Positions 1-64,000 of a stretch of DNA of 64,000 nt are shown piece by piece. A program made the position numbers and the translations under genes. Positions within the stretch are counted from its first letter, which is position 1. Every line of letters begins with the position of its first letter. The DNA is taken from positions 1 to 64,000 of the forward strand of contig JALCBR010000013.1 in NCBI GenBank assembly GCA_028066245.1, written 5' to 3'. Source of the stretch: Pirellulales bacterium (lineage in GTDB: Bacteria; Planctomycetota; Planctomycetia; Pirellulales; S012-138). Below the pieces are notes generated by a model. That model saw nothing but the letters and a program-made list of their open reading frames with translations. It searched no databases and was not told the DNA's origin.

Positions 1-290
1 CTGAGACTGTCGATCGCGAAGGATTATGGGAAGCTCAAACACCGCAAGTGTTTGCCCGGCAATTGCTGCTGGATGCCTTCGCCAAACGAGACGGATTTGC
101 GGCCACGGACGAAGCCCAACTGCTGGAACGGATTGGCGTGGACGTTCATGTGCTGCCAGGATCGCCAGTCAATCTCAAAATCACTACGCAAGAAGACCTC
201 CGCTTGGCGGAACATGCACTCAAAGCAGTGCCCAAGCCGAAAGCCTTCGGTCCGGCCCATCCGTTTAAGGATGACGACATGTGGCGGTAG
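1..290 (+). CDS. ispD: 2-C-methyl-D-erythritol 4-phosphate cytidylyltransferase (IspD), 3' end only
   Basis: This is the C-terminal part of IspD, which joins CTP and methylerythritol 4-phosphate in the non-mevalonate isoprenoid pathway. The open frame enters from the left edge (frame 3) and ends at a TAG at 288-290. The ORF track starts it at an internal GTG, but the frame is open upstream and reads TVDREGLWEAQTPQVF, a hallmark IspD segment. It is followed by GSPVNLKITTQEDL, the usual IspD C-terminal motif that binds the product. A tail of about 25 residues (PKPKAFGPAHPFKDDDMWR) follows the usual end of the family. The 5' part lies outside the window. tyrS follows 54 bp downstream on the same strand. 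Confidence 0.9.
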   Translation, partial: ETVDREGLWEAQTPQVFARQLLLDAFAKRDGFAATDEAQLLERIGVDVHVLPGSPVNLKITTQEDLRLAEHALKAVPKPKAFGPAHPFKDDDMWR

Positions 291-344
291 GTGCTTACGA
301 CGCAATGCCGCTGCAGCTCTCAAGCACTCTCTTATCAACTCATC

Positions 345-1628
345 ATGCAAGACATCTTTGCCGAACTCTCCTGGCGAGGGTTGATCCACCAGACGACTGA
401 CGACGCCAACTTACAAGCATGGCTGATGGCGCAGAGCCGGACAGTCTATGCCGGATTTGATCCCACCGCGGACAGCCTGCACGTTGGGCACTTGCTGCCG
501 CTTTCCATGCTGCGCCGCTTTCAACGTGCAGGGCATAAGCCCATTGCCATTGTCGGCGGGGCCACCGGCATGATTGGCGATCCTTCCGGCAAGAGCAAAG
601 AACGCAACCTGCTCACGCGCGAGCAGTTGATCGCCAACGTGGAATCCATCGAAGTGCAAATGCGCGGCGTGCTTGATTTCGAGTGCGGTCAAACTTCGGC
701 CGTCCTCGTCAACAACTTTGACTGGATGCAAAACTTTTCTTACTTGGACTTCCTGCGTGATGTCGGCAAGAACTTCCCCGTCAACGTTATGTTGGCCAAA
801 GATTCCGTGAAAGGCCGACTAGAGAAGACCGACGCCGGCATGAGCTACACCGAGTTCAGCTACATGCTGCTCCAAGCGTATGACTTCGTCCATCTCAGCA
901 AACATCACGGCTGCGAATTGCAGATCGGCGGCAGCGATCAGTGGGGCAACATCACCGCCGGAATCGATCTCGCCCGGCGCATGCTGAGCGTGCAACTCTA
1001 CGGGTTGACCTGTCCGTTACTGACCAAGAGTGACGGCACCAAGATGGGCAAGACAGAAGCCGGCGCCATCTGGCTCTCGCCAGAGCGGACCAGCCCTTAC
1101 CGCTTCTACCAATATTGGATCAACGTTGGCGATGACGACGTGAGCAATTGCCTGCGCGTGTTCACAGACTTGAATCAAGACGACGTTGAGTCGCTCGACA
1201 AATCTCGCGCGGAGGAACCGCATAAGCGAGAAAGTCAGCGCCGCCTGGCGGAAGAACTCACAAAGCTCGTACATGGCGATTCAGGGCTGCAACGTGCGCA
1301 AAGGGCGACTCAAATCTTTTTCGGCCAGGAGATCGATCAACTCAGCGATGCAGAGCTGGGCGAGATTTTCGAAGATGTCCCCAGCAAGGAACTGCCGCGA
1401 GACCGTCTTTCCGGCGACGGACTAGGCATCTTGGACGCTTTCCATGAATCTGGCCTGGCTAGCAGCAAAGGAGACGCCCGTCGCGCTGTGCAGGAAAAGG
1501 GCACCTACCTGAACAACGCTCGAGTGGAAGACATCGGCCGAAATTTGACGGTGGATGATCTGATCAGCGAGACATCGCTTGTGCTGCGGCGAGGGAAGAA
1601 GAAATACGCGATACTGCGGTTTGTTTGA
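345..1628 (+). CDS. tyrS: Tyrosyl-tRNA synthetase
   Basis: Class Ic aminoacyl-tRNA synthetase charging tRNA-Tyr in the cytosol. With the ATG at 345 the product is 427 aa, the normal bacterial length. The ORF-track start at 291 is 18 codons upstream and adds residues unlike the family. Motifs: YAGFDPTADSLHVGH carries the HIGH-type signature near residue 45, GGATGMIGDPSGKS the nucleotide-binding loop, QIGGSDQWGN the tyrosine pocket, and DGTKMGKTE is the KMSKS-type loop. The last 70 or so residues, with KGTYLNNARVEDI, resemble the S4-type RNA-binding domain. It lies between ispD and a small hypothetical gene whose track ORF overlaps the tyrS stop. The preferred start of that gene does not overlap. 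Confidence 0.96.
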   Translation: MQDIFAELSWRGLIHQTTDDANLQAWLMAQSRTVYAGFDPTADSLHVGHLLPLSMLRRFQRAGHKPIAIVGGATGMIGDPSGKSKERNLLTREQLIANVESIEVQMRGVLDFECGQTSAVLVNNFDWMQNFSYLDFLRDVGKNFPVNVMLAKDSVKGRLEKTDAGMSYTEFSYMLLQAYDFVHLSKHHGCELQIGGSDQWGNITAGIDLARRMLSVQLYGLTCPLLTKSDGTKMGKTEAGAIWLSPERTSPYRFYQYWINVGDDDVSNCLRVFTDLNQDDVESLDKSRAEEPHKRESQRRLAEELTKLVHGDSGLQRAQRATQIFFGQEIDQLSDAELGEIFEDVPSKELPRDRLSGDGLGILDAFHESGLASSKGDARRAVQEKGTYLNNARVEDIGRNLTVDDLISETSLVLRRGKKKYAILRFV

Positions 1629-1684
1629 TACGTGCGTTCTCATGGCGAAATGCGTCGCCACTTGGCAATGTGCAGGAGGGAGAT

Positions 1685-2131
1685 GTGAGCAGAGACTTTC
1701 CAGTCCCATCATACGAAGACATCAACGTGTTCGATTCACTTGACGAACGCGCAGCTGCAAAGAACTTCTTGGGCAAAGACTTGAAGCAAGCTGAGGAGAT
1801 GTTCCAGGAAGGACTTGAGTTTTTTACTGAAGACCTGATGTTCATGGGGCCGCAGGCATTTTGCTACTATGTGCAAGCTGCGATTGCCTACCTGACAAGT
1901 CCTGCGTCAAAAGGGGATGAGACAGGTGTTTTTTCCTTTTGCAGCACACTTGAGTTTTGGCTCAGTGAAGATTGGGAGAAAATCTCGCCTGTTCACAATC
2001 TCATTCAAAACGGTGTGGCGACAATCACTGAGTTGTTTCGCCAGCGTCATTTTGATCCGAATGAATACGAAGACGTGCCGGACCGCTATAAAGCGATGCT
2101 TGACCGAATGCGCAGCATTAGGCATGAATGA
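1685..2131 (+). CDS. Hypothetical protein (148 aa)
   Basis: Not recognised. The GTG at 1685 is preferred over the ORF-track start at 1625. It is preceded by GGAGG (within CAGGAGGG, 1673-1680) at a normal distance, and using it removes an overlap with tyrS. The protein is acidic and soluble, with no signal peptide or membrane segment. It is predicted mostly helical, with an aromatic stretch (AFCYYVQAAIAYL) and the sequence WLSEDWEKISPVHNLIQ near residue 100. It lies between tyrS and tsaD on the same strand, with 47 bp to tsaD. It could be an accessory gene of unknown role co-transcribed with its neighbours. Confidence 0.65.
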   Translation: MSRDFPVPSYEDINVFDSLDERAAAKNFLGKDLKQAEEMFQEGLEFFTEDLMFMGPQAFCYYVQAAIAYLTSPASKGDETGVFSFCSTLEFWLSEDWEKISPVHNLIQNGVATITELFRQRHFDPNEYEDVPDRYKAMLDRMRSIRHE

Positions 2132-2178
2132 AGCGGGCGTTGTCCCGGTGATTTGTGGCGTATTAATCCAGCTGTCCC

Positions 2179-3204
2179 ATGAAAATCCTCACCTTAGAAA
2201 CCACGTGCGATGAGACTGCGGCGGCCGTGATTACGGACCGGCTGGATGTGCTAGGGTCGGTCGTGGCATCACAGGACAAGTTGCATCAGGTTTTTGGCGG
2301 CGTGGTGCCGGAGATTGCGGCCCGGGCGCACGTCGAGCGGATTCTGCCCGTCATCCATCAAGCGTTGGAGCGCGCGAACACCAAGCTGGACGAATTGGAC
2401 GCTGTGGCGGTCGCCAACACGCCGGGGCTGGCCGGATCGTTGCTCGTTGGGCTGGCGGCGGCCAAGAGCTTATGTGTGGCGCTCGATGTTCCGCTCGTGG
2501 CTGTCAATCATCTACAGGCGCATGTGTACGCCTGCAAGTTGGCCTCCGGGGAAGATGTCTTTCCGTGCATCGCGATGGTGGTCTCGGGAGGGCACACCTG
2601 CCTGTTCCGTTGCACAACGCCGTTGGAGTTTGAACTTTTGGGTGCGACGATTGACGATGCCGCCGGTGAGGCATTTGACAAGGTCGCTAGCTTGCTGGGG
2701 CTTCCCTATCCCGGCGGACCCGCCATTCAGCAAGCGGCCGAGTCCGGTGATGCGAAATCATTTCAATTGCCGCGGCCGAAGTTGCGTGACGCGGGATTGG
2801 ATTTTTCTTTCAGTGGTTTGAAAACGGCCGTGCGTTACAAGATCATTCCGCCCGGGGTAGCGGAGGATGCCACTCCGCAACTTGACACGCAGACGGTTGC
2901 CAACCTCGCGGCCAGCTTCCAAGCGGCTGTGGTTGATGTCCTGGTCGGCAAATGCCGTCAAGCGCTCAAGCAAACAGGGATGTCCACGCTGTGCGTCGGT
3001 GGCGGCGTGGCGGCCAACGGCCCCTTTCGTCAACGACTGGAAGCAGCCGCCGCAGAAGATGGATTCCGGCTGTTCATCCCCCCACTTTCTCTCTGCACGG
3101 ACAACGCGGTGATGGGGGCAATTGCCATTGAGCGGCTCAACGCAGGTTTGGTCGAAGATCTTTCGTTGGACATCGCTCCGGGAGTTGTGCGGAAAAAGTC
3201 ATAG
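2179..3204 (+). CDS. tsaD: tRNA N6-adenosine threonylcarbamoyltransferase TsaD
   Basis: Transfers the threonylcarbamoyl group to A37 of ANN-decoding tRNAs (t6A), normally with TsaB and TsaE. At 341 aa it matches the family length. The N-terminal MKILTLETTCDETAAAVI is the ASKHA phosphate-binding segment. NHLQAHVYA gives the metal-binding HxxxH pair near residue 111, followed by MVVSGGHT. FSGLKTAVRY and GGGVAANGPFRQRL are the conserved C-terminal motifs. The ATG start matches the family exactly. No partner genes (tsaB, tsaE, tsaC) are in the window. Confidence 0.95.
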   Translation: MKILTLETTCDETAAAVITDRLDVLGSVVASQDKLHQVFGGVVPEIAARAHVERILPVIHQALERANTKLDELDAVAVANTPGLAGSLLVGLAAAKSLCVALDVPLVAVNHLQAHVYACKLASGEDVFPCIAMVVSGGHTCLFRCTTPLEFELLGATIDDAAGEAFDKVASLLGLPYPGGPAIQQAAESGDAKSFQLPRPKLRDAGLDFSFSGLKTAVRYKIIPPGVAEDATPQLDTQTVANLAASFQAAVVDVLVGKCRQALKQTGMSTLCVGGGVAANGPFRQRLEAAAAEDGFRLFIPPLSLCTDNAVMGAIAIERLNAGLVEDLSLDIAPGVVRKKS

Positions 3205-3407
3205 GTAGCGTTTGCATCCGCACCGTTGGCAATTGGTAGCGCACTTCGTGCACGATTGAAATCCCCTTCCCGAAGATCCCCGCAGCCGGGTAATAGGTCA
3301 ACAGGTTGCCAAATTGGGTTTCTGGCTGGATTCGATCGCATCAGTGTATACTGAGCGAAACTTCAATGTCGCTGTGCGATGCGACATGCTCCTGGAGGGA
3401 CAAGAAC

Positions 3408-5066
3408 ATGCGGCGCTTGAGCTTCATTTATCTGCTGAGTTTACTCTCGTTGTTACTGAGCGCACCGTCCGCATTTGGCCAACCTGTGAGGTCAGTGCGG
3501 GAGAGTTTGCAGTCGATGCTTGCGCAGGCCGATATCATCGTCCTTGGTGAGGTGCAAGGCATCGAGGCGATTGCGCGAAGAGGTTTTTGGCAGGTCGAGC
3601 TAAAAGTTCACGAGACCCTCCAGGGTGAATGTCCTGAAGTGGTTACGTATATCTGCAATGACGAAGGGCAACTGCCGGAGCGAACCGGAGAATCACTCTT
3701 CATGCTCAAGCGCAGTCCTGGCAGGTATTTTCAAGGAGGAAATCGTCATCGCTACTTGACGCGTCACCCCTGGAGTTGCCACCGGGTGATCAGTTTCGAG
3801 AAGAACGAGACACTTCTGTCTTTTGATGAGCGCGGACTGGTCGATGTCGCCGGGCGTGCAGCAGTGCTCGATGTAGCCCGTCATTACGTCAAACACAGGC
3901 AGCAAGACCCGCCCGCCCAGGTGGTTGAAGTTCTGGAGCAAACCGCAGCCGCAGTTCCCGGTTGGGGGCCATCGGTTGCGATTCCGCTTGACGCTCGTTT
4001 ATGGTCGACGGCGGAGATTTGGGAGCTCCAGGGTGGGAAAGCTGCTGCGGCTGCGGCAAGCGTGAAGGAGAACGTGACGAAGATCATCGGCTATGAAGCA
4101 GCGAAGGAACAATATGCTCTGCCGCAGCAAGTGCCAACACAACGCCGCTGGGCAAATATTCTCTCCTTGGATTCTCTGGAAACCATGGCCGCGGATTGCG
4201 ACTTGATCGTCCGCGGAGAAATCGACGATCTCACGCTCGTTCAGCTTGGCCGCGAGACCAAGGACAATTGGGAAGAGGCTCTGGACATGCATTTTGTTCG
4301 GCTGCGTGTTGAGGAGTCCCTCAAGGGAACCGCAGGCGAGACAATCAGTTTCTATGTGGAAAATGGCGGTCCACTCAGCGCATGGCAGGAACAGGGAACG
4401 CAAATTGTTGTTTTTCTGCGAGACCGCTTCTTTTTGAAGACCGTTGATGGGACACACCTGGGAACAAAACCTCCGTTCGGCTCGCTCAACGTGCTGAGAT
4501 ATTCGGCACGTGCTCCCGGAGTCCACGGTTTGATTGCACTCGGTGAATCGCACCCCAAGATGTATTCCTCAAGCCTGGAATGGCTTGAGGATCCCATTGA
4601 GATGACAGGCGTTGTCCGTCAGTATTTGAACGAAGTTCCAGCAGCAGGTCAGTCGGGAGTGCTCGCGACAGGAAGATTTCGCGACTCGCTCGTGAGGAAA
4701 GTCCCTGGGCTTGACTTCTCGCCAAAGGCTTTCCTGGCTGACACGCGGTGGGAGGACGTACCCAATCATCGTCACCTGCGGGTGAACTTTCCTATCGACT
4801 CCAACTTGGAGAAGCGGGCAAAGCAGTGGGTGACGTCACCGGACAAAACCCACAGATGGCTAGGTGCGTATGCCTTGCTCTACTTCAAATCGCAAGAGAA
4901 TGTGGAGATCCTCAAGAGTCTGCTTGATGGTGAAGGCCAATGGGATCAACCGGTTAAAGTGGAGGGGCTGGGCTTTGACCCCAAGCGATACCTCGTCCGC
5001 GCCGAGGCTTGGCTTACGCTGACCGCCTGGGGCTATCACGTGGAACAGCCGGAGTTTAACGATTGA
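3408..5066 (+). CDS. Secreted protein with an internally duplicated domain (552 aa)
   Basis: Family not recognised. The chosen ATG (3408) has a GGAGG about 9 bp upstream and begins a clear signal peptide (MRRLSFIYLLSLLSLLLSAPSAFG), so the product is exported. The ORF-track start is 34 codons too early. Two copies of a domain of about 100 residues can be seen. Copy one starts ADIIVLGEVQGIEAI and contains VELKVHETLQGE, then ESLFMLKRSPGRYF. Copy two starts CDLIVRGEIDDLTLV and contains VRLRVEESLKGT, then TQIVVFLRDRFF. The alternating pattern suggests beta-rich OB-like modules, but this is inference. The C-terminal quarter contains a helical stretch (KTHRWLGAYALLYF) that could be a HEAT-like remnant. 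It stands alone between tsaD and pyrF. Confidence 0.75.
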   Translation: MRRLSFIYLLSLLSLLLSAPSAFGQPVRSVRESLQSMLAQADIIVLGEVQGIEAIARRGFWQVELKVHETLQGECPEVVTYICNDEGQLPERTGESLFMLKRSPGRYFQGGNRHRYLTRHPWSCHRVISFEKNETLLSFDERGLVDVAGRAAVLDVARHYVKHRQQDPPAQVVEVLEQTAAAVPGWGPSVAIPLDARLWSTAEIWELQGGKAAAAAASVKENVTKIIGYEAAKEQYALPQQVPTQRRWANILSLDSLETMAADCDLIVRGEIDDLTLVQLGRETKDNWEEALDMHFVRLRVEESLKGTAGETISFYVENGGPLSAWQEQGTQIVVFLRDRFFLKTVDGTHLGTKPPFGSLNVLRYSARAPGVHGLIALGESHPKMYSSSLEWLEDPIEMTGVVRQYLNEVPAAGQSGVLATGRFRDSLVRKVPGLDFSPKAFLADTRWEDVPNHRHLRVNFPIDSNLEKRAKQWVTSPDKTHRWLGAYALLYFKSQENVEILKSLLDGEGQWDQPVKVEGLGFDPKRYLVRAEAWLTLTAWGYHVEQPEFND

Positions 5067-5207
5067 GCAGCCACACGACGTCAGCTCGCCTCAGGTTCAT
5101 GCCATACCGTAAAACGGGGTAATACGCTATTTTGATCGGACGCTATCGTGCTACCGCAGTGGTCTGCATCTGGCGGTGGAATCTGAATTTGGCGCACTCA
5201 AGAAGCG

Positions 5208-6134
5208 ATGTTGAAGTTCATTGATCGGCTTGCGAAACTCGTGCAAACCAAGGGAAACGGCGTCTGCGTGGGATTAGATCCACGATTCGAAAGCCTGCCA
5301 AAGGAGATGCAAACGGGACGCGATCATGGACATGGCCAACGCGCCGCCGCGTACGCGGAATTCTGCAAAGCGATCATTGATGTCGTCTGCCCTTTGGTTC
5401 CGGTAGTCAAGCCCCAGTCTGCGTTCTTTGAAGCGCTGGGCCCTGATGGCATGTCAGCCCTTGCGGGTGTGATTTCGCATGCCACATCAAAGACTGGCGC
5501 CGAAGAATTGCTTGTCATTCTGGATGGCAAACGGAACGACATCGGTTCCACGGCCCAGGCCTACGCCGAGGCGTACTTGGGACGCAACTCCCCCTGGGGC
5601 GCGGACGCGTTAACGGTCAGTCCATACCTAGGTGACGACAGCCTTGAGCCTTTCGCTGCGGCATGCGACGCCAATGGAGCAGGCATTTTCGTGCTCGTGA
5701 AGACCAGCAACCCAGGCGGCGGAGATTTCCAAGATCAACTGATCCAGCAGTCTGCGGGAACGCTGTATCAAAGGGTGGCCGATGTTGTGGAAGCCCGGGC
5801 GAAGTCAACCAGCGGCGAATGCGAATACGGAGATATCGGTGCCGTGGTAGGCGCCACATATCCAGAGCAGCTTGCGGAGTTGCGGCAAGCGATGCCGCAT
5901 ACTTGGTTCCTGGTGCCTGGCTACGGCGCACAAGGCGGGGGAGCTGCGGACGTGGCCGCTGCTTTTGACAAGCGTGGTTTGGGCGCCGTCGTGAATAGCT
6001 CGCGGGGAATCATCTTTGCCCATAACAAGGAGCCGTATAAGACCTCGTACGGCGAGTCCCGCTGGCAGGATGCTGTCCGTGCCGCCACGGAAGACATGAT
6101 CCGGGATCTGCGGAGCGCGCTTCCGCATGCCTGA
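5208..6134 (+). CDS. pyrF: Orotidine 5'-phosphate decarboxylase (type 2)
   Basis: Decarboxylates OMP to UMP, the last step of de novo pyrimidine synthesis. The 308-aa length and the motifs fit the longer type-2 PyrF group: VCVGLDPRFESLP near the N-terminus, LDGKRNDIGSTAQAYA with the catalytic Lys/Asp, VLVKTSNPGG, and a C-terminal phosphate-binding FLVPGYGAQGG followed by VVNSSRGI. The stop codon overlaps the first codons of the next gene by 8 bp, which suggests coupling. No other pyr genes are nearby. Confidence 0.94.
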   Translation: MLKFIDRLAKLVQTKGNGVCVGLDPRFESLPKEMQTGRDHGHGQRAAAYAEFCKAIIDVVCPLVPVVKPQSAFFEALGPDGMSALAGVISHATSKTGAEELLVILDGKRNDIGSTAQAYAEAYLGRNSPWGADALTVSPYLGDDSLEPFAAACDANGAGIFVLVKTSNPGGGDFQDQLIQQSAGTLYQRVADVVEARAKSTSGECEYGDIGAVVGATYPEQLAELRQAMPHTWFLVPGYGAQGGGAADVAAAFDKRGLGAVVNSSRGIIFAHNKEPYKTSYGESRWQDAVRAATEDMIRDLRSALPHA

Positions 6135-6900
6135 CGACGCTCTGGTGCAGAACTCCGGTAGACTCGCGACCATGTCCGAGCGGCCTCTGGTCGGTCGCGT
6201 GTATCTTAAGCTGGCGATTCTCCTGCTGATGGGTTCCGGGTTTGTGGTTGGATGGATCTTGTTGCGGGACCGGCTGGCGCTCAATCAACTTGTCGAATGC
6301 CAGCGGATGCTCTCGGAGTATGCCTGTAATGCGCCGTTTATGGTCTGGGGAGGCGCGTTTCTGCTTTATGTCGTGGCGACAGGCGTTTCGTTGCCGATTG
6401 GACCGCCGTTGAAAGTGCTCTACGGCGCCGTGTTTGGATTCGTGCCGGCGGTGATCCTGGTCAGCTTCGCCGCAACGTTGGGAGCCCTGATGGCGTTCAC
6501 TTCAAGCCGCTACTTGATAAAGACTTGGGTGCAAAACCGCTTGACAGGTCGGCTTGCCCGCGTCAATTCCGCGTTGGAACGCGAAGGATCATTCTACCTG
6601 TGCTCGCTACGACTGTTCCCCATTACACCGTTCTTCGTCATCAATCTGGTAATGGGCGTAACTCCCATGAGAGTTTGGACGTTCTGTTGGGTGAGTTGGC
6701 TTGGCATGTTGCCAATCACGTGCGCGTATGTGTTTGCCGGAGCCAGCGTCGATTTCAGCAAGATTGCTGAAAGCGGTATGACCGGACTGTTGAGCTGGCC
6801 GTTTGTCATGGCCTTGGCGCTACTGGCGGTTGCTCCGCTGGTGCTGCGGTTCTTGTGGCTGCGTTTTCGAGCCAGATTCCCTCAAGCCGCACGTCTGTAA
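6127..6900 (+). CDS. VTT/TVP38-type (DedA-like) integral membrane protein
   Basis: Predicted inner-membrane protein of 257 aa with about five hydrophobic segments (first LAILLLMGSGFVVGWILL near residue 30, last FVMALALLAVAPLVLRFLWL). The central stretch (PPLKVLYGAVFGFVPAVILVSFAATLG, then SRYLIKTWV and FPITPFFVINLVMG) matches the VTT (SNARE-associated, TVP38/TMEM64) domain. Related DedA-superfamily proteins are linked to lipid scrambling, so a membrane-lipid role is an inference. The ATG at 6127 overlaps pyrF by 8 bp. A second in-frame ATG at 6172 (MSERPLVG) is an equally plausible start. Confidence 0.8.
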   Translation: MPDDALVQNSGRLATMSERPLVGRVYLKLAILLLMGSGFVVGWILLRDRLALNQLVECQRMLSEYACNAPFMVWGGAFLLYVVATGVSLPIGPPLKVLYGAVFGFVPAVILVSFAATLGALMAFTSSRYLIKTWVQNRLTGRLARVNSALEREGSFYLCSLRLFPITPFFVINLVMGVTPMRVWTFCWVSWLGMLPITCAYVFAGASVDFSKIAESGMTGLLSWPFVMALALLAVAPLVLRFLWLRFRARFPQAARL

Positions 6901-6926
6901 GCTATGGTTTCCGTTGGGAGGAAACT

Positions 6927-7040
6927 ATGGAGCCTGTGTCAATGTTGGTCCCGGTGTATCTGTATGCGGTGGCGATTGCGGCGACAGCCGTGTATTACGC
7001 TCACAAGTACGCGCGTAAAGCACGAGAGAACCACACATAA
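6927..7040 (+). CDS. Small single-span membrane protein (37 aa)
   Basis: A short ORF starting MEPVSMLVPVYLYAVAIAAT, with one hydrophobic helix and a basic tail (YAHKYARKARENHT). The ATG at 6927 follows a good ribosome-binding site, GGGAGGAAACT, which supports translation. The ORF track gives longer versions in the same frame that run back into the upstream gene. It lies 26 bp after the VTT protein on the same strand and may be co-expressed with it. No function can be assigned. Confidence 0.5.
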   Translation: MEPVSMLVPVYLYAVAIAATAVYYAHKYARKARENHT

Positions 7041-7179
7041 CAGTCGGCTGAGATATCAAGCCGGCGCGCTTGGTTATCATGAAACATTGTTCGACAGCAC
7101 TCCAAGAGCTGATCGATCTAAGTTCATTTGATGCACGATCTCTGAGGTCGGTGGTTCCGCTCGGCCACAGGAAGAGGCA

Positions 7180-7467
7180 TCAACTCTCTCGCTCCATCTT
7201 GGCCCTGTGCTCGACGACTTCTCGGTGCAGCTCTTTGTATTTGTTGTGCGAGGCTTCCAGCAAGCCACGGATCTCCTTGACGTTTTGCGTTGTCGCCCGA
7301 GACGCTTCACTGGTTTGATGTACCAGTTCCAGATGGGCTTTGAGTGCTTTATCAAACCGCGGCGCCAGCCATCGCATGATTCGCCAGATGCCCAAACCTA
7401 GGGCACAGATAATGGCGAACGGGATTCCGATCTGCTGCGTGACGTTGATCCAGTTGATATCGCTCAT
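7180..7467 (-). CDS. Small membrane-anchored coiled-coil protein (95 aa)
   Basis: Not recognised. The ATG at 7467 (MSDINWINVTQQIG) is preferred because it puts one membrane segment (PFAIICALGLGIWRIMRWL) at residues 13-32, followed by a charged, probably coiled-coil region rich in Glu, Lys and Arg (SRATTQNVKEIRGLLEASHN, KYKELHREVVEHRAKME). The ORF-track start at 7602 adds 45 residues without clear features. The layout of a short N-terminus, one span and a coiled coil resembles small phage-type or cell-envelope proteins of unknown role. It is downstream of, and on the same strand as, the methyltransferase gene, 147 bp away. Confidence 0.6.
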   Translation of the reverse strand: MSDINWINVTQQIGIPFAIICALGLGIWRIMRWLAPRFDKALKAHLELVHQTSEASRATTQNVKEIRGLLEASHNKYKELHREVVEHRAKMERES

Positions 7468-7614
7468 TGGGTTGTGCCTGCTTGAGAAACGTTGTGTCGT
7501 CGCTAGATTCGCAGGATCATTGTCATTGAAGAAGGCGTATATTGAGATTTCGCACTCTTTCCTTCCTGCTCTCAAGCAACGCGCCCGGATTTCAGCAATC
7601 ACCCGCTGATCATT

Positions 7615-8433
7615 TCAATCGAGGACAACGATTCCGCCTGGGGAACAGCCACCGGACGGTGGTTTCTGAGCGTCTCCCACATAGCGGGAACGCACACGGA
7701 CATACGGCGCCACGTAAGAGCTGCGATGGGCGAACGTTCCCGGCGGTTGTCGGGCGTTGTTGTGTGACGGCTCTACGAGATCTTCAATCACGAAGCCAGC
7801 GCGACACATGCCGCCCAGCAATTGATCCCAGCGGTGCAAGTACTCCAAAGTGCCTTCTTCGCGATGCCGGCTGTCGCTGACCGGTGGCAATGGCCCTTCA
7901 CGATAGTACCGTTCTTGCAATTCATAGCCGGACGGCGATGGTTGAACGCCTGCTTGCAGGCTGGCAGGTTGTTTGTGCTGGCTGACATAGACACCACCGC
8001 GGCGGATCACGCGGGCAACTTCTCGATAGACCTTTGACACGTCAGATACATAGCACGTGCTGACTGGCTGAATCACGTAGTCAAAACTGTCCGCCGAGAT
8101 TGACGACAAGTCGTCCATCGAGGCTTCCACGGTAACGACAGCAAGTTGACGTTCAGCAGCCACTTGGCGGTCAATCGCCAACATCTCTGGACTGATGTCA
8201 ATGACGGTCACTTTGGCGCCACGTGCCGCGTACAAGATGCTCTGCCGCCCACCGCCGGCCGCCAAGCACAGGACATCTTTGCCGCGGAACTCCGCGTTGA
8301 GCCAGGTTTCCGTCTCGACCGCGTCTTCAGCAGCATTGAAATCGCGATCGCTTACCGGCCGCGCAAAGCGCTGGCCCTTACGTGCCCGCGCGTCCCAGGC
8401 ACGGCGGTTGTGGTCATGTCCTGGTATCATCAT
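7615..8433 (-). CDS. SAM-dependent methyltransferase
   Basis: A 272-aa class I methyltransferase. The SAM-binding loop VLCLAAGGGRQSILYAARG is near residue 55, followed by the acidic strand end VTVIDISPEML, then SFDYVIQPVSTCYVSDV and YREVARVIRRGGVYV, typical methyltransf_11 motifs. The substrate cannot be told. It begins 2 bp after the yidD stop, so it is the last gene of the dnaJ-like > rnpA > yidD run. The C-terminus is Gly/Ser/Pro-rich. Confidence 0.85.
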   Translation of the reverse strand: MMIPGHDHNRRAWDARARKGQRFARPVSDRDFNAAEDAVETETWLNAEFRGKDVLCLAAGGGRQSILYAARGAKVTVIDISPEMLAIDRQVAAERQLAVVTVEASMDDLSSISADSFDYVIQPVSTCYVSDVSKVYREVARVIRRGGVYVSQHKQPASLQAGVQPSPSGYELQERYYREGPLPPVSDSRHREEGTLEYLHRWDQLLGGMCRAGFVIEDLVEPSHNNARQPPGTFAHRSSYVAPYVRVRSRYVGDAQKPPSGGCSPGGIVVLD

Positions 8434-8435
8434 TG

Positions 8436-8672
8436 CTATGGTGGATCATAGCCGCCCGATCGAAAAGGGTGACACCGGAGAATGCGGCGAAAACCTCTCC
8501 ACGCGCCCCCAAACGCGCCATACTTTTTTACTGCCTGGATGAAATACTGGCTGCAACTGGGCGTGTAACGACAGTTGCTTCCCAACAGAGGGCTAAGCGT
8601 CATCTGATACACTCGCACCACAACAATCAGCAACTGACCAGGCAGGCGAAGAACCCAGGCAAGGACTTTCAT
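8436..8672 (-). CDS. yidD: Membrane protein insertion efficiency factor YidD
   Basis: A 78-aa YidD (DUF37) protein, a small inner-membrane-associated factor thought to help YidC-dependent insertion. The whole family signature is visible: VYQMTLSPLLGSNCRYTPSC, then SQYFIQAVKKYG and GGAWRGFRRILRCHPF. An N-terminal amphipathic/hydrophobic stretch is present. It overlaps rnpA by 4 bp (8669-8672), the common rnpA-yidD coupling. The usual next gene, yidC, is absent here. Confidence 0.95.
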   Translation of the reverse strand: MKVLAWVLRLPGQLLIVVVRVYQMTLSPLLGSNCRYTPSCSQYFIQAVKKYGAFGGAWRGFRRILRCHPFRSGGYDPP

Positions 8673-9121
8673 CGCTGTGTTCCCTTTTTGCGAGATGTGG
8701 CGCCTGGTTGCTCGCGTGATTGGTATCTGCGGACTAAACGCTGGCTCAACGCAATCAGCGACTTTCGCACAGCAGCATACTCCGGCTCGATGCCTCGCCG
8801 AGGAATCACGATCAGGTCCAGCTTCCTGGGGATCTCATCGCGATTGCGACGGAAGGCCTCGCGGATCAACCGTTTCCAGCGGACGCGCTTAACCGCGTTG
8901 CCCACTTTGCGAGACACCGACAGGCCCAGCCGGGAGTGGGGTAACTCATTGGGGAGTCCGTAAACCAACAACACGTCATCTCCGGCTCGGCGCCTTCCGT
9001 CATAGACGCGTTGAAAATCCGTTGAAGTTCGCAACCGGTCACGACGGCGAAATCGCTCTCCTGCACTGCATGCGGCGGAGTCGCAATCAGGCTGTTCTTG
9101 AGGGGTAGGAGATTGCGTCAC
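8669..9121 (-). CDS. rnpA: Ribonuclease P protein component
   Basis: Protein subunit that helps RNase P RNA bind and process the 5' ends of pre-tRNAs. The core carries FRRRDRLRTSTDFQRVY, then LGLSVSRKVGNAVKRVRWKR and LIREAFRRNRDEIP, including the conserved basic RNR-type segment, and DLIVIPRRG. The 150 aa include a longer acidic/polar N-terminal extension (about 20 residues) and a basic tail. It is translationally coupled to yidD. No rpmH is found directly upstream. A membrane protein gene and a dnaJ-like gene are there instead. Confidence 0.94.
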   Translation of the reverse strand: MTQSPTPQEQPDCDSAACSAGERFRRRDRLRTSTDFQRVYDGRRRAGDDVLLVYGLPNELPHSRLGLSVSRKVGNAVKRVRWKRLIREAFRRNRDEIPRKLDLIVIPRRGIEPEYAAVRKSLIALSQRLVRRYQSREQPGATSRKKGTQR

Positions 9122-9205
9122 GAATCAAACCAAGAGCACAGGCTCAGAATCTGCTGAGTTGAGAAAGCATCGAAATCCTAGCGGACCGAACCGCTACTCC
9201 CCATT

Positions 9206-9640
9206 CTACTCGTCCGATTCATTGGAATCACTCTCCCGCGACGCGTCGTCAGCGCCATTTGCTTTATGTAGCGGGGAATCAATCGCTCTTTCATTGGAGT
9301 CCACTGAATAGGAATTCGGGAGCGGCACGGCAAGCCGTGCTTCTTCATCGTTCAATGGTTTGAGAAATGGCCGCGGTTGGTGCGAGATCGAATGCCCGGA
9401 TGACGACGTGGAACTCGCACGATCTTTTTGTTCGTGCGCCCCTGTTCGACGCGCCCAACGCCCGCCCAGGCGAATCATGATGTAAAGCCCCGCCATCAAG
9501 ATCAGAAATCCCACCAGCGCCATCAGCAGTTGCGCGCGAGTCGTCGGTGCCATCTTGTCCCACAGCCGTGTCGGCTGTTTTTGAGCAAACGGCAGGAGTT
9601 CAATAAGGATCGCAAGCACAGTGATGTTGGTCCGCATCAA
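9206..9640 (-). CDS. Hypothetical membrane protein (144 aa)
   Basis: Not recognised. The N-terminus has one hydrophobic segment (ITVLAILIELLPFA) and a second, stronger one (LLMALVGFLILMAGLYIMIRLGG) around residues 38-60. After this comes a long polar, Ser/Glu/Asp-rich, probably disordered tail. It sits between the dnaJ-like gene (29 bp upstream) and rnpA (84 bp downstream) on the same strand, so it is probably part of that operon. The topology suggests a short membrane anchor with a cytoplasmic tail. Confidence 0.65.
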   Translation of the reverse strand: MMRTNITVLAILIELLPFAQKQPTRLWDKMAPTTRAQLLMALVGFLILMAGLYIMIRLGGRWARRTGAHEQKDRASSTSSSGHSISHQPRPFLKPLNDEEARLAVPLPNSYSVDSNERAIDSPLHKANGADDASRESDSNESDE

Positions 9641-9669
9641 GCGGGGGATACGTTGGAAGCCTTGGCAGC

Positions 9670-10626
9670 TTACCAGGTCAAGTCTGCCCGGGGTTGCAAC
9701 GAGTGGCGTTCGCTGAGCTCTCGGAGAGTTACTCGTTCATCTTCGCTCAGATCCTTGGGCATGACGATCTTGATTTCAGCGAGGAGATCACCGGCCGGTT
9801 TCCCTTTGGGCTGGATGCCGTGGCCGCGGACGCGGAGCTTGGCTCCGGATGATGTTCCAGGGGGTACGGTCAGGCTGACAGTCCCCCACGGAGAGGGGAC
9901 ATCAACTTTCGCTCCGGCGGCCGCTTCCCCTAAAGTCACAGGCAGTGTGACAATCAAGTTGTTGCCGGCGCGGCGAAAGTTGGGGTGCGGCGATACACGC
10001 ACACGCAAGTACAAATCGCCAGGTCCGGCGGGGCCAGCTTGGCCTTTGCCACGGAGGCGAATGCGCTTGCCGTCTTCAATGCCAGCGGGAATCTTGACGG
10101 AAATCACTTCACTCTTTCCGCTGGTGTCTTGCACAGACAATTGAACTTCGCCACCCAACACGGCTGTGGCAAAGGAGATGCCCGTTTCATGTTCCATATC
10201 GCCGCCGGTTTGCGGCCGGGGTTGCTGCTGCTGTCCGCCGCCACGGGCGAACTGGGCGAAGATATCGGCGAAGCCACCGGGGCCGGGCCCGCGCCCGCCT
10301 CCGCCGCCAAACCGTTCCCCAAAGAGTTCGCCAAAGTCGATATCCACCGGCTGCCCGCCGGCGCCACCCCATTGCCCCCCAGGGCGCGGTCCGCCTTGTC
10401 CCATCTGTTCAAACGAGGCCCCGTAGCGATCGTACATTTCTCGCTTTTTGGGGTCATTCAGTACGTCAAACGCCGTTTGCACCTCCTGGAACTTTTGCTT
10501 GGCGGACTTGTCATCCGGATGCAAGTCCGGGTGATGCTTGCGAGCCAAATCACGGTACGCCTTGGCGATGTCCGCCTGCGATGCGTCGCGGTTCACTCCG
10601 AGCACGGAATAATAGTCTTTGGCCAT
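9670..10626 (-). CDS. DnaJ-type co-chaperone without zinc finger (CbpA-like)
   Basis: Stimulates the ATPase of DnaK-type Hsp70. The ATG at 10626 begins MAKDYYSVLGVNRDASQADI, the exact start of a J domain, so the ORF-track start 91 codons earlier is rejected. The HPD motif is in ARKHHPDLHPDDKS, and the J domain ends with YDRYG. A Gly/Pro/Phe-rich linker (about residues 75-130) follows, then the two DnaJ C-terminal beta domains (VKIPAGIEDGKRIRLRGKG and PHPNFRRAGNNLIV). The CXXCXGXG zinc-finger repeats of DnaJ are absent, which makes it CbpA-like. It is first in the run leading to rnpA and yidD. Confidence 0.9.
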   Translation of the reverse strand: MAKDYYSVLGVNRDASQADIAKAYRDLARKHHPDLHPDDKSAKQKFQEVQTAFDVLNDPKKREMYDRYGASFEQMGQGGPRPGGQWGGAGGQPVDIDFGELFGERFGGGGGRGPGPGGFADIFAQFARGGGQQQQPRPQTGGDMEHETGISFATAVLGGEVQLSVQDTSGKSEVISVKIPAGIEDGKRIRLRGKGQAGPAGPGDLYLRVRVSPHPNFRRAGNNLIVTLPVTLGEAAAGAKVDVPSPWGTVSLTVPPGTSSGAKLRVRGHGIQPKGKPAGDLLAEIKIVMPKDLSEDERVTLRELSERHSLQPRADLTW

Positions 10627-10813
10627 GAAACGGGCGTTCGAGGTGTAGAATCCGTGTTGAGGCGATTTGCCTACTAGTTGCAGCGAAGGGAGAACTCTCG
10701 ACAATTCTAGGGCGTTGTCCGTAGCGACTTCAAGGTGTGAAGAATCGTCCTCACATACACCCAAAATCAGTCGCCCTAGATGCCAGCCACTCCTGTCCTC
10801 TTCTGTGACGCCC

Positions 10814-11743
10814 ATGACCCAGCAACGAATCGTTTCGCTCCTCGCCAGTGGCACGGAGATGGTTTGTGGGCTGGGTCTGGCGGACCGGCTGGTGGCCATC
10901 AGCCATGAGTGTGACTATCCCGAACCGATCTTACATCTGCCGCGCGTGACCGGGACGCAGATCGACGTCAACTCGTCCAGCCGGGCGATCGACGACATCG
11001 TCCGTGAGATGTCCATCAATCAATCGGCCTTATATGAGATCGACGAACGGCAGCTGGCCGAGTTGTCGCCGGACTTGATCATCACTCAGGCCCAATGCGA
11101 CGTCTGTGCGGTACGCTATGAAGATGTCGTTTCAGCGGTTGAGCGTTTCCCGTCCCTCTCACATACAAAGATTGTGGCACTCAACCCGTTGACGTTTGCG
11201 GACATCTTTCGCGATATCGGCGTTGTGGCAGAAGCCTGTGGTGCAACGACCGCCGGCGAACGATATCTCAACGATTTACAGCGTCGGGTTAAGCAAGTTT
11301 GCCAGCTCGGCGAGAAGCTTGGTTCATTGCGGCCGCGCGTGGTTGGCATTGAATGGCTCGACCCAATCATGGTATCCGGAAATTGGATCCCGGAAATGAT
11401 TGAACTCTGCGGTGGAGAAGTGGTCTTGGCGAAAGCGGGCGAACACAGCCCATACACTTCCTGGGAACAGGTTCGCGCGGTACAGCCGGACGTAGTGTTG
11501 ATCATGCCCTGCGGTTTTGATCTGACGCGCACGATGAGCGAGCTTGATGTGTTGACGTCTTTGCCCGGTTGGAATGAGACGCCCGCCGCGAAAGCCAACC
11601 GCATCTTTGCGGTTGATGGAAACGCGTACTTCAATCGTTCCGGACCGAGAATGGTTGACAGCCTGGAAGTCTTGGCTGCGTTTGTGCAGGATCGCCCGAT
11701 GGATGTTCACATTCCTGCTGATGTTTGGCGACGATTGAACTAA
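10814..11743 (+). CDS. Cobalamin-binding-like protein (BtuF/periplasmic-binding fold), apparently cytoplasmic
   Basis: A 309-aa protein of the BtuF-like metal-chelate-binding family. It starts RIVSLLASGTEMVCGLGLAD, then HECDYP, LIITQAQCDVCAV, GIEWLDPIMVSGNWIPEMIE and VLIMPCGFDLTRTM, all typical of the group annotated as cobalamin-binding or ABC substrate-binding proteins. No signal peptide or lipobox is visible from the ATG at 10814, so it probably works in the cytoplasm, unlike true BtuF. No ABC permease or ATPase is adjacent. The ligand is inferred only from family resemblance. The PII gene follows 18 bp downstream. Confidence 0.8.
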   Translation: MTQQRIVSLLASGTEMVCGLGLADRLVAISHECDYPEPILHLPRVTGTQIDVNSSSRAIDDIVREMSINQSALYEIDERQLAELSPDLIITQAQCDVCAVRYEDVVSAVERFPSLSHTKIVALNPLTFADIFRDIGVVAEACGATTAGERYLNDLQRRVKQVCQLGEKLGSLRPRVVGIEWLDPIMVSGNWIPEMIELCGGEVVLAKAGEHSPYTSWEQVRAVQPDVVLIMPCGFDLTRTMSELDVLTSLPGWNETPAAKANRIFAVDGNAYFNRSGPRMVDSLEVLAAFVQDRPMDVHIPADVWRRLN

Positions 11744-11761
11744 GCGAAACACCAAGAACAC

Positions 11762-12091
11762 GTGACAGAATTCGCCACAACCAGACAGATCATTGCCGTT
11801 GTGCAGCCGTTCCAAGCGGAGTGCGTGTTGGAAGCGTTGCGGCTGGCACCGCTGGAAGCCTGTACCGTTCGAGAAGTAAAAGGTTTTGGGCGGCAGAAGA
11901 GCTATCTCGATCAATACGGCGATAGCGAGTACTCATACTCATTTTTGCCAAAGGTGGAAATCACGGTCTGGGTCGATTCATCACGGGTGGAAGACACGTC
12001 CCGCAAGATCATTGACGCCGCACGCACCGGGCGCATGGGGGACGGCAAGATCATGGTTGTGCCGATTTACGCGGATCGCTCCGTTGGTTGA
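11762..12091 (+). CDS. Nitrogen regulatory protein PII
   Basis: Trimeric signal protein that senses ATP/ADP and 2-oxoglutarate. Starting from a GTG it is 109 aa. The family segments are clear: EACTVREVKGFGRQKSY (B-loop/T-loop start), a T-loop with DSEYSYSFLPKVEI that keeps a tyrosine at the uridylylation position, and the C-terminal signature ARTGRMGDGKIMVVPI. There is no amtB or glnA nearby, so the target is unknown. The symbol glnB or glnK cannot be chosen from sequence. It lies between the BtuF-fold gene and an FAD monooxygenase. Confidence 0.92.
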   Translation: MTEFATTRQIIAVVQPFQAECVLEALRLAPLEACTVREVKGFGRQKSYLDQYGDSEYSYSFLPKVEITVWVDSSRVEDTSRKIIDAARTGRMGDGKIMVVPIYADRSVG

Positions 12092-12146
12092 ATTGGCAAC
12101 GTTCCGCATGTTCTCCATCTGCTGGTTTGATCTTTCCCAACGCACA

Positions 12147-13364
12147 ATGACTGAGACCCCATCACTACCGGAATCGACGCAATGCCTGATCGTTGGTGGC
12201 GGACCGGCAGGCGCGATTCTTGGATTGCTGATGGCCAAGGCAGGAGTGTCCACCGTCCTGCTGGAAAAACACCACGATTTTGATCGTGAGTTCCGCGGCG
12301 ATACACTTCATCCTTCCACGCTGGAAGTGATGGACCAGCTCGGACTCGCGGAGCGGTTATTGGAAATTCCGCATGCGAAGTTGGAGCATGCGCGGCTGTT
12401 CACCGCGAACGATCAAATCGAAGTTGCTGATTTCACCCGGCTACGGACACGGTTTCCGTACATCGCGATCATGCCGCAGGAGAAGTTCCTGGAGTTTGTT
12501 ACCGCGGAAGCCGCAAAGCAGGAGAACTTTCGACTTCTGCTGGGAGCCGATGCACGTAGGTTATTGTGGGAGGGAGATACCGTCACTGGTGTGCGCTTTC
12601 GCTACGGAGGTGCCGAGTACAGTCTGAATGCCAGCCTGACTGTTGCCGCCGATGGTCGACACTCGCGAATGCGTAAAGAGAGTGGATTGACGCTGGATGC
12701 TACCGGTCCTCCCATGGATGTGCTGTGGCTGGGTCTACCGCGCGAACCCCAAGACGCTGATCTGGATGTTTCACTGCGAATTCGACCGGGCAAGATGTTG
12801 GTCTTGCTGGAACGGGATGAATGGTGGCAACTTGGATATGTGATCCTCAAGGGGAGTTTCCGTGAGTTGAAACAGCATGGTGTTGAAGTTTTACAGTCGA
12901 GCATTGCTGAAATGGCGCCCGAACTTGCCGACCGCGCAAAGCTGCTGACCGATTGGAAGCAAGTCATGCCACTTTCCGTGGAGTCCAGCCGGCTGCGGCA
13001 ATGGCACAAGCCGGGGTTACTCCTCATTGGCGATGCCGCGCACGTCATGTCGCCAGTTGGTGGTGTCGGCATCAACTATGCCATTCAAGACGCAGTCGCC
13101 ACGGCAAATCTGCTGAGCGGCAAACTCAAGCGTGGAATGCTCACTGAAGCAGATCTAAAGTTCGTGCAGAAAAGACGCGAGTTTCCCACGAAAGTCATCC
13201 AACGTTTTCAGAGGATAGTGCAAGACCGCATCATTCGTCAGGCACTCAATCCGGAGAAACCGTTTAAGCTCCCGTGGTTTCTCAAGCTGCCGTTGATCCG
13301 TCGGATTCCGGCGTGGCTGATCGGTTTTGGCGTGCGGCGAGAGCGCGTCAAGCAATCGCCCTGA
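12147..13364 (+). CDS. FAD-dependent monooxygenase (PHBH fold)
   Basis: A 405-aa flavoprotein. QCLIVGGGPAGAILGLLMAK is the N-terminal Rossmann GxGxxG for FAD, VAADGRHSRMR the DG motif, and GLLLIGDAAHVMSPVGGVG the GD motif that binds FAD ribityl and product. The segment GDTLHPSTLEVMDQLGL is shared with phenol- and polyketide-type hydroxylases. The substrate is unknown. The ATG at 12147 is chosen because the ORF-track start lies deep inside the PII gene in another frame. It lies 55 bp behind PII and converges on the next gene with only 5 bp between stops. Confidence 0.85.
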   Translation: MTETPSLPESTQCLIVGGGPAGAILGLLMAKAGVSTVLLEKHHDFDREFRGDTLHPSTLEVMDQLGLAERLLEIPHAKLEHARLFTANDQIEVADFTRLRTRFPYIAIMPQEKFLEFVTAEAAKQENFRLLLGADARRLLWEGDTVTGVRFRYGGAEYSLNASLTVAADGRHSRMRKESGLTLDATGPPMDVLWLGLPREPQDADLDVSLRIRPGKMLVLLERDEWWQLGYVILKGSFRELKQHGVEVLQSSIAEMAPELADRAKLLTDWKQVMPLSVESSRLRQWHKPGLLLIGDAAHVMSPVGGVGINYAIQDAVATANLLSGKLKRGMLTEADLKFVQKRREFPTKVIQRFQRIVQDRIIRQALNPEKPFKLPWFLKLPLIRRIPAWLIGFGVRRERVKQSP

Positions 13365-13369
13365 ACTGT

Positions 13370-13783
13370 TCACTGGCTGTGTGGGCCGTCTGGCGTTACC
13401 GCTAGATAGAGCGATGTGCCCAGGATGGCGATGACAACCACATGAAAGATCACCATCCCGCGCAGTGCCTTCCGCTGCGTTTCATTCAAAGCAAACAGGG
13501 TTGGGAAAAATCCATAGATCACAATCTGGCTCACTGCGGCGATCAGAATTGCCAGTAGGCCCATGTGCGCGCGGAGTATCACCAGGATCACCGCTGCAAT
13601 ATCGAGGATTCCCCACATTACATCGCCCACCTTCCACGCAAGCGGGGCATCCCTCCACTTTACTTCACCCAGGCCGACCATGTTGGCGACATGGACCAGG
13701 CCTCCCAGGCCGTAGATAGCAGCGACCACAATAGCCAAGACGTAGAACCAAGTCGTCTCAAAGGCAATTGCGATCCAGTTCAT
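13370..13783 (-). CDS. Four-span hypothetical membrane protein (137 aa)
   Basis: Not recognised as a named family. Four hydrophobic helices can be seen: TTWFYVLAIVVAAIYGLGGLVHV, VMWGILDIAAVILVILRAH, GLLAILIAAVSQIVIYGFFP and GMVIFHVVVIAILGTSLYLAV. Charged loops are short. The stop lies 5 bp from the stop of the convergent monooxygenase gene. It is downstream of uvrA on the same strand, with a 212-bp gap, so it probably has its own promoter. Confidence 0.7.
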   Translation of the reverse strand: MNWIAIAFETTWFYVLAIVVAAIYGLGGLVHVANMVGLGEVKWRDAPLAWKVGDVMWGILDIAAVILVILRAHMGLLAILIAAVSQIVIYGFFPTLFALNETQRKALRGMVIFHVVVIAILGTSLYLAVTPDGPHSQ

Positions 13784-13995
13784 TGATTGCCTGGCGAATG
13801 AGTGTTCGCAAATGTATGCGGCTCACGTTGTCTGTCGCTATTTCAACCACACGGAGAGATGTCGATCAAGCTGGCCGTTGATTTTTCAACAAGCTGGGTA
13901 AGTCCCGAGATGAGATCTCAATCGCTGTACGGAAGACGCTGCGATCGGTGAGCCGTGCGAATCACTCTCGTACTCGGTGTTTTTCTAACAACCGA

Positions 13996-16578
13996 CTAGG
14001 AGAGCCACTTACCGGTCACAGACTGTGGCACGTTGCGGATCCCAGCAGGCTGCCCAGCATAAATCAGTTTGCCGCCTTCTTTCCCGCCGCCTGGTCCCAG
14101 ATCAATGATCCAATCGGCCGTGCGGATCACATCAGGGTGGTGCTCAATAACAATGACCGTATTGCCGACATCGACCAAGCGATTGAGTACCGTGAGCAGG
14201 CGGCGGATGTCTTCAAAATGCAGGCCGGTCGTTGGTTCATCCAGCACGTAAAGGGTATGGCCTTCCCCACGGCGGGCGAGTTCGGCTGCCAGTTTCACTC
14301 GCTGAGCTTCACCTCCGGAAAGCGAGAGTGAGGATTGGCCCAGGGTCAGATAGCCAAGCCCCACACTTTGCAGCGTTTCCAGGACACGATGGATTTTGGT
14401 GAAGTTTTGGAAGAACTCCGTTGCCTCATCGACCGTCATTTCCAGCACAGCCGCAATCGACTTTCCGCGATACAAGACTTCTAGTGTTTGTTGGTTGAAG
14501 CGATGGCCTCCGCAAGTAGCGCAGCGGACATACAGATCTGGCAAGAACTTCATCTCGATCTTGGTTTGGCCTCCGCCGCTGCATGACTCACATCGTCCTG
14601 ACTTGTTGTTGAAGCTGAAACGCGATGACTTGAACCCGCGCAGCTTAGCTTCCTTGGTCGTGGCGAAGACCTTGCGAATCTCATCGAACACGCCGGTGTA
14701 TGTCGCCGCATTGCTCCGCGGTGACCGGCCAATCGGCGTTTGGTCAATCTCGATAGCGCGCTGGAGACGCTCAGTCCCAATGAGTTCACGAAATGCCGCC
14801 GGGCTGGCGCTTTCGCTGCCCAGCGCTTGGCCGACCGCTGGGATGAGCGTCTGCATGACCAGCGTGCTCTTTCCAGATCCTGAGACGCCAGTCACGCACG
14901 TGAGCGCGCCCAACGGGAATTCAACGTCCAGTTCATTCAAGTTGTGGCCGGAAGCTCCTGCCAACTTGATCGTACATTGCGAATCAACGGCTTGTGCTTG
15001 CGAGAACAAGCTCGATGATTTAGTCGCATCAACAGACGCTCGCCCAGCCAGATAATCTCCGGTGAGCGAACCCGGCTGGTCGGCCAATTCTTCCGGAGTG
15101 CCAGCGGCGACGATCTCCCCGCCCAGTTTGCCAGCTCCGGGTCCAAGATCAAACACAATGTCGGCTTCCCGAATCATGGCCTCGTCGTGCTCGACAACAA
15201 CCAACGTGTTGCCCTGGCCTTGCAATTCACGTAAGGCATCAATTAGCCGCTGACTATCGGCCGGATGTAGCCCAATGGATGGTTCGTCGAGCACGTAGCA
15301 GACACCCACCAGCCCGACACCAATGGCGGTCGTTAATCGCACACGCTGAACCTCGCCGCCGGAGAGCGTTTGGGCGGAGCGGGCGAGCGTCAAATAGCCA
15401 ATGCCCAGACGCTCAAGCAGTTCCAATCGACGGGCAATGCTTGGAATGACCTTGTTGGCGATCTGCTTGTCCCGCTCATCAACAACCAGCGCCGCAAAGA
15501 ACTCTCGACAATCCTTCAAGGAAAGCCGGCAAAGCTCATCAATGTTCTTGCCGCCCAGACGCACGGCCAACGCCTCGGGACGCAACCGCGCTCCATGGCA
15601 TTCCGGGCAAACGCGCGCTGGATCTTCGACAGTTCCCAAGCCGGTACATGTGGGACAAGCGCCATAGGGACTATTGAAGCTGAACGACCGCGGTTCAATC
15701 TCGGCAATGCTGACATCTGTACAGCGGGGACAGGCAAATTTCGTGCTGAAGACTGTATCACGCCATTGAGTGCCCTCCTCAGGCAGCAAGTAGTTCAAGG
15801 CGAGCGCTCCATCACCATGCTTCAAAGCCAGGTTGATCGACTCGGCAATGCGTGGCTGCGGCTGATCACGAATAATGACGCGATCGACAATCGCATCGAT
15901 ATCATGGTTCTTGCGTGGCGAAATCTCTGGCAGTTGATCCAAGTCATAGACCTGCCCGTCAATCCGTGCCCGCACAAATCCGGCTTTGCGAATTGCTTCG
16001 ATGACATCCGCGTGTTGGCCACGGCGCCCACGCACCATCGGCGCCAGGATCATGGCTTTCGTGCCTGATGGAAACTGCGTAACCCGATCAATAATCTGCT
16101 CGCGGGATTGCTGGCGGATTTCTTCGCCGCACTCCGGGCAGTGCGGCGTGCCCAACCGAGCCATCAAGATGCGTAGATAGTCATAGATCTCCGTGACAGT
16201 GCCCACCGTGCTCCGCGGCTGGAGATGGCCGGGGCGTTGATCGATGGCGATGGTCGGTTCCAACCCCTCGATCAAATCGATATCTGGCCGTTCAAGTTGT
16301 CGCAAGAACTGCCGGGCGTAGGGAGAGAGCGTTTCGATGAACTGCCGTTGGCCTTCAGCAAAGATTGTATCGAACGCCAGCGAACTCTTTCCCGACCCGC
16401 TGACACCAGTAATGACCACAAACTGGTTACGAGGAATGTCCAGATTGAGGTTCTTCAGATTGTGAACGCGAACACCGCGCAGCCGCAGCACGTCACTGGA
16501 AGGGAGATCTCCAGTCGTATCTGGTTCACGTTCGTGCACCTGTGATGGCTCAAACTCGGGTTTGACGGACTTCGACAT
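13996..16578 (-). CDS. uvrA: UvrABC excinuclease subunit A, compact variant
   Basis: DNA damage recognition ATPase of nucleotide excision repair. The start chosen is [12 protein letters not shown] (16578), giving 860 aa. The ORF-track start adds 25 residues. There are two ABC modules: Walker [15 protein letters not shown] and [14 protein letters not shown], and signatures [11 protein letters not shown] and [18 protein letters not shown]. The UvrB-binding part is present ([47 protein letters not shown]). Zinc ligands occur in [27 protein letters not shown] and CATCGGHRF. Between [10 protein letters not shown] and [10 protein letters not shown] only about 8 residues remain, where E. coli UvrA has about 110-120. 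This explains the short length. No uvrB or uvrC is nearby. Confidence 0.93.
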
Positions 16579-16671
16579 CGAAGAATAGACTACCGTGGCC
16601 TTTGAGCGTTCAGTAGCAGGCAACTGCGCGGTCGCGCTCGTCGTCCTCCACATGCATGTAGCAACTCACTA

Positions 16672-16830
16672 ATGTCCAAGGAAGAGCAAGAGCCGCAAGA
16701 GAGACCACGGCGAACGAACTTCACAGCCCAACCGCCAGTCAAACGGAAAGGCTTGCTACTGGCTTCCGCCATCATGTTGGGCGTCTGGCTGATCGTGCTC
16801 GTCAGCCTGGCCGTGTATTCGGTTTCTTAG
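16672..16830 (+). CDS. Small single-span membrane protein (52 aa)
   Basis: A short ORF missed by the track: MSKEEQEPQERPRRTNFTAQ, then a basic patch (PPVKRKG) and one C-terminal helix (LLLASAIMLGVWLIVLVSLAVYSVS). This tail-anchored or single-span layout is coding-like. It lies divergent to uvrA (93 bp) and converges on xylA. No strong ribosome-binding site is seen upstream, which lowers confidence. An overlapping antisense ORF on the minus strand (16590..16775) is taken to be its shadow. Confidence 0.5.
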   Translation: MSKEEQEPQERPRRTNFTAQPPVKRKGLLLASAIMLGVWLIVLVSLAVYSVS

Positions 16831-16871
16831 AATATGGTGAGCGGATCCGCGAAATGACGCCCTCACCGCGC

Positions 16872-18176
<1,305 letters not shown>

Positions 18177-18328
18177 GCGGGGCTCCGTGACTCACGAGCA
18201 AACGATCTCGCGGCAGCAGTTCGGCGAGACGGCCGAGTATCGAATTCCGAAGTTGGAAAGTCAACGCAGTGCGACAACCGCGCTGCCATCGATTCGACAA
18301 ACCTAACGCGAGGGTTTACCCAACTGCT

Positions 18329-18820
18329 TCACCTGTCTTTGTATGCCTTGTCAAGTTCCTGAAGCATCGAGCCTGCTTGCGAATCGTCACCAGATGCCTG
18401 CCAAGCAGTCAGGGTCGCTTTGGCGATTTCGGGTTGTTGTTGCGGCGGAAACAACTCCAGCATATGCGACTGGTGCAGAGCGCCATGAAAACGATAATGG
18501 GGTGAATGGCTCACACCAGGTGAAGTTGTGCTCACGCGATGCCACGCCTCGATATCGGCAACGTCAACGGTCTCGCCCTGCAGAGCGAGCGACAACCGAG
18601 TATCGGTAAGTCGTTGGGAAATCGTTACAAACCAGAGGCTGCGTGAATATCTGGCTTGGCCTATCTTGATATTGATTTCCGAGCGCCGGCAGTTGACGCC
18701 AGACCAAGGAACGAAAAAGGGCACGATCCACGGCGCGAGAAGGAAACTCGCAACGGCTAAGCCGGTGATAATCTTGAGCTTCTTCACGACGTAGTACTTG
18801 CCAGAGTTCAGTAAACGCAC
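18329..18820 (-). CDS. Membrane-anchored hypothetical protein (163 aa)
   Basis: Not recognised. One N-terminal hydrophobic segment (LKIITGLAVASFLLAPWIVPFFVP, residues 15-38) anchors or exports a polar domain with WFVTISQRLTDTRLSLAL and a His-rich part (SHSPHYRFHGALHQSH). The start is uncertain: the track start is a GTG without a good ribosome-binding site, and another GTG occurs at codon 12. It lies upstream of xylA on the same strand but 152 bp away. A 77-bp gap separates it from the zinc-ribbon protein gene. Confidence 0.55.
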   Translation of the reverse strand: MRLLNSGKYYVVKKLKIITGLAVASFLLAPWIVPFFVPWSGVNCRRSEINIKIGQARYSRSLWFVTISQRLTDTRLSLALQGETVDVADIEAWHRVSTTSPGVSHSPHYRFHGALHQSHMLELFPPQQQPEIAKATLTAWQASGDDSQAGSMLQELDKAYKDR

Positions 18821-18897
18821 CTACGATCTCGTGACATCGCCACGCATGTTGGCCGGGCAAGCTGCGCTCGCCACAGCCGCCCAACTCCTCGCCTCCC

Positions 18898-20010
18898 TCA
18901 TCGTGACATCAAGAAAAACACCAACAGCAGAATCAAGATTAACGCCACGCCGCCGATGATCGCGGCGCTGATCCTTCGCCAGGAAACAGGCTTGTCGCCA
19001 GCTGCTTTTCCCGTTTGACCGTTGAGCAGAAACTGAAACACTTCGTCCTGGTATCGATACGTCAACAGATACACTGGTAGCAGAATCAAGTCTTCGTTGA
19101 TGTCACTGAAGCCGGTGGTAACCTGCAAACTGCGATGAGTATCGCCGGGCAAGAAGTTCTTGATGTTGTTTTGCTCCCACTGCATGAACTCCGCCCGGCA
19201 CAGAGCTTCCGCAGATTCACGATCAACCGAGTATTCCTCGCACAGCCAACCAGCGATCATGTACGGCTGGTACCGTTTGAGCGCTGCCAGGTGAAATGGC
19301 TTGATGCGGTCCGCCTGATGTTGCGGCAAACCGCGGCTGCCGGAGACCAAGTACCCGCTGTAATAGCGATGATGATTGCCTGAGAGCGGCCACCATTCCG
19401 TCTCGCGGATGCGGCGTGTCTTGGTAACCGGTTTGCCGTTTTGAATCGTCGTGTACGTTTCCGTGCGATACCAATACTCGCCAATTGATGCTGACCAACG
19501 GCTCTGCGCCAACATGGAGAACGACCAGAACGGCAAGTAGACCCCTTTGAGCTTCTGGTCGATCTCGGCCATCGAGAGATCGCCAGGTCGAAACCAAGAG
19601 TTGTCTTTGATCCAAGTGTGAAACCGCTCCAACGCCTGTTCTGGCGTAACGGCGAAACCGATAGCGAATTCCGTCCGTTGCCGACCGGTCAGCTCTGGCG
19701 AATACTCGACAACATATGTGGAGTCACAAAACGGGCATACATAACTGCGATAATCTGGGTCCGTTTGCACCTCCGCGCCGCAGTTGGAACAGCGAAAGAA
19801 CTTGGCCGGCTCACTTTTGACTGGTGGAGGCTCCGCTTGCCCTTTGACGGGTTGGCCGACCTTCTCCTTCAAACGTACATTGATCGCTCCGCAGGCGGGA
19901 CAGAACTTGTCCAAGGCGTCAACCGGTGCGCCACACCTGTCGCATGGCTCTGCGTGCACCGCGGGAGGAGCATCTGCGGCGGTTACCGTGTTGCTGGTCA
20001 GCTGGGACAT
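18898..20010 (-). CDS. Double zinc-ribbon protein with C-terminal membrane anchor
   Basis: A 370-aa protein from MSQLTSNTVT (20010). An ATG 8 codons earlier is also possible. Two zinc ribbons are at the N-terminus: CDRCGAPVDALDKFCPACG (residues 24-42) and CSNCGAEVQTDPDYRSYVCPFC (about 73-94). The middle is aromatic-rich (WWPLSGNHHRYYSGYLVSGS, YLPFWSFSMLAQSRWSA) without a recognised fold. One C-terminal helix follows (ISAAIIGGVALILILLLVFF), so the ribbons face the cytoplasm. It resembles zinc-ribbon proteins of unknown role found in several bacterial lineages. Nucleic-acid or protein binding is only an inference. Confidence 0.72.
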   Translation of the reverse strand: MSQLTSNTVTAADAPPAVHAEPCDRCGAPVDALDKFCPACGAINVRLKEKVGQPVKGQAEPPPVKSEPAKFFRCSNCGAEVQTDPDYRSYVCPFCDSTYVVEYSPELTGRQRTEFAIGFAVTPEQALERFHTWIKDNSWFRPGDLSMAEIDQKLKGVYLPFWSFSMLAQSRWSASIGEYWYRTETYTTIQNGKPVTKTRRIRETEWWPLSGNHHRYYSGYLVSGSRGLPQHQADRIKPFHLAALKRYQPYMIAGWLCEEYSVDRESAEALCRAEFMQWEQNNIKNFLPGDTHRSLQVTTGFSDINEDLILLPVYLLTYRYQDEVFQFLLNGQTGKAAGDKPVSWRRISAAIIGGVALILILLLVFFLMSR

Positions 20011-20083
20011 TGAGAAGGTCAAGGAAATCGACAAGAAAGAACACAGGGGTAGGATGAAGCATTATTGTTGGTTGCACGGAAAG

Positions 20084-20545
20084 TCAACACTGGGGTTTAT
20101 ATTGCAACAGCTTTGCGATTGCCTCACCAAATGTCGATGCATGAAGCTCTTCCGCAGTAATGGTTCCAGATGGCAATTCCAAGAATCTCTCTACTTCGCC
20201 ACACAGCTCAAGACATTCGCCATCATCACCATAGAACAATAGCGACAAAGGGTCATCGCACACAAAGTGATTGTGAGGCCATCCAAAGTGATCTTTGATG
20301 GAATCTGCAAAAAACTGCTCCAGTGTTACGTTGCGTTCGGTCGTGGTAAATGGCACCGAGTCGTTAGCTCCACGTTCTTCCAATTGAGCTATCAACGAAT
20401 CAAGAACCAACTGAATTCGCCGTGACTCAAGGCTCGTAGCAACGATCCATCCAAACAATGGGACGTATCGACAGAACCTTTCAACAACACCTGGACGAGT
20501 TGCAAGCGAATCAGGCACAAACAACGGCTTTGCCTGCGCATTCAT
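20084..20545 (-). CDS. Hypothetical protein (153 aa)
   Basis: Not recognised. A soluble acidic protein. The only hydrophobic patch is RYVPLFGWIVATSLE near residue 30. Blocks such as DHFGWPHNHFVCDDPLSLLF and YGDDGECLELCGEVERFLEL suggest a compact mixed fold. It is single, on the same strand as its neighbours, with a 222-bp gap to the upstream membrane protein gene. Confidence 0.55.
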   Translation of the reverse strand: MNAQAKPLFVPDSLATRPGVVERFCRYVPLFGWIVATSLESRRIQLVLDSLIAQLEERGANDSVPFTTTERNVTLEQFFADSIKDHFGWPHNHFVCDDPLSLLFYGDDGECLELCGEVERFLELPSGTITAEELHASTFGEAIAKLLQYKPQC

Positions 20546-20767
20546 CTGCGTGTCACACTACTGGTTACAAGTGTCCGCATTAATACAACTTGATCGGCGA
20601 TTCCAATGCCGCCACAACGGCTACTCCACTCTTTGCGCGCGGGTGACAACTTGAGACAAAAGAAACAAGCATCGATGTTCACTCACCGGAATGCGGAGCA
20701 GACGGCACAGGAACCGTTTGGAACGCATGCCGTAGCCATGCTCAAAACGAGTATGAGAGCTCCCCGG

Positions 20768-21085
20768 CTAGGTGTTAAGCATAGCACTGAATGCCATCCC
20801 AATCCCAATATGGACAACGACGAAGATCCCGGCGATCAGAAATGAGCGCTTAATCTCAACGCCATATACCGCCGAGATACACACGCTGAGCAGAACCCCC
20901 GTTGCTACTCCCGCAACAAGAATCGCGCCGATTCCGATTACCGACACCAAAGTGAGTGCAAGAACGTACGCGACTACCGATGCGCCAAGCGCGAGAAGCA
21001 ACGTTACCCAAAAGCTGCCTTCGTCATCGTTGAAGACTTTGAGAAGCACCATAAGCACGAGCGCGTCGAGTATGAGTCCGATCAT
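20768..21085 (-). CDS. Hypothetical membrane protein (105 aa)
   Basis: Almost entirely hydrophobic. It has about four spans: MIGLILDALVLMVLLKVF, FWVTLLLALGASVVAYVLAL, VIGIGAILVAGVATGVLLSV and FLIAGIFVVVHIGIGMAFSA. No family was recognised. It is divergent from the TlpA-like gene across a 337-bp spacer. Its small size and repeated Gly/Ala-rich helices resemble small integral membrane proteins of unknown role. Confidence 0.6.
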   Translation of the reverse strand: MIGLILDALVLMVLLKVFNDDEGSFWVTLLLALGASVVAYVLALTLVSVIGIGAILVAGVATGVLLSVCISAVYGVEIKRSFLIAGIFVVVHIGIGMAFSAMLNT

Positions 21086-21422
21086 TGCGGTCCCCTGTCA
21101 GCTGTCGCATTGATTCTACGAGATTCGTGCATCGTACGTGTGCATTCGCGTTGCAGCAAGAATTCAGTTCTCAGCCGAGGAATACTTGAATCATCAACGT
21201 CGAGCGGTCTACTTAGCGTGCCGCTGCCAATCACCGTCCACAAACTCCTCTATCCAATGGTGATTATCCAGAAGTTTGCATACCGCGACTTTTTCGATGC
21301 GGAGACGTGAAATATCACATCATTTTGTGGCGAAATTGGTGTCGCCAACCCTCAACGTCGCTAGAATGCCTTCCGTAAATCTTCACGCGGTCCAGGATTT
21401 CCAACTCAACAAGGACATTCGA
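21086..21422. other. Divergent intergenic spacer, no gene seen
   Basis: A 337-bp region between two divergent genes. The in-frame extension of the downstream thioredoxin ORF (from 21276) is not coding-like and ends before a clear signal-peptide start. TAGAAT at 21362-21367 is a possible -10-like box, but the nearest -35-like TTGGTG is 20 bp away, so no promoter is called. No RNA or repeat structure was noticed. Confidence 0.4.
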
Positions 21423-22049
21423 ATGATTGCTTACAGGTTAGCAAAGTTGTTCTCGATAGTAGCACTCTGCTGCTTGGCTGCAGGTCTTGCCAACGATGCG
21501 CTTGCGCAAGTTCAATCGGCCGATGAAAAGCAAGTTGCCGATGACATCAAGCGCGAGTGGTCGCGTAACGATGACAATGAGCGATCAAAGAAACTCATGT
21601 CACTTGAAGGAGCATCCCCGCCGTCGCTCGAAAAGATTGTATCCTGGGCGAACACGGACGGCGCTCAGAGTTGGGATGATTTCAAAGGCAAGGTCGTCCT
21701 CATCGATTTCTGGGGACAATGGTGCGGTCCGTGCCGTGCGGCGATTCCACATCTCAAAGAGCTGCACGAAAAACATGGCAAAGACGGACTCGTCGTTCTC
21801 GGCATTCACACAAAGAGCGCCGCCGAGGCAGGCAAAACGTACATCGTCGAAGAGGAAATCAAGTACCCAATTGCATTCGATGAGAACGACGAAGTGATCA
21901 AACAGTTTGCGGTGAACTCCTACCCTGACTATTACTTCGTCGATCACAAAGGCATTCTGCGTTTCGCGGACGTTGCCAATTCCGAAGCAGACAAAGTTGT
22001 CGCCATGCTGCTGGAAGAACGCAAAGCGGACTTGGGCGAGCAGCGTTAA
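21423..22049 (+). CDS. Exported TlpA/ResA-like thioredoxin
   Basis: A 208-aa thioredoxin-fold disulfide oxidoreductase. The ATG at 21423 opens a signal peptide (LAKLFSIVALCCLAAGLANDALA). The ORF-track start 49 codons upstream would hide it. VLIDFWGQWCGPCRAAIPHL contains the active-site CGPC near residue 100, and VNSYPDYYFVDHKG supplies the cis-Pro region. TlpA/ResA proteins act on the outer face of the membrane in cytochrome or protein thiol reduction. The partner is unknown. A hairpin follows the stop. Confidence 0.85.
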   Translation: MIAYRLAKLFSIVALCCLAAGLANDALAQVQSADEKQVADDIKREWSRNDDNERSKKLMSLEGASPPSLEKIVSWANTDGAQSWDDFKGKVVLIDFWGQWCGPCRAAIPHLKELHEKHGKDGLVVLGIHTKSAAEAGKTYIVEEEIKYPIAFDENDEVIKQFAVNSYPDYYFVDHKGILRFADVANSEADKVVAMLLEERKADLGEQR

Positions 22050-22079
22050 TGGGATAGTTTAATGCCCGTCAAAGATCCA

Positions 22080-22114
22080 CTGGCGGCCGGTTGACGTGTT
22101 CGACCGGCTGCCAG
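22080..22114. terminator. Hairpin between convergent tlpA-like and ruvA genes
   Basis: CTGGCGGCCGGTTGA and TCGACCGGCTGCCAG form a 15-bp stem, with two G-U type positions, around the loop CGTGT. It lies 30 bp after the TlpA-like stop and 80 bp before the ruvA stop on the other strand. No T-run follows, so a classical Rho-independent terminator is not certain. It may act in both directions. Confidence 0.45.
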
Positions 22115-22194
22115 CCTTAGCAATTCGGCAAGCGGAGGTGAGATACTTCCGCGCGGGTGTCAGTGCCGTAGGCCGAGGAGGCCCCTGCTCGCCT

Positions 22195-22827
22195 TTAGGC
22201 TCCCACTTCTAACCTCTTCTTATAGACCACCTGCAGCAGGCTCTGGACATCCTTGAACGATTTCTTTTCGCTGGTAGCTAGGTCGACCAGCTTGCGCGAC
22301 TCAGCGTCGCTGTGGCCGAGTTGTTTCAGCACGGCAAATGCTTCGTCCAAAACCGGCAGCGCCACATCCGCCTCGCGGGGACTGCTCTTATCCACAATCA
22401 AGGCGAACTTGGGCATTTTGCGACGGAGCTTGGCAATGATCCGATCGGCGACCGCTGGTCCAACGCCGGGAAGCGCTGTCAGGCCCTTGTCGTCTTGCTC
22501 TTCAATCGCGATGGCCACTTCCCGCACAGGCCGAACCATCGCCCTGAGCGCTTTCTTGACACCTACGCCATCGACAGAGCAGAACAGTTCAAAGAACTCG
22601 CGCTCCGCTTCATTGGTGAAGCCCACCAGGCGGGGGATCAGTTTCCCGCCGGCGGGGTTGCCTTCCAGATAGTGCAGCGTGAAGAGCGAAACCGTTTCGC
22701 CCAGTTTTCCCTGGACGTGCCGGCGGGTGAAGTCCGGGATCAAGATTTCGTACTCGAGTTCGCCAACCCGTAAGGAGAGCGCGTCATCGCGGACCGTGGC
22801 AAGAATGCCGGTGATCTTCGTGATCAT
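22195..22827 (-). CDS. ruvA: Holliday junction branch migration protein RuvA
   Basis: Binds four-way junctions as a tetramer and loads RuvB. It is 210 aa, as expected. The N-terminal OB domain begins [15 protein letters not shown]. Two helix-hairpin-helix motifs follow ([20 protein letters not shown] and [20 protein letters not shown]), and the C-terminal three-helix domain that contacts RuvB is visible ([20 protein letters not shown]). ruvB and ruvC are not in the window. The gene follows the flagellar cluster on the same strand, 149 bp after flhB. Confidence 0.93.
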
Positions 22828-22976
22828 AGATTATCTTCACGAAAAGCAGAGAAAGGAACTAAAGCAGAGTCGCATTCTTTCGCTTGAGGGGGCATGTTGT
22901 CCAGCCGGCGGTCGGTTAGCTCTGGCCTGAAACCAGCCAACTCAGTTGCGCCTAAGAACGCCAGCGCGCGGCTGAA

Positions 22977-24053
22977 CTACGCGGCGTTTGTCAAGGTTTT
23001 TCCCTTGAGTTCATAAACATAGCGGAGGATTTCGGCCACGGACGCGTAGTGATCCGCGGGAATCGGCTGATTGACTTCCACGTTGTGGTACAGCGCTTGG
23101 GCCAGTGGTTTCCGCTCGAGCACGGGAATTTGGTGCTCAAGCGCAATCCGGCGGATGCGTTCAGCCATGCTGCCTTGCCCCTTGGCGACGATGATTGGTG
23201 CGTTCATCGTCATGGGCTCATATTGAATGGCTACAGCCAAGTGCGTGGGGTTGGTGACCACCACGTCCGCCTTGGGAACGTCTTGCCCGAGCCGATTGAG
23301 CACGAGTTGTCGTTGAACCTGCTTACGGCGTGCCGCAACCTGCGGGTCACCTTGCAGGTTCTTCATTTCGTCGCGAACTTCCTGGGTGGTCATTTTCAAG
23401 TCGCGGTCGTGTTTCCAGCGTTGGTACCAATAATCGAGGATGGCCAACAGCATCAAAGCCGCCGCGATCTTGACGGCCGTCCAGAACAAGATATCCAGTA
23501 GGAAAATGCCGACTTCCACTGGAGACCATTCCGGAACTAGCAACATCTCGCCGCGACGGGCATAAATACTCAAAAAGGCTACTCCGGCCACGATTAAGAT
23601 CTTGAAAATACCGAAGCCGAGCCTCATGACTCCGGAGAGCGAGAATACTCGCGTGAAGCCCTTGATGGGGTTAATTCGCGAGAGGTCTGGCGCAATCCGG
23701 CTGGGTGTAAACAACAATCCTGTCTGGCCCACGTTGAGCAGAATCGCTGCGCCCAACATCAAACTCAGCAGCGGCAACAAATCCCTGGTCAGCCTGTCCA
23801 GGATTGACTGAGACTGCTGGGCAAACTCTTCTTGACCATAGATTGGCGAAGGAAGTTCGCTCAACTGTGTCGTCATGAACTGAGCGAGTGAATCGAACAA
23901 CCCTGCGGAAAGGCCATAGATGATGAGCAGCCCACCGAGCAAGACGCCGGCTGAGCTGAGATCCATGCTCTTGACGACCTGCCCTTTCTCACGGGCTTGT
24001 TGCCGGCGATGCGGAGTCGCTTCGTGCGTTTTGTCGCCGAACTGCTCTGGCAT
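22977..24053 (-). CDS. flhB: Flagellar export apparatus switch protein FlhB
   Basis: Membrane component of the flagellar type III export gate that switches substrate specificity after self-cleavage. It is 358 aa. The N-terminal basic segment (KTHEATPHRRQQAREKGQV) is typical. There are four membrane helices in the first 220 residues. The autocleavage motif is intact in ADVVVTNPTHLAVAIQYEP (NPTH), followed by RKPLAQALYHNVEVNQPIP. It is the last gene of the cluster, 31 bp after fliR. Confidence 0.95.
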   Translation of the reverse strand: MPEQFGDKTHEATPHRRQQAREKGQVVKSMDLSSAGVLLGGLLIIYGLSAGLFDSLAQFMTTQLSELPSPIYGQEEFAQQSQSILDRLTRDLLPLLSLMLGAAILLNVGQTGLLFTPSRIAPDLSRINPIKGFTRVFSLSGVMRLGFGIFKILIVAGVAFLSIYARRGEMLLVPEWSPVEVGIFLLDILFWTAVKIAAALMLLAILDYWYQRWKHDRDLKMTTQEVRDEMKNLQGDPQVAARRKQVQRQLVLNRLGQDVPKADVVVTNPTHLAVAIQYEPMTMNAPIIVAKGQGSMAERIRRIALEHQIPVLERKPLAQALYHNVEVNQPIPADHYASVAEILRYVYELKGKTLTNAA

Positions 24054-24084
24054 GGGTTAGTAGCACACGGGTTGCGGCGTTTCA

Positions 24085-24930
24085 CTAAGCGGAACCGGCT
24101 GCGCCCGTCGCAGGCAAGACCGCCGCAGAGACACTTTGCACGATGTCGATCACGACAGGTTCGATGTCGTCTTGAAAAACGTAGCCGACCACGCCCAGTG
24201 TTAGCGAAATCATCGCCAACGCAGCCATGGAGTTGAGACTGAAACCGACGGCGATGATGTTCAATTGTGGAAGCGTGCGGCTGATCAAACCCATCACCAA
24301 CGTTGACAATAACAGTGCCGCCACGACCGGCCCCGCGATGCGGATTCCCAATTCTAAGCTGTGAGACACCAGCGCAGATAGCGTCTCTTGAATGATTGCG
24401 AAATCCAGCATGCTCCCCGGCGGCACGGCCGAGAATGTCGCTAGAAAACCCTCCATAGCAATGCGATGCCCTCCCGCGAGCAACCAAATTGCCAGCCCGA
24501 ACAAGTAGAGGAACTGTGCTGCCAGTGGAATGCTGTCACCCAATTGCGGATTGAAGACGTTGGCCAACGCCATACCGCTTGACTGACCGATGATCTGCCC
24601 CGCGATTTGCAACGCGGAGAACATGATCCAGATCCCCAGGCTGAGCACGTAGCCCACGGCGATTTCTGTCCCCGCATAGGTCAGGAAGTCAAGCAGCGTG
24701 TTTGGGACGGGCGCGTTGACGGAGAGTTGTATCGGCAAGATCAAGATCGTTAGAGCGACCGCAAACAGGGCTCGTAGCCGCATTGGCACGTCGCGAGATC
24801 CGTACATCGGTCCGATCATCACCAGCCCGGATGTTCGTGCCAGTAGCATGCCAAAGAGCAAGAGCTTGGCCGGATCAAACAGCTCCAGAACGGATTGCAG
24901 GAATTCAGGCACAATGAAGCCTAGGCACAA
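24085..24930 (-). CDS. fliR: Flagellar biosynthetic protein FliR
   Basis: A 281-aa integral component of the flagellar export gate. Blocks such as ARTSGLVMIGPMYGSRDVPM, RLRALFAVALTILILP, AGQIIGQSSGMALANVFNPQ and FLYLFGLAIWLLAGGHR match the family. The C-terminal spans end in LGVVGYVFQDDIEPVVIDIV. It lies between fliQ (40 bp) and flhB. The start is the first ATG, and an upstream alternative cannot be excluded. Confidence 0.93.
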   Translation of the reverse strand: MCLGFIVPEFLQSVLELFDPAKLLLFGMLLARTSGLVMIGPMYGSRDVPMRLRALFAVALTILILPIQLSVNAPVPNTLLDFLTYAGTEIAVGYVLSLGIWIMFSALQIAGQIIGQSSGMALANVFNPQLGDSIPLAAQFLYLFGLAIWLLAGGHRIAMEGFLATFSAVPPGSMLDFAIIQETLSALVSHSLELGIRIAGPVVAALLLSTLVMGLISRTLPQLNIIAVGFSLNSMAALAMISLTLGVVGYVFQDDIEPVVIDIVQSVSAAVLPATGAAGSA

Positions 24931-24970
24931 TGAACTCAGGCAGATTGATATCGCGCTCTGTCGGCACTCA

Positions 24971-25237
24971 TCACAAGCTGGATGGGATGCCAGAGATCAG
25001 ATCCGAGGTATAGGTGACCATCATTTCGATCAACCATGGGAGTGTCAAAGAAGCCACGACGACCATCAAGACGATCTTGGGAACGAAACTGACTGTCTGT
25101 TCCTGAACTTGCGTCAACGCTTGCACCAAACCAACGAGCAATCCGACAACGAGCCCAGTGATCAGAATCGGGGCCGCCACCATCAAAGCCAGGTTGACAG
25201 CTTCGCGGCCGATATCCACTGCGTGTTGCGGTTCCAT
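24971..25237 (-). CDS. fliQ: Flagellar biosynthetic protein FliQ
   Basis: An 88-aa two-span export gate subunit, the usual length. Sequences such as VNLALMVAAPILITGLVVGLLVGLVQALTQ and QEQTVSFVPKIVLMVVVASL define FliQ. It is flanked by fliP and fliR on the same strand. The alternative-frame ORF 24936..25250 is a shadow. Confidence 0.94.
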   Translation of the reverse strand: MEPQHAVDIGREAVNLALMVAAPILITGLVVGLLVGLVQALTQVQEQTVSFVPKIVLMVVVASLTLPWLIEMMVTYTSDLISGIPSSL

Positions 25238-25310
25238 CCGAAGGCCTCAATGAATCGACAAATTAGAGGTTGCGCGTCGAACGCGCATGCGCGCAGAGTC
25301 AGAGTCTACG

Positions 25311-26330
25311 TCATCCAAAGGGCTCAAAACTCAAGAGCAGCATCTCCACCACCAACCGCCAACCATCAACGAGCACGAACAACAACAACTTGAATGGCAG
25401 CGAGATCAACACCGGCGGCAACATGAGCATGCCCATCGAAATCATCACGCTGGCAACGACCATGTCCAAAATCAAAAACGGCAGGTAGATCTGAAAGCCA
25501 ATCAGGAAGGCCGTCTTGAGTTCACTCAGCATGAAAGCCGGGAGCAGCGCGGACAACGGAACATCCGTTTCGCCTGCTTCTTTGTCCGCGCCGAAGTAAA
25601 CGTAGTTGAGCTCTGTGGATTCGGATTCTCCCTGCGTCTCGTTGAGGTAGTCGAGAAACAAGTGAACATCGGCGGTGTTGCCTGTTCGTTCGATTTGCGC
25701 GGCCATGAAATGCCGGATAGGAATCTGGCCGACTTGCCAGGCTTGGTCTGGGCCCAACGTCCCTTCTGAGTAGGGCGCCACGGCAGAATCATAAACTTGC
25801 GTCCAGACCGGCGCCATGATCGCCAGTGTCACAAACAAAGCTAGCGACGTGATCACCTGCGATGGCGGCAACTGTTGTGTCCCCATTGCCTGACGCAATA
25901 GCCCCAACACAACCAGCACGCGAATGAAGCTGGTGGTCATCATCAACACTGCCGGCGCAAGGCTAACCACAGTCAACAGCAGCATGATCTGCAATGTCGA
26001 ACTCAAGCCTTCCTGACCGAAAGCATCGGTAAGAATCTGTTGCGACTGAACTGCCTCTTCGACCGACTTGCCATCCGCGTCTGAAGTCTCGTTCGCTGAT
26101 TCCAGCGAGAGCGGTTGCTGCTGTCCAAAAGCACTCGGCAATGCCAGGATGATTGCGCCCAGCATCGTCAATGCTGCAAACGCTCTGCGAACGGGACTCC
26201 GCCGCCATCGTTCTTGGATCAATTGCCGCTTCAGCGTATCGCCAGCCCGACCCGACCTGCGGGCTGAGCGGCTTGCTGAACTTGGCTTTGACGTACTCAC
26301 GGAAATCTCTATCACTGCAACGTGTGGCAC
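25311..26330 (-). CDS. fliP: Flagellar biosynthetic protein FliP
   Basis: Pore-forming subunit of the export gate. The FliP body is clear: [20 protein letters not shown] with the [10 protein letters not shown] segment, [20 protein letters not shown], then [20 protein letters not shown]. The 339-aa length exceeds the usual 240-250. The extra part is N-terminal: a basic stretch, then a signal-peptide-like helix ([18 protein letters not shown]) and an acidic linker. The true start is uncertain, because the first ATG lies 56 codons before the MLGAIILAL methionine. It lies between fliO and fliQ. Confidence 0.92.
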
Positions 26331-26357
26331 CTGGTGGCAAAAAAGGCAGCGGAGAAG

Positions 26358-27452
26358 CTAACTCACTGTGCCGCGTTTCGATCGGCCCGACCTGGACCAA
26401 CCGCGAGAGGATTCATTATTGAGTTCTGAAAGAACGTCGCGAAAATTGGCCGACGCACTCCCAGATTTGAGTTCGTGACACATGCCGGTGATTCGTGTGA
26501 CGTCATCGGGATTGTCGATCTCCAGCACCGTTTCGATGCCGCCAGCGGCGACCGAAATCAGCGCCAGCTTGCCACCGCAACGTACTAGGTGCAGTCGGTG
26601 TTTTTTGTCTAACGGCGTTTTGCCTAAGATCTCGAATACATCCGCCGGCAGTCCCCCCACCATGCGCGGTAGTTTCTTACGAACAACCCAAGTGCAAAGC
26701 AGGAACAACCCGATCACAATGGCCAAGCCACTGGCGGTTGGCAGCAAGGAGTCAACCAAGGACGATGCTCCACGATCAGAGATTCCTGTCTCGGTTGCCA
26801 ATTCTGAACGCCCACGGAGAGAACGGTTGGGAGCGTCACTCCAATCGCGAGTTAGCAGCTCCGGGAGCTCTTGTGAGGGTGCTCCTGATGGAAGGTTTGT
26901 TTTGGTCCAGGGCGGATGGGCTCCCGGCTCCGTGGCGTTCGGCGATGCCTGTGCCCGAGACGAAGTGCTTCCCATCAACGACGTTTCGCTCGCAACATCT
27001 TGGCCGTTGATGGCCTGTGGCGATTGGGTTTGGTCAGTATGCGCCGTCTGGGCACTCGTTTCGGACCGGCTAACTTGGGTTGCATGGTTTGCCGAATGTG
27101 GGGCCGCCGTTCGGCTCAGGGCATCGCGCAAATCATTCGCGGGCGAAAGATCGACAGCCACGTTCGTCACCGGCACATCACTGTCAACTTTCGATACGGC
27201 TTGGCTGTCTTGAGAGTCCTGGCGTTGGCGCTGTTCGCTGCTGGAGTTTAGTGTCTGTTGCCATCCCAGTGGTTGGCGAAGCAGCGGGGTTTGGTGTTCT
27301 GTTGTTTCGGCTGCATTGTCAGCTTCAACGGAGTTTGAAGACAGGTTACCTGCGTCATCCGCTCCGGCGCGAGGGATGGTCAAAGCGCCGATCGCCGCCA
27401 GGACAATGGCCAGCGCAAAGCTCGTTCCGAGTGAGGGGGCTCGAATTGGCAT
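26358..27452 (-). CDS. fliO: Flagellar protein FliO with a long exported linker
   Basis: The C-terminal third is FliO: one membrane span (GLAIVIGLFLLCTWVVRKK), then GLPADVFEILGKTPLDKKHR and LHLVRCGGKLALISVAAGG. The start chosen is MPIRAPSLGTSFALAIVLAA (27452), a signal peptide. The ORF-track start is 30 codons earlier and overlaps fliN. Between signal peptide and membrane span lie about 215 residues of Ser/Thr/Gln/Asn-rich low complexity, giving 364 aa against roughly 100-150 for many FliO proteins. The linker would be periplasmic. FliO helps assemble FliP. Neighbours are fliN (38 bp) and fliP (27 bp). Confidence 0.88.
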   Translation of the reverse strand: MPIRAPSLGTSFALAIVLAAIGALTIPRAGADDAGNLSSNSVEADNAAETTEHQTPLLRQPLGWQQTLNSSSEQRQRQDSQDSQAVSKVDSDVPVTNVAVDLSPANDLRDALSRTAAPHSANHATQVSRSETSAQTAHTDQTQSPQAINGQDVASETSLMGSTSSRAQASPNATEPGAHPPWTKTNLPSGAPSQELPELLTRDWSDAPNRSLRGRSELATETGISDRGASSLVDSLLPTASGLAIVIGLFLLCTWVVRKKLPRMVGGLPADVFEILGKTPLDKKHRLHLVRCGGKLALISVAAGGIETVLEIDNPDDVTRITGMCHELKSGSASANFRDVLSELNNESSRGWSRSGRSKRGTVS

Positions 27453-27490
27453 CCTTGCCAGTTCCGTCGTAGGAAATCGCAGTGAAGAGA

Positions 27491-27952
27491 CTAGCCGGGC
27501 TTTGAACCATCGCCGGCGACCAGCTCCGCGACACGAACACAAAAGTTTTCGTTCAAAACAAGTACTTCACCGCGAGCAATGAGTCGACCGTTGACGAAGA
27601 TCTCAACGGGATCACCCGCAAGTTTGTCCAACGTGACCACTGCGCCCTTGCGAAGCTTGAGGACGTCTTCCAGGTACATGTGCGTGCGGCCCAATTCAAT
27701 CCGCAAGTCCAACTCAACATCGTGGATCAGCTCGAGCGATGCAACTTCCGTGCTGGCGGTTGAAGCCGCCAAGTTGGGCAATTCAAACGCACTGGTAGCA
27801 TCCGCAGCAGGGCTCGTGCCAGGATCTTCCGCCGTGGCCAGTGCGTCTTCCGCCTGCTTCAGCAAATCTTCAATGTCTGAAGCGCTTAGCTCATCCGGAT
27901 TCGCCTTGGGCTGAGTCCCGGCATCATCGGGGGCTTGGGCATCATCCGCCAT
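27491..27952 (-). CDS. fliN: Flagellar motor switch protein FliN
   Basis: A 153-aa C-ring component. The ATG at 27952 ([14 protein letters not shown]) is preferred, and the track start adds 22 residues. The N-terminal half is an acidic, Ala-rich flexible region ([19 protein letters not shown]). The C-terminal half is the SpoA domain: [19 protein letters not shown], then [20 protein letters not shown] and [18 protein letters not shown]. It lies directly behind the fliL-like gene. No fliM is present between them or elsewhere in the window. Confidence 0.93.
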
Positions 27953-28030
27953 GAGGGTCCTTCCGTCGACGTGAGGAACACCAGCGCGCGTCCATGCTGC
28001 GCCTGATTCCTGACCCAACGCCAGCGGTTT

Positions 28031-28609
28031 CTACTGTTCGTAGAAATCAAACTCGCTCACGATGATCCCCCGCACCAGCGGTTCGCCAAGAATCTCATTG
28101 ACTTTCTCGGATATGCTCCGTTTGATCAAGCCCAACCCAGAGTCCGCAAAGTCGATCGATTCCGCACTGCGAAAGATACGCAAGATGCCATCACGCACTC
28201 GGTTCTCGTACTTTCCGTACAAATCACCAAACTCACTCTCATCGTCCTTGTGAACGGTCGCGTACAGCTGGCATTGAATGCGCAGAGTTGTATTAGATTC
28301 TGGTTGAAAGCTCGTGACACTAAAATTGCTCAGATCGACTTCAACGAGATCAGTAGCATCGACATCAATCATGGCATCGGTCGGCGTCTCCTCGACATCA
28401 CCCAGTTGTTGTTTGGCAAGCGTGATATCATCGACGGGCGCGACATCGCTTGCTGACGGCAGATACATCGCCGCTAGCAGGCATTCACACGTGACAACCG
28501 CCGCCAGAAAGCCAATCACCATCAGCTTGCGTCGGCGGGGACGAGGCGACGCACCTTCCACCGCAACATCTTCTTCGGTTGACTCTGGTTGTTGTTCCTG
28601 ATCCGCCAT
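28031..28609 (-). CDS. fliL: FliL-like flagellar basal body-associated protein
   Basis: A 192-aa protein with a basic cytoplasmic start, one membrane span (KLMVIGFLAAVVTCECLLAAMYL, residues 29-51) and an outer domain. The C-terminal part (VRDGILRIFRSAESIDFADS, GLIKRSISEKVNEILGE, VRGIIVSEFDF) matches the FliL domain that surrounds the stator. It is the first gene of the (-) flagellar cluster, divergent from a DUF255 gene over a 365-bp spacer. Confidence 0.82.
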   Translation of the reverse strand: MADQEQQPESTEEDVAVEGASPRPRRRKLMVIGFLAAVVTCECLLAAMYLPSASDVAPVDDITLAKQQLGDVEETPTDAMIDVDATDLVEVDLSNFSVTSFQPESNTTLRIQCQLYATVHKDDESEFGDLYGKYENRVRDGILRIFRSAESIDFADSGLGLIKRSISEKVNEILGEPLVRGIIVSEFDFYEQ

Positions 28610-28974
28610 AACGCTTTCTTCATCGCAACGATGAACAATCGAATTCGCCGGAACCCCGACAGGAAACGTACGTCCGCCTTTGATGAATCGCTTCTGTAAG
28701 GCTCACACGCAACGGTAGCATATTCGCAGCGGACAAAATGGCTCTCAGTACGCCAGAAATGCCGAATTGGTGATGTCACTTAGGCGAGAACACCCAATGG
28801 CGCTAAGTTCCTCGTCAATGAAGCTGCCGTCTTCTATACTAAGCGGGTAATGCTGATTCTCTGAGCCCCGACGGCGCGGAGTTTGTCGGCTGGAGTGCTT
28901 GTTTTGATTTTGCGGGAAAGTTCTTCACCCCGCGTTCTAGCCAGGTCGTCGGTCACTTTTTGGAATTAAGCCTT
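28610..28974. other. Divergent spacer between fliL and the DUF255 gene
   Basis: A 365-bp non-coding stretch that must hold promoters for both directions. One candidate (+) promoter is listed separately. The (-) ORF 28522..28779 on this stretch overlaps fliL in another frame and looks like a shadow. No structured RNA was recognised. Confidence 0.4.
28812..28840 (+). promoter_or_regulatory. Possible sigma70-type promoter for the DUF255 gene
   Basis: TCGTCA (28812-28817) and TATACT (28835-28840) are separated by 17 bp. The -35-like box matches TTGACA at four of six positions. If used, the leader to the ATG at 28975 would be about 125 nt. This is pattern matching only, and planctomycete promoters often deviate from consensus. 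Confidence 0.3.
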
Positions 28975-31143
28975 ATGAACTGCCGCGCTCAGAAAACGAC
29001 CCTGCATCTGCTGGTCACTGCCTTGGTGGTCACATTCGTCGGTTGCTCATCCGGAGAAGCCAGCAGCCAAGAGAAGCAAGCGGCCACGGCAGACACCCAG
29101 CAAGGCAAGGAATCTGGCCAACACAAGCAATATCCAGCGAACCGCTTGGCTCAAGAAACAAGTCCCTATCTGCTGATGCATGCCCACAATCCCGTCGATT
29201 GGTATCCTTGGGGTGATGAAGCATTCGCCAAAGCCAAGAAAGAGAACAAGCTGATCTTTCTCTCCATCGGCTATTCCAGTTGTCACTGGTGCCACGTGAT
29301 GGAGAAGGAATCGTTCATGGATGAAGAGATCGCCAAGTATCTCAATGAACACTTCGTCTGTGTCAAAGTTGACCGCGAAGAGCGACCGGACGTCGACGAG
29401 ATCTACATGACTTCGCTTCAGGTTTACATGCAGCTGACTACGGGGCGATCAGGAGGGGGATGGCCGCTATCCATGTTCCTCACTCCAGACGGATTACCAT
29501 TGGCTGGCGGGACGTATTTTCCGCCGCGTGCCCAACCGGGAATGAGAGCCCCGGGCTTCTTGAGTGTCATTGAGCAGATGAACAAAGCTTGGAGTGACGA
29601 CAATGAAACCGCGTTGAGCAACGGAAAGATCATTGCTGATATCGTCAAAAAACAATTGGACGGCAGCGGCGCGGACGCTGTGAATTCACTTTCCCCCCAA
29701 GCCACCGCAGCCGTCTACGATTCGCTCACGTTCAACTTTGATCCTGACCATGGCGGCTTCAACTACAACCCTGTCAATCCACGTGTGCCCAAGTTCCCTT
29801 CGCCTTCCAATCTGCTGTTCCTGGTGGATGAAATCCGCAGTCTGTCTGACGGCGAAGCGACGGATGAATCAAATGAGCGTTTGAGCAAAGCGCAGACCAT
29901 GTTGCTCTCCACGTTGGACCACATGGCTGCCGGCGGCATCTACGATCATCTCGGTGGTGGGTTCCACCGTTACAGCGTCGATCGTTATTGGGACGTGCCG
30001 CACTTTGAGAAAATGCTCTATGACAACGGTCAATTGGCCACTGTTTATGCTGAAACATTCGCCTTGACCGACGAATCCCGCTACCGCCGCATTGTCGAGG
30101 AGTCACTCAATTTCGTGCTCCGCGAGATGACCGATGAACAGGGCGGATTCTATTCCGCGCTAGACGCTGACAGTGAAGGTGAAGAAGGAACGTTCTACAT
30201 CTGGTCCAAGAATGACGTAGAAGAGATCCTCGCCGGCATGGACCAGGAACTGTTCTCGCAGATCTACAGCCTGGACGCCGAGCCGAATTTTGAAGGCAAA
30301 CACTATGTGCTCCGGCTCTCGTCGCCATTGAAAGAGATTTCCGAGAGTAAGGAACTGACAGTTCCGGAACTTTGGGAACGGATTCGTCCCATGCAAGCCA
30401 AGCTCATGGCATCGAGGGATTTGCGGGAACGTCCGCTGACGGACACCAAAATCCTGACCGCTTGGAACGGGTTGATGATTCGTGGGTTCGCGGATGCGGG
30501 GCGGATCTTAGAAAAACAAGAGTACGTGAACGCCGCCGCGCGCGCTGCCAACTTTCTGCTGACCCATGTGAAGACCTCGGAAGGACGCTTGCTGCGAACC
30601 TACTCAGCCGGCGAAGCCAAGCTCAATGCTTATCTGGATGACTACGCGTACTTCGTCGAAGGCTTGATTGCCCTGCACCGCGCAACCGGTGAACAGCGTT
30701 GGCTGGACGAAGCGGATGCGCTTACGAACAAGCAGATCGAGCTGTTTGGCGACGACAATCGTGGCGGGTTCTTCTATACGTCGGAAGATCATGAAGCTTT
30801 GATCGCTCGGAGCAAAGGGCGCGCGGACAATGTCCGCCCCGGAGGAAACTCCGTCGCCGCCAGCAACCTCGTCTATCTGGCGGACCAACTCAACAAGCCC
30901 AAGTACTTGGATCGCGCCTTGGCGACACTGCAATCTTATAGTGCGACGTTTTCTGGAGCTCCCGCCGCGCTCCCGCGAATGGCTATCGTGCTCCGCGAAC
31001 TTGCAAAACGTGGAATGATTGTTGAGCCACCCGTCGAGAAGCAACAAGATGTTGCGGATCAAGGAACGGGAGACGGGATAGCTCCACCGACTGGTAGCGG
31101 CGATGGCGACAAAGGCAAAGAGCTAGCAGGCATCACTCCGTAG
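28975..31143 (+). CDS. DUF255 thioredoxin-domain lipoprotein (YyaL/SSP411 family)
   Basis: A 722-aa member of the DUF255 family. The ATG at 28975 ([20 protein letters not shown]) gives a lipoprotein signal with lipobox VGC at about residue 23. The thioredoxin-like part carries [20 protein letters not shown] and [18 protein letters not shown] (CxxC), then [18 protein letters not shown]. The rest is the alpha/alpha six-hairpin barrel ([38 protein letters not shown]). Family function is poorly known. Export is inferred from the lipobox. The C-terminal 40 residues are Gly/Asp-rich. The gene stands alone, 135 bp before the DUF58 gene. Confidence 0.9.
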
Positions 31144-31278
31144 CATGCAAACCTTTAAACTGCGAACGACCACGCCGGGAATCGTTGCTGCGGCCATTTT
31201 GTGCGGGTAGATTGATGATGTTGCCCGCGTGGGGCGGGCAGAACGAAAAGTTGGCGCCACGGACACGCACCTTCCGGA

Positions 31279-32169
31279 ATGGCAACCGTTTCTGAATCTC
31301 TGTTGAGCCCGCAGCTCTTGGCTCAGTTGGAACGCTTGGAATTGGTTACCCGGAAGATCTTTCGGGGACGAATGAAAGGCGAGCGCCGCAGCAAGCGCAA
31401 AGGGCAGAGTGTGGAGTTTGCGGATTTTCGCAACTACGTGCCGGGAGATGACCTTCGTTTCATCGACTGGAACACATACGCCCGGCTGGACCGCATGTTC
31501 CTCAAACTGTTCATGGAGGAGGAGGATCTTCACTTCTACGCACTGCTGGACGCCAGCATGTCGATGGACTTCGGCACGCCGTCTAAGTTGCTGTACGCCA
31601 AGCAACTGGCCGCAGCGCTGGGATTCATCGGGCTGATTCGCGCGGACCGTGTGAAGGTGGAGTCCGTTGGCCAACCGTTAGCCAAGCGCTTGCCGGCGTT
31701 GCGGGGAAGGGCCAACGTCTGGCGATTGCTCAAACAGCTAGAGGAGATCGAACCCGGAGAAACGACAGGACTCGCGCAAGGAATCAAGAACTTCTGTTTG
31801 CGAAACTCCGGCAAAGGAATTGTCGTCCTGTTGACAGACTTGATGGACAAGGGCGGGTACCAGGAAGCCATTCGTTACCTGCTAGCTCAACAAATGGACG
31901 TCTACGTCGTACAAATTCTCTCACAGGAAGAGCTTGAACCGGACGTTTCTGGCGATCTGCGCTTGATCGATTGTGAAGACGGAGATGTGGCCGAAGTTAC
32001 TGTCAACGGTCCTTTGATGAAGCGCTACAAAGAAACGTTGAACTCGTTTGTCGGTGGCGCCAAAGAGTTCTGTAGTCGACGCGGGATGACGTACCTACTG
32101 GCCAACAATCAGACACCGGTTGAAGAGCTTGTTACGAGTTACCTGCGGACGAGGGGGCTAGTGCGATAA
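31279..32169 (+). CDS. DUF58 domain protein
   Basis: A 296-aa protein with a central DUF58/vWA-like fold: MKGERRSKRKGQSVEFADFR, then YVPGDDLRFIDWNTYARLDR and the acidic strand DLHFYALLDASMSMDF. Such proteins work with MoxR AAA ATPases and BatA-type membrane proteins. It ends exactly where the BatA/VWA gene begins, with the stop and GTG adjacent, so the two are coupled. No MoxR gene is found upstream, unlike the typical cluster. Confidence 0.85.
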   Translation: MATVSESLLSPQLLAQLERLELVTRKIFRGRMKGERRSKRKGQSVEFADFRNYVPGDDLRFIDWNTYARLDRMFLKLFMEEEDLHFYALLDASMSMDFGTPSKLLYAKQLAAALGFIGLIRADRVKVESVGQPLAKRLPALRGRANVWRLLKQLEEIEPGETTGLAQGIKNFCLRNSGKGIVVLLTDLMDKGGYQEAIRYLLAQQMDVYVVQILSQEELEPDVSGDLRLIDCEDGDVAEVTVNGPLMKRYKETLNSFVGGAKEFCSRRGMTYLLANNQTPVEELVTSYLRTRGLVR

Positions 32170-34248
32170 GTGTTCTCTAGCCTGCTAACCTGGTGGCAGT
32201 GGATCATTGTCGGCGCGATCCCGCTTGGCGTACTGTCCTTGTATTTCCTCAAGCTGAAGCGCACGCCGATTGAAGTGCCCAGTACGTACCTGTGGCACAA
32301 ATCCATTGAAGACCTGCACGTCAATTCCATTTGGCAGCGGCTGCGCAACAACATTCTGCTATGGCTGCAATTGCTATTGTTGCTGCTGGCGATCATTGCC
32401 TTGCTTAATCCAACTTTCCAAGGCACAAAGCTCGTGGGCTCGCGGTTCATCTTTGTCTTGGACAACTCGGCAAGTATGCAATCGCGCGATGTGACGCTCG
32501 ATGGTGAAACCGTTTCTCGTTTGGAAGCCGGCAAACAGCAAGTGAGAGCTTTGATTGAAAGCATGCCTGAAGGCGCCGTGGCCATGCTCATCTCTTTTGC
32601 TGATGGCGCGCAAGTTATGCAGCCGTTCACGGACAATCCCACTGACTTGCTGCGAGCTATGGAACAAATCCAGCCGACCGACAAACCAACTTCGCTGACC
32701 GAAGCGCTGCGGGTCAGCTCGGGCCTTTCCAATCCCACGCGTACCGGCTCAGAAGAACAGGACCGCATCAAGGCCAGCGTGATGCCGGCCAAGTTGTACG
32801 TACTCTCGGATGGCAACTTCGACGTTGTCGATTTCGCCTTGGGCGCTTTAGAGCCGGAGTATCGCAAGATTGGCAAGGGAGCCGCCCGGAACATCGCCAT
32901 CACGGCCTTCAGCGTTGATAAGAACGTAAACGATTCGACCAAGATTGAAGCATTCGCCAGCGTCGACAACTTTGGGCCAGATGAACAATCCGTGGTTGCT
33001 GAATTGTACCTCGTGGGTCTTCCCCGGCCGCTGGACGCCGTCCGCGTCGACATTCAGCCGAGCCGCTCACAGGGAATATCGTTTCCCCTGGCGCGCGATT
33101 TTGAATCCGGAGTGTTGGAGTTGCAAGTCCGCCCAGAAAGCGCAGCGGGCGATGATTTGAGGATTGACGACAAAGCCTGGGTCGTGGTCGATAACCCTCA
33201 TCGTGCCCGGGTGTTGCAGGTTAGCGCGACGCAGAACAACGAACTCCGTTTCGCGCTGAGCACCAGGCGCTTTCAAGATTTGATCAGTTTGAAGACTGTC
33301 GTCTTGGAAGAGGATCCCACTTATTTGGAATCGGAAACGTATCAGCTCGAATCTCGTTCCGGCGTTTACGATTTGATCGTCTTTGACCGTTGCGTTCCGC
33401 CGGACCGCCCATCGCCTGATGGCAGCACGGATGAACAAGAGACTGAGATGCCATTGTGTAACACGATGTTTATTGGCACCGCGCCCAAGTTGGCCAGTTG
33501 GGGTTGGGTCGCCGGCGAAGAATGGCCGCCGCCGCTCTACCTCTCACAACCAAAGATCATTGATACAGATCGGTCACATCCCATCATGCAATCTGTCAGC
33601 TTGGGCAACCTGTTGATTGTGGAGGGCTTTGGCATGGCCCCACCTTCTGGTGGGAGAAAATTGATCGATTCCAACGTCAGCCGCGAGGCGGACAGTGCAT
33701 TGCTGACAATTGGGCCACGCGAAGCGTTTGAAGACTTGATCCTCAGTTTCGATTTGGTGAACGAAGATGGATACAACACGGAATGGATGCTGCGGCAGAG
33801 TTTTCCCGTCTTTGTCTGGAACATGGTCAAATACATGGGCAGCCCCAGAGATGCGCTCTCCTTGGCGAGCGTGAGTCCTGGAGATCCCATCGAGTTGAAA
33901 ATTGACAGCGTCGAGTCCAACGAAGTCACCATTTCCACCCCAGGAGGAGAGACGCATACCGTCGCACGCACGCCGCAGCAGACCTTCCTATTCACGCGTA
34001 CGGATGAAGTTGGCATCTATGATATGCGATCCGACGGAAAGTCAGTCGCCAAGTTCGCGGTCAACCTGTTCAATCCCCAGGAGAGCAACATTCCGCCTAA
34101 TGACAACCTTGAGTTCCTCTACGAGCCTGTGCCGGCGACAGAAGTCACGGAAACCGTCAAGCAGGAGTGGTGGAAATGGCTGGCCGGATTGGCGTTGGTG
34201 GTACTGCTGGTTGAGTGGTTTGTCTACAATCGCCGAGTTTCGTTGTAG
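32170..34248 (+). CDS. BatA/VWA-domain membrane protein
   Basis: A 692-aa protein starting from the GTG that directly follows the DUF58 stop. The N-terminal BatA segment has two spans (WWQWIIVGAIPLGVLSLYFL, LLWLQLLLLLLAIIALLNP). Next is a VWA domain with the metal-site motif FVLDNSASMQS and later TDKPTSLTEALR. A long beta-rich middle follows, then a C-terminal span (WWKWLAGLALVVLLVEWFVY) near residue 675. The topology suggests a large exported part between two membrane anchors. In related clusters such proteins support envelope stress tolerance or complex maturation. The role here is unknown. Confidence 0.85.
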   Translation: MFSSLLTWWQWIIVGAIPLGVLSLYFLKLKRTPIEVPSTYLWHKSIEDLHVNSIWQRLRNNILLWLQLLLLLLAIIALLNPTFQGTKLVGSRFIFVLDNSASMQSRDVTLDGETVSRLEAGKQQVRALIESMPEGAVAMLISFADGAQVMQPFTDNPTDLLRAMEQIQPTDKPTSLTEALRVSSGLSNPTRTGSEEQDRIKASVMPAKLYVLSDGNFDVVDFALGALEPEYRKIGKGAARNIAITAFSVDKNVNDSTKIEAFASVDNFGPDEQSVVAELYLVGLPRPLDAVRVDIQPSRSQGISFPLARDFESGVLELQVRPESAAGDDLRIDDKAWVVVDNPHRARVLQVSATQNNELRFALSTRRFQDLISLKTVVLEEDPTYLESETYQLESRSGVYDLIVFDRCVPPDRPSPDGSTDEQETEMPLCNTMFIGTAPKLASWGWVAGEEWPPPLYLSQPKIIDTDRSHPIMQSVSLGNLLIVEGFGMAPPSGGRKLIDSNVSREADSALLTIGPREAFEDLILSFDLVNEDGYNTEWMLRQSFPVFVWNMVKYMGSPRDALSLASVSPGDPIELKIDSVESNEVTISTPGGETHTVARTPQQTFLFTRTDEVGIYDMRSDGKSVAKFAVNLFNPQESNIPPNDNLEFLYEPVPATEVTETVKQEWWKWLAGLALVVLLVEWFVYNRRVSL

Positions 34249-34491
34249 CGGCGTGTTTTCCAGTTGCCAGAAGGCTGTATGATAGCAGATCGCTGATTTA
34301 TCAACGGCTGCGTGAATCTAGAGACGAGATTTGAGGTCGCGGCGCAATCGTTCCGCGATTTGGCTCAAGTTGAATCACCACGAGGCCGTTTCAACAGCTG
34401 ACCAGATTGGGGCTTCTCGCCAGGCGGCAACGCCAAGTGTTTCCAATCATTGCGAGTGCTCGTCGTCCAGAGTCACGCCACGACCAACATC

Positions 34492-35265
34492 ATGGCTTCC
34501 AAACAATCAATCAAGAAACCACGAACACCGCGAGGGCCAGCACGACGGCGGAACGTTCTCATCAAAAATGCGAAGGGGCCGCAGAGGAAGAAAGTTTTCA
34601 ACCGGCTGGTTGAGAATCGCCTGATTGAGAAGGTTGACTACGAAGAATACCGCGATGCAGTCCGTGATGTTTACGATGGAAAGCAGGGCGCGTTTCTGCT
34701 CGCCTGTAGCATGCTCTCGCTGCACGCGCCTTTGGGCGAACGCATCTTCAGCACGCGCAGGTTTGATCTTTCGCGCCGCAAGCGGATACTCGATGTCGGC
34801 TCTGGCGCAGGGCAAATCGCCAAGCATCTAACCAGGCACGCCGATGCTAACGCCAGCATTACGTGCTTTGACATTTCACCGGGAATGGTTCGTCGTGCCG
34901 TCCGCCGTATCAAGTCCAACCGGCCGAACTATCTCGTTGCTGATCTCACGCAACTTCCATTCGCGGATAACACGTTTGATTGCGTCACGTGCGGATATGT
35001 TCTGGAACATCTCCCCGATCCAGAGGTAGGGCTTCGCGAACTGCACCGAGTGATGCAACCGGGCGGTTCCATGCTGTTGTTGACCACTGAGGACAATTTT
35101 GGCGGTGCGTGGACCAGTCGGCTTTGGCGATGCCGAACCTATAACCGTCGTGAAATCCGTGACCTCTGCAAGTCACTTGGATTTGAGTGGGCACAGGAAA
35201 TCTGGTTCACCCGTGTCCACAAGATATTTCGCGCCGGTGGCATCTGCGTCGAACTCCGCAAGTAA
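34492..35265 (+). CDS. SAM-dependent methyltransferase
   Basis: A 257-aa class I methyltransferase from MASKQSIKKPRTPRG (34492). The track adds 14 residues upstream. A basic N-terminal region is followed by the SAM loop RILDVGSGAGQIAKHLTRH, the strand ITCFDISPGMVRRA and DCVTCGYVLEHLPDPEVGLR with LHRVMQPGGSMLL, close to UbiE/methyltransf_11 types. The target is unknown. The basic N-terminus may bind nucleic acid or acidic lipid headgroups, which is speculative. It is single, with a hairpin after the stop. Confidence 0.82.
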   Translation: MASKQSIKKPRTPRGPARRRNVLIKNAKGPQRKKVFNRLVENRLIEKVDYEEYRDAVRDVYDGKQGAFLLACSMLSLHAPLGERIFSTRRFDLSRRKRILDVGSGAGQIAKHLTRHADANASITCFDISPGMVRRAVRRIKSNRPNYLVADLTQLPFADNTFDCVTCGYVLEHLPDPEVGLRELHRVMQPGGSMLLLTTEDNFGGAWTSRLWRCRTYNRREIRDLCKSLGFEWAQEIWFTRVHKIFRAGGICVELRK

Positions 35266-35329
35266 CGCTGGCTCACTTGTGCATCAAGTGAAGGTCACAG
35301 TAGTGTGCCTGCCGCGGATAGAATGACAA

Positions 35330-35368
35330 ACAGGGCAACCACAAAAACAAGCTTTGTGGCTGCCCTGT
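35330..35368. terminator. Bidirectional hairpin between convergent genes
   Basis: ACAGGGCAACCACAAA and TTTGTGGCTGCCCTGT make a 16-bp stem with a single mismatch around the 7-nt loop AACAAGC. It lies about 65 bp after the methyltransferase stop (+) and 106 bp before the PDZ-protein stop (-), which fits a shared terminator. No strong T-run follows on either strand. Confidence 0.6.
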
Positions 35369-35473
35369 GCAATCGCACGTTATTGACGCGTGCAGGGAGC
35401 GTGATCTCTATTGTGCTGGCAGGCTCCGCGCAATGGTGTCAATCTGCTGTCAAGCCCAACGGCAACGGAGTCG

Positions 35474-37264
35474 TTAGTCGTTGATCTCGTCAGCCAGTTT
35501 TTCGATGGCTTTCCGTAAGGCTTTGATCTCCTTGTTCAAAGCATCAATCTTATCGGCAAGGTCGCCATCACCATCGCTGGCTCTGCTCGCAGATCGCGGA
35601 GAGAGCAAGTAGCGGCTCCCCGGTGCCAGTCGCAAGCGGTTGAACTGACCGTCCTCCAGTTTGAACCTGCCGTCAAATTCCTTGTCGATCTCAATTCGTT
35701 TACTGCCAGACTTCGGGAGCTCGAACCTAAATTCGCCCTTGGGTTTAAATTTGAAATCGCCATCGCCAGTACCACCAAAGACACGGAAGACGCCCTTGTC
35801 TCCCTGCCTGAATTGGAAGCCATTCTTGCCCTCACCATCAAGGCTGAGATTGCCGTCTTTCGACTTCCAAATCCTGATCTTACCACGAACGTCCTTAGGC
35901 AAATCATGTAGACTATTTTCATCGACGATCCAGGTTTGATCGCCCTTCTTCACCACGATCTTGGCCGGCTTTTCGTTCTGCTTTTCAATTCGCAGTTCGA
36001 TGCGCTCCTCGTCATCGCCATCATCCTGACCCGCAACACGATAGCTAAATGCACGGCGAATCACGTGTTTGTCACGCTTGTCGCCATCGTCATGCGCGTC
36101 ATCGTCATCATCACGGCGGAATTGGAATCTGTGTAACAAGTCGCCCTTGGCATCATCTACTCCAAACATCATTTTGCCGTCTTTGAAGAACTTCACGTGC
36201 TCACGAACTGCTTCAGGCACTTGGTCAAAGTTATCGCCTTTGATTTCATACTTTTTGCCATCAATCACGATCACGTAGCGGGGGTCTTCCCCATCTTTGT
36301 GCGTGAGTTCAATCCGCGTGGCGTATCGCGAAGCGTCACTGGCGTTGTCTTGACCATCCGCAGCATGCGAGTGGATCTTGCGAATGATGCGTTCATGCAG
36401 TTGACCGTCATCCGTGTGAAGCAAAATCTTACGGTCACCATCACCTTGAATGGCGGCTTTAATCTTGCCTTCCAGCTTGATGACTTCGATTTCTTGAGGG
36501 CTGACAATCTTCAACAAGTCGTCAGTCACAACATCACTTGCGATCACACCGGGACGCACAACCTGGAACGAGAGAGATTGGCCAGGCTTCTCCTTGACCT
36601 TATGTAAGATCAAGTCTTCATCGTCATGGAATTGCAGCGCGTGATGGAGGAGTAGGTTGTCACCAACGTGTAAAACTTGTCGCTTGGCTGGCTGAACTTC
36701 CAATTTGACGTCTTCGCCATCACGCACGACATAGGCGTAAACCTGCTTGTCTTTGGTTTCAGTGATCGCCTTGGACAGGGCTTCCGCGTCCGTGACATCT
36801 TTGTCGTCGAATGACACCAATACATCGTGAACTTCAAACCCGGCTTTCGCCGCAGGGGATTCTTCCACAACCTGCTTGACAACAAGTCCGGAACGCTTGA
36901 GCCCCAATTCTTGCTGCTGACTCTCATCGAATTTTTCACAGACCACACCAATCCAGTAGTCATCTCCTGAGAGCGCAACCGCTTGAGCCTTTTCGTCGCT
37001 GATCTCTTCGGTCAGCAAGTCAACTTCCACCTCCATGTCCGCCAATGAGTCTTTCAATATCTTGATGAGTTGTTTTCGCTCAACAGTCTGCTCAACCCTC
37101 TTCTCTTGCTGTGCAACTTCCACGTCCTGCTGAACAGACGTGCTCTCTGATTGCTCGTCAACTTGCGGCGGAGCCGGCGGGCCGTCAAGCTCTTGAGCAC
37201 TTCCCGGAACGGCGAACACCGATAAGGCAATCAATGCCAGCGTGAGTGCGAAGTAACGTTGCAT
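35474..37264 (-). CDS. Exported PDZ protein with a duplicated C-terminal module
   Basis: A 596-aa secreted protein. The ATG at 37264 opens a signal peptide (MQRYFALTLALIALSVFAVP). A coiled, Gln/Glu-rich segment is followed by a PDZ domain at about residues 105-195 (LGLKRSGLVVKQVVEESPAA, then KAGFEVHDVLVSFDDKDVTD). No protease motif is seen. Later, two related units of about 65 residues occur: YATRIELTHKDGEDPRYVIV ... VPEAVREHVKFFKDGK and DEERIELRIEKQNEKPAKIV ... LPKDVRGKIRIWKSKDG, each ending near FQFR. Asp/Lys-rich loops (DDDDDAHDDGDKRDK) and a C-terminal coiled coil follow. It is the third gene after the ECF sigma factor and the anti-sigma-like gene. Confidence 0.75.
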   Translation of the reverse strand: MQRYFALTLALIALSVFAVPGSAQELDGPPAPPQVDEQSESTSVQQDVEVAQQEKRVEQTVERKQLIKILKDSLADMEVEVDLLTEEISDEKAQAVALSGDDYWIGVVCEKFDESQQQELGLKRSGLVVKQVVEESPAAKAGFEVHDVLVSFDDKDVTDAEALSKAITETKDKQVYAYVVRDGEDVKLEVQPAKRQVLHVGDNLLLHHALQFHDDEDLILHKVKEKPGQSLSFQVVRPGVIASDVVTDDLLKIVSPQEIEVIKLEGKIKAAIQGDGDRKILLHTDDGQLHERIIRKIHSHAADGQDNASDASRYATRIELTHKDGEDPRYVIVIDGKKYEIKGDNFDQVPEAVREHVKFFKDGKMMFGVDDAKGDLLHRFQFRRDDDDDAHDDGDKRDKHVIRRAFSYRVAGQDDGDDEERIELRIEKQNEKPAKIVVKKGDQTWIVDENSLHDLPKDVRGKIRIWKSKDGNLSLDGEGKNGFQFRQGDKGVFRVFGGTGDGDFKFKPKGEFRFELPKSGSKRIEIDKEFDGRFKLEDGQFNRLRLAPGSRYLLSPRSASRASDGDGDLADKIDALNKEIKALRKAIEKLADEIND

Positions 37265-37303
37265 AGTTCCGTGTCCTTCATTGATGTTGAACCTGAAGGC
37301 GAT

Positions 37304-37337
37304 GTGAGCTGGATTCACACTGTGAGTGAGCTGGATT
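37304..37337 (-). repeat. Two identical 12-mers upstream of the PDZ gene
   Basis: GTGAGCTGGATT (AATCCAGCTCAC on the coding strand) occurs at 37304-37315 and again at 37326-37337, a 22-bp period or about two helical turns. They lie 40-73 bp before the ATG of the PDZ protein, inside the 217-bp gap after the anti-sigma-like gene. The placement fits paired operator or activator sites, but no known regulator is implied. Confidence 0.5.
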
Positions 37338-37481
37338 GGCACTGCTGCCATCGCAGCTAGCAATTGCTCCACATCGCGAAATTACTGAAACACGCGGGCT
37401 TCACTTTCGATCCGGCAATGAACGCCCAAAACATCCCTTGCTGCGGAAAATTGCCGAAACTCATCAACCCCTGCGCCCGTG

Positions 37482-38627
37482 TTATTGAACATTGTTGCCG
37501 CCAACGTAGCGAACTTGCACCTCATCTACGGGAACGACCGCAAATCTTCCATCTTCCAATCGAACGGTCATCCATTGCGTTTGGGTAGTCACTTCGTGTC
37601 CCGTGCGCCGCAGCTCAGCCAGCGTCTTGGGGTGAACCGGCGGAGGCATTGTTGAGAACCAGTCCTTCATGCTCGGTCCGTCCACAACTGGGAGTTCCAG
37701 TGGGGAAGCCTCCGGATTGGCACCATTACTCGCCAATGAGACAGTCCCCCAGGTGCCACTCCCGCTGACATTGTTGGTATTGGCTGCCAGGCTTTGCATG
37801 GAAGCGTCGTTTTGCTGCGCATTGTCAATATCACTGTTCGTCAAGTTTGTGTTTGCAGGATTCGCAGCCGAATTCGTGCTGTTGGATGTTTGGTGTCCCG
37901 CGTCAACTCTCGAATCGTCCCCTGTTTCTCGAACCGCCAACCCCAACATGAACGCCAGCAGGAAACAGGCTCCCATCGCCGCGACAACACCCACAGGGGA
38001 TTGCCAAACCGGAGCCATGCGGGAAAACGGTTTCGCGGTCGCCGCCGTTTCGTTATCGCCGGGTGCTTTGGAGGCAGCGGTTTTGCTCTCCGCCACTTGC
38101 TGATCCGTTGAGGGATGTACAGGAGTTGGCTTGGCGTCTTCGCGCCGGTTAGGTGAAATCACAAAGTGCTTGATTCGCGCGCGACCATTCAAGCTACTGG
38201 GGTGCCGGCTCTTATCAGCTAAACTGGCAACACGGAATCGGGAAACCGGCGCCGCGCGGTACACGTCCGCCTTGGGCGATAAGTCCGAGGCATGAATGGA
38301 AGCAAAGTCGCTGCCGCCAGCAAGTTCGGCACCAAAGATCCCACCGAAGAGTTGATCTTCCGGTGTGCAGGTCCCACCGGTTGACGTTACATCTGACTGC
38401 CAAGCTTGTGCTTCCAGGAAGGCCAAAGCACAGCGTCGCCAGCCTTGTGGGCGCCGATCCAACTCGACAAGCAGCGATCTGCGCAACGGTTGCGGGACTT
38501 CGTTGTCCACCAGACGATCAATCAAACGCTCCAATTCCGCATCGTCCACATACTGCAGATTGACAGGGATTGCTTGACCATTGCCTGCCTGTCCTTCTGT
38601 CGTCTTGGGTGAGAAGTTTTTGGTCAT
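37482..38627 (-). CDS. Anti-sigma-factor-like transmembrane protein
   Basis: A 381-aa protein. The N-terminal segment (DDAELERLIDRLVDNEVPQP, then LVELDRRPQGWRRCALAFLE) resembles the N-terminal domain of planctomycete anti-sigma-type proteins paired with ECF factors. It lacks the HxxxCxxC zinc motif. One membrane span (VGVVAAMGACFLLAFMLGLA) is at about residues 205-225, followed by an Asn/Ser/Thr-rich exported linker and a small C-terminal domain (MTVRLEDGRFAVVPVDEVQV). The assignment rests on this and on position directly after the sigma factor gene. The start at 38627 is preferred. Confidence 0.65.
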   Translation of the reverse strand: MTKNFSPKTTEGQAGNGQAIPVNLQYVDDAELERLIDRLVDNEVPQPLRRSLLVELDRRPQGWRRCALAFLEAQAWQSDVTSTGGTCTPEDQLFGGIFGAELAGGSDFASIHASDLSPKADVYRAAPVSRFRVASLADKSRHPSSLNGRARIKHFVISPNRREDAKPTPVHPSTDQQVAESKTAASKAPGDNETAATAKPFSRMAPVWQSPVGVVAAMGACFLLAFMLGLAVRETGDDSRVDAGHQTSNSTNSAANPANTNLTNSDIDNAQQNDASMQSLAANTNNVSGSGTWGTVSLASNGANPEASPLELPVVDGPSMKDWFSTMPPPVHPKTLAELRRTGHEVTTQTQWMTVRLEDGRFAVVPVDEVQVRYVGGNNVQ

Positions 38628-38743
38628 GGTACGATCTCGTCCGTTCGGAAATGGATTGTTGCCCAACCGCGGTTTGTTCACTTGGTTTGATCCGGGTCAG
38701 GACTTTGTCATCGTTATCTCTAATGAATTAAATTCATTGGTGA

Positions 38744-39313
38744 TCAAGCCTCCGTGGACGCCACGTCGAGCGCGGCCAATTCCTTCCTTAGACGCCCTCG
38801 CGCGCGATGCAAGCGAGCCTCGACTGCGCTGCAACTCACGTCCAGCGTTTCGGCAATCTTGGCGTAACTCCACCCTTCAGAGTATTTGAACATCAAGATT
38901 TCCGCGTCACGGCGGGGAAGACGATGCAACGCCATGCGAACCATGGCGCGACGCTCGTCCCGCAACAACCAACCAAGTGGATCACCCTCAGTTTGTGATG
39001 CAGAATCTTGACGTTCCGCGTATCGATGAGTCAACTTCCGTGCTCGCCCCATCTTCCTGCGGTAGAGCAAAGCTTGGCGGACGGCAAGTTGGTACAGCCA
39101 GGGAGCCACCTTTGCCGCGTCCTGCAACGGGGCGCTTTGCCGAACGGCGGCTAGCGCGATTTCTTGCATTACCTCATCGACCGCCTGGGCTTCGCCCACG
39201 CGCGCACCCACGATCATCCGCAGCCAGCGCTCGTGGCTGACGAGAACCGCCTGCCAGTCAATCGCTGCTGCGGCATGTCCGTTTGCGGATGCCTCGACCG
39301 TCGGAATTGCCAT
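38744..39313 (-). CDS. RNA polymerase ECF-type sigma factor
   Basis: A 189-aa sigma70-family regulator. Region 2 includes DEVMQEIALAAVRQSAPLQD and VAPWLYQLAVRQALLYRRKM. Region 4 includes LHRLPRRDAEILMFKYSEGW, SYAKIAETLDVS and AVEARLHRARGRLRKEL. No region 3 is present, as expected for ECF factors. It is the first gene of the (-) module with the anti-sigma-like (116 bp) and PDZ genes. Autoregulation from the 448-bp upstream spacer is likely but not shown. Confidence 0.92.
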   Translation of the reverse strand: MAIPTVEASANGHAAAAIDWQAVLVSHERWLRMIVGARVGEAQAVDEVMQEIALAAVRQSAPLQDAAKVAPWLYQLAVRQALLYRRKMGRARKLTHRYAERQDSASQTEGDPLGWLLRDERRAMVRMALHRLPRRDAEILMFKYSEGWSYAKIAETLDVSCSAVEARLHRARGRLRKELAALDVASTEA

Positions 39314-39761
39314 AGCTGTATGATAGTTGCCGCCGTGGGCCAGTCTCTTGCCGGCTCGCGCGAAAATACCCTGAATTTACGGGCAATAACACCCCATCCA
39401 CAAATGATCTGCGGCAAAAACTGCACCGTTCGCGAATGGCGGCATCTTGTGCCATGACTTGGAATCCCATCCTTGGAATTCACGCATTCTCTTGCCAAAA
39501 TCAACAGCCTGGTGGCTTGAACCCGGAGCTTCGCAAAATAACCGCAGGAGATTGATTCCGCTGCCCCGGGAAGATTGACGCCTGGAAACGCCCAAGGGTT
39601 CGTTTTCAAGACGAGCTGTGCACACGCCTGCAAGTAACCCACAAGCTTGAGTGGGCCTCGCATGCGGCTTTGCACATTTGCCAGGCGCGGTGTTCTGGCA
39701 GCCTTGTGGCGGAGCTTCCACTTTGCTCTCAATTCATTCGTTTATTCAAAGCAATCTTTTG
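39314..39761. other. Divergent spacer between sigma factor and amidase genes
   Basis: A 448-bp stretch without a convincing gene. The track ORFs here (39214..39732 -, 39377..39721 -, and the extension of the amidase ORF) lack coding features. It should carry the sigma factor promoter, but no clear -35/-10 pair with consensus was found. Confidence 0.4.
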
Positions 39762-41090
39762 ATGGATCAGCTGTCAGCATTTTCTTCACTCTCTGAAGCG
39801 AGCGATGCCGTTCGCCGCAGAGAACTGAAATACGGGGAACTCGTCTCAGGTTTGTTGCATCGAATTCAGCAACTTGATCCCGGCATCAACGCCTGGGTAG
39901 CGGTTGATCGTGAATCAGCATTGCGTCAGGCAGACGCCATTGACGCAGACTTGCAGGACAGCTCTGTAGATTTGCACGGTCTGACAATTGGCGTCAAAGA
40001 CATCATCGACGTCACTGGCTACGCCACGTTGGCGGCGTCACCTCTTCGTTCGATGGACATCTGCGAGCAAGATGCGCCCATCGTGGCACGGCTGCGCGCT
40101 GCCGGCGCCGTCATCGTCGGCAAGACAGCGACCACCCAATGGGCTTTCCTGGATCCCCCCGCCACGCGTAATCCTTGGAGAGCAGACCGGACGCCTGGCG
40201 GATCATCTAGTGGCTCTGCCGCGGCGGTGGCCGCACAGATGTGCCATGTGACGCTTGGGACACAAACGGGTGGGTCCGTCATTCGCCCTGCCGCCTATTG
40301 CGGAGTGTTCGGGTTCATGTTTGCGCCTGATGTCGTTCCGGCAAAGGGTATTCTGCCGCTAGCGCCAAGTCTGGATCGGCCGGGTTTGATCGCTGGCAGC
40401 CTGAATGATCTGCAGCGCACGTATTGTGCACTGGCGAGCGCAACAGCGACGGAACTCTCTCTGGAACGAAGTCATCGGCTGCGAATCAAAGTTATTCGCA
40501 ACCCGTGGATGCCATCCGCTGCAGTTGATGTTCGTGAGGTTTTTGAGCGAGCGATTGCCGAATTGCCGGCGCGGTTGCACGTCCCGGAGATGCAAGCGGA
40601 CTTGCAGGATTGTGATCTTGCGGAAGAGTTCGATGGTGTCGCGGCGGCTCACTTGTGCGTGATGGCGTTTGAAGCGGCGGATGTTCATCGCGCAGCATAT
40701 GCGAGAGAGCCCGATCGGTTCGCGCCTCGAATCTCAGAACTAATAGAGACTGGTCTGAAGACGACCCGCGGGTCCTATGAACAAGCGCTCGACAGACTGA
40801 ATCAATGGCAAGCGGACATTGCAGAACACACGGCTAGCGGAACCGTGCTGGTGATGCCCTCGGCAAGCACTGCGGCGCCTTCACGGGAAACTACAGGCGA
40901 TCCAAGCTTCAACTCGCCCTGGACGGCCGCCGGAACACCTGTTTTGACCGCGCCGGTTGGTTTATCCCAGGAGGGATTGCCACTGGGAATTCAGTTGATC
41001 GCCGCGCCAGGCGCAGAAGCGCACCTTTTCGAGCTTGCGCGTTGCTGGGAAAACGGATTAGGGTTCCCCTTATTGGATCAGCAAAAGTGA
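39762..41090 (+). CDS. Amidase signature family hydrolase
   Basis: A 442-aa amidase. The ATG at 39762 starts MDQLSAFSSLSEASDAVRRR. The Ser-cisSer-Lys triad is in place: LTIGVKDIIDVTGY (Lys), TPGGSSSGSAAAVAAQMCHV and TQTGGSVIRPAAYCGVFGFM (Ser and nucleophile loop). The substrate cannot be told. It may be a general amidase. GatA is unlikely, because gatC and gatB are absent and the protein is short of GatA motifs. It converges on the zinc-ribbon gene with 7 bp between stops. Confidence 0.88.
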   Translation: MDQLSAFSSLSEASDAVRRRELKYGELVSGLLHRIQQLDPGINAWVAVDRESALRQADAIDADLQDSSVDLHGLTIGVKDIIDVTGYATLAASPLRSMDICEQDAPIVARLRAAGAVIVGKTATTQWAFLDPPATRNPWRADRTPGGSSSGSAAAVAAQMCHVTLGTQTGGSVIRPAAYCGVFGFMFAPDVVPAKGILPLAPSLDRPGLIAGSLNDLQRTYCALASATATELSLERSHRLRIKVIRNPWMPSAAVDVREVFERAIAELPARLHVPEMQADLQDCDLAEEFDGVAAAHLCVMAFEAADVHRAAYAREPDRFAPRISELIETGLKTTRGSYEQALDRLNQWQADIAEHTASGTVLVMPSASTAAPSRETTGDPSFNSPWTAAGTPVLTAPVGLSQEGLPLGIQLIAAPGAEAHLFELARCWENGLGFPLLDQQK

Positions 41091-41097
41091 CGTCCGA

Positions 41098-42642
41098 TTA
41101 CTCGTCGCGTGCCGCCACCTCTGCTTGACCGGCCACCCAGAGCAAACGTCCAGAAAGCCGTGCCCAGATAAAACTTCCTGCGGCCAACAGAGGACACATC
41201 ACAAACAAGGTTGTAATTGGATAGATTTCATAACCAAGTCGAAAGACGATGACTCCCGCGGCCAGCATCAGCGCAACATGCAAATAATAGGCTATCCACA
41301 CATGGGGAATGCGCACAAAGCTCTTCAGGATGAAGACAGAAAACATCTGCAACCAATGACCTTCGTAAATGCTCGCTAGATAGAACACGGGAAAGAAAAG
41401 CGCGCCAACCGTGAACCCGACGATGCGATACGAGAGCCCAGCGTTTTCCAGAAACGCGGCCGGGAAATGCGCAATGCCCATCGCCAGCAATATGGGTGCC
41501 ATGAACTGCCCAAAGGCAAACACCCATTCGCGCCAATCTAGATCTGGCCAACCTGTGATCTCTTTCGCGCCGTTGGCCGTGTCAAGCACGATCCCGCGAA
41601 CGCAAATGACGGCAAAACCACCAGCGATCGCCGTGATTAACATAGCGCCGAAAGCGATGATATAGCCGTAGAGTCCAATGATTGACATGACAAAAAACAT
41701 GTACGCGATGGCGGCTGCGTCGACGGCAAGTAGAACTGTTAGCGTGACCAGCCGATAGATCGCTTCTGGGTGGAACGGGGTTGTATAAATTCCGCTCAGC
41801 ATTGGGAGCGCTGGAGCATCCGGGATTGGATTGTGGCGCAGGTCATCGTAGCCTTCTCCACGGGCTCGCCGTTCCGCGACGCGCCGGGAGTTCTTTTCGA
41901 CGCGGCCGAGTTTCTCCTCCCGTGGTTTCTGTACCTTGGGTTTGTGGGCGCGCGGATAAGCGTCTGGTGAAACCTCGTGTTTCCAGCGGCCACTGGTTGG
42001 AGGACTCTCTCCACCCGTGGATGATCTCGATGCGGCCCAAGCTTCCAATCCCGGCTCTGCACCAGACTGCGCCGGCGGCGTTTTTTGCGGTCGAGCGCGA
42101 GGTGGGTTTCCGACACTGGGAGGTTGCGGCTCTTGCTCCGCGTATCCTTCAACTTCATCGTCAGAAAACAATGGACCACCAGTGCCTGGCCGTGGAATGA
42201 ATGCGTATCCCAGATCGCCTTTTAGCTCAGTCGGGGGTTGGGCCTCTTCGGCGGCAACCCCGTATGACCCGATTGTCGTTTCGTTCTTCTTGGCTCTCGG
42301 CGGCGGCTTGGGAATCGTCAATTCGGTGTAGCAGTCGGGACATCGAGCCCGACGGCCTTCGTGCTCCTCACGAAACGTCATCCGCGTGCCGCACAGTTCG
42401 CAGTCCACAGAAAACAGGCGTGGTTGCTCTGTCGAACCTTTTTTTGCGACGCCATATCCGGACCGCCTTTGCGGGGTGCGTTGCGCTTCGGGGGTTTTCC
42501 GTTGTGGGAGCTGTGGCGCGGTGAATCGGACGTGGCACATCTCGCAACGCACTTCTTTTCCGGCGTCACTGGTTCGGTAGGCATTCCGCGTATCGCAGCG
42601 CGGGCAGGTCACGACATAGGCTGTGTTTTTCTCAACGTTCAT
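41098..42642 (-). CDS. Zinc-ribbon integral membrane protein
   Basis: A 514-aa protein from MNVEKNTAYVVTCPRCDTRN (42642). Two N-terminal zinc ribbons: CPRCDTRNAYRTSDAGKEVR with CEMC, and CELCGTRMTFREEHEGRRAR with CPDC. A polar, Pro/Arg-rich linker of about 150 residues follows, then about six to seven membrane spans (VTLTVLLAVDAAAIAYMFFV, IIAFGAMLITAIAGGFAVIC, VALMLAAGVIVFRLGYEIYP). The layout of cytoplasmic ribbons plus a multi-span membrane part is frequent in planctomycetes, but no function is established. Confidence 0.72.
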   Translation of the reverse strand: MNVEKNTAYVVTCPRCDTRNAYRTSDAGKEVRCEMCHVRFTAPQLPQRKTPEAQRTPQRRSGYGVAKKGSTEQPRLFSVDCELCGTRMTFREEHEGRRARCPDCYTELTIPKPPPRAKKNETTIGSYGVAAEEAQPPTELKGDLGYAFIPRPGTGGPLFSDDEVEGYAEQEPQPPSVGNPPRARPQKTPPAQSGAEPGLEAWAASRSSTGGESPPTSGRWKHEVSPDAYPRAHKPKVQKPREEKLGRVEKNSRRVAERRARGEGYDDLRHNPIPDAPALPMLSGIYTTPFHPEAIYRLVTLTVLLAVDAAAIAYMFFVMSIIGLYGYIIAFGAMLITAIAGGFAVICVRGIVLDTANGAKEITGWPDLDWREWVFAFGQFMAPILLAMGIAHFPAAFLENAGLSYRIVGFTVGALFFPVFYLASIYEGHWLQMFSVFILKSFVRIPHVWIAYYLHVALMLAAGVIVFRLGYEIYPITTLFVMCPLLAAGSFIWARLSGRLLWVAGQAEVAARDE

Positions 42643-43047
42643 CGTCTGTCTCGTGCTCTTGGCTTTCTCCTTCCGAGGGGCCAAGTGCGAGAGTCATTCT
42701 CGCCGGATCGTGATTCACGGCACCCGTTGATAATTCAGCAAGCTGCTGCGTTTAGGATAGACCGTCGTTCGATTTGACACCAGCGATTGGCTAGAGCGCT
42801 TTTCTTGTTGACGTTCTCCGCGGGCCATGCTCTCACGTGTACGGGCGAGCGAAACAGCAATCGGACAGGTGGACAGGTACTCTAGGTCTTCGCCTGCTCC
42901 CACGGTATGAGCCCACCCCCGGCATACCGTTTCCCGTCGGCTCTCAGCGGCGGGCATCTTTCCAAACACACTCGGAGCTGGCATGATCGGGTCTCCATCG
43001 GCCCGTTGCCGATGGATGACACCTACGGTCTTGGCTCGTTCTCGCTG
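42643..43047. other. Divergent spacer, no gene supported
   Basis: About 400 bp between the zinc-ribbon and permease genes. An antisense ORF (42715..43065, 116 aa) overlaps the start of the permease and has no recognisable features. The permease ORF is open upstream, but the extra part lacks a typical N-terminus. Confidence 0.35.
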
Positions 43048-43992
43048 ATGCCATCTCTTCGACACCGCTTGACTCCGCTATGGTTCATCAGTCCCTGGCT
43101 GCTGGGATTTGGCTTGCTGGTGGTTTACCCGTTCGTGGCGTCATTGGTGTGGAGCTTTTGCCGGTACGATATGCTTTCGCCGCCGGAGTATGTCTGGCTG
43201 GAAAACTATGCACGCCTGGCTGACGAGTTGGTCTCTGGCGGGCGTTTCGGACAAGCGATGTGGAATACGGGATATTTTGTGCTGATCTCCGTTCCACTTT
43301 CGATTGGCTTTGGCGTCGGACTGGCTGTGATGCTTTCTTGGCGCATTCGCGGACAAGCGATCTACCGCACACTGTTCTTCTTGCCTTCGGTTGTGCCGGT
43401 GGCGGCGGCGAGCGTGCTGTGGATGTGGTTGCTTGACCCTCAAGCCGGGATTGTGAACGCGGTGTTAGGTGTTGCAGGTGTGGACGGGCCCGGCTGGTTC
43501 AACAGCGTGTCAGAGGCCGCCTGGCTGCCGGCGTGGTTTCGCGGAATAGGCGGTTTTGGTTCTAAGGACGCGCTGACGCTGATGAGCGTTTGGGGTGTGG
43601 GCAACTTCATGATCATCTATCTGGCCGCGTTGGGCGAAGTTCCCCGGAGCCTTTACGAAGCTGCCGAGTTGGACGGCGCTGGTCCGTGGCGGCGATTTCG
43701 CCATGTCACCTTACCGATGCTCTCACCGGTGATCTTTTTCAACCTCGTGATGGGAGTCATTGGTGGCGTGCAAGCATTCACGCAGGTCTACATCGTCAGT
43801 GAAGGGCAAGGCGCGCCGGCGGGATCCAGTATGATGCTCTCACTGTATCTCTTTCTTTCCGCCTTCAAAGATTTGGAGATGGGCTACGCGTCAGCCATTG
43901 CTTGGGTGTTATTCTTGATTGTGCTGGCAAGCACTGCGGCTTTGTTCCGTTCCGCGAAGCACTGGGTGCATTACGGAGGCGCTTCGCCATGA
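43048..43992 (+). CDS. Sugar ABC transporter permease (MalF/UgpA type)
   Basis: A 314-aa membrane permease. Spans include WFISPWLLGFGLLVVYPFVA near the N-terminus, then a GNTGY-like block, LFFLPSVVPVAAASVLWMWL, and the cytoplasmic EAA loop YEAAELDGAGPWRRFRHVTL that contacts the ATPase. The start is uncertain: ATG 43048 (MPSLRHRLTPLWFISPW) fits best, and ATG 43012 is possible. The stop overlaps the start of the binding-protein gene in an ATGA arrangement. Confidence 0.88.
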   Translation: MPSLRHRLTPLWFISPWLLGFGLLVVYPFVASLVWSFCRYDMLSPPEYVWLENYARLADELVSGGRFGQAMWNTGYFVLISVPLSIGFGVGLAVMLSWRIRGQAIYRTLFFLPSVVPVAAASVLWMWLLDPQAGIVNAVLGVAGVDGPGWFNSVSEAAWLPAWFRGIGGFGSKDALTLMSVWGVGNFMIIYLAALGEVPRSLYEAAELDGAGPWRRFRHVTLPMLSPVIFFNLVMGVIGGVQAFTQVYIVSEGQGAPAGSSMMLSLYLFLSAFKDLEMGYASAIAWVLFLIVLASTAALFRSAKHWVHYGGASP

Positions 43993-45416
43993 GTAGCATG
44001 GCATTGGGAAACTCGGTCGAAGTCGGTGATCATCCTGTAACCACCACCCGTGCGTTCCGTATGTTGCGAGTGTGCGCGCTGCTGCTGTTGATGGCCGGGC
44101 TGACGTTTTTGGGCTTTGCTGGCGAAAGCGAGGATCAAGCGCCGTCAACTCCAGAAGGCCGCCGTGAAGTGGTCTTTTGGCACTTCTGGGGCGGTAGACA
44201 TCGGGAAATCGTTGATGACATCGTCAGGAGGTTCAATGCCAGCCAGGATGAGCATTTTGTCCGCGCGATTGCCATGCCGGGACAGAACCTGGACCTCAAG
44301 TTCTTTCTTTCGGTCGCTGGCGGAGATCCACCAGATCTGCTCAATCAAGATGACCCCGTGATTGGTGATTGGGCCGCCCGTGGCGCAATTCTGCCTCTTG
44401 AGGATTTCGTTCCGGCGGAAGAGATCGCCGAGTTAGAAGCTTGGCTGTATCCGGCGGCGGAAAAACTTGGGACGTACAAAGGGCGATTGTTTGGCCTGTG
44501 CAACGGTCTCGATATTCGCGCGCTGTACTACAACCAAGACATGCTAACTAACTCCGGATTTGACGGGCCACCGCAGACTCTGGAAGAGCTTGACGAGATG
44601 GCACGTGCCATTGCGCCGCCGAAATCTCAATCAGGGCGAAACTATGTTGGATATCTCCCTGACCCGCGGCGACTTTGGGCTTGGGGGATTGTTTTTGGCG
44701 GACAGTTTTATGATGAGACTTCAAGCCAAGTGTTAGTCGATAGTCCGGAGGTTGTCCGCGCACTGGAGTGGATGGCTGGCTACGCAGAAGACTACGGCGC
44801 TGAGGAAGTCGCTGCGTTTCGTAAGGGAGATCAAGCGCTGGCCGGCGCTGCCTTCCCACTCTTGCAAGGCCGGTACGCCATGTTGATGGATGGGCAGTGG
44901 CGCGTGGAAGAGATGAGAGAGGCAGCCGTCACAGCTCGCGAGCGTGGCGAAGAGCCGATCAGTTGGGGTGTGGTTCCGCTGCCGCCGCCGGAGGGAGGAC
45001 TCCAAAATGCAGGCTGGGTCAACGGTAATTTCTTTGTCGTGCCTCGCGGGGGGAAGAACCCCCAAGGCGCTTGGCGGTTCATGAAGTTCTGGAGTGGCTA
45101 CGGTGGGTTCACAAAAGAAGCGGCGGTTACAGCAGCCGCAGGGGGCTGGATTCCCGCTTCGGAATCTGTTGTGAAGCATGCAGAATTTCAAGCCTACCTC
45201 CAGCGATACCCGGAGTTTCGTACGTTCGTGCAGTTGGCAGGGAGTCCCCATCAGGTCCCCAAGCCAGTCATCCCAGGCGCAGCGTATTTTGATTCGGAGG
45301 TTACGCAGGCAGCCGAGGCGGCTTTGTATCGCCCAGAATCACCTCCGCCGCTTGAACTCTTGCGGCAAGCAGCACGCAGAATTCGATCTCGCTTGGCTGT
45401 CAAGCGCGATAGGTAG
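43989..45416 (+). CDS. Extracellular sugar-binding protein of an ABC transporter
   Basis: A 475-aa solute-binding protein of family 1. A hydrophobic export segment (MLRVCALLLLMAGLTFLGFA) is at about residues 25-44, with no clear lipobox Cys. Next come VVFWHFWGGRHREIVDDIVR, FNASQDEHFV, LKFFLSVAGGDPPDLLNQDD and GRLFGLCNGLDIRALYYNQD, typical for sugar-binding proteins. The start overlaps the permease stop by 4 bp. A second permease and the ATPase are missing nearby, so the transporter is incomplete here. The sugar is unknown. Confidence 0.85.
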   Translation: MSSMALGNSVEVGDHPVTTTRAFRMLRVCALLLLMAGLTFLGFAGESEDQAPSTPEGRREVVFWHFWGGRHREIVDDIVRRFNASQDEHFVRAIAMPGQNLDLKFFLSVAGGDPPDLLNQDDPVIGDWAARGAILPLEDFVPAEEIAELEAWLYPAAEKLGTYKGRLFGLCNGLDIRALYYNQDMLTNSGFDGPPQTLEELDEMARAIAPPKSQSGRNYVGYLPDPRRLWAWGIVFGGQFYDETSSQVLVDSPEVVRALEWMAGYAEDYGAEEVAAFRKGDQALAGAAFPLLQGRYAMLMDGQWRVEEMREAAVTARERGEEPISWGVVPLPPPEGGLQNAGWVNGNFFVVPRGGKNPQGAWRFMKFWSGYGGFTKEAAVTAAAGGWIPASESVVKHAEFQAYLQRYPEFRTFVQLAGSPHQVPKPVIPGAAYFDSEVTQAAEAALYRPESPPPLELLRQAARRIRSRLAVKRDR

Positions 45417-45533
45417 GCAATTGCGTATTCGCACGCCATCAAGCAAACTGTCTAGCCCCAGCCGCGCAGCCATCCACGCTACGACCAATCCGCACGCATC
45501 CCTTGCTAGTTGCCCCTCCTCACCGTGTTTGAC

Positions 45534-46808
45534 ATGAAAAATCATCTTCCAAAGTCAATTCTTCTGTTGGCGGCCGCTAAGTTCGTTTTTATCGCCTGCT
45601 ACCCCGTTGTCGTGCATGGCCAAGACGCATGGCCGCAATTCCGCGGTCCCGGAGGCCAAGGTCATGCCGAGGTAGATCTTGCCCCTCTGACTTGGAGCGA
45701 AACGCAGAACGTCGCCTGGAAAACGAAGATTCCAGGTCAGGGCTATTCATCGCCCGTGATTGGAGGAAACCGTGTCTGGCTGACAACAGCCACCAACCAA
45801 GGTCATTCTCTCCGTGCTGTGTGCGTTGATCGGACGAGTGGGGACATCATTAAGGACCTTGAAGTTTTTGCGCCGGCAGAACCCCCCAGGGTCAATGCAA
45901 CGAATAGCTACGCATCCCCAACTCCCGTCCTGCAAGGGAATCGGCTTTGGGTTTGCTATGGCACGATGGGCACAGCCTGTCTGAATATAGAAACGGGTGA
46001 GGTGCTCTGGCGAAACAACCAACTCACTCTCGATCACAAAGAAGGGCCCGGCAGTTCGCCCATGATTGTGGATGATCTATTGGTAATCAATTGTGACGGT
46101 CAAGATGTGCGCTACGTCGCAGCGCTCAACAAAGAAACGGGTGAGCTGGTTTGGAAAACCGATCGTAGTGTGCCGCCTTCACGAAATCCGGACATGAACA
46201 AGGCCTATTCCACGCCGCTTGTCATCAGTGCGAATGGCCGTCGCGAGTTGATCAGTCCCGGTGCCATGCATGTGGCTGCTTACAACCCGGAGACAGGAGA
46301 CGAACTGTGGAAAGTGCTGTACCCACAAGGTTTCTCCAACGTGCCAAGGCCAGTCTTCGGCGATGGTTTGCTGTTTATTAGCACCGGTTACACTCGCGCA
46401 ACGCTGTTGGCCATTCGTCCGAGCGGAGATTCAGACGTGACCGATACTCACGTCGCTTGGTCTTCCAACAAGCAGGCGCCCACGCGACCGTCTCCTCTCT
46501 ATCTGGATGGCCGGTTGTATGTTGTTTCAGACCGGGGTGTGCTAACGTGTTTTCAGGCGGCCACCGGAGAGACAATCTACACAGAGCGCCTGGGCGGTAG
46601 TTTTGCGGCCTCTCCGATCTTCGCAGGAGGCCACATTTATTTTTGTGACGAAGATGGCGTGACGTCCGTCGTCAAGCCAGGAGATGAGTTCAAGCGAGTC
46701 GCGCAAAATAAACTCTCCGCTCCGTTCAAGGCATCTCCCGCAGCAACAGGTAAGGAAATTTATCTCCGCACGACTGAAGCTCTGTATCGCATTGAAGAGC
46801 AGGAGTAG
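45534..46808 (+). CDS. Exported PQQ-type beta-propeller protein
   Basis: A 424-aa secreted protein. The ATG at 45534 begins a signal sequence (ILLLAAAKFVFIACYPVVVH), followed by WPQFRGPGGQG. Repeats of the quinoprotein beta-propeller type are seen (LNIETGEVLWRNNQL, LNKETGELVWKTDRS, YNPETGDELWKVLYP, FQAATGETIYTERLG). The residues that bind PQQ in dehydrogenases are not evident, so this is probably a structural or binding propeller like many planctomycete proteins. It lies 117 bp after the binding-protein gene on the same strand. Confidence 0.82.
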   Translation: MKNHLPKSILLLAAAKFVFIACYPVVVHGQDAWPQFRGPGGQGHAEVDLAPLTWSETQNVAWKTKIPGQGYSSPVIGGNRVWLTTATNQGHSLRAVCVDRTSGDIIKDLEVFAPAEPPRVNATNSYASPTPVLQGNRLWVCYGTMGTACLNIETGEVLWRNNQLTLDHKEGPGSSPMIVDDLLVINCDGQDVRYVAALNKETGELVWKTDRSVPPSRNPDMNKAYSTPLVISANGRRELISPGAMHVAAYNPETGDELWKVLYPQGFSNVPRPVFGDGLLFISTGYTRATLLAIRPSGDSDVTDTHVAWSSNKQAPTRPSPLYLDGRLYVVSDRGVLTCFQAATGETIYTERLGGSFAASPIFAGGHIYFCDEDGVTSVVKPGDEFKRVAQNKLSAPFKASPAATGKEIYLRTTEALYRIEEQE

Positions 46809-46917
46809 AGAACGCTCACCCTTGGCCCACAAGACTGGAGTCATTGAGTAACGGGACGAGGGCATTTCCACCTGCTTGCTACCTTATCGTCCATCGCCGC
46901 AAGAGAGGAGTGCCACG

Positions 46918-48114
46918 ATGTCAACAAATGGATCACTGAACCGCAAGCTTCGGATGGCGTTGGTCGGTGGAGGTCAGGGGGCATTTATTGGACGCGTGCA
47001 TGCCACGGCGGCCATTCTTGACAATCGGGCGGAGCTTGTCGCCGGAGCTCTCTCTTCTGACCCGGCACGCGCCAAGGCCAGCGCGCCCGATTACGACATC
47101 CCGCCGGAACGCGCGTATGGCTCGTACCAAGAGTTGATCGAAGCGGAATCTCAGCGACCTCCTGGAGATCGTGTCGATTTCGTTTCCGTCGCCACTCCCA
47201 ATCATACGCATTTTGAAATCGCCAAGGCGGCGTTGGACGCCGGGTTCAACGTCGTGTGTGATAAACCACTGACGTTTGATCTACCGCAGGCGGAAGAACT
47301 AGCCAAAGCCGTCAATGCGTCCGGCGCTGTGTTCGCAGTCACCCACAACTACACCGGATATCCTCTGGTTCGCCAGGTGCGACAAATGGTGCAAGCCGGC
47401 GAGTTGGGCGAGATACAAGCCGTCCGAGTTAGCTATATCCAAGGATGGCTACGAACGCGATTGGAAGCGGATGATCACAAGCAAGCCTCGTGGCGAACGG
47501 ACCCCGCACGCAGTGGCGCTGCCGGGGCTTTCGGTGATATCGCAACGCACGCGTTCAATCTCGCTCGCTACATGACCGGCCTGATGCCGGTAGACATCAG
47601 TTGCCATTTGAAGACGTTCGTACCGGAACGGGCGCTCGACGATTACGGAACGGCCATCATTCGGTTTGAAAACGGCGGGCTGGGGACCATTACTGCTTCC
47701 CAAATCAGCCACGGTCGCGAGAATGATCTGTCGATTGAGATCGACGGAACGGAAGCGTCTGTCGCTTGGCGGCAGGAAGAGCCCAACAAGATGCTTCTCC
47801 GCCGCAACGGCCAGCCGCACGCTATGTACACGCGCGATCCCAACGCTCCGTTCATGAATGAGCAAGGCGCGGCCGCCTGCCGCACTCCTGCTGGCCACCC
47901 TGAAGCGTTCTTTGAAGCTTTCGCGAACATCTATCGCAGTGCCTATGACGACATGATTCTCCGCGCCGAAGGCAAACCGTTCGACACCAATAACACAATC
48001 TACCCGAACGTGAACGATGGCGTCGAAGGGATGTACTTCATCCAACAATGTGTGGAGAGCAGTCGAAAAGACGGCGCCTGGCTGCCGCTACGGCATGAAC
48101 TCGCTCGGCCATAA
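46918..48114 (+). CDS. Gfo/Idh/MocA family oxidoreductase
   Basis: A 398-aa NAD(P)-dependent oxidoreductase. The ATG at 46918 has an AGAGGAG ribosome-binding site. MALVGGGQGAFIGRVHATAA is the Rossmann glycine-rich loop. VSVATPNHTHFEIAKAALDA is the second nucleotide-binding segment. NVVCDKPLTFDLPQAEELAK holds the conserved KP lysine, and RTDPARSGAAGAFGDIATHA is the C-terminal substrate part. The substrate is probably a sugar or cyclitol, given the family and the adjacent sugar transporter genes. Confidence 0.88.
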   Translation: MSTNGSLNRKLRMALVGGGQGAFIGRVHATAAILDNRAELVAGALSSDPARAKASAPDYDIPPERAYGSYQELIEAESQRPPGDRVDFVSVATPNHTHFEIAKAALDAGFNVVCDKPLTFDLPQAEELAKAVNASGAVFAVTHNYTGYPLVRQVRQMVQAGELGEIQAVRVSYIQGWLRTRLEADDHKQASWRTDPARSGAAGAFGDIATHAFNLARYMTGLMPVDISCHLKTFVPERALDDYGTAIIRFENGGLGTITASQISHGRENDLSIEIDGTEASVAWRQEEPNKMLLRRNGQPHAMYTRDPNAPFMNEQGAAACRTPAGHPEAFFEAFANIYRSAYDDMILRAEGKPFDTNNTIYPNVNDGVEGMYFIQQCVESSRKDGAWLPLRHELARP

Positions 48115-48141
48115 CGCCTGATGGATCAGCAGCCGATACGG

Positions 48142-48894
48142 CTAACATTGCTCCGGCTTGTTGCCCACATACAGCGTGGCAATTCCTAGCGTCAGTGGGC
48201 GAACTTCCACATCGCACAATCCCGCCAAGCGCATGCGTTCCGCCAAGGCTTCTCCCTCGGGAAATTCGCCTACGCTTTTGGGAAGATAGACATAAGCCTC
48301 TGAACGGTTGCGGGAGAGCAACTGACCAATCCTTGGCAACACGCGGCGGAAGTACCAGCCGTAAACCGCCTTGAACGGTTGCCAGCGAGGGTGGGAAAAT
48401 TCCAACACAGCCACATGTCCGCCGGGCCGACAGACGCGGGTCATCTCGCGAAGTCCGCGGTCCGTGTCCGCCACGTTTCGCAGCCCGAAAGCGACCGAAA
48501 CGACCTGAAACATGTCATCCGGGAAGGGGAGGTGCTGGGCGTCTGCCTGCACAAATTGAACTTGCCCGAGCTGCCGCTTGTCTCGCTTCTGCTCGCCGAT
48601 GACGAGCATCTCAGAGCAGAAATCCGCAGCGACCACCGGTGTCTTGACTCCCGCCCGTTTGGCGAAAGCAAAAGCCAGGTCTCCAGTTCCGGCGCACAGG
48701 TCGAGAATCGGCGACTCTCCGCCAGGCTTAACCCGGCGAGACGTTCGCCAGCGCCAATATTGATCGACGCCTAGAGAGAGCAGACGATTGAGGAAGTCAT
48801 ATCGTCCGGCAATCTCGCCGAACATCTCCTGCACGCGTTTTGAAGATTTATCGACCGGCACGGAAAACGAAAAAACAAATGGACACAGGAGCAA
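48142..48894 (-). CDS. menG: Menaquinone/ubiquinone methyltransferase (UbiE/MenG)
   Basis: A 250-aa class I methyltransferase of the quinone-biosynthesis family. VQEMFGEIAGRYDFLNRLLS near the N-terminus, ILDLCAGTGDLAFAFAKRAG (SAM loop), VVSVAFGLRNVADTDRGLRE and GHVAVLEFSHPRWQPFKAVY are the family landmarks. Planctomycetes mainly use menaquinone, so MenG is the likelier role, but this is inference. The start is doubtful: the first codon is TTG (48894), and a GTG at 48861 (VPVDKSSKRV) is an alternative. It converges on the Gfo/Idh gene. Confidence 0.9.
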   Translation of the reverse strand: MLLCPFVFSFSVPVDKSSKRVQEMFGEIAGRYDFLNRLLSLGVDQYWRWRTSRRVKPGGESPILDLCAGTGDLAFAFAKRAGVKTPVVAADFCSEMLVIGEQKRDKRQLGQVQFVQADAQHLPFPDDMFQVVSVAFGLRNVADTDRGLREMTRVCRPGGHVAVLEFSHPRWQPFKAVYGWYFRRVLPRIGQLLSRNRSEAYVYLPKSVGEFPEGEALAERMRLAGLCDVEVRPLTLGIATLYVGNKPEQC

Positions 48895-48982
48895 CTTTCA
48901 AACTTCCAGGATAACCGCGGGACCCGCTGGAACGTAACGGGCAAAATGCGTCACTGACAGGGAAGCTCAATTCTGCAGATGC

Positions 48983-50440
48983 TCACAGCGCCGCTTTTCT
49001 TCCCGGCGCGGTCTGTTCAATGGCCGGCATGTGCTCCATGCCGCAAGCGCCCGCAGTGGGGAGCAATTTGTGGGGGCTCAGTCGGTTGTCCGGATTGAAC
49101 GCCGTCCGGAACCGCTCCATCACCTCCAGCGTTTCCGGTGTGAACATCTTGGCCATGAAGGGCAGCTTCTCCACGCCGATGCCGTGTTCGCCAGTCACGC
49201 TGCCGCCGCAGGCCAGGCATTCCTCCAGGATTTCACCGCTGGCTTTGAGCACGCGTTTGACTTGTTCGCGATCACGTTCGTCAAACAGCACGATCGGATG
49301 CAGGTTGCCATCGCCAGCGTGAAACACGTTGACAATCCGCAGTCCGTACTTCTCGCCAATTGCGTAAATCTTCCGCAGCATGTGCGGCAGTTTGGTCCGT
49401 GGCACAACGCCATCTTGCGTGCAGAAGCTATTGGCCAATCGGCCCACCGCGCCAAACGCCTGCTTGCGAGCTTTCCAAAGTTGTCGCCGTTCCTTTTCAT
49501 CCGCCGCTTGGCGAACTTCACGAGCGCCGTTGGCGATGCAGATTTCAGAGATGCGATCACGTTGCGCGTCCAAGCCGGCTTCCAGCCCATCAACTTCCAT
49601 CAACAAAACGGCTTGCGCGTCAGCAGGAAACCCGAAGGCGAAGGCCTGTTCCAGCGAGAGGACGATATCGTGATCCATCATCTCTAGTGCCGCCGGCACA
49701 ATCCCGGCAGCGATGATCCCACTGATCGAGTTCGTCGCGTCATCGACCGAATCAAAAATACCCAGTAGCGTGCGATAGCCTTGCGGGTCTTTGGTGAGCC
49801 GGACCCATAGCTTGGTGGCAATGACCAGCGTCCCTTCACTGCCGACCAGCGCTCCGGTGAGGTCAAAGCCAGGCGTGTCTTCCGCCGGTCCGCCGATGCG
49901 AACAATTGAGCCGTCAGCCATTACCGCTTCCACGCCCAGGACGTGATTGACGGTCACGCCGTACTTGAGCGTGTGCGGCCCGCCGGAATTGGTGGCAAAG
50001 TTACCGCCGATGGTGCACGCGCCCTGGCTGGACGGATCGGGCGCGTAATGAAAGCCGGTCCCTCGCAACGCCTGGGTGAGCCAAACATTGACCACGCCCG
50101 GCTGCACCACGGCGTACCGATCGCGCAGGTTGATCTCCTCGATCTCTTTCATTCGCGTGAGCACAATCATCACGCCGCCGCCCACAGGCAGGCACCCGCC
50201 GGCCAAACTGGTGCCGGCGCCACGGGGCAGAAACGGAACGTCATGCTGATTGCACAGCCGCACAATCGCAGCCACGTCCTCCGTCGTCCGCGGAAAGACG
50301 GCAACATCCGGCGAGTTCTTCTCGATCGTAAACCCGTCACACTCATAGACGAGCAACTCCGAGTGCGCCGTGAGGACGCCATCTGCGCCCACAACATCAC
50401 GCAGGGCTCTGATGAGTTCCGTTCGTTGGGCAAGTGGCAT
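48983..50440 (-). CDS. FAD-linked oxidase, glycolate oxidase subunit GlcD-like
   Basis: A 485-aa PCMH/VAO-type flavoprotein. The FAD-binding part includes VPFLPRGAGTSLAGGCLPVG, and later GACTIGGNFATNSGGPHTLK and ALVGSEGTLVIATKLWVRLT. The C-terminal part includes NVFHAGDGNLHPIVLF and GSVTGEHGIGVEKLPFMA. These fit GlcD or D-lactate/2-hydroxyacid dehydrogenases. glcE and glcF are not adjacent, so substrate and partner are not determined. The ATG at 50440 is the natural family start. Confidence 0.88.
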   Translation of the reverse strand: MPLAQRTELIRALRDVVGADGVLTAHSELLVYECDGFTIEKNSPDVAVFPRTTEDVAAIVRLCNQHDVPFLPRGAGTSLAGGCLPVGGGVMIVLTRMKEIEEINLRDRYAVVQPGVVNVWLTQALRGTGFHYAPDPSSQGACTIGGNFATNSGGPHTLKYGVTVNHVLGVEAVMADGSIVRIGGPAEDTPGFDLTGALVGSEGTLVIATKLWVRLTKDPQGYRTLLGIFDSVDDATNSISGIIAAGIVPAALEMMDHDIVLSLEQAFAFGFPADAQAVLLMEVDGLEAGLDAQRDRISEICIANGAREVRQAADEKERRQLWKARKQAFGAVGRLANSFCTQDGVVPRTKLPHMLRKIYAIGEKYGLRIVNVFHAGDGNLHPIVLFDERDREQVKRVLKASGEILEECLACGGSVTGEHGIGVEKLPFMAKMFTPETLEVMERFRTAFNPDNRLSPHKLLPTAGACGMEHMPAIEQTAPGRKAAL

Positions 50441-50509
50441 TGTTAGTCTCTACCAAGCGACCGAATATGTGTTACTGTCTACACCTTTTTCTACTCGTCT
50501 CACGACATC

Positions 50510-51223
50510 CTAGCTCCAGTCCCGCGCAACGGTCTTTGTCTTCTTGTGGCGACCGAAGTCACGAAGCAGCCATTCGACTGGGCGGCAGTTGGCGTCGATG
50601 AGTTGTTGCAGCACGGGGAACTCGCCGTGGGAATGAAACGTTACTTCATCTTCCGGGCTGGGGGCATAGACGGCGGCCGTTCCGGTCAAAGTTGCAAAGA
50701 ACAGTGTACCATGCTGTTGAGGATCGCGACCTGGTTTGGTGGGCAGGTAGACCTGGCAGTCGAGATGTTCCTCTCCTTGCCGCAACGGTTTGCGGTCAAC
50801 GGAGTCCATTCTCATTCGCACGAGCGGCGTTCCCTGCTTGTCCACGTTGGCGAAAGCCGACGGCGCGCTGGACATCGCAATCCGCGCGTGCGCGTAGGGA
50901 GTGCTAAAAACCCTGCGTTCCACCCAGGCGAAGAATCGCACCGTGTTGATTGCTTGAATCAGGAACACACTCGTCAGGCCATTCGCGTCTGCCGCATCGT
51001 TCTCAACAACCACACTCACAGAGAACTCGCGGAAGCGGACGCCATAGAACTTGGTGTCTGTCGTACTGATCAGCAGCCGGGCGCGGCGAGAAAACTCAGC
51101 CGGGCGCAGCCCTTCGCTTGCCAGCAGCTTGGCAAACGGTTCTAGATCGGCCTCGCCCACCAGCAGGACTTCCCGCACGGGATGGACTTCTGCGGCCGTC
51201 TTGGGGAGGCGGTCAACGGGCAT
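50510..51223 (-). CDS. Hypothetical protein, possibly acetoacetate decarboxylase-like fold
   Basis: A 237-aa soluble protein. The ATG at 51223 (MPVDRLPKTAAEVHPVREVL) is preferred. The track version starts at a TTG 27 codons earlier. The sequence FFAWVERRVFSTPYAHARIA, then GTLFFATLTGTAAVYAPSPE, is loosely reminiscent of ADC/DUF2071-like beta barrels, but the similarity is weak. It lies 69 bp upstream of glcD on the same strand, so co-transcription is possible. Confidence 0.55.
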   Translation of the reverse strand: MPVDRLPKTAAEVHPVREVLLVGEADLEPFAKLLASEGLRPAEFSRRARLLISTTDTKFYGVRFREFSVSVVVENDAADANGLTSVFLIQAINTVRFFAWVERRVFSTPYAHARIAMSSAPSAFANVDKQGTPLVRMRMDSVDRKPLRQGEEHLDCQVYLPTKPGRDPQQHGTLFFATLTGTAAVYAPSPEDEVTFHSHGEFPVLQQLIDANCRPVEWLLRDFGRHKKTKTVARDWS

Positions 51224-51378
51224 CGTCTTACAACTTTTCAACAGTCCAGGATGGAAATGGAGCCTGACTTGCGTCCGTGTTTGACTTTCCGCCAGTTCAT
51301 GCAACGATGACGCGAACAGGCGAATCCTGACGTCGTTTCATCGCCTTTCAACTTTCGCTGTTCACCAGGGACGCCACG

Positions 51379-51765
51379 ATGAACTCTTCCAAGCCAACGG
51401 TGGCCGTGATCGGAGCCAGCGCGGACCGCGCCAAGTTTGGCAACAAGTCGGTCAGGGCTCATCTCAGTCAGGGATACGAAGTCTATCCCATCAATCTCAA
51501 TCAAAGCCAGATCGAAGGTCTGGCCACATACTCCAGCATTCGTGAAATTCCCACACAGCCGGTCGACCGCGTGACTGTCTATCTTCCGCCTGTTGCTGCG
51601 GCTGGGGTGATGACTGACATTGCCGCGGTGGGCTGCCGGGAGTTGTTTCTCAACCCCGGCAGTGACGGTCCGGAAGCGGTCGCCGCTGCGGAAGCCGCCG
51701 GTCTGGAGCCGATTCGCGCCTGCAGCATCGTGGACATCGGCGAAAGCCCGGCAAAGTTCGCATGA
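51379..51765 (+). CDS. CoA-binding domain protein
   Basis: A 128-aa single CoA-binding (Rossmann-like) domain protein. VAVIGASADRAKFGNKSVRA is the N-terminal nucleotide-binding loop, then YEVYPINLNQSQIEGLATYS and CRELFLNPGSDGPEAVAAAE, as in YccU-type proteins. The exact ligand and role are unknown. It is a single (+) gene, divergent from the hypothetical gene upstream and convergent with the aminotransferase. Confidence 0.85.
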   Translation: MNSSKPTVAVIGASADRAKFGNKSVRAHLSQGYEVYPINLNQSQIEGLATYSSIREIPTQPVDRVTVYLPPVAAAGVMTDIAAVGCRELFLNPGSDGPEAVAAAEAAGLEPIRACSIVDIGESPAKFA

Positions 51766-51839
51766 GTACGCGAAAGGAGCAGGCATGCACCAACGGCCAG
51801 ACTGCCCTGATTGGCCAAACAAGGGATGTCGTGGCCGAT

Positions 51840-53210
51840 TTAGCAGATGGCATTCAGTCCATCGCTGACAATTTGAATCATTTGCTGGAGCTGACAAGCT
51901 TCGATGGTCAGGCACGGCGCTAGGTGCAACAAATTGCCGCGCGCGCGCGCGAACAGCCCACGGCGTCGCACTTCAGCCAGGAGGTCGAAACCCAAGCTCG
52001 GTCGCAAGGCGTTGTCTAGCTCAACCGCCCAGAGCATTCCAATTCCGCGAACATCTTTAACGAGCGGATGCGCACGCAAAGGTTCAAAGGCCTCGCTCAT
52101 CACGCCTGCGAGTTCGAGGGATCGCGCCAGCAGTTGATCCCGTTCGATGAGCGCGAGATTCTCCAAGGCAACACGACAACACACGGGATGCCCGGAGTAG
52201 GTGGCTGCATGCAGCCACGATTGATCGTCGGTCGCGTTGGTGATGCACTCGCCAATTGCGTCACTGACACCCATCCCTCCCAGCGGTAAATAGCCGCTGG
52301 TTATGCCTTTGGCGAATGTCACGATGTCAGGTTGAACGTCGTAGGATTCCAGGGCGAACCAATCGCCCGTCCGACCGAACCCAGTCAGCACTTCATCAGT
52401 GATTAACAGCACATCGTGTCGATCGCAGATCTGCCGAACCTCAGGCCAGTATTCCGGAGGAGGGACAAACACGCCACCGACACCAACGATCGGTTCAGCC
52501 AGAAACGCCGCCACGTTCGCGGAGCCGATGCGCAAGATTTCCTCTTCCAAAGCTTTGGCAGCGAGTATGCCAGTCGAGGAATGGGTTCCGGTTGGATTTT
52601 TCGTATCTGCTGCCCAGTGGCTCGGAGCCGGAACCCAGGAGAATCCAGGCATCCGCGGCTCAAAGTTCTTCAGGTATTTCTCCATGCCAGTGGCGGACAG
52701 TGCGGCAAAGGTTGTCCCGTGATAGTCGCCTCGCCGGGCAATGGTATGCGTTTTGTTGGGCTGGCCCTGCAACTTCCAAAAATAGCGGGCTGTCTTGATC
52801 GCGGCTTCGTTGGCTTCCGCACCTGAGGTTGTGAAGTAAAAGCGGTTGATGTGTGGGTAACACAGTTGGGCGAGTCGGTGAGCCAACTCAACGGCAGGCT
52901 GATTGCTGCTGCCAACGTACGTGCTGGTATAGGCGAGTTGTGCCATCTGCTCAGCAGCGACGTCCGCCAATTCACGGCAGCCATGTCCGACCAAGACATT
53001 CCACAACCCGGAGAGACCGTCGAGGTATTCTCGCCCGTTGACGTCCGTGAGGATGGCTCCCTGTCCGCTTTGCCAGACGATGCCCTGGTTCTGCAATGCC
53101 GCATCATGGCAACTGTGCAACAGGTGCCGGTTATCGAGTATGGTCCAGGCGTCTGGCTGGACTTGCTGATTTGCGCTCAACAATTGCTTGCTGGCGGCTG
53201 TTGATGGCAT
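51840..53210 (-). CDS. Class III (omega) aminotransferase
   Basis: A 456-aa PLP enzyme. The ATG at 53210 follows an AGAGGAACCC ribosome-binding site. GREYLDGLSGLWNVLVGHGC, then FTTSGAEANEAAIKTARYFW, is the PLP phosphate region. The Asp is in LLITDEVLTGFGRTG. The Schiff-base Lys is in DIVTFAKGITSGYLPLGG. It resembles omega-amino-acid:pyruvate aminotransferases, though the substrate is not determined. It stands alone. Confidence 0.9.
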   Translation of the reverse strand: MPSTAASKQLLSANQQVQPDAWTILDNRHLLHSCHDAALQNQGIVWQSGQGAILTDVNGREYLDGLSGLWNVLVGHGCRELADVAAEQMAQLAYTSTYVGSSNQPAVELAHRLAQLCYPHINRFYFTTSGAEANEAAIKTARYFWKLQGQPNKTHTIARRGDYHGTTFAALSATGMEKYLKNFEPRMPGFSWVPAPSHWAADTKNPTGTHSSTGILAAKALEEEILRIGSANVAAFLAEPIVGVGGVFVPPPEYWPEVRQICDRHDVLLITDEVLTGFGRTGDWFALESYDVQPDIVTFAKGITSGYLPLGGMGVSDAIGECITNATDDQSWLHAATYSGHPVCCRVALENLALIERDQLLARSLELAGVMSEAFEPLRAHPLVKDVRGIGMLWAVELDNALRPSLGFDLLAEVRRRGLFARARGNLLHLAPCLTIEACQLQQMIQIVSDGLNAIC

Positions 53211-53501
53211 GGGTTCCTCTTGGTGATGGAGCTTCGAATCGGTGAGGCTCGAACAAAGAGACACAACCAAAACGGCTTGGTGCCCTGCAATCTGGGCGAA
53301 AGGGCGATGCCAAATCCGCACACTGGCGATTCTGCCCTGCTGGCCGTCTGACGAATAGGCGCACCGCCAGAGAAACCTGCAAATTGACGAGAGAAACTGG
53401 CATTCCGAGCCGAGACCAATTGTTCTCTCGATGACTATAATGAGCCAGCGCTCGTGCCAGACACTTCGTCAGTTTGATCTCGTTCGTTTCTGCAATTCAC
53501 A

Positions 53502-54635
53502 ATGAACAATTACAAACATTCGTTGGCCAGTTGGGCAGTGCTACCTGTTAGCTTGGTGTTGACGTTGGGGATGGTAGGGACAGGCGGTCACCTGATTCAA
53601 GATGGCAAGCAAACTGGGAGCAACGCGGCGCAAGCCACCGGCGACCAGTCCTCGTTGGAATCAAAGTACCTGCACAACGTTCGCCAAGTCACCTCTGGGT
53701 TCACCAAAGCTGGCGAAGGCTACTTTTCGCCGGATGGGAAGACGATCGTCTATCAAGCGATCTCCGACACGTATCCGTTCTATCAGATCTACAAGCAACC
53801 CTTGGTTGGCGGGACGCCGCAGTTGTTGTCTCGCGGGCGCGGCCGTACGACATGCGCCTACTTTTCACCGGACGGCAAGAAGATCCTGTTTGCGTCCAGC
53901 CACACGGACCCACAGTTGGACAAGACCGAAGCCGATGCTATTCGGCAAGCGGAAGAAGATGCGCGGAACAATGTCCGTCGTCGCTATCAATGGGATTTCG
54001 ATCCGCACATGGAAATCTATGAGGCGAACCTGGACGGCAAGAATCTCACGCCGCTGACCAACGCGCCAGGCTATGACGCGGAGGGCGCTTACTCAGTTGA
54101 TGGCAAATCGATTGCGTTTTGTAGCATGCGCGACGGCGATCCGGACATCTTCTTGATGAATTCTGATGGCTCCAACCTGCGACAAATCACCAACGCACCA
54201 GGCTATGATGGCGGCCCGTTTGTCTCGCCGGACGGCAACTGGATCGTGTTTCGCAGCGACCGTGAGAAGAAGGACTACCTGCAGATTCACGTGATTGGAG
54301 TTGACGGACAGAATGAAACGGCTCTGACCGACAACAATGGCGTGAACTGGGGACCTTACTGGCACCCAACGCAGCCCTACCTGATTTGGTCTGGCGCGGA
54401 TCACAGCGATCCCACAAAGCGTCCCAATTACGATCTATGGGTGATGAAATACAAGATCGAAGATGGGAAGTTCATCGGCGGTGAGAAAACGCGCATCACG
54501 GACAACATCGCGGCTGATGTGTTGCCTGTGTTCTCGCCTGATGGACGGAAGCTGATGTGGACAAGCACTCGAACGGAGAACCGTACCAGTCAACTCTTCA
54601 TCGCGGACGTAACGTTGCCTGGCGAGGAAAGGTAG
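53502..54635 (+). CDS. Exported TolB-like beta-propeller (PD40 repeats)
   Basis: A 377-aa protein. The N-terminal segment (LASWAVLPVSLVLTLGMVGT) is an export signal. The rest is built from PD40/WD40-like blades: GYFSPDGKTIVYQAISDT, YFSPDGKKILFASSHTDP, AYSVDGKSIAFCSMRDGDPD with IFLMNSDGSNLRQI, FVSPDGNWIVFRSDRE and VFSPDGRKLMWTSTR. It resembles the TolB C-terminal domain, but TolB-Pal genes are absent. It is probably a secreted binding protein. It converges on mobB with 47 bp between stops. Confidence 0.82.
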   Translation: MNNYKHSLASWAVLPVSLVLTLGMVGTGGHLIQDGKQTGSNAAQATGDQSSLESKYLHNVRQVTSGFTKAGEGYFSPDGKTIVYQAISDTYPFYQIYKQPLVGGTPQLLSRGRGRTTCAYFSPDGKKILFASSHTDPQLDKTEADAIRQAEEDARNNVRRRYQWDFDPHMEIYEANLDGKNLTPLTNAPGYDAEGAYSVDGKSIAFCSMRDGDPDIFLMNSDGSNLRQITNAPGYDGGPFVSPDGNWIVFRSDREKKDYLQIHVIGVDGQNETALTDNNGVNWGPYWHPTQPYLIWSGADHSDPTKRPNYDLWVMKYKIEDGKFIGGEKTRITDNIAADVLPVFSPDGRKLMWTSTRTENRTSQLFIADVTLPGEER

Positions 54636-54682
54636 CGGTGGCATTTGGCCACTTGCGCGCGAATGAACGATGTGACCGGCCG

Positions 54683-55207
54683 CTAGTCGTGGACGAGTGC
54701 GAGGATGTTCTTGGCGACGGTCGCGATGTCACTTCGAGGCCAAACCGTCGGTCCATGATCGCAGGTGTCGTCCGTGATGACTGCTTGAACGTTGGAGTCC
54801 TTACCCGATCTTGGGGGCGTTCCGATTGCTGCCCGCCAGACTTCAACCTTGGCCGCTGTCGCGAGGGTGTCGCCTTCGACCAGGACAAGATCACAGTCAG
54901 CAAACAGTGGTTCAAACGACTGGTAGCGATCTTCACCCGGCAAAGAGTTGTCCGTAGCCTGCTCGCCCTTTTCCTCCTCTACAGGCACAAAGACGGCTGA
55001 CATCTTTCGCGAAAGCACGCCGACCAGGCAGGCTCCAGCTTCACGATGCCGATGCGAATCCTTACCTGGAGCGTCCAGTTCGTGGTGGTGGTGCGTGTGC
55101 TTGATCGTTGCCACGCGCAACCCATTGGCGCGATAGTGCCGCAGTAACTCTTCGATCAATAGCGTCTTGCCGTGATTCTTTCCGCCAATGATGTGGACGC
55201 GTTTCAT
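54683..55207 (-). CDS. mobB: Molybdopterin-guanine dinucleotide biosynthesis adapter MobB
   Basis: A 174-aa GTP-binding protein. The ATG at 55207 (MKRVHIIGGKNHGKTLLIEE) begins the P-loop GGKNHGKT directly. Next are VATIKHTHHHHELDAPGKDS with the conserved His-rich/Asp segment and HREAGACLVGVLS, then CDLVLVEGDTLA, all MobB-like. MobB assists MobA in attaching GMP to molybdopterin. No other molybdenum cofactor genes are in the window. Confidence 0.88.
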   Translation of the reverse strand: MKRVHIIGGKNHGKTLLIEELLRHYRANGLRVATIKHTHHHHELDAPGKDSHRHREAGACLVGVLSRKMSAVFVPVEEEKGEQATDNSLPGEDRYQSFEPLFADCDLVLVEGDTLATAAKVEVWRAAIGTPPRSGKDSNVQAVITDDTCDHGPTVWPRSDIATVAKNILALVHD

Positions 55208-55416
55208 CTCGAATGATTGCTGGGCCTCGGGCGGCGCAGTGTTCAAGTTCTGATCGCTCGGGGAAAGAGAGCATTATTCTCTTTGTAAGCGTGAACGTGA
55301 AGGGCCCTTCCAACTGTTCGAGCGCGCCGTCGGAATCCCAGGCCACGTCTGGCGGCGAGTGCCTGACACCGAATGCCGAAGGATAAGCAAGTCTCTCTTG
55401 CCGCGCCCAGCCAACG

Positions 55417-56160
55417 CTAGATCATCGATTCGTCGAAGATACCGTCCATTCCCAAGCGGGATTTCAGCACGTCAAACTCGGAACGATACTCATCGCTTGA
55501 GCTGTGGACATGCTCGGCTTCGGTGATGAACTTCATCTGCTCATCACAAGGGATGTTGTGCTCTGCAAAGACGCGTTCAAATTGCGTCAGGTCATCGCCG
55601 TAAACGATCAGCAGCTTGTGCTCGTCAAACTGCACCTCCAGCGGACGCCCTGCATTGAGCACGGCGATACCAGTGCAACCATCGTTGAGGAGCTGATCCT
55701 CGAAATCACAAAGGATGCTTTTGAGCACCGGAACGTCGATGTGCTCACGATACAGGTCGATGTGGTCCTGTCCGCGATGATCGTGGCTGGTTTCCAGCAC
55801 AACGTCCACGACAGGGCCGAGCGGATCAATCAAGTCCAGGAAGACATCAAACAGCACTTCGCGGCTGGCGCTGGCCATGACCACGGGAACGGACGTCTGC
55901 GATTCTTCATCGTTGTAGCGATCATGGCGGTACCCTTGCTTGGGGACCACTTGGAGATCGTAGGATGGGCGCACAGCTTCGGTCAGCAAGAATTCACCGT
56001 AGCGATCGATCTGCAAATGCGCTTCCAGGTCATCTTCACTCAAATTGAGGAAGCTGCTCGCGTTCGGGCCCGGCGCGCCGTCGCGAAACACATTGCGAAT
56101 TTTTTGCAAGAAGCCCATACCCGATTCCTCACCCTTGGGCCGGTAATTTGACCAGCTCAT
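55417..56160 (-). CDS. Hypothetical acidic protein (247 aa)
   Basis: Not recognised. The start chosen is ATG 56160 (MSWSNYRPKGEESG), with another ATG at codon 15 (MGFLQKIRNVFRDG). The protein is soluble and acidic. Repeated Asp/His patches (DVVLETSHDHRGQDHIDLYR) and the pattern PVLKSILCDFEDQLLNDGCT suggest a defined alpha/beta domain. No signal peptide is seen. It is divergent from the transglutaminase lipoprotein across a 529-bp spacer. Confidence 0.6.
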   Translation of the reverse strand: MSWSNYRPKGEESGMGFLQKIRNVFRDGAPGPNASSFLNLSEDDLEAHLQIDRYGEFLLTEAVRPSYDLQVVPKQGYRHDRYNDEESQTSVPVVMASASREVLFDVFLDLIDPLGPVVDVVLETSHDHRGQDHIDLYREHIDVPVLKSILCDFEDQLLNDGCTGIAVLNAGRPLEVQFDEHKLLIVYGDDLTQFERVFAEHNIPCDEQMKFITEAEHVHSSSDEYRSEFDVLKSRLGMDGIFDESMI

Positions 56161-56689
56161 TCGCTCTCCGCTCCTGGTTATCAATTGAGGGGGAGTTCAT
56201 CTCCACCCGCCGCAGTTCAAGACATTCAACTCGCCCCTTAGGTCCTCATGGCATGCTGGCACACCCCTCTACCCTGGGTCTCAGGCTTGGGTGCACGTTT
56301 TGCAAACCACGCTGAAGTCTAGCACCGGACCTGACAGTGCGCTCCACGACAGATCGCGAATCTGGTGGGAAAACACGCCAAATTTGTGAGACTTTGACGG
56401 GTGCGTTCCGCTTGCGGATGCTTTGCTGCCAAATCACCACAGCTGGCAGTGCCTGGGACTGGTCTCGCTCTCTTTTCGCTGCGATTGATATATTGGCTTG
56501 ACCTAGCGAACCTTGACAAAGCGAGCTGCGCATCCGGCACACCGTGCCGTCGGGATCGCGCCAGCCGCTACCACTTACGGACACAGCAACCCGGACAACA
56601 GATATTGGGACCACACTCCCGTGGCGATCGCGGAATGGGGTGTTGTTCTTTGTCCTCAATTTGAAGATTCGCGGCAGGGAGGCCCGAGC
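56161..56689. other. Divergent 529-bp spacer, no gene supported
   Basis: Track ORFs here (56246..56659 - and the 5' extension of the lipoprotein ORF) are not coding-like. A TTGACA-like box (CCTTGACAAAG, around 56511) is seen, but no matching -10 hexamer lies 16-18 bp downstream. The region should contain promoters for both flanking genes. Confidence 0.35.
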
Positions 56690-58240
56690 ATGACCAGAAA
56701 TATTTCTGTGCCAACGGCCCTGAGCACGTTGCTCTTGGCCGTCTGTAGCGGATTGTGGGGCTGTGGCGATTCAACGCCGGTCACCGCGACTGAGCCCGAG
56801 AACGTGCTCCAGGCAAGCGACACAAATTCCGAGGCGGAAAATCGCTGGATGGTCAGCATGCTCAACGGGAGCAAAATCGCCCATGTGCGGACGTCGCTAG
56901 TCCACCACGATGATGCCCCAGAAGGCAATTCACCAGGTTGGACGGAAGAGGCCGAGATTCAGATGTCCGTAGACCGCTTTGGGCAGCAAGCCGCCCCCAG
57001 CGCCAGTTATCGAGGACAGCTTACAGCCAACGGCCAATTGCTGAGTTTTGAATGCACAACTCGGTTTGGGAAGAAACCTCAACGCATTCATGGCAAGTGG
57101 CAGGCGGGGCAATTGGAAATCAAGCATGAGTCCGGAGAAACGACGACCATAAAATGCCCTGAGGGTTGCGGGGGCTTTTTGGCCGTTGATCTCTCTTTGC
57201 GGCAACAACCTCTCAAGGCCGGCGAGAAACGCACGGTCACACACTACGATGCTGTGACCGGTTCCCTGGCTCGGGAAGAACTGCATGCCAAAACTGAAGA
57301 AGAGACACAATTGCTCGATGGAAAGGCCAGCTTGCTAAGAATTGAACAGACGACGCACTTGGACGCCGAGAACGCGATCACCCAGGTCATTTGGTCAGAT
57401 ATCGAAGGGAACATCCTTAAATCGCAAGCGTTGAATACTGGAAGCGAACAATACGTTGTTAGTAAGGAGCAGGCCCTAGCGAAGCCAGAGACCTCGCTTG
57501 ATCTGGCCTGGGCCACATCCGTGCCGGTGAGCTATTCAATTGCCGATGCTCACCAGACCCTACGGGTCCGCTATCGAGTGCATCTGGAAGCTGCAAATCC
57601 GAGCGCTATCTTTCCTGAAGGAGCGGGGCAGACCGTGACGCCGATTGACGAACACTCTGCCGATCTCATCGTTAAAGCTGTTCGACCGATGCCGTTTGTG
57701 AATAACCTGCGACGCGCTGGTGACACTCCGCCGACAGCGGCGGATGTGCAACCCAACGCTTGGATTCAATCAGACGATGCGCGGGTGATCAACTTGGCAG
57801 AGTCGGTCGCTCTTGACGAGGTTGATTCCTGGAAAGTCGCCCAAGCTTTGGAGCGGCTCGTTCACGACAGCATGCACTCGCGCAATTTCAATACGGCCAT
57901 GGCGTCCGCAGCCGAAGTCGTGCAAACCCGTGAAGGCGACTGCACTGAACATGCGGTCTTGCTGGCTGCGGTCTTGCGTGCCCGTCAAATCCCGGCGCGG
58001 GTTGCCGTAGGGTTGGTGCATACCGAGTCGTTGGGCGGATTTGGCTTTCACATGTGGAATGAAGCCTTCATCCATGGGGCATGGGTTCCGTTGGACGCGA
58101 CGCTGGGACGCGGCGGAACGGGCGCTGGCCACATCCGACTCAACAGCGTCAGTCTGGCGGGCTCCGGCGGACTGGCGAGCCTACTCCCCGTGGCACAAGT
58201 CATGGGACAACTCAAGATCGACGTTCTGGAAGTCGAATAA
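56690..58240 (+). CDS. Transglutaminase-like lipoprotein
   Basis: A 516-aa exported protein. The ATG at 56690 has a GGGAGG ribosome-binding site and opens a lipoprotein signal (TLLLAVCSGLWGC, lipobox Cys near residue 25). The C-terminal part is a transglutaminase-like core: VVQTREGDCTEHAVLLAAVL (Cys), RIPARVAVGLVHTE-like region, GGFGFHMWNEAFIHGAWVPL (His) and DATLG (Asp), so the Cys-His-Asp triad is complete. The N-terminal 350 residues are beta-rich and unassigned. Envelope protein crosslinking or proteolysis is a possible role. Confidence 0.82.
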   Translation: MTRNISVPTALSTLLLAVCSGLWGCGDSTPVTATEPENVLQASDTNSEAENRWMVSMLNGSKIAHVRTSLVHHDDAPEGNSPGWTEEAEIQMSVDRFGQQAAPSASYRGQLTANGQLLSFECTTRFGKKPQRIHGKWQAGQLEIKHESGETTTIKCPEGCGGFLAVDLSLRQQPLKAGEKRTVTHYDAVTGSLAREELHAKTEEETQLLDGKASLLRIEQTTHLDAENAITQVIWSDIEGNILKSQALNTGSEQYVVSKEQALAKPETSLDLAWATSVPVSYSIADAHQTLRVRYRVHLEAANPSAIFPEGAGQTVTPIDEHSADLIVKAVRPMPFVNNLRRAGDTPPTAADVQPNAWIQSDDARVINLAESVALDEVDSWKVAQALERLVHDSMHSRNFNTAMASAAEVVQTREGDCTEHAVLLAAVLRARQIPARVAVGLVHTESLGGFGFHMWNEAFIHGAWVPLDATLGRGGTGAGHIRLNSVSLAGSGGLASLLPVAQVMGQLKIDVLEVE

Positions 58241-58280
58241 CGTTTTTGCGATGTGCCACTCGCGCGGTAGCAAGAAAGAA

Positions 58281-58314
58281 AGCGGCGTTCCAGCCCGAAA
58301 GCTGAAACGCCGCT
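58281..58314. terminator. Hairpin terminator between convergent genes
   Basis: AGCGGCGTTCCAGC and GCTGAAACGCCGCT form a 14-bp stem with one mismatch around the 6-nt loop CCGAAA. It lies 40 bp after the transglutaminase stop and 26 bp before the stop of the convergent M28 peptidase. Read on the minus strand it is followed by CTTTCTTTC, a T-rich tract as in Rho-independent terminators. Confidence 0.65.
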
Positions 58315-58340
58315 TATGATTTGCCATCCGTCGAAGTCGA

Positions 58341-59831
58341 CTATTTCTCTTCGACGTCAACGCGATCATACTTGCCGTGCTCAGCGGCCATGTGCAAAGC
58401 CACGTAGAAGAACCTCGCTGTCGACGCGATCTTGTTGTAGTTGATCTTGGCTGGCTTGTCCGTCGGTTGATGGTAATCCGGGTGGAATCCACCAAAGACA
58501 AAGGCCACCGAGAGACCCTTGCGGTAGAAGCTGGCTTGATCACTGCGGCCGAAGACGCTTTCTTGATCGTACTCGAACTCGAAGTTCACAAACTTGTTGG
58601 CGTCCATCAGCGTCTCGTGCAAATCGGGGTCGCCTCGCTTGCTACCGATGAGATGCAACGTCTTGCGATTTTCCTCGGCCGTTTCGTTTTCAGTCTCTTC
58701 GTCGCGGCCAATCATGTCCATGTTGAACATGCAAACAGCATTTTCCAAAGGTAGCGTAGGATTGTTGGCAAAGTGAGCCGAGCCAAGCAAGCCGATTTCT
58801 TCGCCCGTGAACCACATGAACAGGATGCTCCGTTTGGGTTTGACGGGGTTCTCCGTCATGGCCCGTGCGATGCTCAAGATTGCGGTTGAGCCTGAGCCAT
58901 TATCATCAGCACCGGGGTACACCGTATCTCCGCGCATGCCCAGATGATCGAGGTGCGCACCGATGATAATGAACTCGTCGCGAAGCTCAGGGTCAGAGCC
59001 GGGCAGCCAGGCAAGCACATTCGGCGCTCCGGCTGATTCCTCGCGTACGCGAAGCTGCAAACTGACCTCCGCGTCGACCGCATGTGACTCGGTACCTTCA
59101 GCCTTTTCCACGTCAAGCCAATCGGTATCTCCGCTGACGGCCTCAATCAACTTCACCGCAGCGTCGCGGGAGATCGTCCCGCCAATGCTGGAGCCACCCC
59201 TGCCACGGCGACCGCCTCGAACTAACTGCGAGGCGTACACAGGCTCACCTTCGGTAACTTGCAGCGCCGCGACTGGACCTGCTCGCCCGATGACAAACGA
59301 AGCGCGCCGCTGGGCAGTTCGGTCCGCCGTGTAGATCACGAACTTGTCGCGGAGATCAATGCCTTCTGGCATTTGGCGAACGTTACCTTTCATCGTCAGA
59401 AAAACAACCTTGCCAGCGACTTGGGGCACGTCCGTCGTGCGATCAAAACCGAGGTTGCCTTTGGCCTCAATCACAAGACCATTGGGACCAGTGAGCGTTG
59501 TTTGCGTCGGATCGACCGATCGCTTGGTCATGGGAAGATACTGGAAGTATGTGTTGCCTTCGCCTTTCGGTTCCAAACCGAACTCGGCCGCTTTTCCTGC
59601 AACCCAAAAGGCGGCTTTCGTATAGCCTGTTTGGCCTGTGCCGCGTCCTTGAAACTTGGGACCGGCAAGCAACGAGAGCCAATCTTCAGCTTGCTCTTCG
59701 GTGATTGTTTCGAACCCGGTCTTGAGGTCTGCAGTGATAGGGCTTGCGCCCTCAAACTGAGCAAACGCAGGGCTTGCGCACAGCACACAAGCGGCTAACA
59801 CCAGCAGGCCCGCTGAGATTCGTGTTTGCAT
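58341..59831 (-). CDS. Secreted M28-family zinc aminopeptidase
   Basis: A 496-aa exported metallopeptidase. MQTRISAGLLVLAACVLCAS begins a signal peptide ending near PAFAQ. The ATG is 59831, or the ATG just before it at 59834. Zinc ligands and the catalytic Glu are visible: IIGAHLDHLG (His), GADDNGSGS (Asp), WFTGEEIGLLGS (Glu-Glu), DMIGRDEE (Asp) and HPDYHQPTD (His). The N-terminal region holds an inserted PA-like segment (GRAGPVAALQVTEGEPVYAS). It is single, with a hairpin at the 3' side. Confidence 0.9.
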   Translation of the reverse strand: MQTRISAGLLVLAACVLCASPAFAQFEGASPITADLKTGFETITEEQAEDWLSLLAGPKFQGRGTGQTGYTKAAFWVAGKAAEFGLEPKGEGNTYFQYLPMTKRSVDPTQTTLTGPNGLVIEAKGNLGFDRTTDVPQVAGKVVFLTMKGNVRQMPEGIDLRDKFVIYTADRTAQRRASFVIGRAGPVAALQVTEGEPVYASQLVRGGRRGRGGSSIGGTISRDAAVKLIEAVSGDTDWLDVEKAEGTESHAVDAEVSLQLRVREESAGAPNVLAWLPGSDPELRDEFIIIGAHLDHLGMRGDTVYPGADDNGSGSTAILSIARAMTENPVKPKRSILFMWFTGEEIGLLGSAHFANNPTLPLENAVCMFNMDMIGRDEETENETAEENRKTLHLIGSKRGDPDLHETLMDANKFVNFEFEYDQESVFGRSDQASFYRKGLSVAFVFGGFHPDYHQPTDKPAKINYNKIASTARFFYVALHMAAEHGKYDRVDVEEK

Positions 59832-60974
59832 CATTGGTTCCGTGGAGAGGGAGTGGAGGACAGGAAGCATGATTGGCGGGATCAAGTTGGCAGTTTAATT
59901 GGCATGCTTCTCCCAAGCAACGAAATGCAGCCATCTTGGCCTTTGACCACTAAAAGTGGCCTGCTTTTGTGGGTTTTCGCCGTACGTTGGCTAACAGACC
60001 TGCAAGGCATTCCTCAAACAGGCTCGCTCTTGGCCGATGATTCATCAGAGTTCTTTTCTATTTCATGCGCCGCTCTTGCCCTCTCTAGCCCAAAGGCGAG
60101 GTTGCTCTTTGTCAATTTGGAAAACACAGCAGCCAAGAAAACAGAGAATGCAGAGACCTCTTGACCGTAAACTGATCAGCGCTACGGTCTGACGAGGCGG
60201 TTGACACCCCTCTAGGACACACTGGTGGATTGACTCCTGGCGCGCCTGTTGGAACCCCTGTTGGCGCGCCTGTTAGAACTTTCGCCAAAACCACCCGTGG
60301 GAGGGAGGGGAATACCGCTTGTCTTGGGGCAGTGGACAAGCAAAAAGCGATCGCAGAAGTTCTCTCGCGCCGCGACGGTTTGGACACCGTGTCGTTCTCA
60401 TTTTCATCCTCGCAGGTTTTGCCAGGCCGGTATTCGTCTGCGCTCCTTTTGGGTACCGGTATTCCGGTCCGGCACAATCAACCACGCATTCTGACTTCGC
60501 GATCTGCGTGCTCACTCATGGAGGCGAAGCGACAAAGCTTCGGCAACGCTGATCGACTCATCGCCAATGCAAAGTTGTGCCGACAACAATCAAGTTTCGC
60601 ACACGCTCAATGAAGCTGCCACTGAAGCGAGAATTGATCGAAGCAAGAACTCACCAAAGGCACGAAACGTTCAGCCGCGCGCAGTCCTGCCAATAGAGAT
60701 CCGTGATTCCCTACTTCCGGAGTTAGTCGAAACGTGCAACAGATGAGGTAACAATTGCGAACTTTCCGTCACCGATATGGGTCGTCCAAAGAGGAAAGCC
60801 CTCCAATTGCCTGTTGATGCCGTGTTGTTCCTGTTCCCCTAACAAGGTCGGTCGTTATATTGGGATCGGTAGGTGCAGCGACGTCAAATTCTGTGGGGCT
60901 CGGCAGGTGATAGCTCAGCCATCCTTAGCGTGCCTGCGCGATTGCAGTGACGCAAAGACTCGCCGGCCAATCCA
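59832..60974. other. 1.1-kb stretch without a convincing gene, next to tRNA-Arg
   Basis: Only short ORFs overlap each other here. None carries a recognisable domain, signal or good start. Two copies of TGGCGCGCCTGTTRGAAC occur at 60238-60255 and 60262-60279 (24-bp period). In one frame they read as Gly-Ala-Pro/Gly-Val-Pro repeats. The base pattern looks like decayed or foreign sequence. The stretch is listed because it directly borders the integrative region. Confidence 0.45.
60238..60279. repeat. Two direct repeats of an 18-bp unit
   Basis: TGGCGCGCCTGTTGGAAC and TGGCGCGCCTGTTAGAAC differ at one base and are spaced by 24 bp start to start. Each contains the palindrome GGCGCGCC. Function unknown. 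Confidence 0.6.
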
Positions 60975-61048
60975 GCGCCCGTAGCTCAACTGGATAGAGC
61001 AGCGGACTTCTAATCCGCAGGTTGCAGGTTCGATTCCTGCCGGGCGTA
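60975..61048 (+). tRNA. tRNA-Arg (anticodon UCU)
   Basis: A complete cloverleaf. The acceptor stem GCGCCCG pairs with CGGGCGT (one G-U pair) and is followed by discriminator A. The D-arm is GCTC...GAGC. The anticodon stem GCGGA/TCCGC encloses the loop CTTCTAA with anticodon TCT at 61009-61011, reading AGA. The T-arm is GCAGG TTCGATT CCTGC. No CCA is encoded. The stop codon of the recombinase lies 5 bp downstream on the opposite strand, which is the classical position of an element integrated into a tRNA 3' end. Confidence 0.95.
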
Positions 61049-61053
61049 CTGAT

Positions 61054-62226
61054 CTAGCAATGGGTTACGTCGATTGCCTGTTGGCGAATTTGCTTAGTGG
61101 GACCTGAAATGGGACTTTTGTGCGCATCCTGAGACGCTTTGTACGCATCCCACAGCTGCCCGGCCATCTCATCGGCATCATGCCAGACGTAGAATCGCAA
61201 GCTTGTCTGAATGCTCTTGTGTCGCATCAGACGTTGTAAGACGGCCGGCATCACGCGCTTGCTCCAACGAGTGCCAAAGCTTCGCCGCAGATCGTGCGCT
61301 GATGCTGTCTTGCCGGGTCCCACGAGAACGCCTGCCTTCGAGCCGATCGCTGAGACCTTTCGTCCCGCAGCTTCCGCCGTCTCTACAGGCAACTCAAAAA
61401 CGGCGCCCGTTCGCTCCGCTTCGGGAGTCTCCGCCAAGAACAGAGCAAACTCTGGCGCACAGGGCCATAGCTCGGCTCTTTTGGCCTTCTGACTGCCAGC
61501 GCCGAACTTGAGAAAGGCGCGACCGTCAGGGCGTAAGACAGCTTGCAGCTCCACGTCCGGGTCCCACGAAAGCCGAAACGCTTCCGAGAGCCTGAGACCA
61601 GACCACCACAGTCCAGTGATGAATCGCTGCCAGGTCGCGGCGTCTTTACGGCCACTCTGGACAGACAGCATCCGCTCATACTCTTCGGCGGTGATCGCGC
61701 GCCCTTTCATCGTGTCATTGGACAACTTCGGCGGCGTGACCTTGGGCGTGAAAGTCAACAAACCGAGCGAATACGCCCACCGGAGCGCCGCTTTGATGTG
61801 ACGGCAGTTCATGGCGACCGTCTGATGGGATCTTGTTTTCTTGGTCCGCTCCGACTTCTCGGCTGCCAGCTCGGTAACGAACTTGCTGAGGTTTGCTGGT
61901 GTCAGGTCACGCAAGAACCTGGGCTTGAGGACGCGCTCAAGGTGGTCGAATGCCACGTCGTACGCATCGCACGTCCTCTTTGCTAGTCCGCGCCTGGCTT
62001 CCGCCTCGTGCCGCTGACGGAATTCATCCCACTTGATCGCATCTGGTGCGCAGCCGGCCCGGAGTTCCTTTTCCAGCTTGGCCGCGGCTCGCTCGGCTTC
62101 ACGACGGTTGACCGTCTTGGCTGATCGTTTGCGCACCTGACCTATGGAAGGATCAGTCCACCGCAGTTGCAGGAACTTACGCCCCTTCTCTGCGAGGACA
62201 TGGACATTGAGTTGGGTTGGAATCAT
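61054..62226 (-). CDS. Tyrosine recombinase (integrase) of a tRNA-associated element
   Basis: A 390-aa integrase. The N-terminal part has a SAM-like DNA-binding core (YDVAFDHLERVLKPRFLRDL, TPANLSKFVTELAAE). The catalytic domain shows the first Arg in GLWWSGLRLSEAFRLSW, then AHDLRRSFGTRW (HxxR), and the nucleophile Tyr in RHKSIQTSLRFYVWHD. The stop codon is 5 bp from the 3' end of tRNA-Arg, so it probably catalysed integration there. It is the last of a (-) run, 8 bp after the MltR-like gene. An AGGAA precedes the ATG at 62226. Confidence 0.92.
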   Translation of the reverse strand: MIPTQLNVHVLAEKGRKFLQLRWTDPSIGQVRKRSAKTVNRREAERAAAKLEKELRAGCAPDAIKWDEFRQRHEAEARRGLAKRTCDAYDVAFDHLERVLKPRFLRDLTPANLSKFVTELAAEKSERTKKTRSHQTVAMNCRHIKAALRWAYSLGLLTFTPKVTPPKLSNDTMKGRAITAEEYERMLSVQSGRKDAATWQRFITGLWWSGLRLSEAFRLSWDPDVELQAVLRPDGRAFLKFGAGSQKAKRAELWPCAPEFALFLAETPEAERTGAVFELPVETAEAAGRKVSAIGSKAGVLVGPGKTASAHDLRRSFGTRWSKRVMPAVLQRLMRHKSIQTSLRFYVWHDADEMAGQLWDAYKASQDAHKSPISGPTKQIRQQAIDVTHC

Positions 62227-62234
62227 TTGCGTTC

Positions 62235-62726
62235 CTATTCTGAAGATGTGCTGACAACCGGCGGAAACGCATCAACATCCGTCGGCTTCGGCTCCGCGAG
62301 AACCTGGGGAGTTGGTGGTACGGTGCGGCGCGACAACCGGGCCACAAGCGCGCAAGTGACGTACAGAAGACGTTCAAGCGGCAACTTAAGTTCATCGTGC
62401 ATACGCAGCGAGTCTGCGTATATCTTCCACGTGTGAAGACCGTCAATAGCTTGTTGGTCATCGTCATCAAACCCGTCTGCTCTGAAGTCGTGAGCGCACC
62501 GATTTCGAATCTTGCGAATTGCGTGAAGGTCATCCTTCTCGTTTGCGGTAACCAAGCCAACGTCGTATGCCCTGTTGATCCGACCGAAGAAATCCTTGTT
62601 CTCCCCGGTGAGTTTGCCCAGCCGTTCGTCGAAGTACGCGGCTGCAACTATCGCTGCAACGCGTTCACCATGTCCTTCGAGAAACTTGGAAATCTCCACT
62701 AGATTTTCGTCTCCGGTAAATTTCAT
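62235..62726 (-). CDS. MltR-like protein
   Basis: A 163-aa protein. The ATG at 62726 (MKFTGDENLVEISKFLEGHG) is chosen because GGAGAG lies 7 bp upstream, while ATGs further up lack a ribosome-binding site. The body IVAAAYFDERLGKLTGENKD, FGRINRAYDVGLVTANEKDD and LHAIRKIRNRCAHDF resembles the mannitol repressor MltR domain, whose members in mobile elements are not tied to mannitol. No DNA-binding motif is seen. Its role in the element is unknown. It lies between the integrase and the HTH-receiver gene. Confidence 0.7.
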   Translation of the reverse strand: MKFTGDENLVEISKFLEGHGERVAAIVAAAYFDERLGKLTGENKDFFGRINRAYDVGLVTANEKDDLHAIRKIRNRCAHDFRADGFDDDDQQAIDGLHTWKIYADSLRMHDELKLPLERLLYVTCALVARLSRRTVPPTPQVLAEPKPTDVDAFPPVVSTSSE

Positions 62727-62884
62727 TGCTTCTCTCCAGGCTGGTGTCATGTGTCGCGTTTTCATCTTGCAAAGCATGCCCGCGGAGTTGCAACCCCGCA
62801 GGCAGTTTTCGTGGTCGTGGCATGGTTACCTCCCAGGGTTAAAGGTGTGTCCCATCTGAGTCAGCACTTGGTGAACGGTGACGG

Positions 62885-63433
62885 CTACGGTCGTTGTGAT
62901 GATGGCTTTCCTTGTTGCGCTCGTTCGACGCTTCGCGTGACGTACTGGGCCAGCCTCTTCGCTAGCCGTTCTGGATCGGCGGCGTCCAGCGTGATGGGTT
63001 TCACCGGGACAACGACCGGCTTCCATTGGGCGAACGCAAGGATTTGTTCAACCACCAAGACCACTTCCGGCCAGGTCTCATCGACCAGCACAACCAGCGG
63101 CGGAAACTGTCGTAGCGTCACGCCAGCTTCAAAGTCCGTCGCGGCTCTGTGCAGAGAAATTCCATCAGGCAGATGAACCTGAATCGCCTCGGCGAAGCCT
63201 GACTGCTGCGTCAGCATCAGGACGTCGGGGCTTTCTACTTCCACAGCGCCGGCAAACGGAATGCCCCGCTCACGTAGGAACGCGTGCACGTCACACCGGC
63301 GGAAGCGGTAGGGGTGGCCGGTCTTTGGTTTCCATGCGCGAAGCTTTCCCGACTTGGCCCAACTCTGGACGGTTCCCCAAGCAACGCACGCCATGCGTTG
63401 CACGTCGGCAGGCATCAGAACGTCTTCGTTCAT
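62885..63433 (-). CDS. Excisionase-type HTH protein with receiver-like C-terminus
   Basis: A 182-aa protein. Residues 1-55 (LMPADVQRMACVAWGTVQSW, SKGKL-like turn, GHPYRFRRCDVHAFLRERG) form a MerR/excisionase-like winged helix-turn-helix. Residues 67-170 look like a receiver domain: SPDVLMLTQQSGFAEAIQVH, then FPPLVVLVDETWPEV with an Asp where the phosphoacceptor would stand, and VVVPVKPITL with a KP pair. The acidic pocket residues of true receivers are replaced by TQQ, so phosphorylation is doubtful. It overlaps the upstream recombinase gene by 4 bp (ATGA). Confidence 0.75.
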   Translation of the reverse strand: MNEDVLMPADVQRMACVAWGTVQSWAKSGKLRAWKPKTGHPYRFRRCDVHAFLRERGIPFAGAVEVESPDVLMLTQQSGFAEAIQVHLPDGISLHRAATDFEAGVTLRQFPPLVVLVDETWPEVVLVVEQILAFAQWKPVVVPVKPITLDAADPERLAKRLAQYVTRSVERAQQGKPSSQRP

Positions 63434-64000
63434 ACCACACCTCCCGAGATGACCGCCGGCAGGGGGACGTGGTAGACCTTACGGACCGCGGCCAGCTGGC
63501 TTTCGTCAAGATAGCTGTTCTCGGTCGTCCTTCGGGACGTGTGCATGAGCGCCGCTGTCGCATCCATGCCAGCCAGTTCAATCAACGTGGCGTAAGTCCG
63601 GCGGCATTTGTGAAACTTGTTCTGGCGAATGATCGGCAATCCAGATCGCATCAGGACCCTGTCGTAGCGATTGTACAGCGTTGATGCGGTCCAACCCTGA
63701 CCGAACATCAGCTCAGCATCAGGGTCAATCGTCCGCATCCATTTGAGCGGAATGCGAACATGATCCCGCAGCGTGTAAGTCGCTCGTTTGAATCCGCCCT
63801 TACGAATTTCTGCCGGGACGTTAAGGACGCCTGATTCTTCGTGGTAGTGATCCCAGCGAACGGCCAACGTCTCACCAATCCGGGCGCCGGTCTCCAGCAG
63901 AAACAGATGCAGCGTGCGCCACCACAGCGGGCCGGGATACTTGCCAACCGGGAGATCTTCCTTGGCAATAGCGTCAAACAGCTGCTTGAGTTCGTCGGCT
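63430..64000 (-). CDS. Second tyrosine recombinase, 5' part outside the window
   Basis: The C-terminal catalytic domain of another integrase, open to the right edge. The ORF track begins it at an internal TTG (63867), but the frame continues upstream as PGPLWWRTLHLFLLETGARI, then GETLAVRWDHY with the first catalytic Arg. The HxxR is in KFHKCRRTYATLIELAGMD, and the nucleophile is in MHTSRRTTENSYLDES. It is translationally coupled to the HTH-receiver gene by an ATGA overlap. Its sequence differs from the tRNA-adjacent recombinase. Confidence 0.85.
   Translation of the reverse strand, partial: ADELKQLFDAIAKEDLPVGKYPGPLWWRTLHLFLLETGARIGETLAVRWDHYHEESGVLNVPAEIRKGGFKRATYTLRDHVRIPLKWMRTIDPDAELMFGQGWTASTLYNRYDRVLMRSGLPIIRQNKFHKCRRTYATLIELAGMDATAALMHTSRRTTENSYLDESQLAAVRKVYHVPLPAVISGGVV

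Follow-up and report, generated by a model that had tools for sequence, protein, structure and literature searches.

The locus considered here raises the question of whether three adjacent genes of a Pirellulales bacterium form an envelope-sensing circuit and, if so, which part is played by the exported protein encoded by the last of them. The window, a stretch of 64,000 nucleotides (contig JALCBR010000013.1, positions 1 to 64,000), carries on its minus strand, at 35474-39313, first the gene of an ECF-type sigma factor, then that of a membrane protein and last that of an exported PDZ protein. The original prediction had named these three genes from the sequence, and all three are found as open reading frames in the ORF list. 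It had also proposed that the PDZ protein is either the input sensor of the circuit or its main output. The features of the module are given below.

39325..39351, minus strand: promoter-like element GCAAGA-N15-GCAACT, 5′ of the sigma gene (motif search, 57 loci)
39351-39346 and 39330-39325, minus strand: -35-like and -10-like blocks, respectively, of this candidate autoregulated promoter
38744..39313, minus strand: ECF-type sigma factor, 189 aa (Pfam and NCBIfam; PDB relatives are ECF sigma factors)
37482..38627 (from ATG), minus strand: single-pass membrane protein, 381 aa, probable zinc-less anti-sigma factor (second gene in 57/57 loci; model; weak anti-sigma family matches of orthologues)
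38349..38543, minus strand: anti-sigma-like helical domain of the membrane protein, residues 29-93 (alignment, predicted helices, Foldseek)
37923..37997, minus strand: transmembrane helix, residues 211-235 (model and hydrophobic sequence VGVVAAMGACFLLAFMLGLAV)
37506..37745, minus strand: extracytoplasmic alpha/beta domain, residues 295-374 (consensus and model)
37485..37505, minus strand: conserved free C-terminal tail of the membrane protein, residues 375-381, VGGNNVQ (C-termini of relatives compared)
35474..37264, minus strand: exported PDZ protein without a protease domain, 596 aa (Pfam PDZ_2)
36680..36964, minus strand: HtrA-type PDZ domain, residues 101-195 (model and Foldseek)
36944-36958, minus strand: carboxylate-binding loop YWIGV, residues 103-107 of the PDZ protein (loop conservation)
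35840..36058, minus strand: conserved C-terminal beta segment of the PDZ protein, residues 403-475 (consensus and model)
35480..35569, minus strand: C-terminal coiled-coil-like helix of the PDZ protein, residues 566-595 (model)

The membrane protein was sought in 98 relatives and is present in 63. Sixty loci were fetched, and 57 of them, the window included, are uncut by contig ends. In all 57 of these Pirellulales loci the three genes lie in the same order and on the same strand. A second collection, which shares genomes with the first so that the two counts are not additive, contains the module in 71 of 73 complete loci, including those of Isosphaeraceae; cultured strains of Singulisphaera, Tautonia, Bythopirellula and Lacipirellula are among its carriers. 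The same order in 57/57 and 71/73 loci is not a product of chance. In a more distant set the order is kept in 15 of 20 loci, the other five comprising one cut by a contig end, one with a broken front part and three without the PDZ gene. The original prediction, which depended in part on the genes being conserved together in other planctomycetes, is strongly upheld on this point. Searched with a profile of the membrane protein, 149 of the 247 genomes of the order yield matches, part of these being weak and falling on other proteins. A further family group within the class is matched too; elsewhere in the phylum the profile gives no clear match. The three-gene unit is traceable over about twenty planctomycete families. 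The sigma and membrane-protein genes frequently overlap by 4 nt, and no conserved fourth gene was found beside the module. A correlation of tree-likeness among the three proteins (r 0.51-0.64) was calculated without a species-tree control and is not counted as evidence.

The first product of the module belongs to the ECF sigma factors, as had been predicted. Sigma70_r4_2 is matched above its cut-off (E 2.7e-15) and Sigma70_r2 slightly below (23.8 bits against 24) in Pfam, and the sigma70-ECF model TIGR02937 is passed with 63.5 bits against a cut-off of 42.9 in NCBIfam. The presence of regions 2 and 4 only, together with the superfamily match, places the protein in group IV of the sigma70 factors. 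The top-scoring named subfamily in NCBIfam is TIGR02989 (Sig-70_gvs1), a Rhodopirellula/Verrucomicrobium sigma family; it is the best named match, but its score of 78.6 bits is far under the cut-off of 124.55 bits and membership was rejected.

An autoregulated promoter is common among ECF sigma factors, although not obligatory. When upstream regions are compared, as was suggested together with the original prediction, a promoter-like element stands out clearly 5′ of the sigma gene. The two-block motif search covered the 300 bases 5′ of this gene in the 57 loci and returned GCAAGA-N14/15-G(C/T)AACT with a log-likelihood of 358, compared with about 50 in shuffled sequence. The element is above threshold in 51 loci, always on the operon strand, with a spacer of 14 in 35 loci and of 15 in 16, and its first base is usually 33-45 bases 5′ of the sigma start codon. 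The sigma factor itself would presumably recognise GCAAGA-N14/15-GYAACT. It is quite improbable that the element is instead a direct-repeat operator of another regulator. The halves GCAAGA and GCAACT are indeed alike and lie about two helix turns apart, but a spacer varying by one base is a feature of promoters and is rare in operators. The position on the operon strand directly before the sigma gene in 51/57 loci, with non-coding recurrence elsewhere only before the PDZ gene, also argues against an operator.

That second position is of interest for the role of the PDZ protein. In one genome (G023) a perfect second copy of the element is located 5′ of the PDZ gene (score 14.4 against a null maximum of 9.5), and the sigma gene also retains its element. 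In another (G089) the second copy, with a score of 10.3, has the same lineage-specific variant as the sigma promoter of that genome. A separate promoter copy for the PDZ gene is absent from most genomes, and the window contains a weak site at about 37450-37476 (score 6.7, per-locus p 0.02). A motif before the PDZ gene from the first motif run was dropped, as it stemmed from the coding end of the membrane-protein gene. When the bacterium's own genome was searched for a regulon with a relaxed motif, 6 sites were found, most of them within genes, compared with 4 in the control. Over 98 genomes the motif surplus is mainly due to the sigma locus and a recurrent coding match, with no clear further regulon, and the site before the PDZ gene is the only other recurrent non-coding one. 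With no further regulon seen, the evident target is the module's own operon, most simply read as an autoregulated unit with the PDZ protein as its main product.

The membrane protein of the window has no family match in either Pfam or NCBIfam. Class I anti-sigma factors (ASDI) consist at their N-terminus of a three-helix bundle and a fourth helix, and are encoded beside their ECF sigma gene. The model of the membrane protein has N-terminal helices at residues 29-40, 46-58, 62-83 and 89-93, a single long hydrophobic helix at 211-235 and a C-terminal alpha/beta part at 295-374. The alignment of relatives gives the N-terminal domain the signature LDRLVDGEL..ERR.LL..L...P.GWRRCALAFLEAQ, and the consensus of the outer domain is GH.V...R...PV.L.DGR..VVPVD.VE. 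The zinc motif HxxxCxxC, which the original prediction had reported as missing, is absent from the window protein and from all of the orthologues (0/57). This motif occurs in about half of the ASDI family and is not obligatory (PMC7406223).

Several single matches point in the same direction. The family zf-HC2 is matched weakly by 16 of 51 orthologues, and an NCBIfam anti-sigma model by 8 of 51, also weakly (best 4.6e-5). Foldseek relates the N-terminal domain to the anti-sigma domain of RskA (4nqw_B; TMt 0.50, E 1.5, not significant alone). Profile-profile alignment against five zinc-type domains encoded in this genome paired corresponding positions at a probability of 11 %, and a profile search with the membrane protein found nothing significant among solved structures. 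Taken together with the invariant place beside the ECF gene (57/57 loci), often with the 4-base overlap, these weak matches make it likely that the membrane protein is an anti-sigma factor, the N-terminal domain of which would bind the sigma factor. The outer domain gave repeated weak matches to reaction-centre H chains (E about 1.2).

The third product was predicted to be a secreted PDZ protein lacking a protease domain, and this description holds. The window protein matches PDZ_2 (E 1.3e-14) and has a signal-peptide-like N-terminus. PDZ_2 is found in all 51 members scanned, and no protease family was detected by Pfam in the window protein or in any of these members. The trypsin-like domain of an HtrA protease is thus missing from the 51 members, while the HtrA-type PDZ with its carboxylate loop is present; the model of the domain matches the PDZ domains of HtrA, DegS and MucD (Foldseek). 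HtrA-type PDZ domains commonly bind unfolded outer-membrane proteins. An RseB/MucB fold was not found in the exported partner, the consistent matches of which are to PDZ families only. The longest frame of the gene begins upstream at GTG 37372; ATG 37264 is the probable start, as it fits the signal peptide better. The proteins of relatives are mostly 300-480 aa, compared with 596 aa in the window.

A possible contact between the second and third products is indicated by the free end of the former. Although past the last strand of the model, the very end of the membrane protein is conserved, with [YF]Q, Y, H or L as the last residues in most relatives. An aromatic residue is found within the last two positions in 46 of 57 membrane proteins, compared with none of the sigma factors and one PDZ protein; a terminal Q or H occurs in 38 of 57, compared with 4 sigma factors and 5 PDZ proteins. 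PDZ ligands do not usually end in Q or H. The window tail, VGGNNVQ, ends in VQ without an aromatic residue and is not of the commonest type. The PDZ loop that binds a free carboxylate is kept across relatives as YW[IL]G[VI].

Tail, outer domain and PDZ gene also tend to occur together, in counts that include genomes common to both collections. Where a PDZ gene is adjacent, the outer domain is present in 152 of 156 loci and the aromatic tail in 113 of 156. Eleven loci have no adjacent PDZ gene; seven of these lack a full outer domain and the aromatic tail as well, and four retain the outer domain. All four end in P and have no aromatic tail, these being four cases only and perhaps not independent.

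The reading preferred here, at a probability of roughly 0.55, is a self-contained envelope-sensing circuit composed of an autoregulating ECF sigma factor, a zinc-less anti-sigma factor and a PDZ protein acting on the tail of the latter. The sigma factor would drive its own operon from GCAAGA-N14/15-GYAACT. The anti-sigma factor, of the class I type, would hold the sigma factor at the inner membrane face through its N-terminal helices, and would reach outside with its small domain and free C-terminal tail. The PDZ domain would most likely grip this tail and so set the protection of the anti-sigma factor against its cleavage. As the PDZ protein would also be the main operon product, a homeostatic loop would be closed. 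In a more specific and tentative form, the tail of the anti-sigma factor would occupy the peptide groove of the dedicated, protease-free PDZ protein and so latch the anti-sigma factor from outside. The C-termini of envelope proteins, for instance of unfolded outer-membrane proteins, would compete for this groove, and the PDZ protein would be sensor, co-inhibitor and chief product at once. Envelope ligands filling the PDZ protein would release the tail, general proteases of the HtrA and M50 types would then degrade the anti-sigma factor, and the released sigma factor would lead to more of all three proteins. Several HtrA-type and M50 proteases are encoded separately in the genome and could carry out the cleavage, and no protease gene is linked to the module. 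The binding of sigma to anti-sigma factor and of PDZ to tail, the direction of the effect, the proteolysis and the signal, including what the PDZ protein would sense, are all put forward as predictions.

The roles of sensor and output are not mutually exclusive, and the proposal that the PDZ protein has one or the other gains support: the promoter copy before its gene in two genomes favours at least an output, and the conserved tail and intact loop make an input partner plausible. It could be argued that the PDZ protein is output only, an envelope chaperone or adaptor without contact to the anti-sigma factor, which would sense by its own outer domain. The sigma-type promoter directly before the PDZ gene in those two genomes agrees with this, as do its distal place in an autoregulated operon everywhere and the affinity of HtrA-type PDZ domains for unfolded outer-membrane proteins. 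A mere target would not, however, be expected to show strict one-to-one linkage with the outer domain of the membrane protein. The conserved free tail is likewise unexpected, as is the loss of the PDZ together with the tail type, and the output-only role is considered doubtful. The opposite sign of action is improbable. Here the PDZ protein would be an activator, an adaptor bringing the anti-sigma tail to a general HtrA-type protease and promoting cleavage, in keeping with a PDZ domain nearest to those of HtrA, DegS and MucD yet without a protease, and with the separate HtrA-type and M50 proteases of the genome. Against it, an autoregulated operon would then mean positive feedback without a brake, and the module has neither a linked protease nor a conserved fourth gene.

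The preferred circuit of sigma factor, anti-sigma factor and tail-binding PDZ protein is comparable to known systems. Its logic would be that of RseA/RseB, with the sigma factor kept in check by an anti-sigma factor in the membrane and the exported partner produced by the same operon. The order of ECF sigma factor, membrane anti-sigma factor and exported partner is shared with Sigma-E/RseA/RseB of E. coli (rpoE-rseA-rseB) and AlgU/MucA/MucB/MucD of Pseudomonas, in which the anti-sigma domain is also zinc-less. Recognition of C-terminal peptides by a PDZ domain, that of DegS, is part of sensing in the Sigma-E system (PMC8103513). In contrast to RseA/RseB, the PDZ protein exported here has no protease and matches no RseB-type family, the conserved C-terminal tail is on the anti-sigma factor itself, and the outer domains showed no relation in sequence. 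The likely point of difference is that a protease-free PDZ protein would recognise the tail of the anti-sigma factor. Zinc-less class I anti-sigma factors such as RskA, of the RskA/SigK pair of Mycobacterium tuberculosis, likewise combine a short N-terminal helical domain that lacks HxxxCxxC with one membrane helix and an outer domain. The weak structural match to RskA (4nqw) is accompanied by sequence similarity below significance and the outer domain differs; these systems are not known to have a PDZ partner. The PDZ domain shares with those of HtrA, DegS and MucD the bacterial type and the carboxylate-binding loop, but the protein has no protease domain and bears an extra C-terminal beta segment and coiled coil.

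No earlier description of the module was found in the literature searched, and a prior mention elsewhere is possible. Planctomycetes are unusual in their envelopes and possess a great many ECF sigma factors that are uncharacterised, and a fixed unit with a promoter-like element over about twenty families offers a practical way into the study of how this phylum senses envelope stress. If true, the tail/PDZ latch would distribute over separate proteins the functions that DegS unites, and would be a new way of coupling a sigma factor to the recognition of peptides. These predictions are small and can be tested, with Singulisphaera acidiphila and Lacipirellula limnantheis as cultured carriers.

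The C-terminal part of the PDZ protein has its own signature in residues 403-475 (consensus PAKI.V..GD..W.VTE..L..LP.DVR), and an internal match suggests that residues about 320-390 are a second, diverged copy of this segment. In two of the four loci that have the outer domain and no adjacent PDZ gene, the product of the third gene is still small and exported; it has an LP.DVR-like motif and a coiled coil at its C-terminus, and no PDZ. A PDZ domain is therefore not indispensable, and the LP.DVR/coiled-coil end may be the older part of the third protein.

The third gene of the module encodes an exported product without a PDZ domain at two loci, L197 and L200:

5000-5584, L197, third gene, exported product lacking a PDZ domain
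4662-5396, L200, third gene, exported product lacking a PDZ domain

Both products carry a coiled coil at the C-terminus together with an LP.DVR-like motif, and the tail of the accompanying membrane protein ends in P at both loci. The PDZ protein of the window (35474-37264) is longer than its relatives, and its residues ~320-475 seem to hold the conserved C-terminal beta segment in two diverged copies.

Homologues of the anti-sigma-like domain are also found at five further loci (L198, L199, L201, L202 and L203), fused to long outer parts of differing kinds (457-638 aa). These are anti-sigma-type relatives with other sensors.

Within the module's own genome, a copy of the promoter-like element (L156, C83:15579-15604) lies upstream of a protein kinase-like ORF of 492 aa, 23 bases from its ATG. 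This ORF is a possible second target, but such copies are no more frequent than chance genome-wide.

Elsewhere in the window, a row of genes at 22977-28018 (-) resembles flagellar or type III export genes, with FlhB-, FliR-, FliP- and FliN-like members judged by eye. Towards the end of the window lie:

60975-61049, tRNA-Arg(tct) gene
61054-62226 (-), integrase-like gene
62235-63433, small genes and a helix-turn-helix-like ORF, past the integrase-like gene

The region from the tRNA and integrase-like genes onward probably marks where an integrated mobile element has its edge; five bases lead from the tRNA gene to the end of the integrase-like gene (60975-62226).
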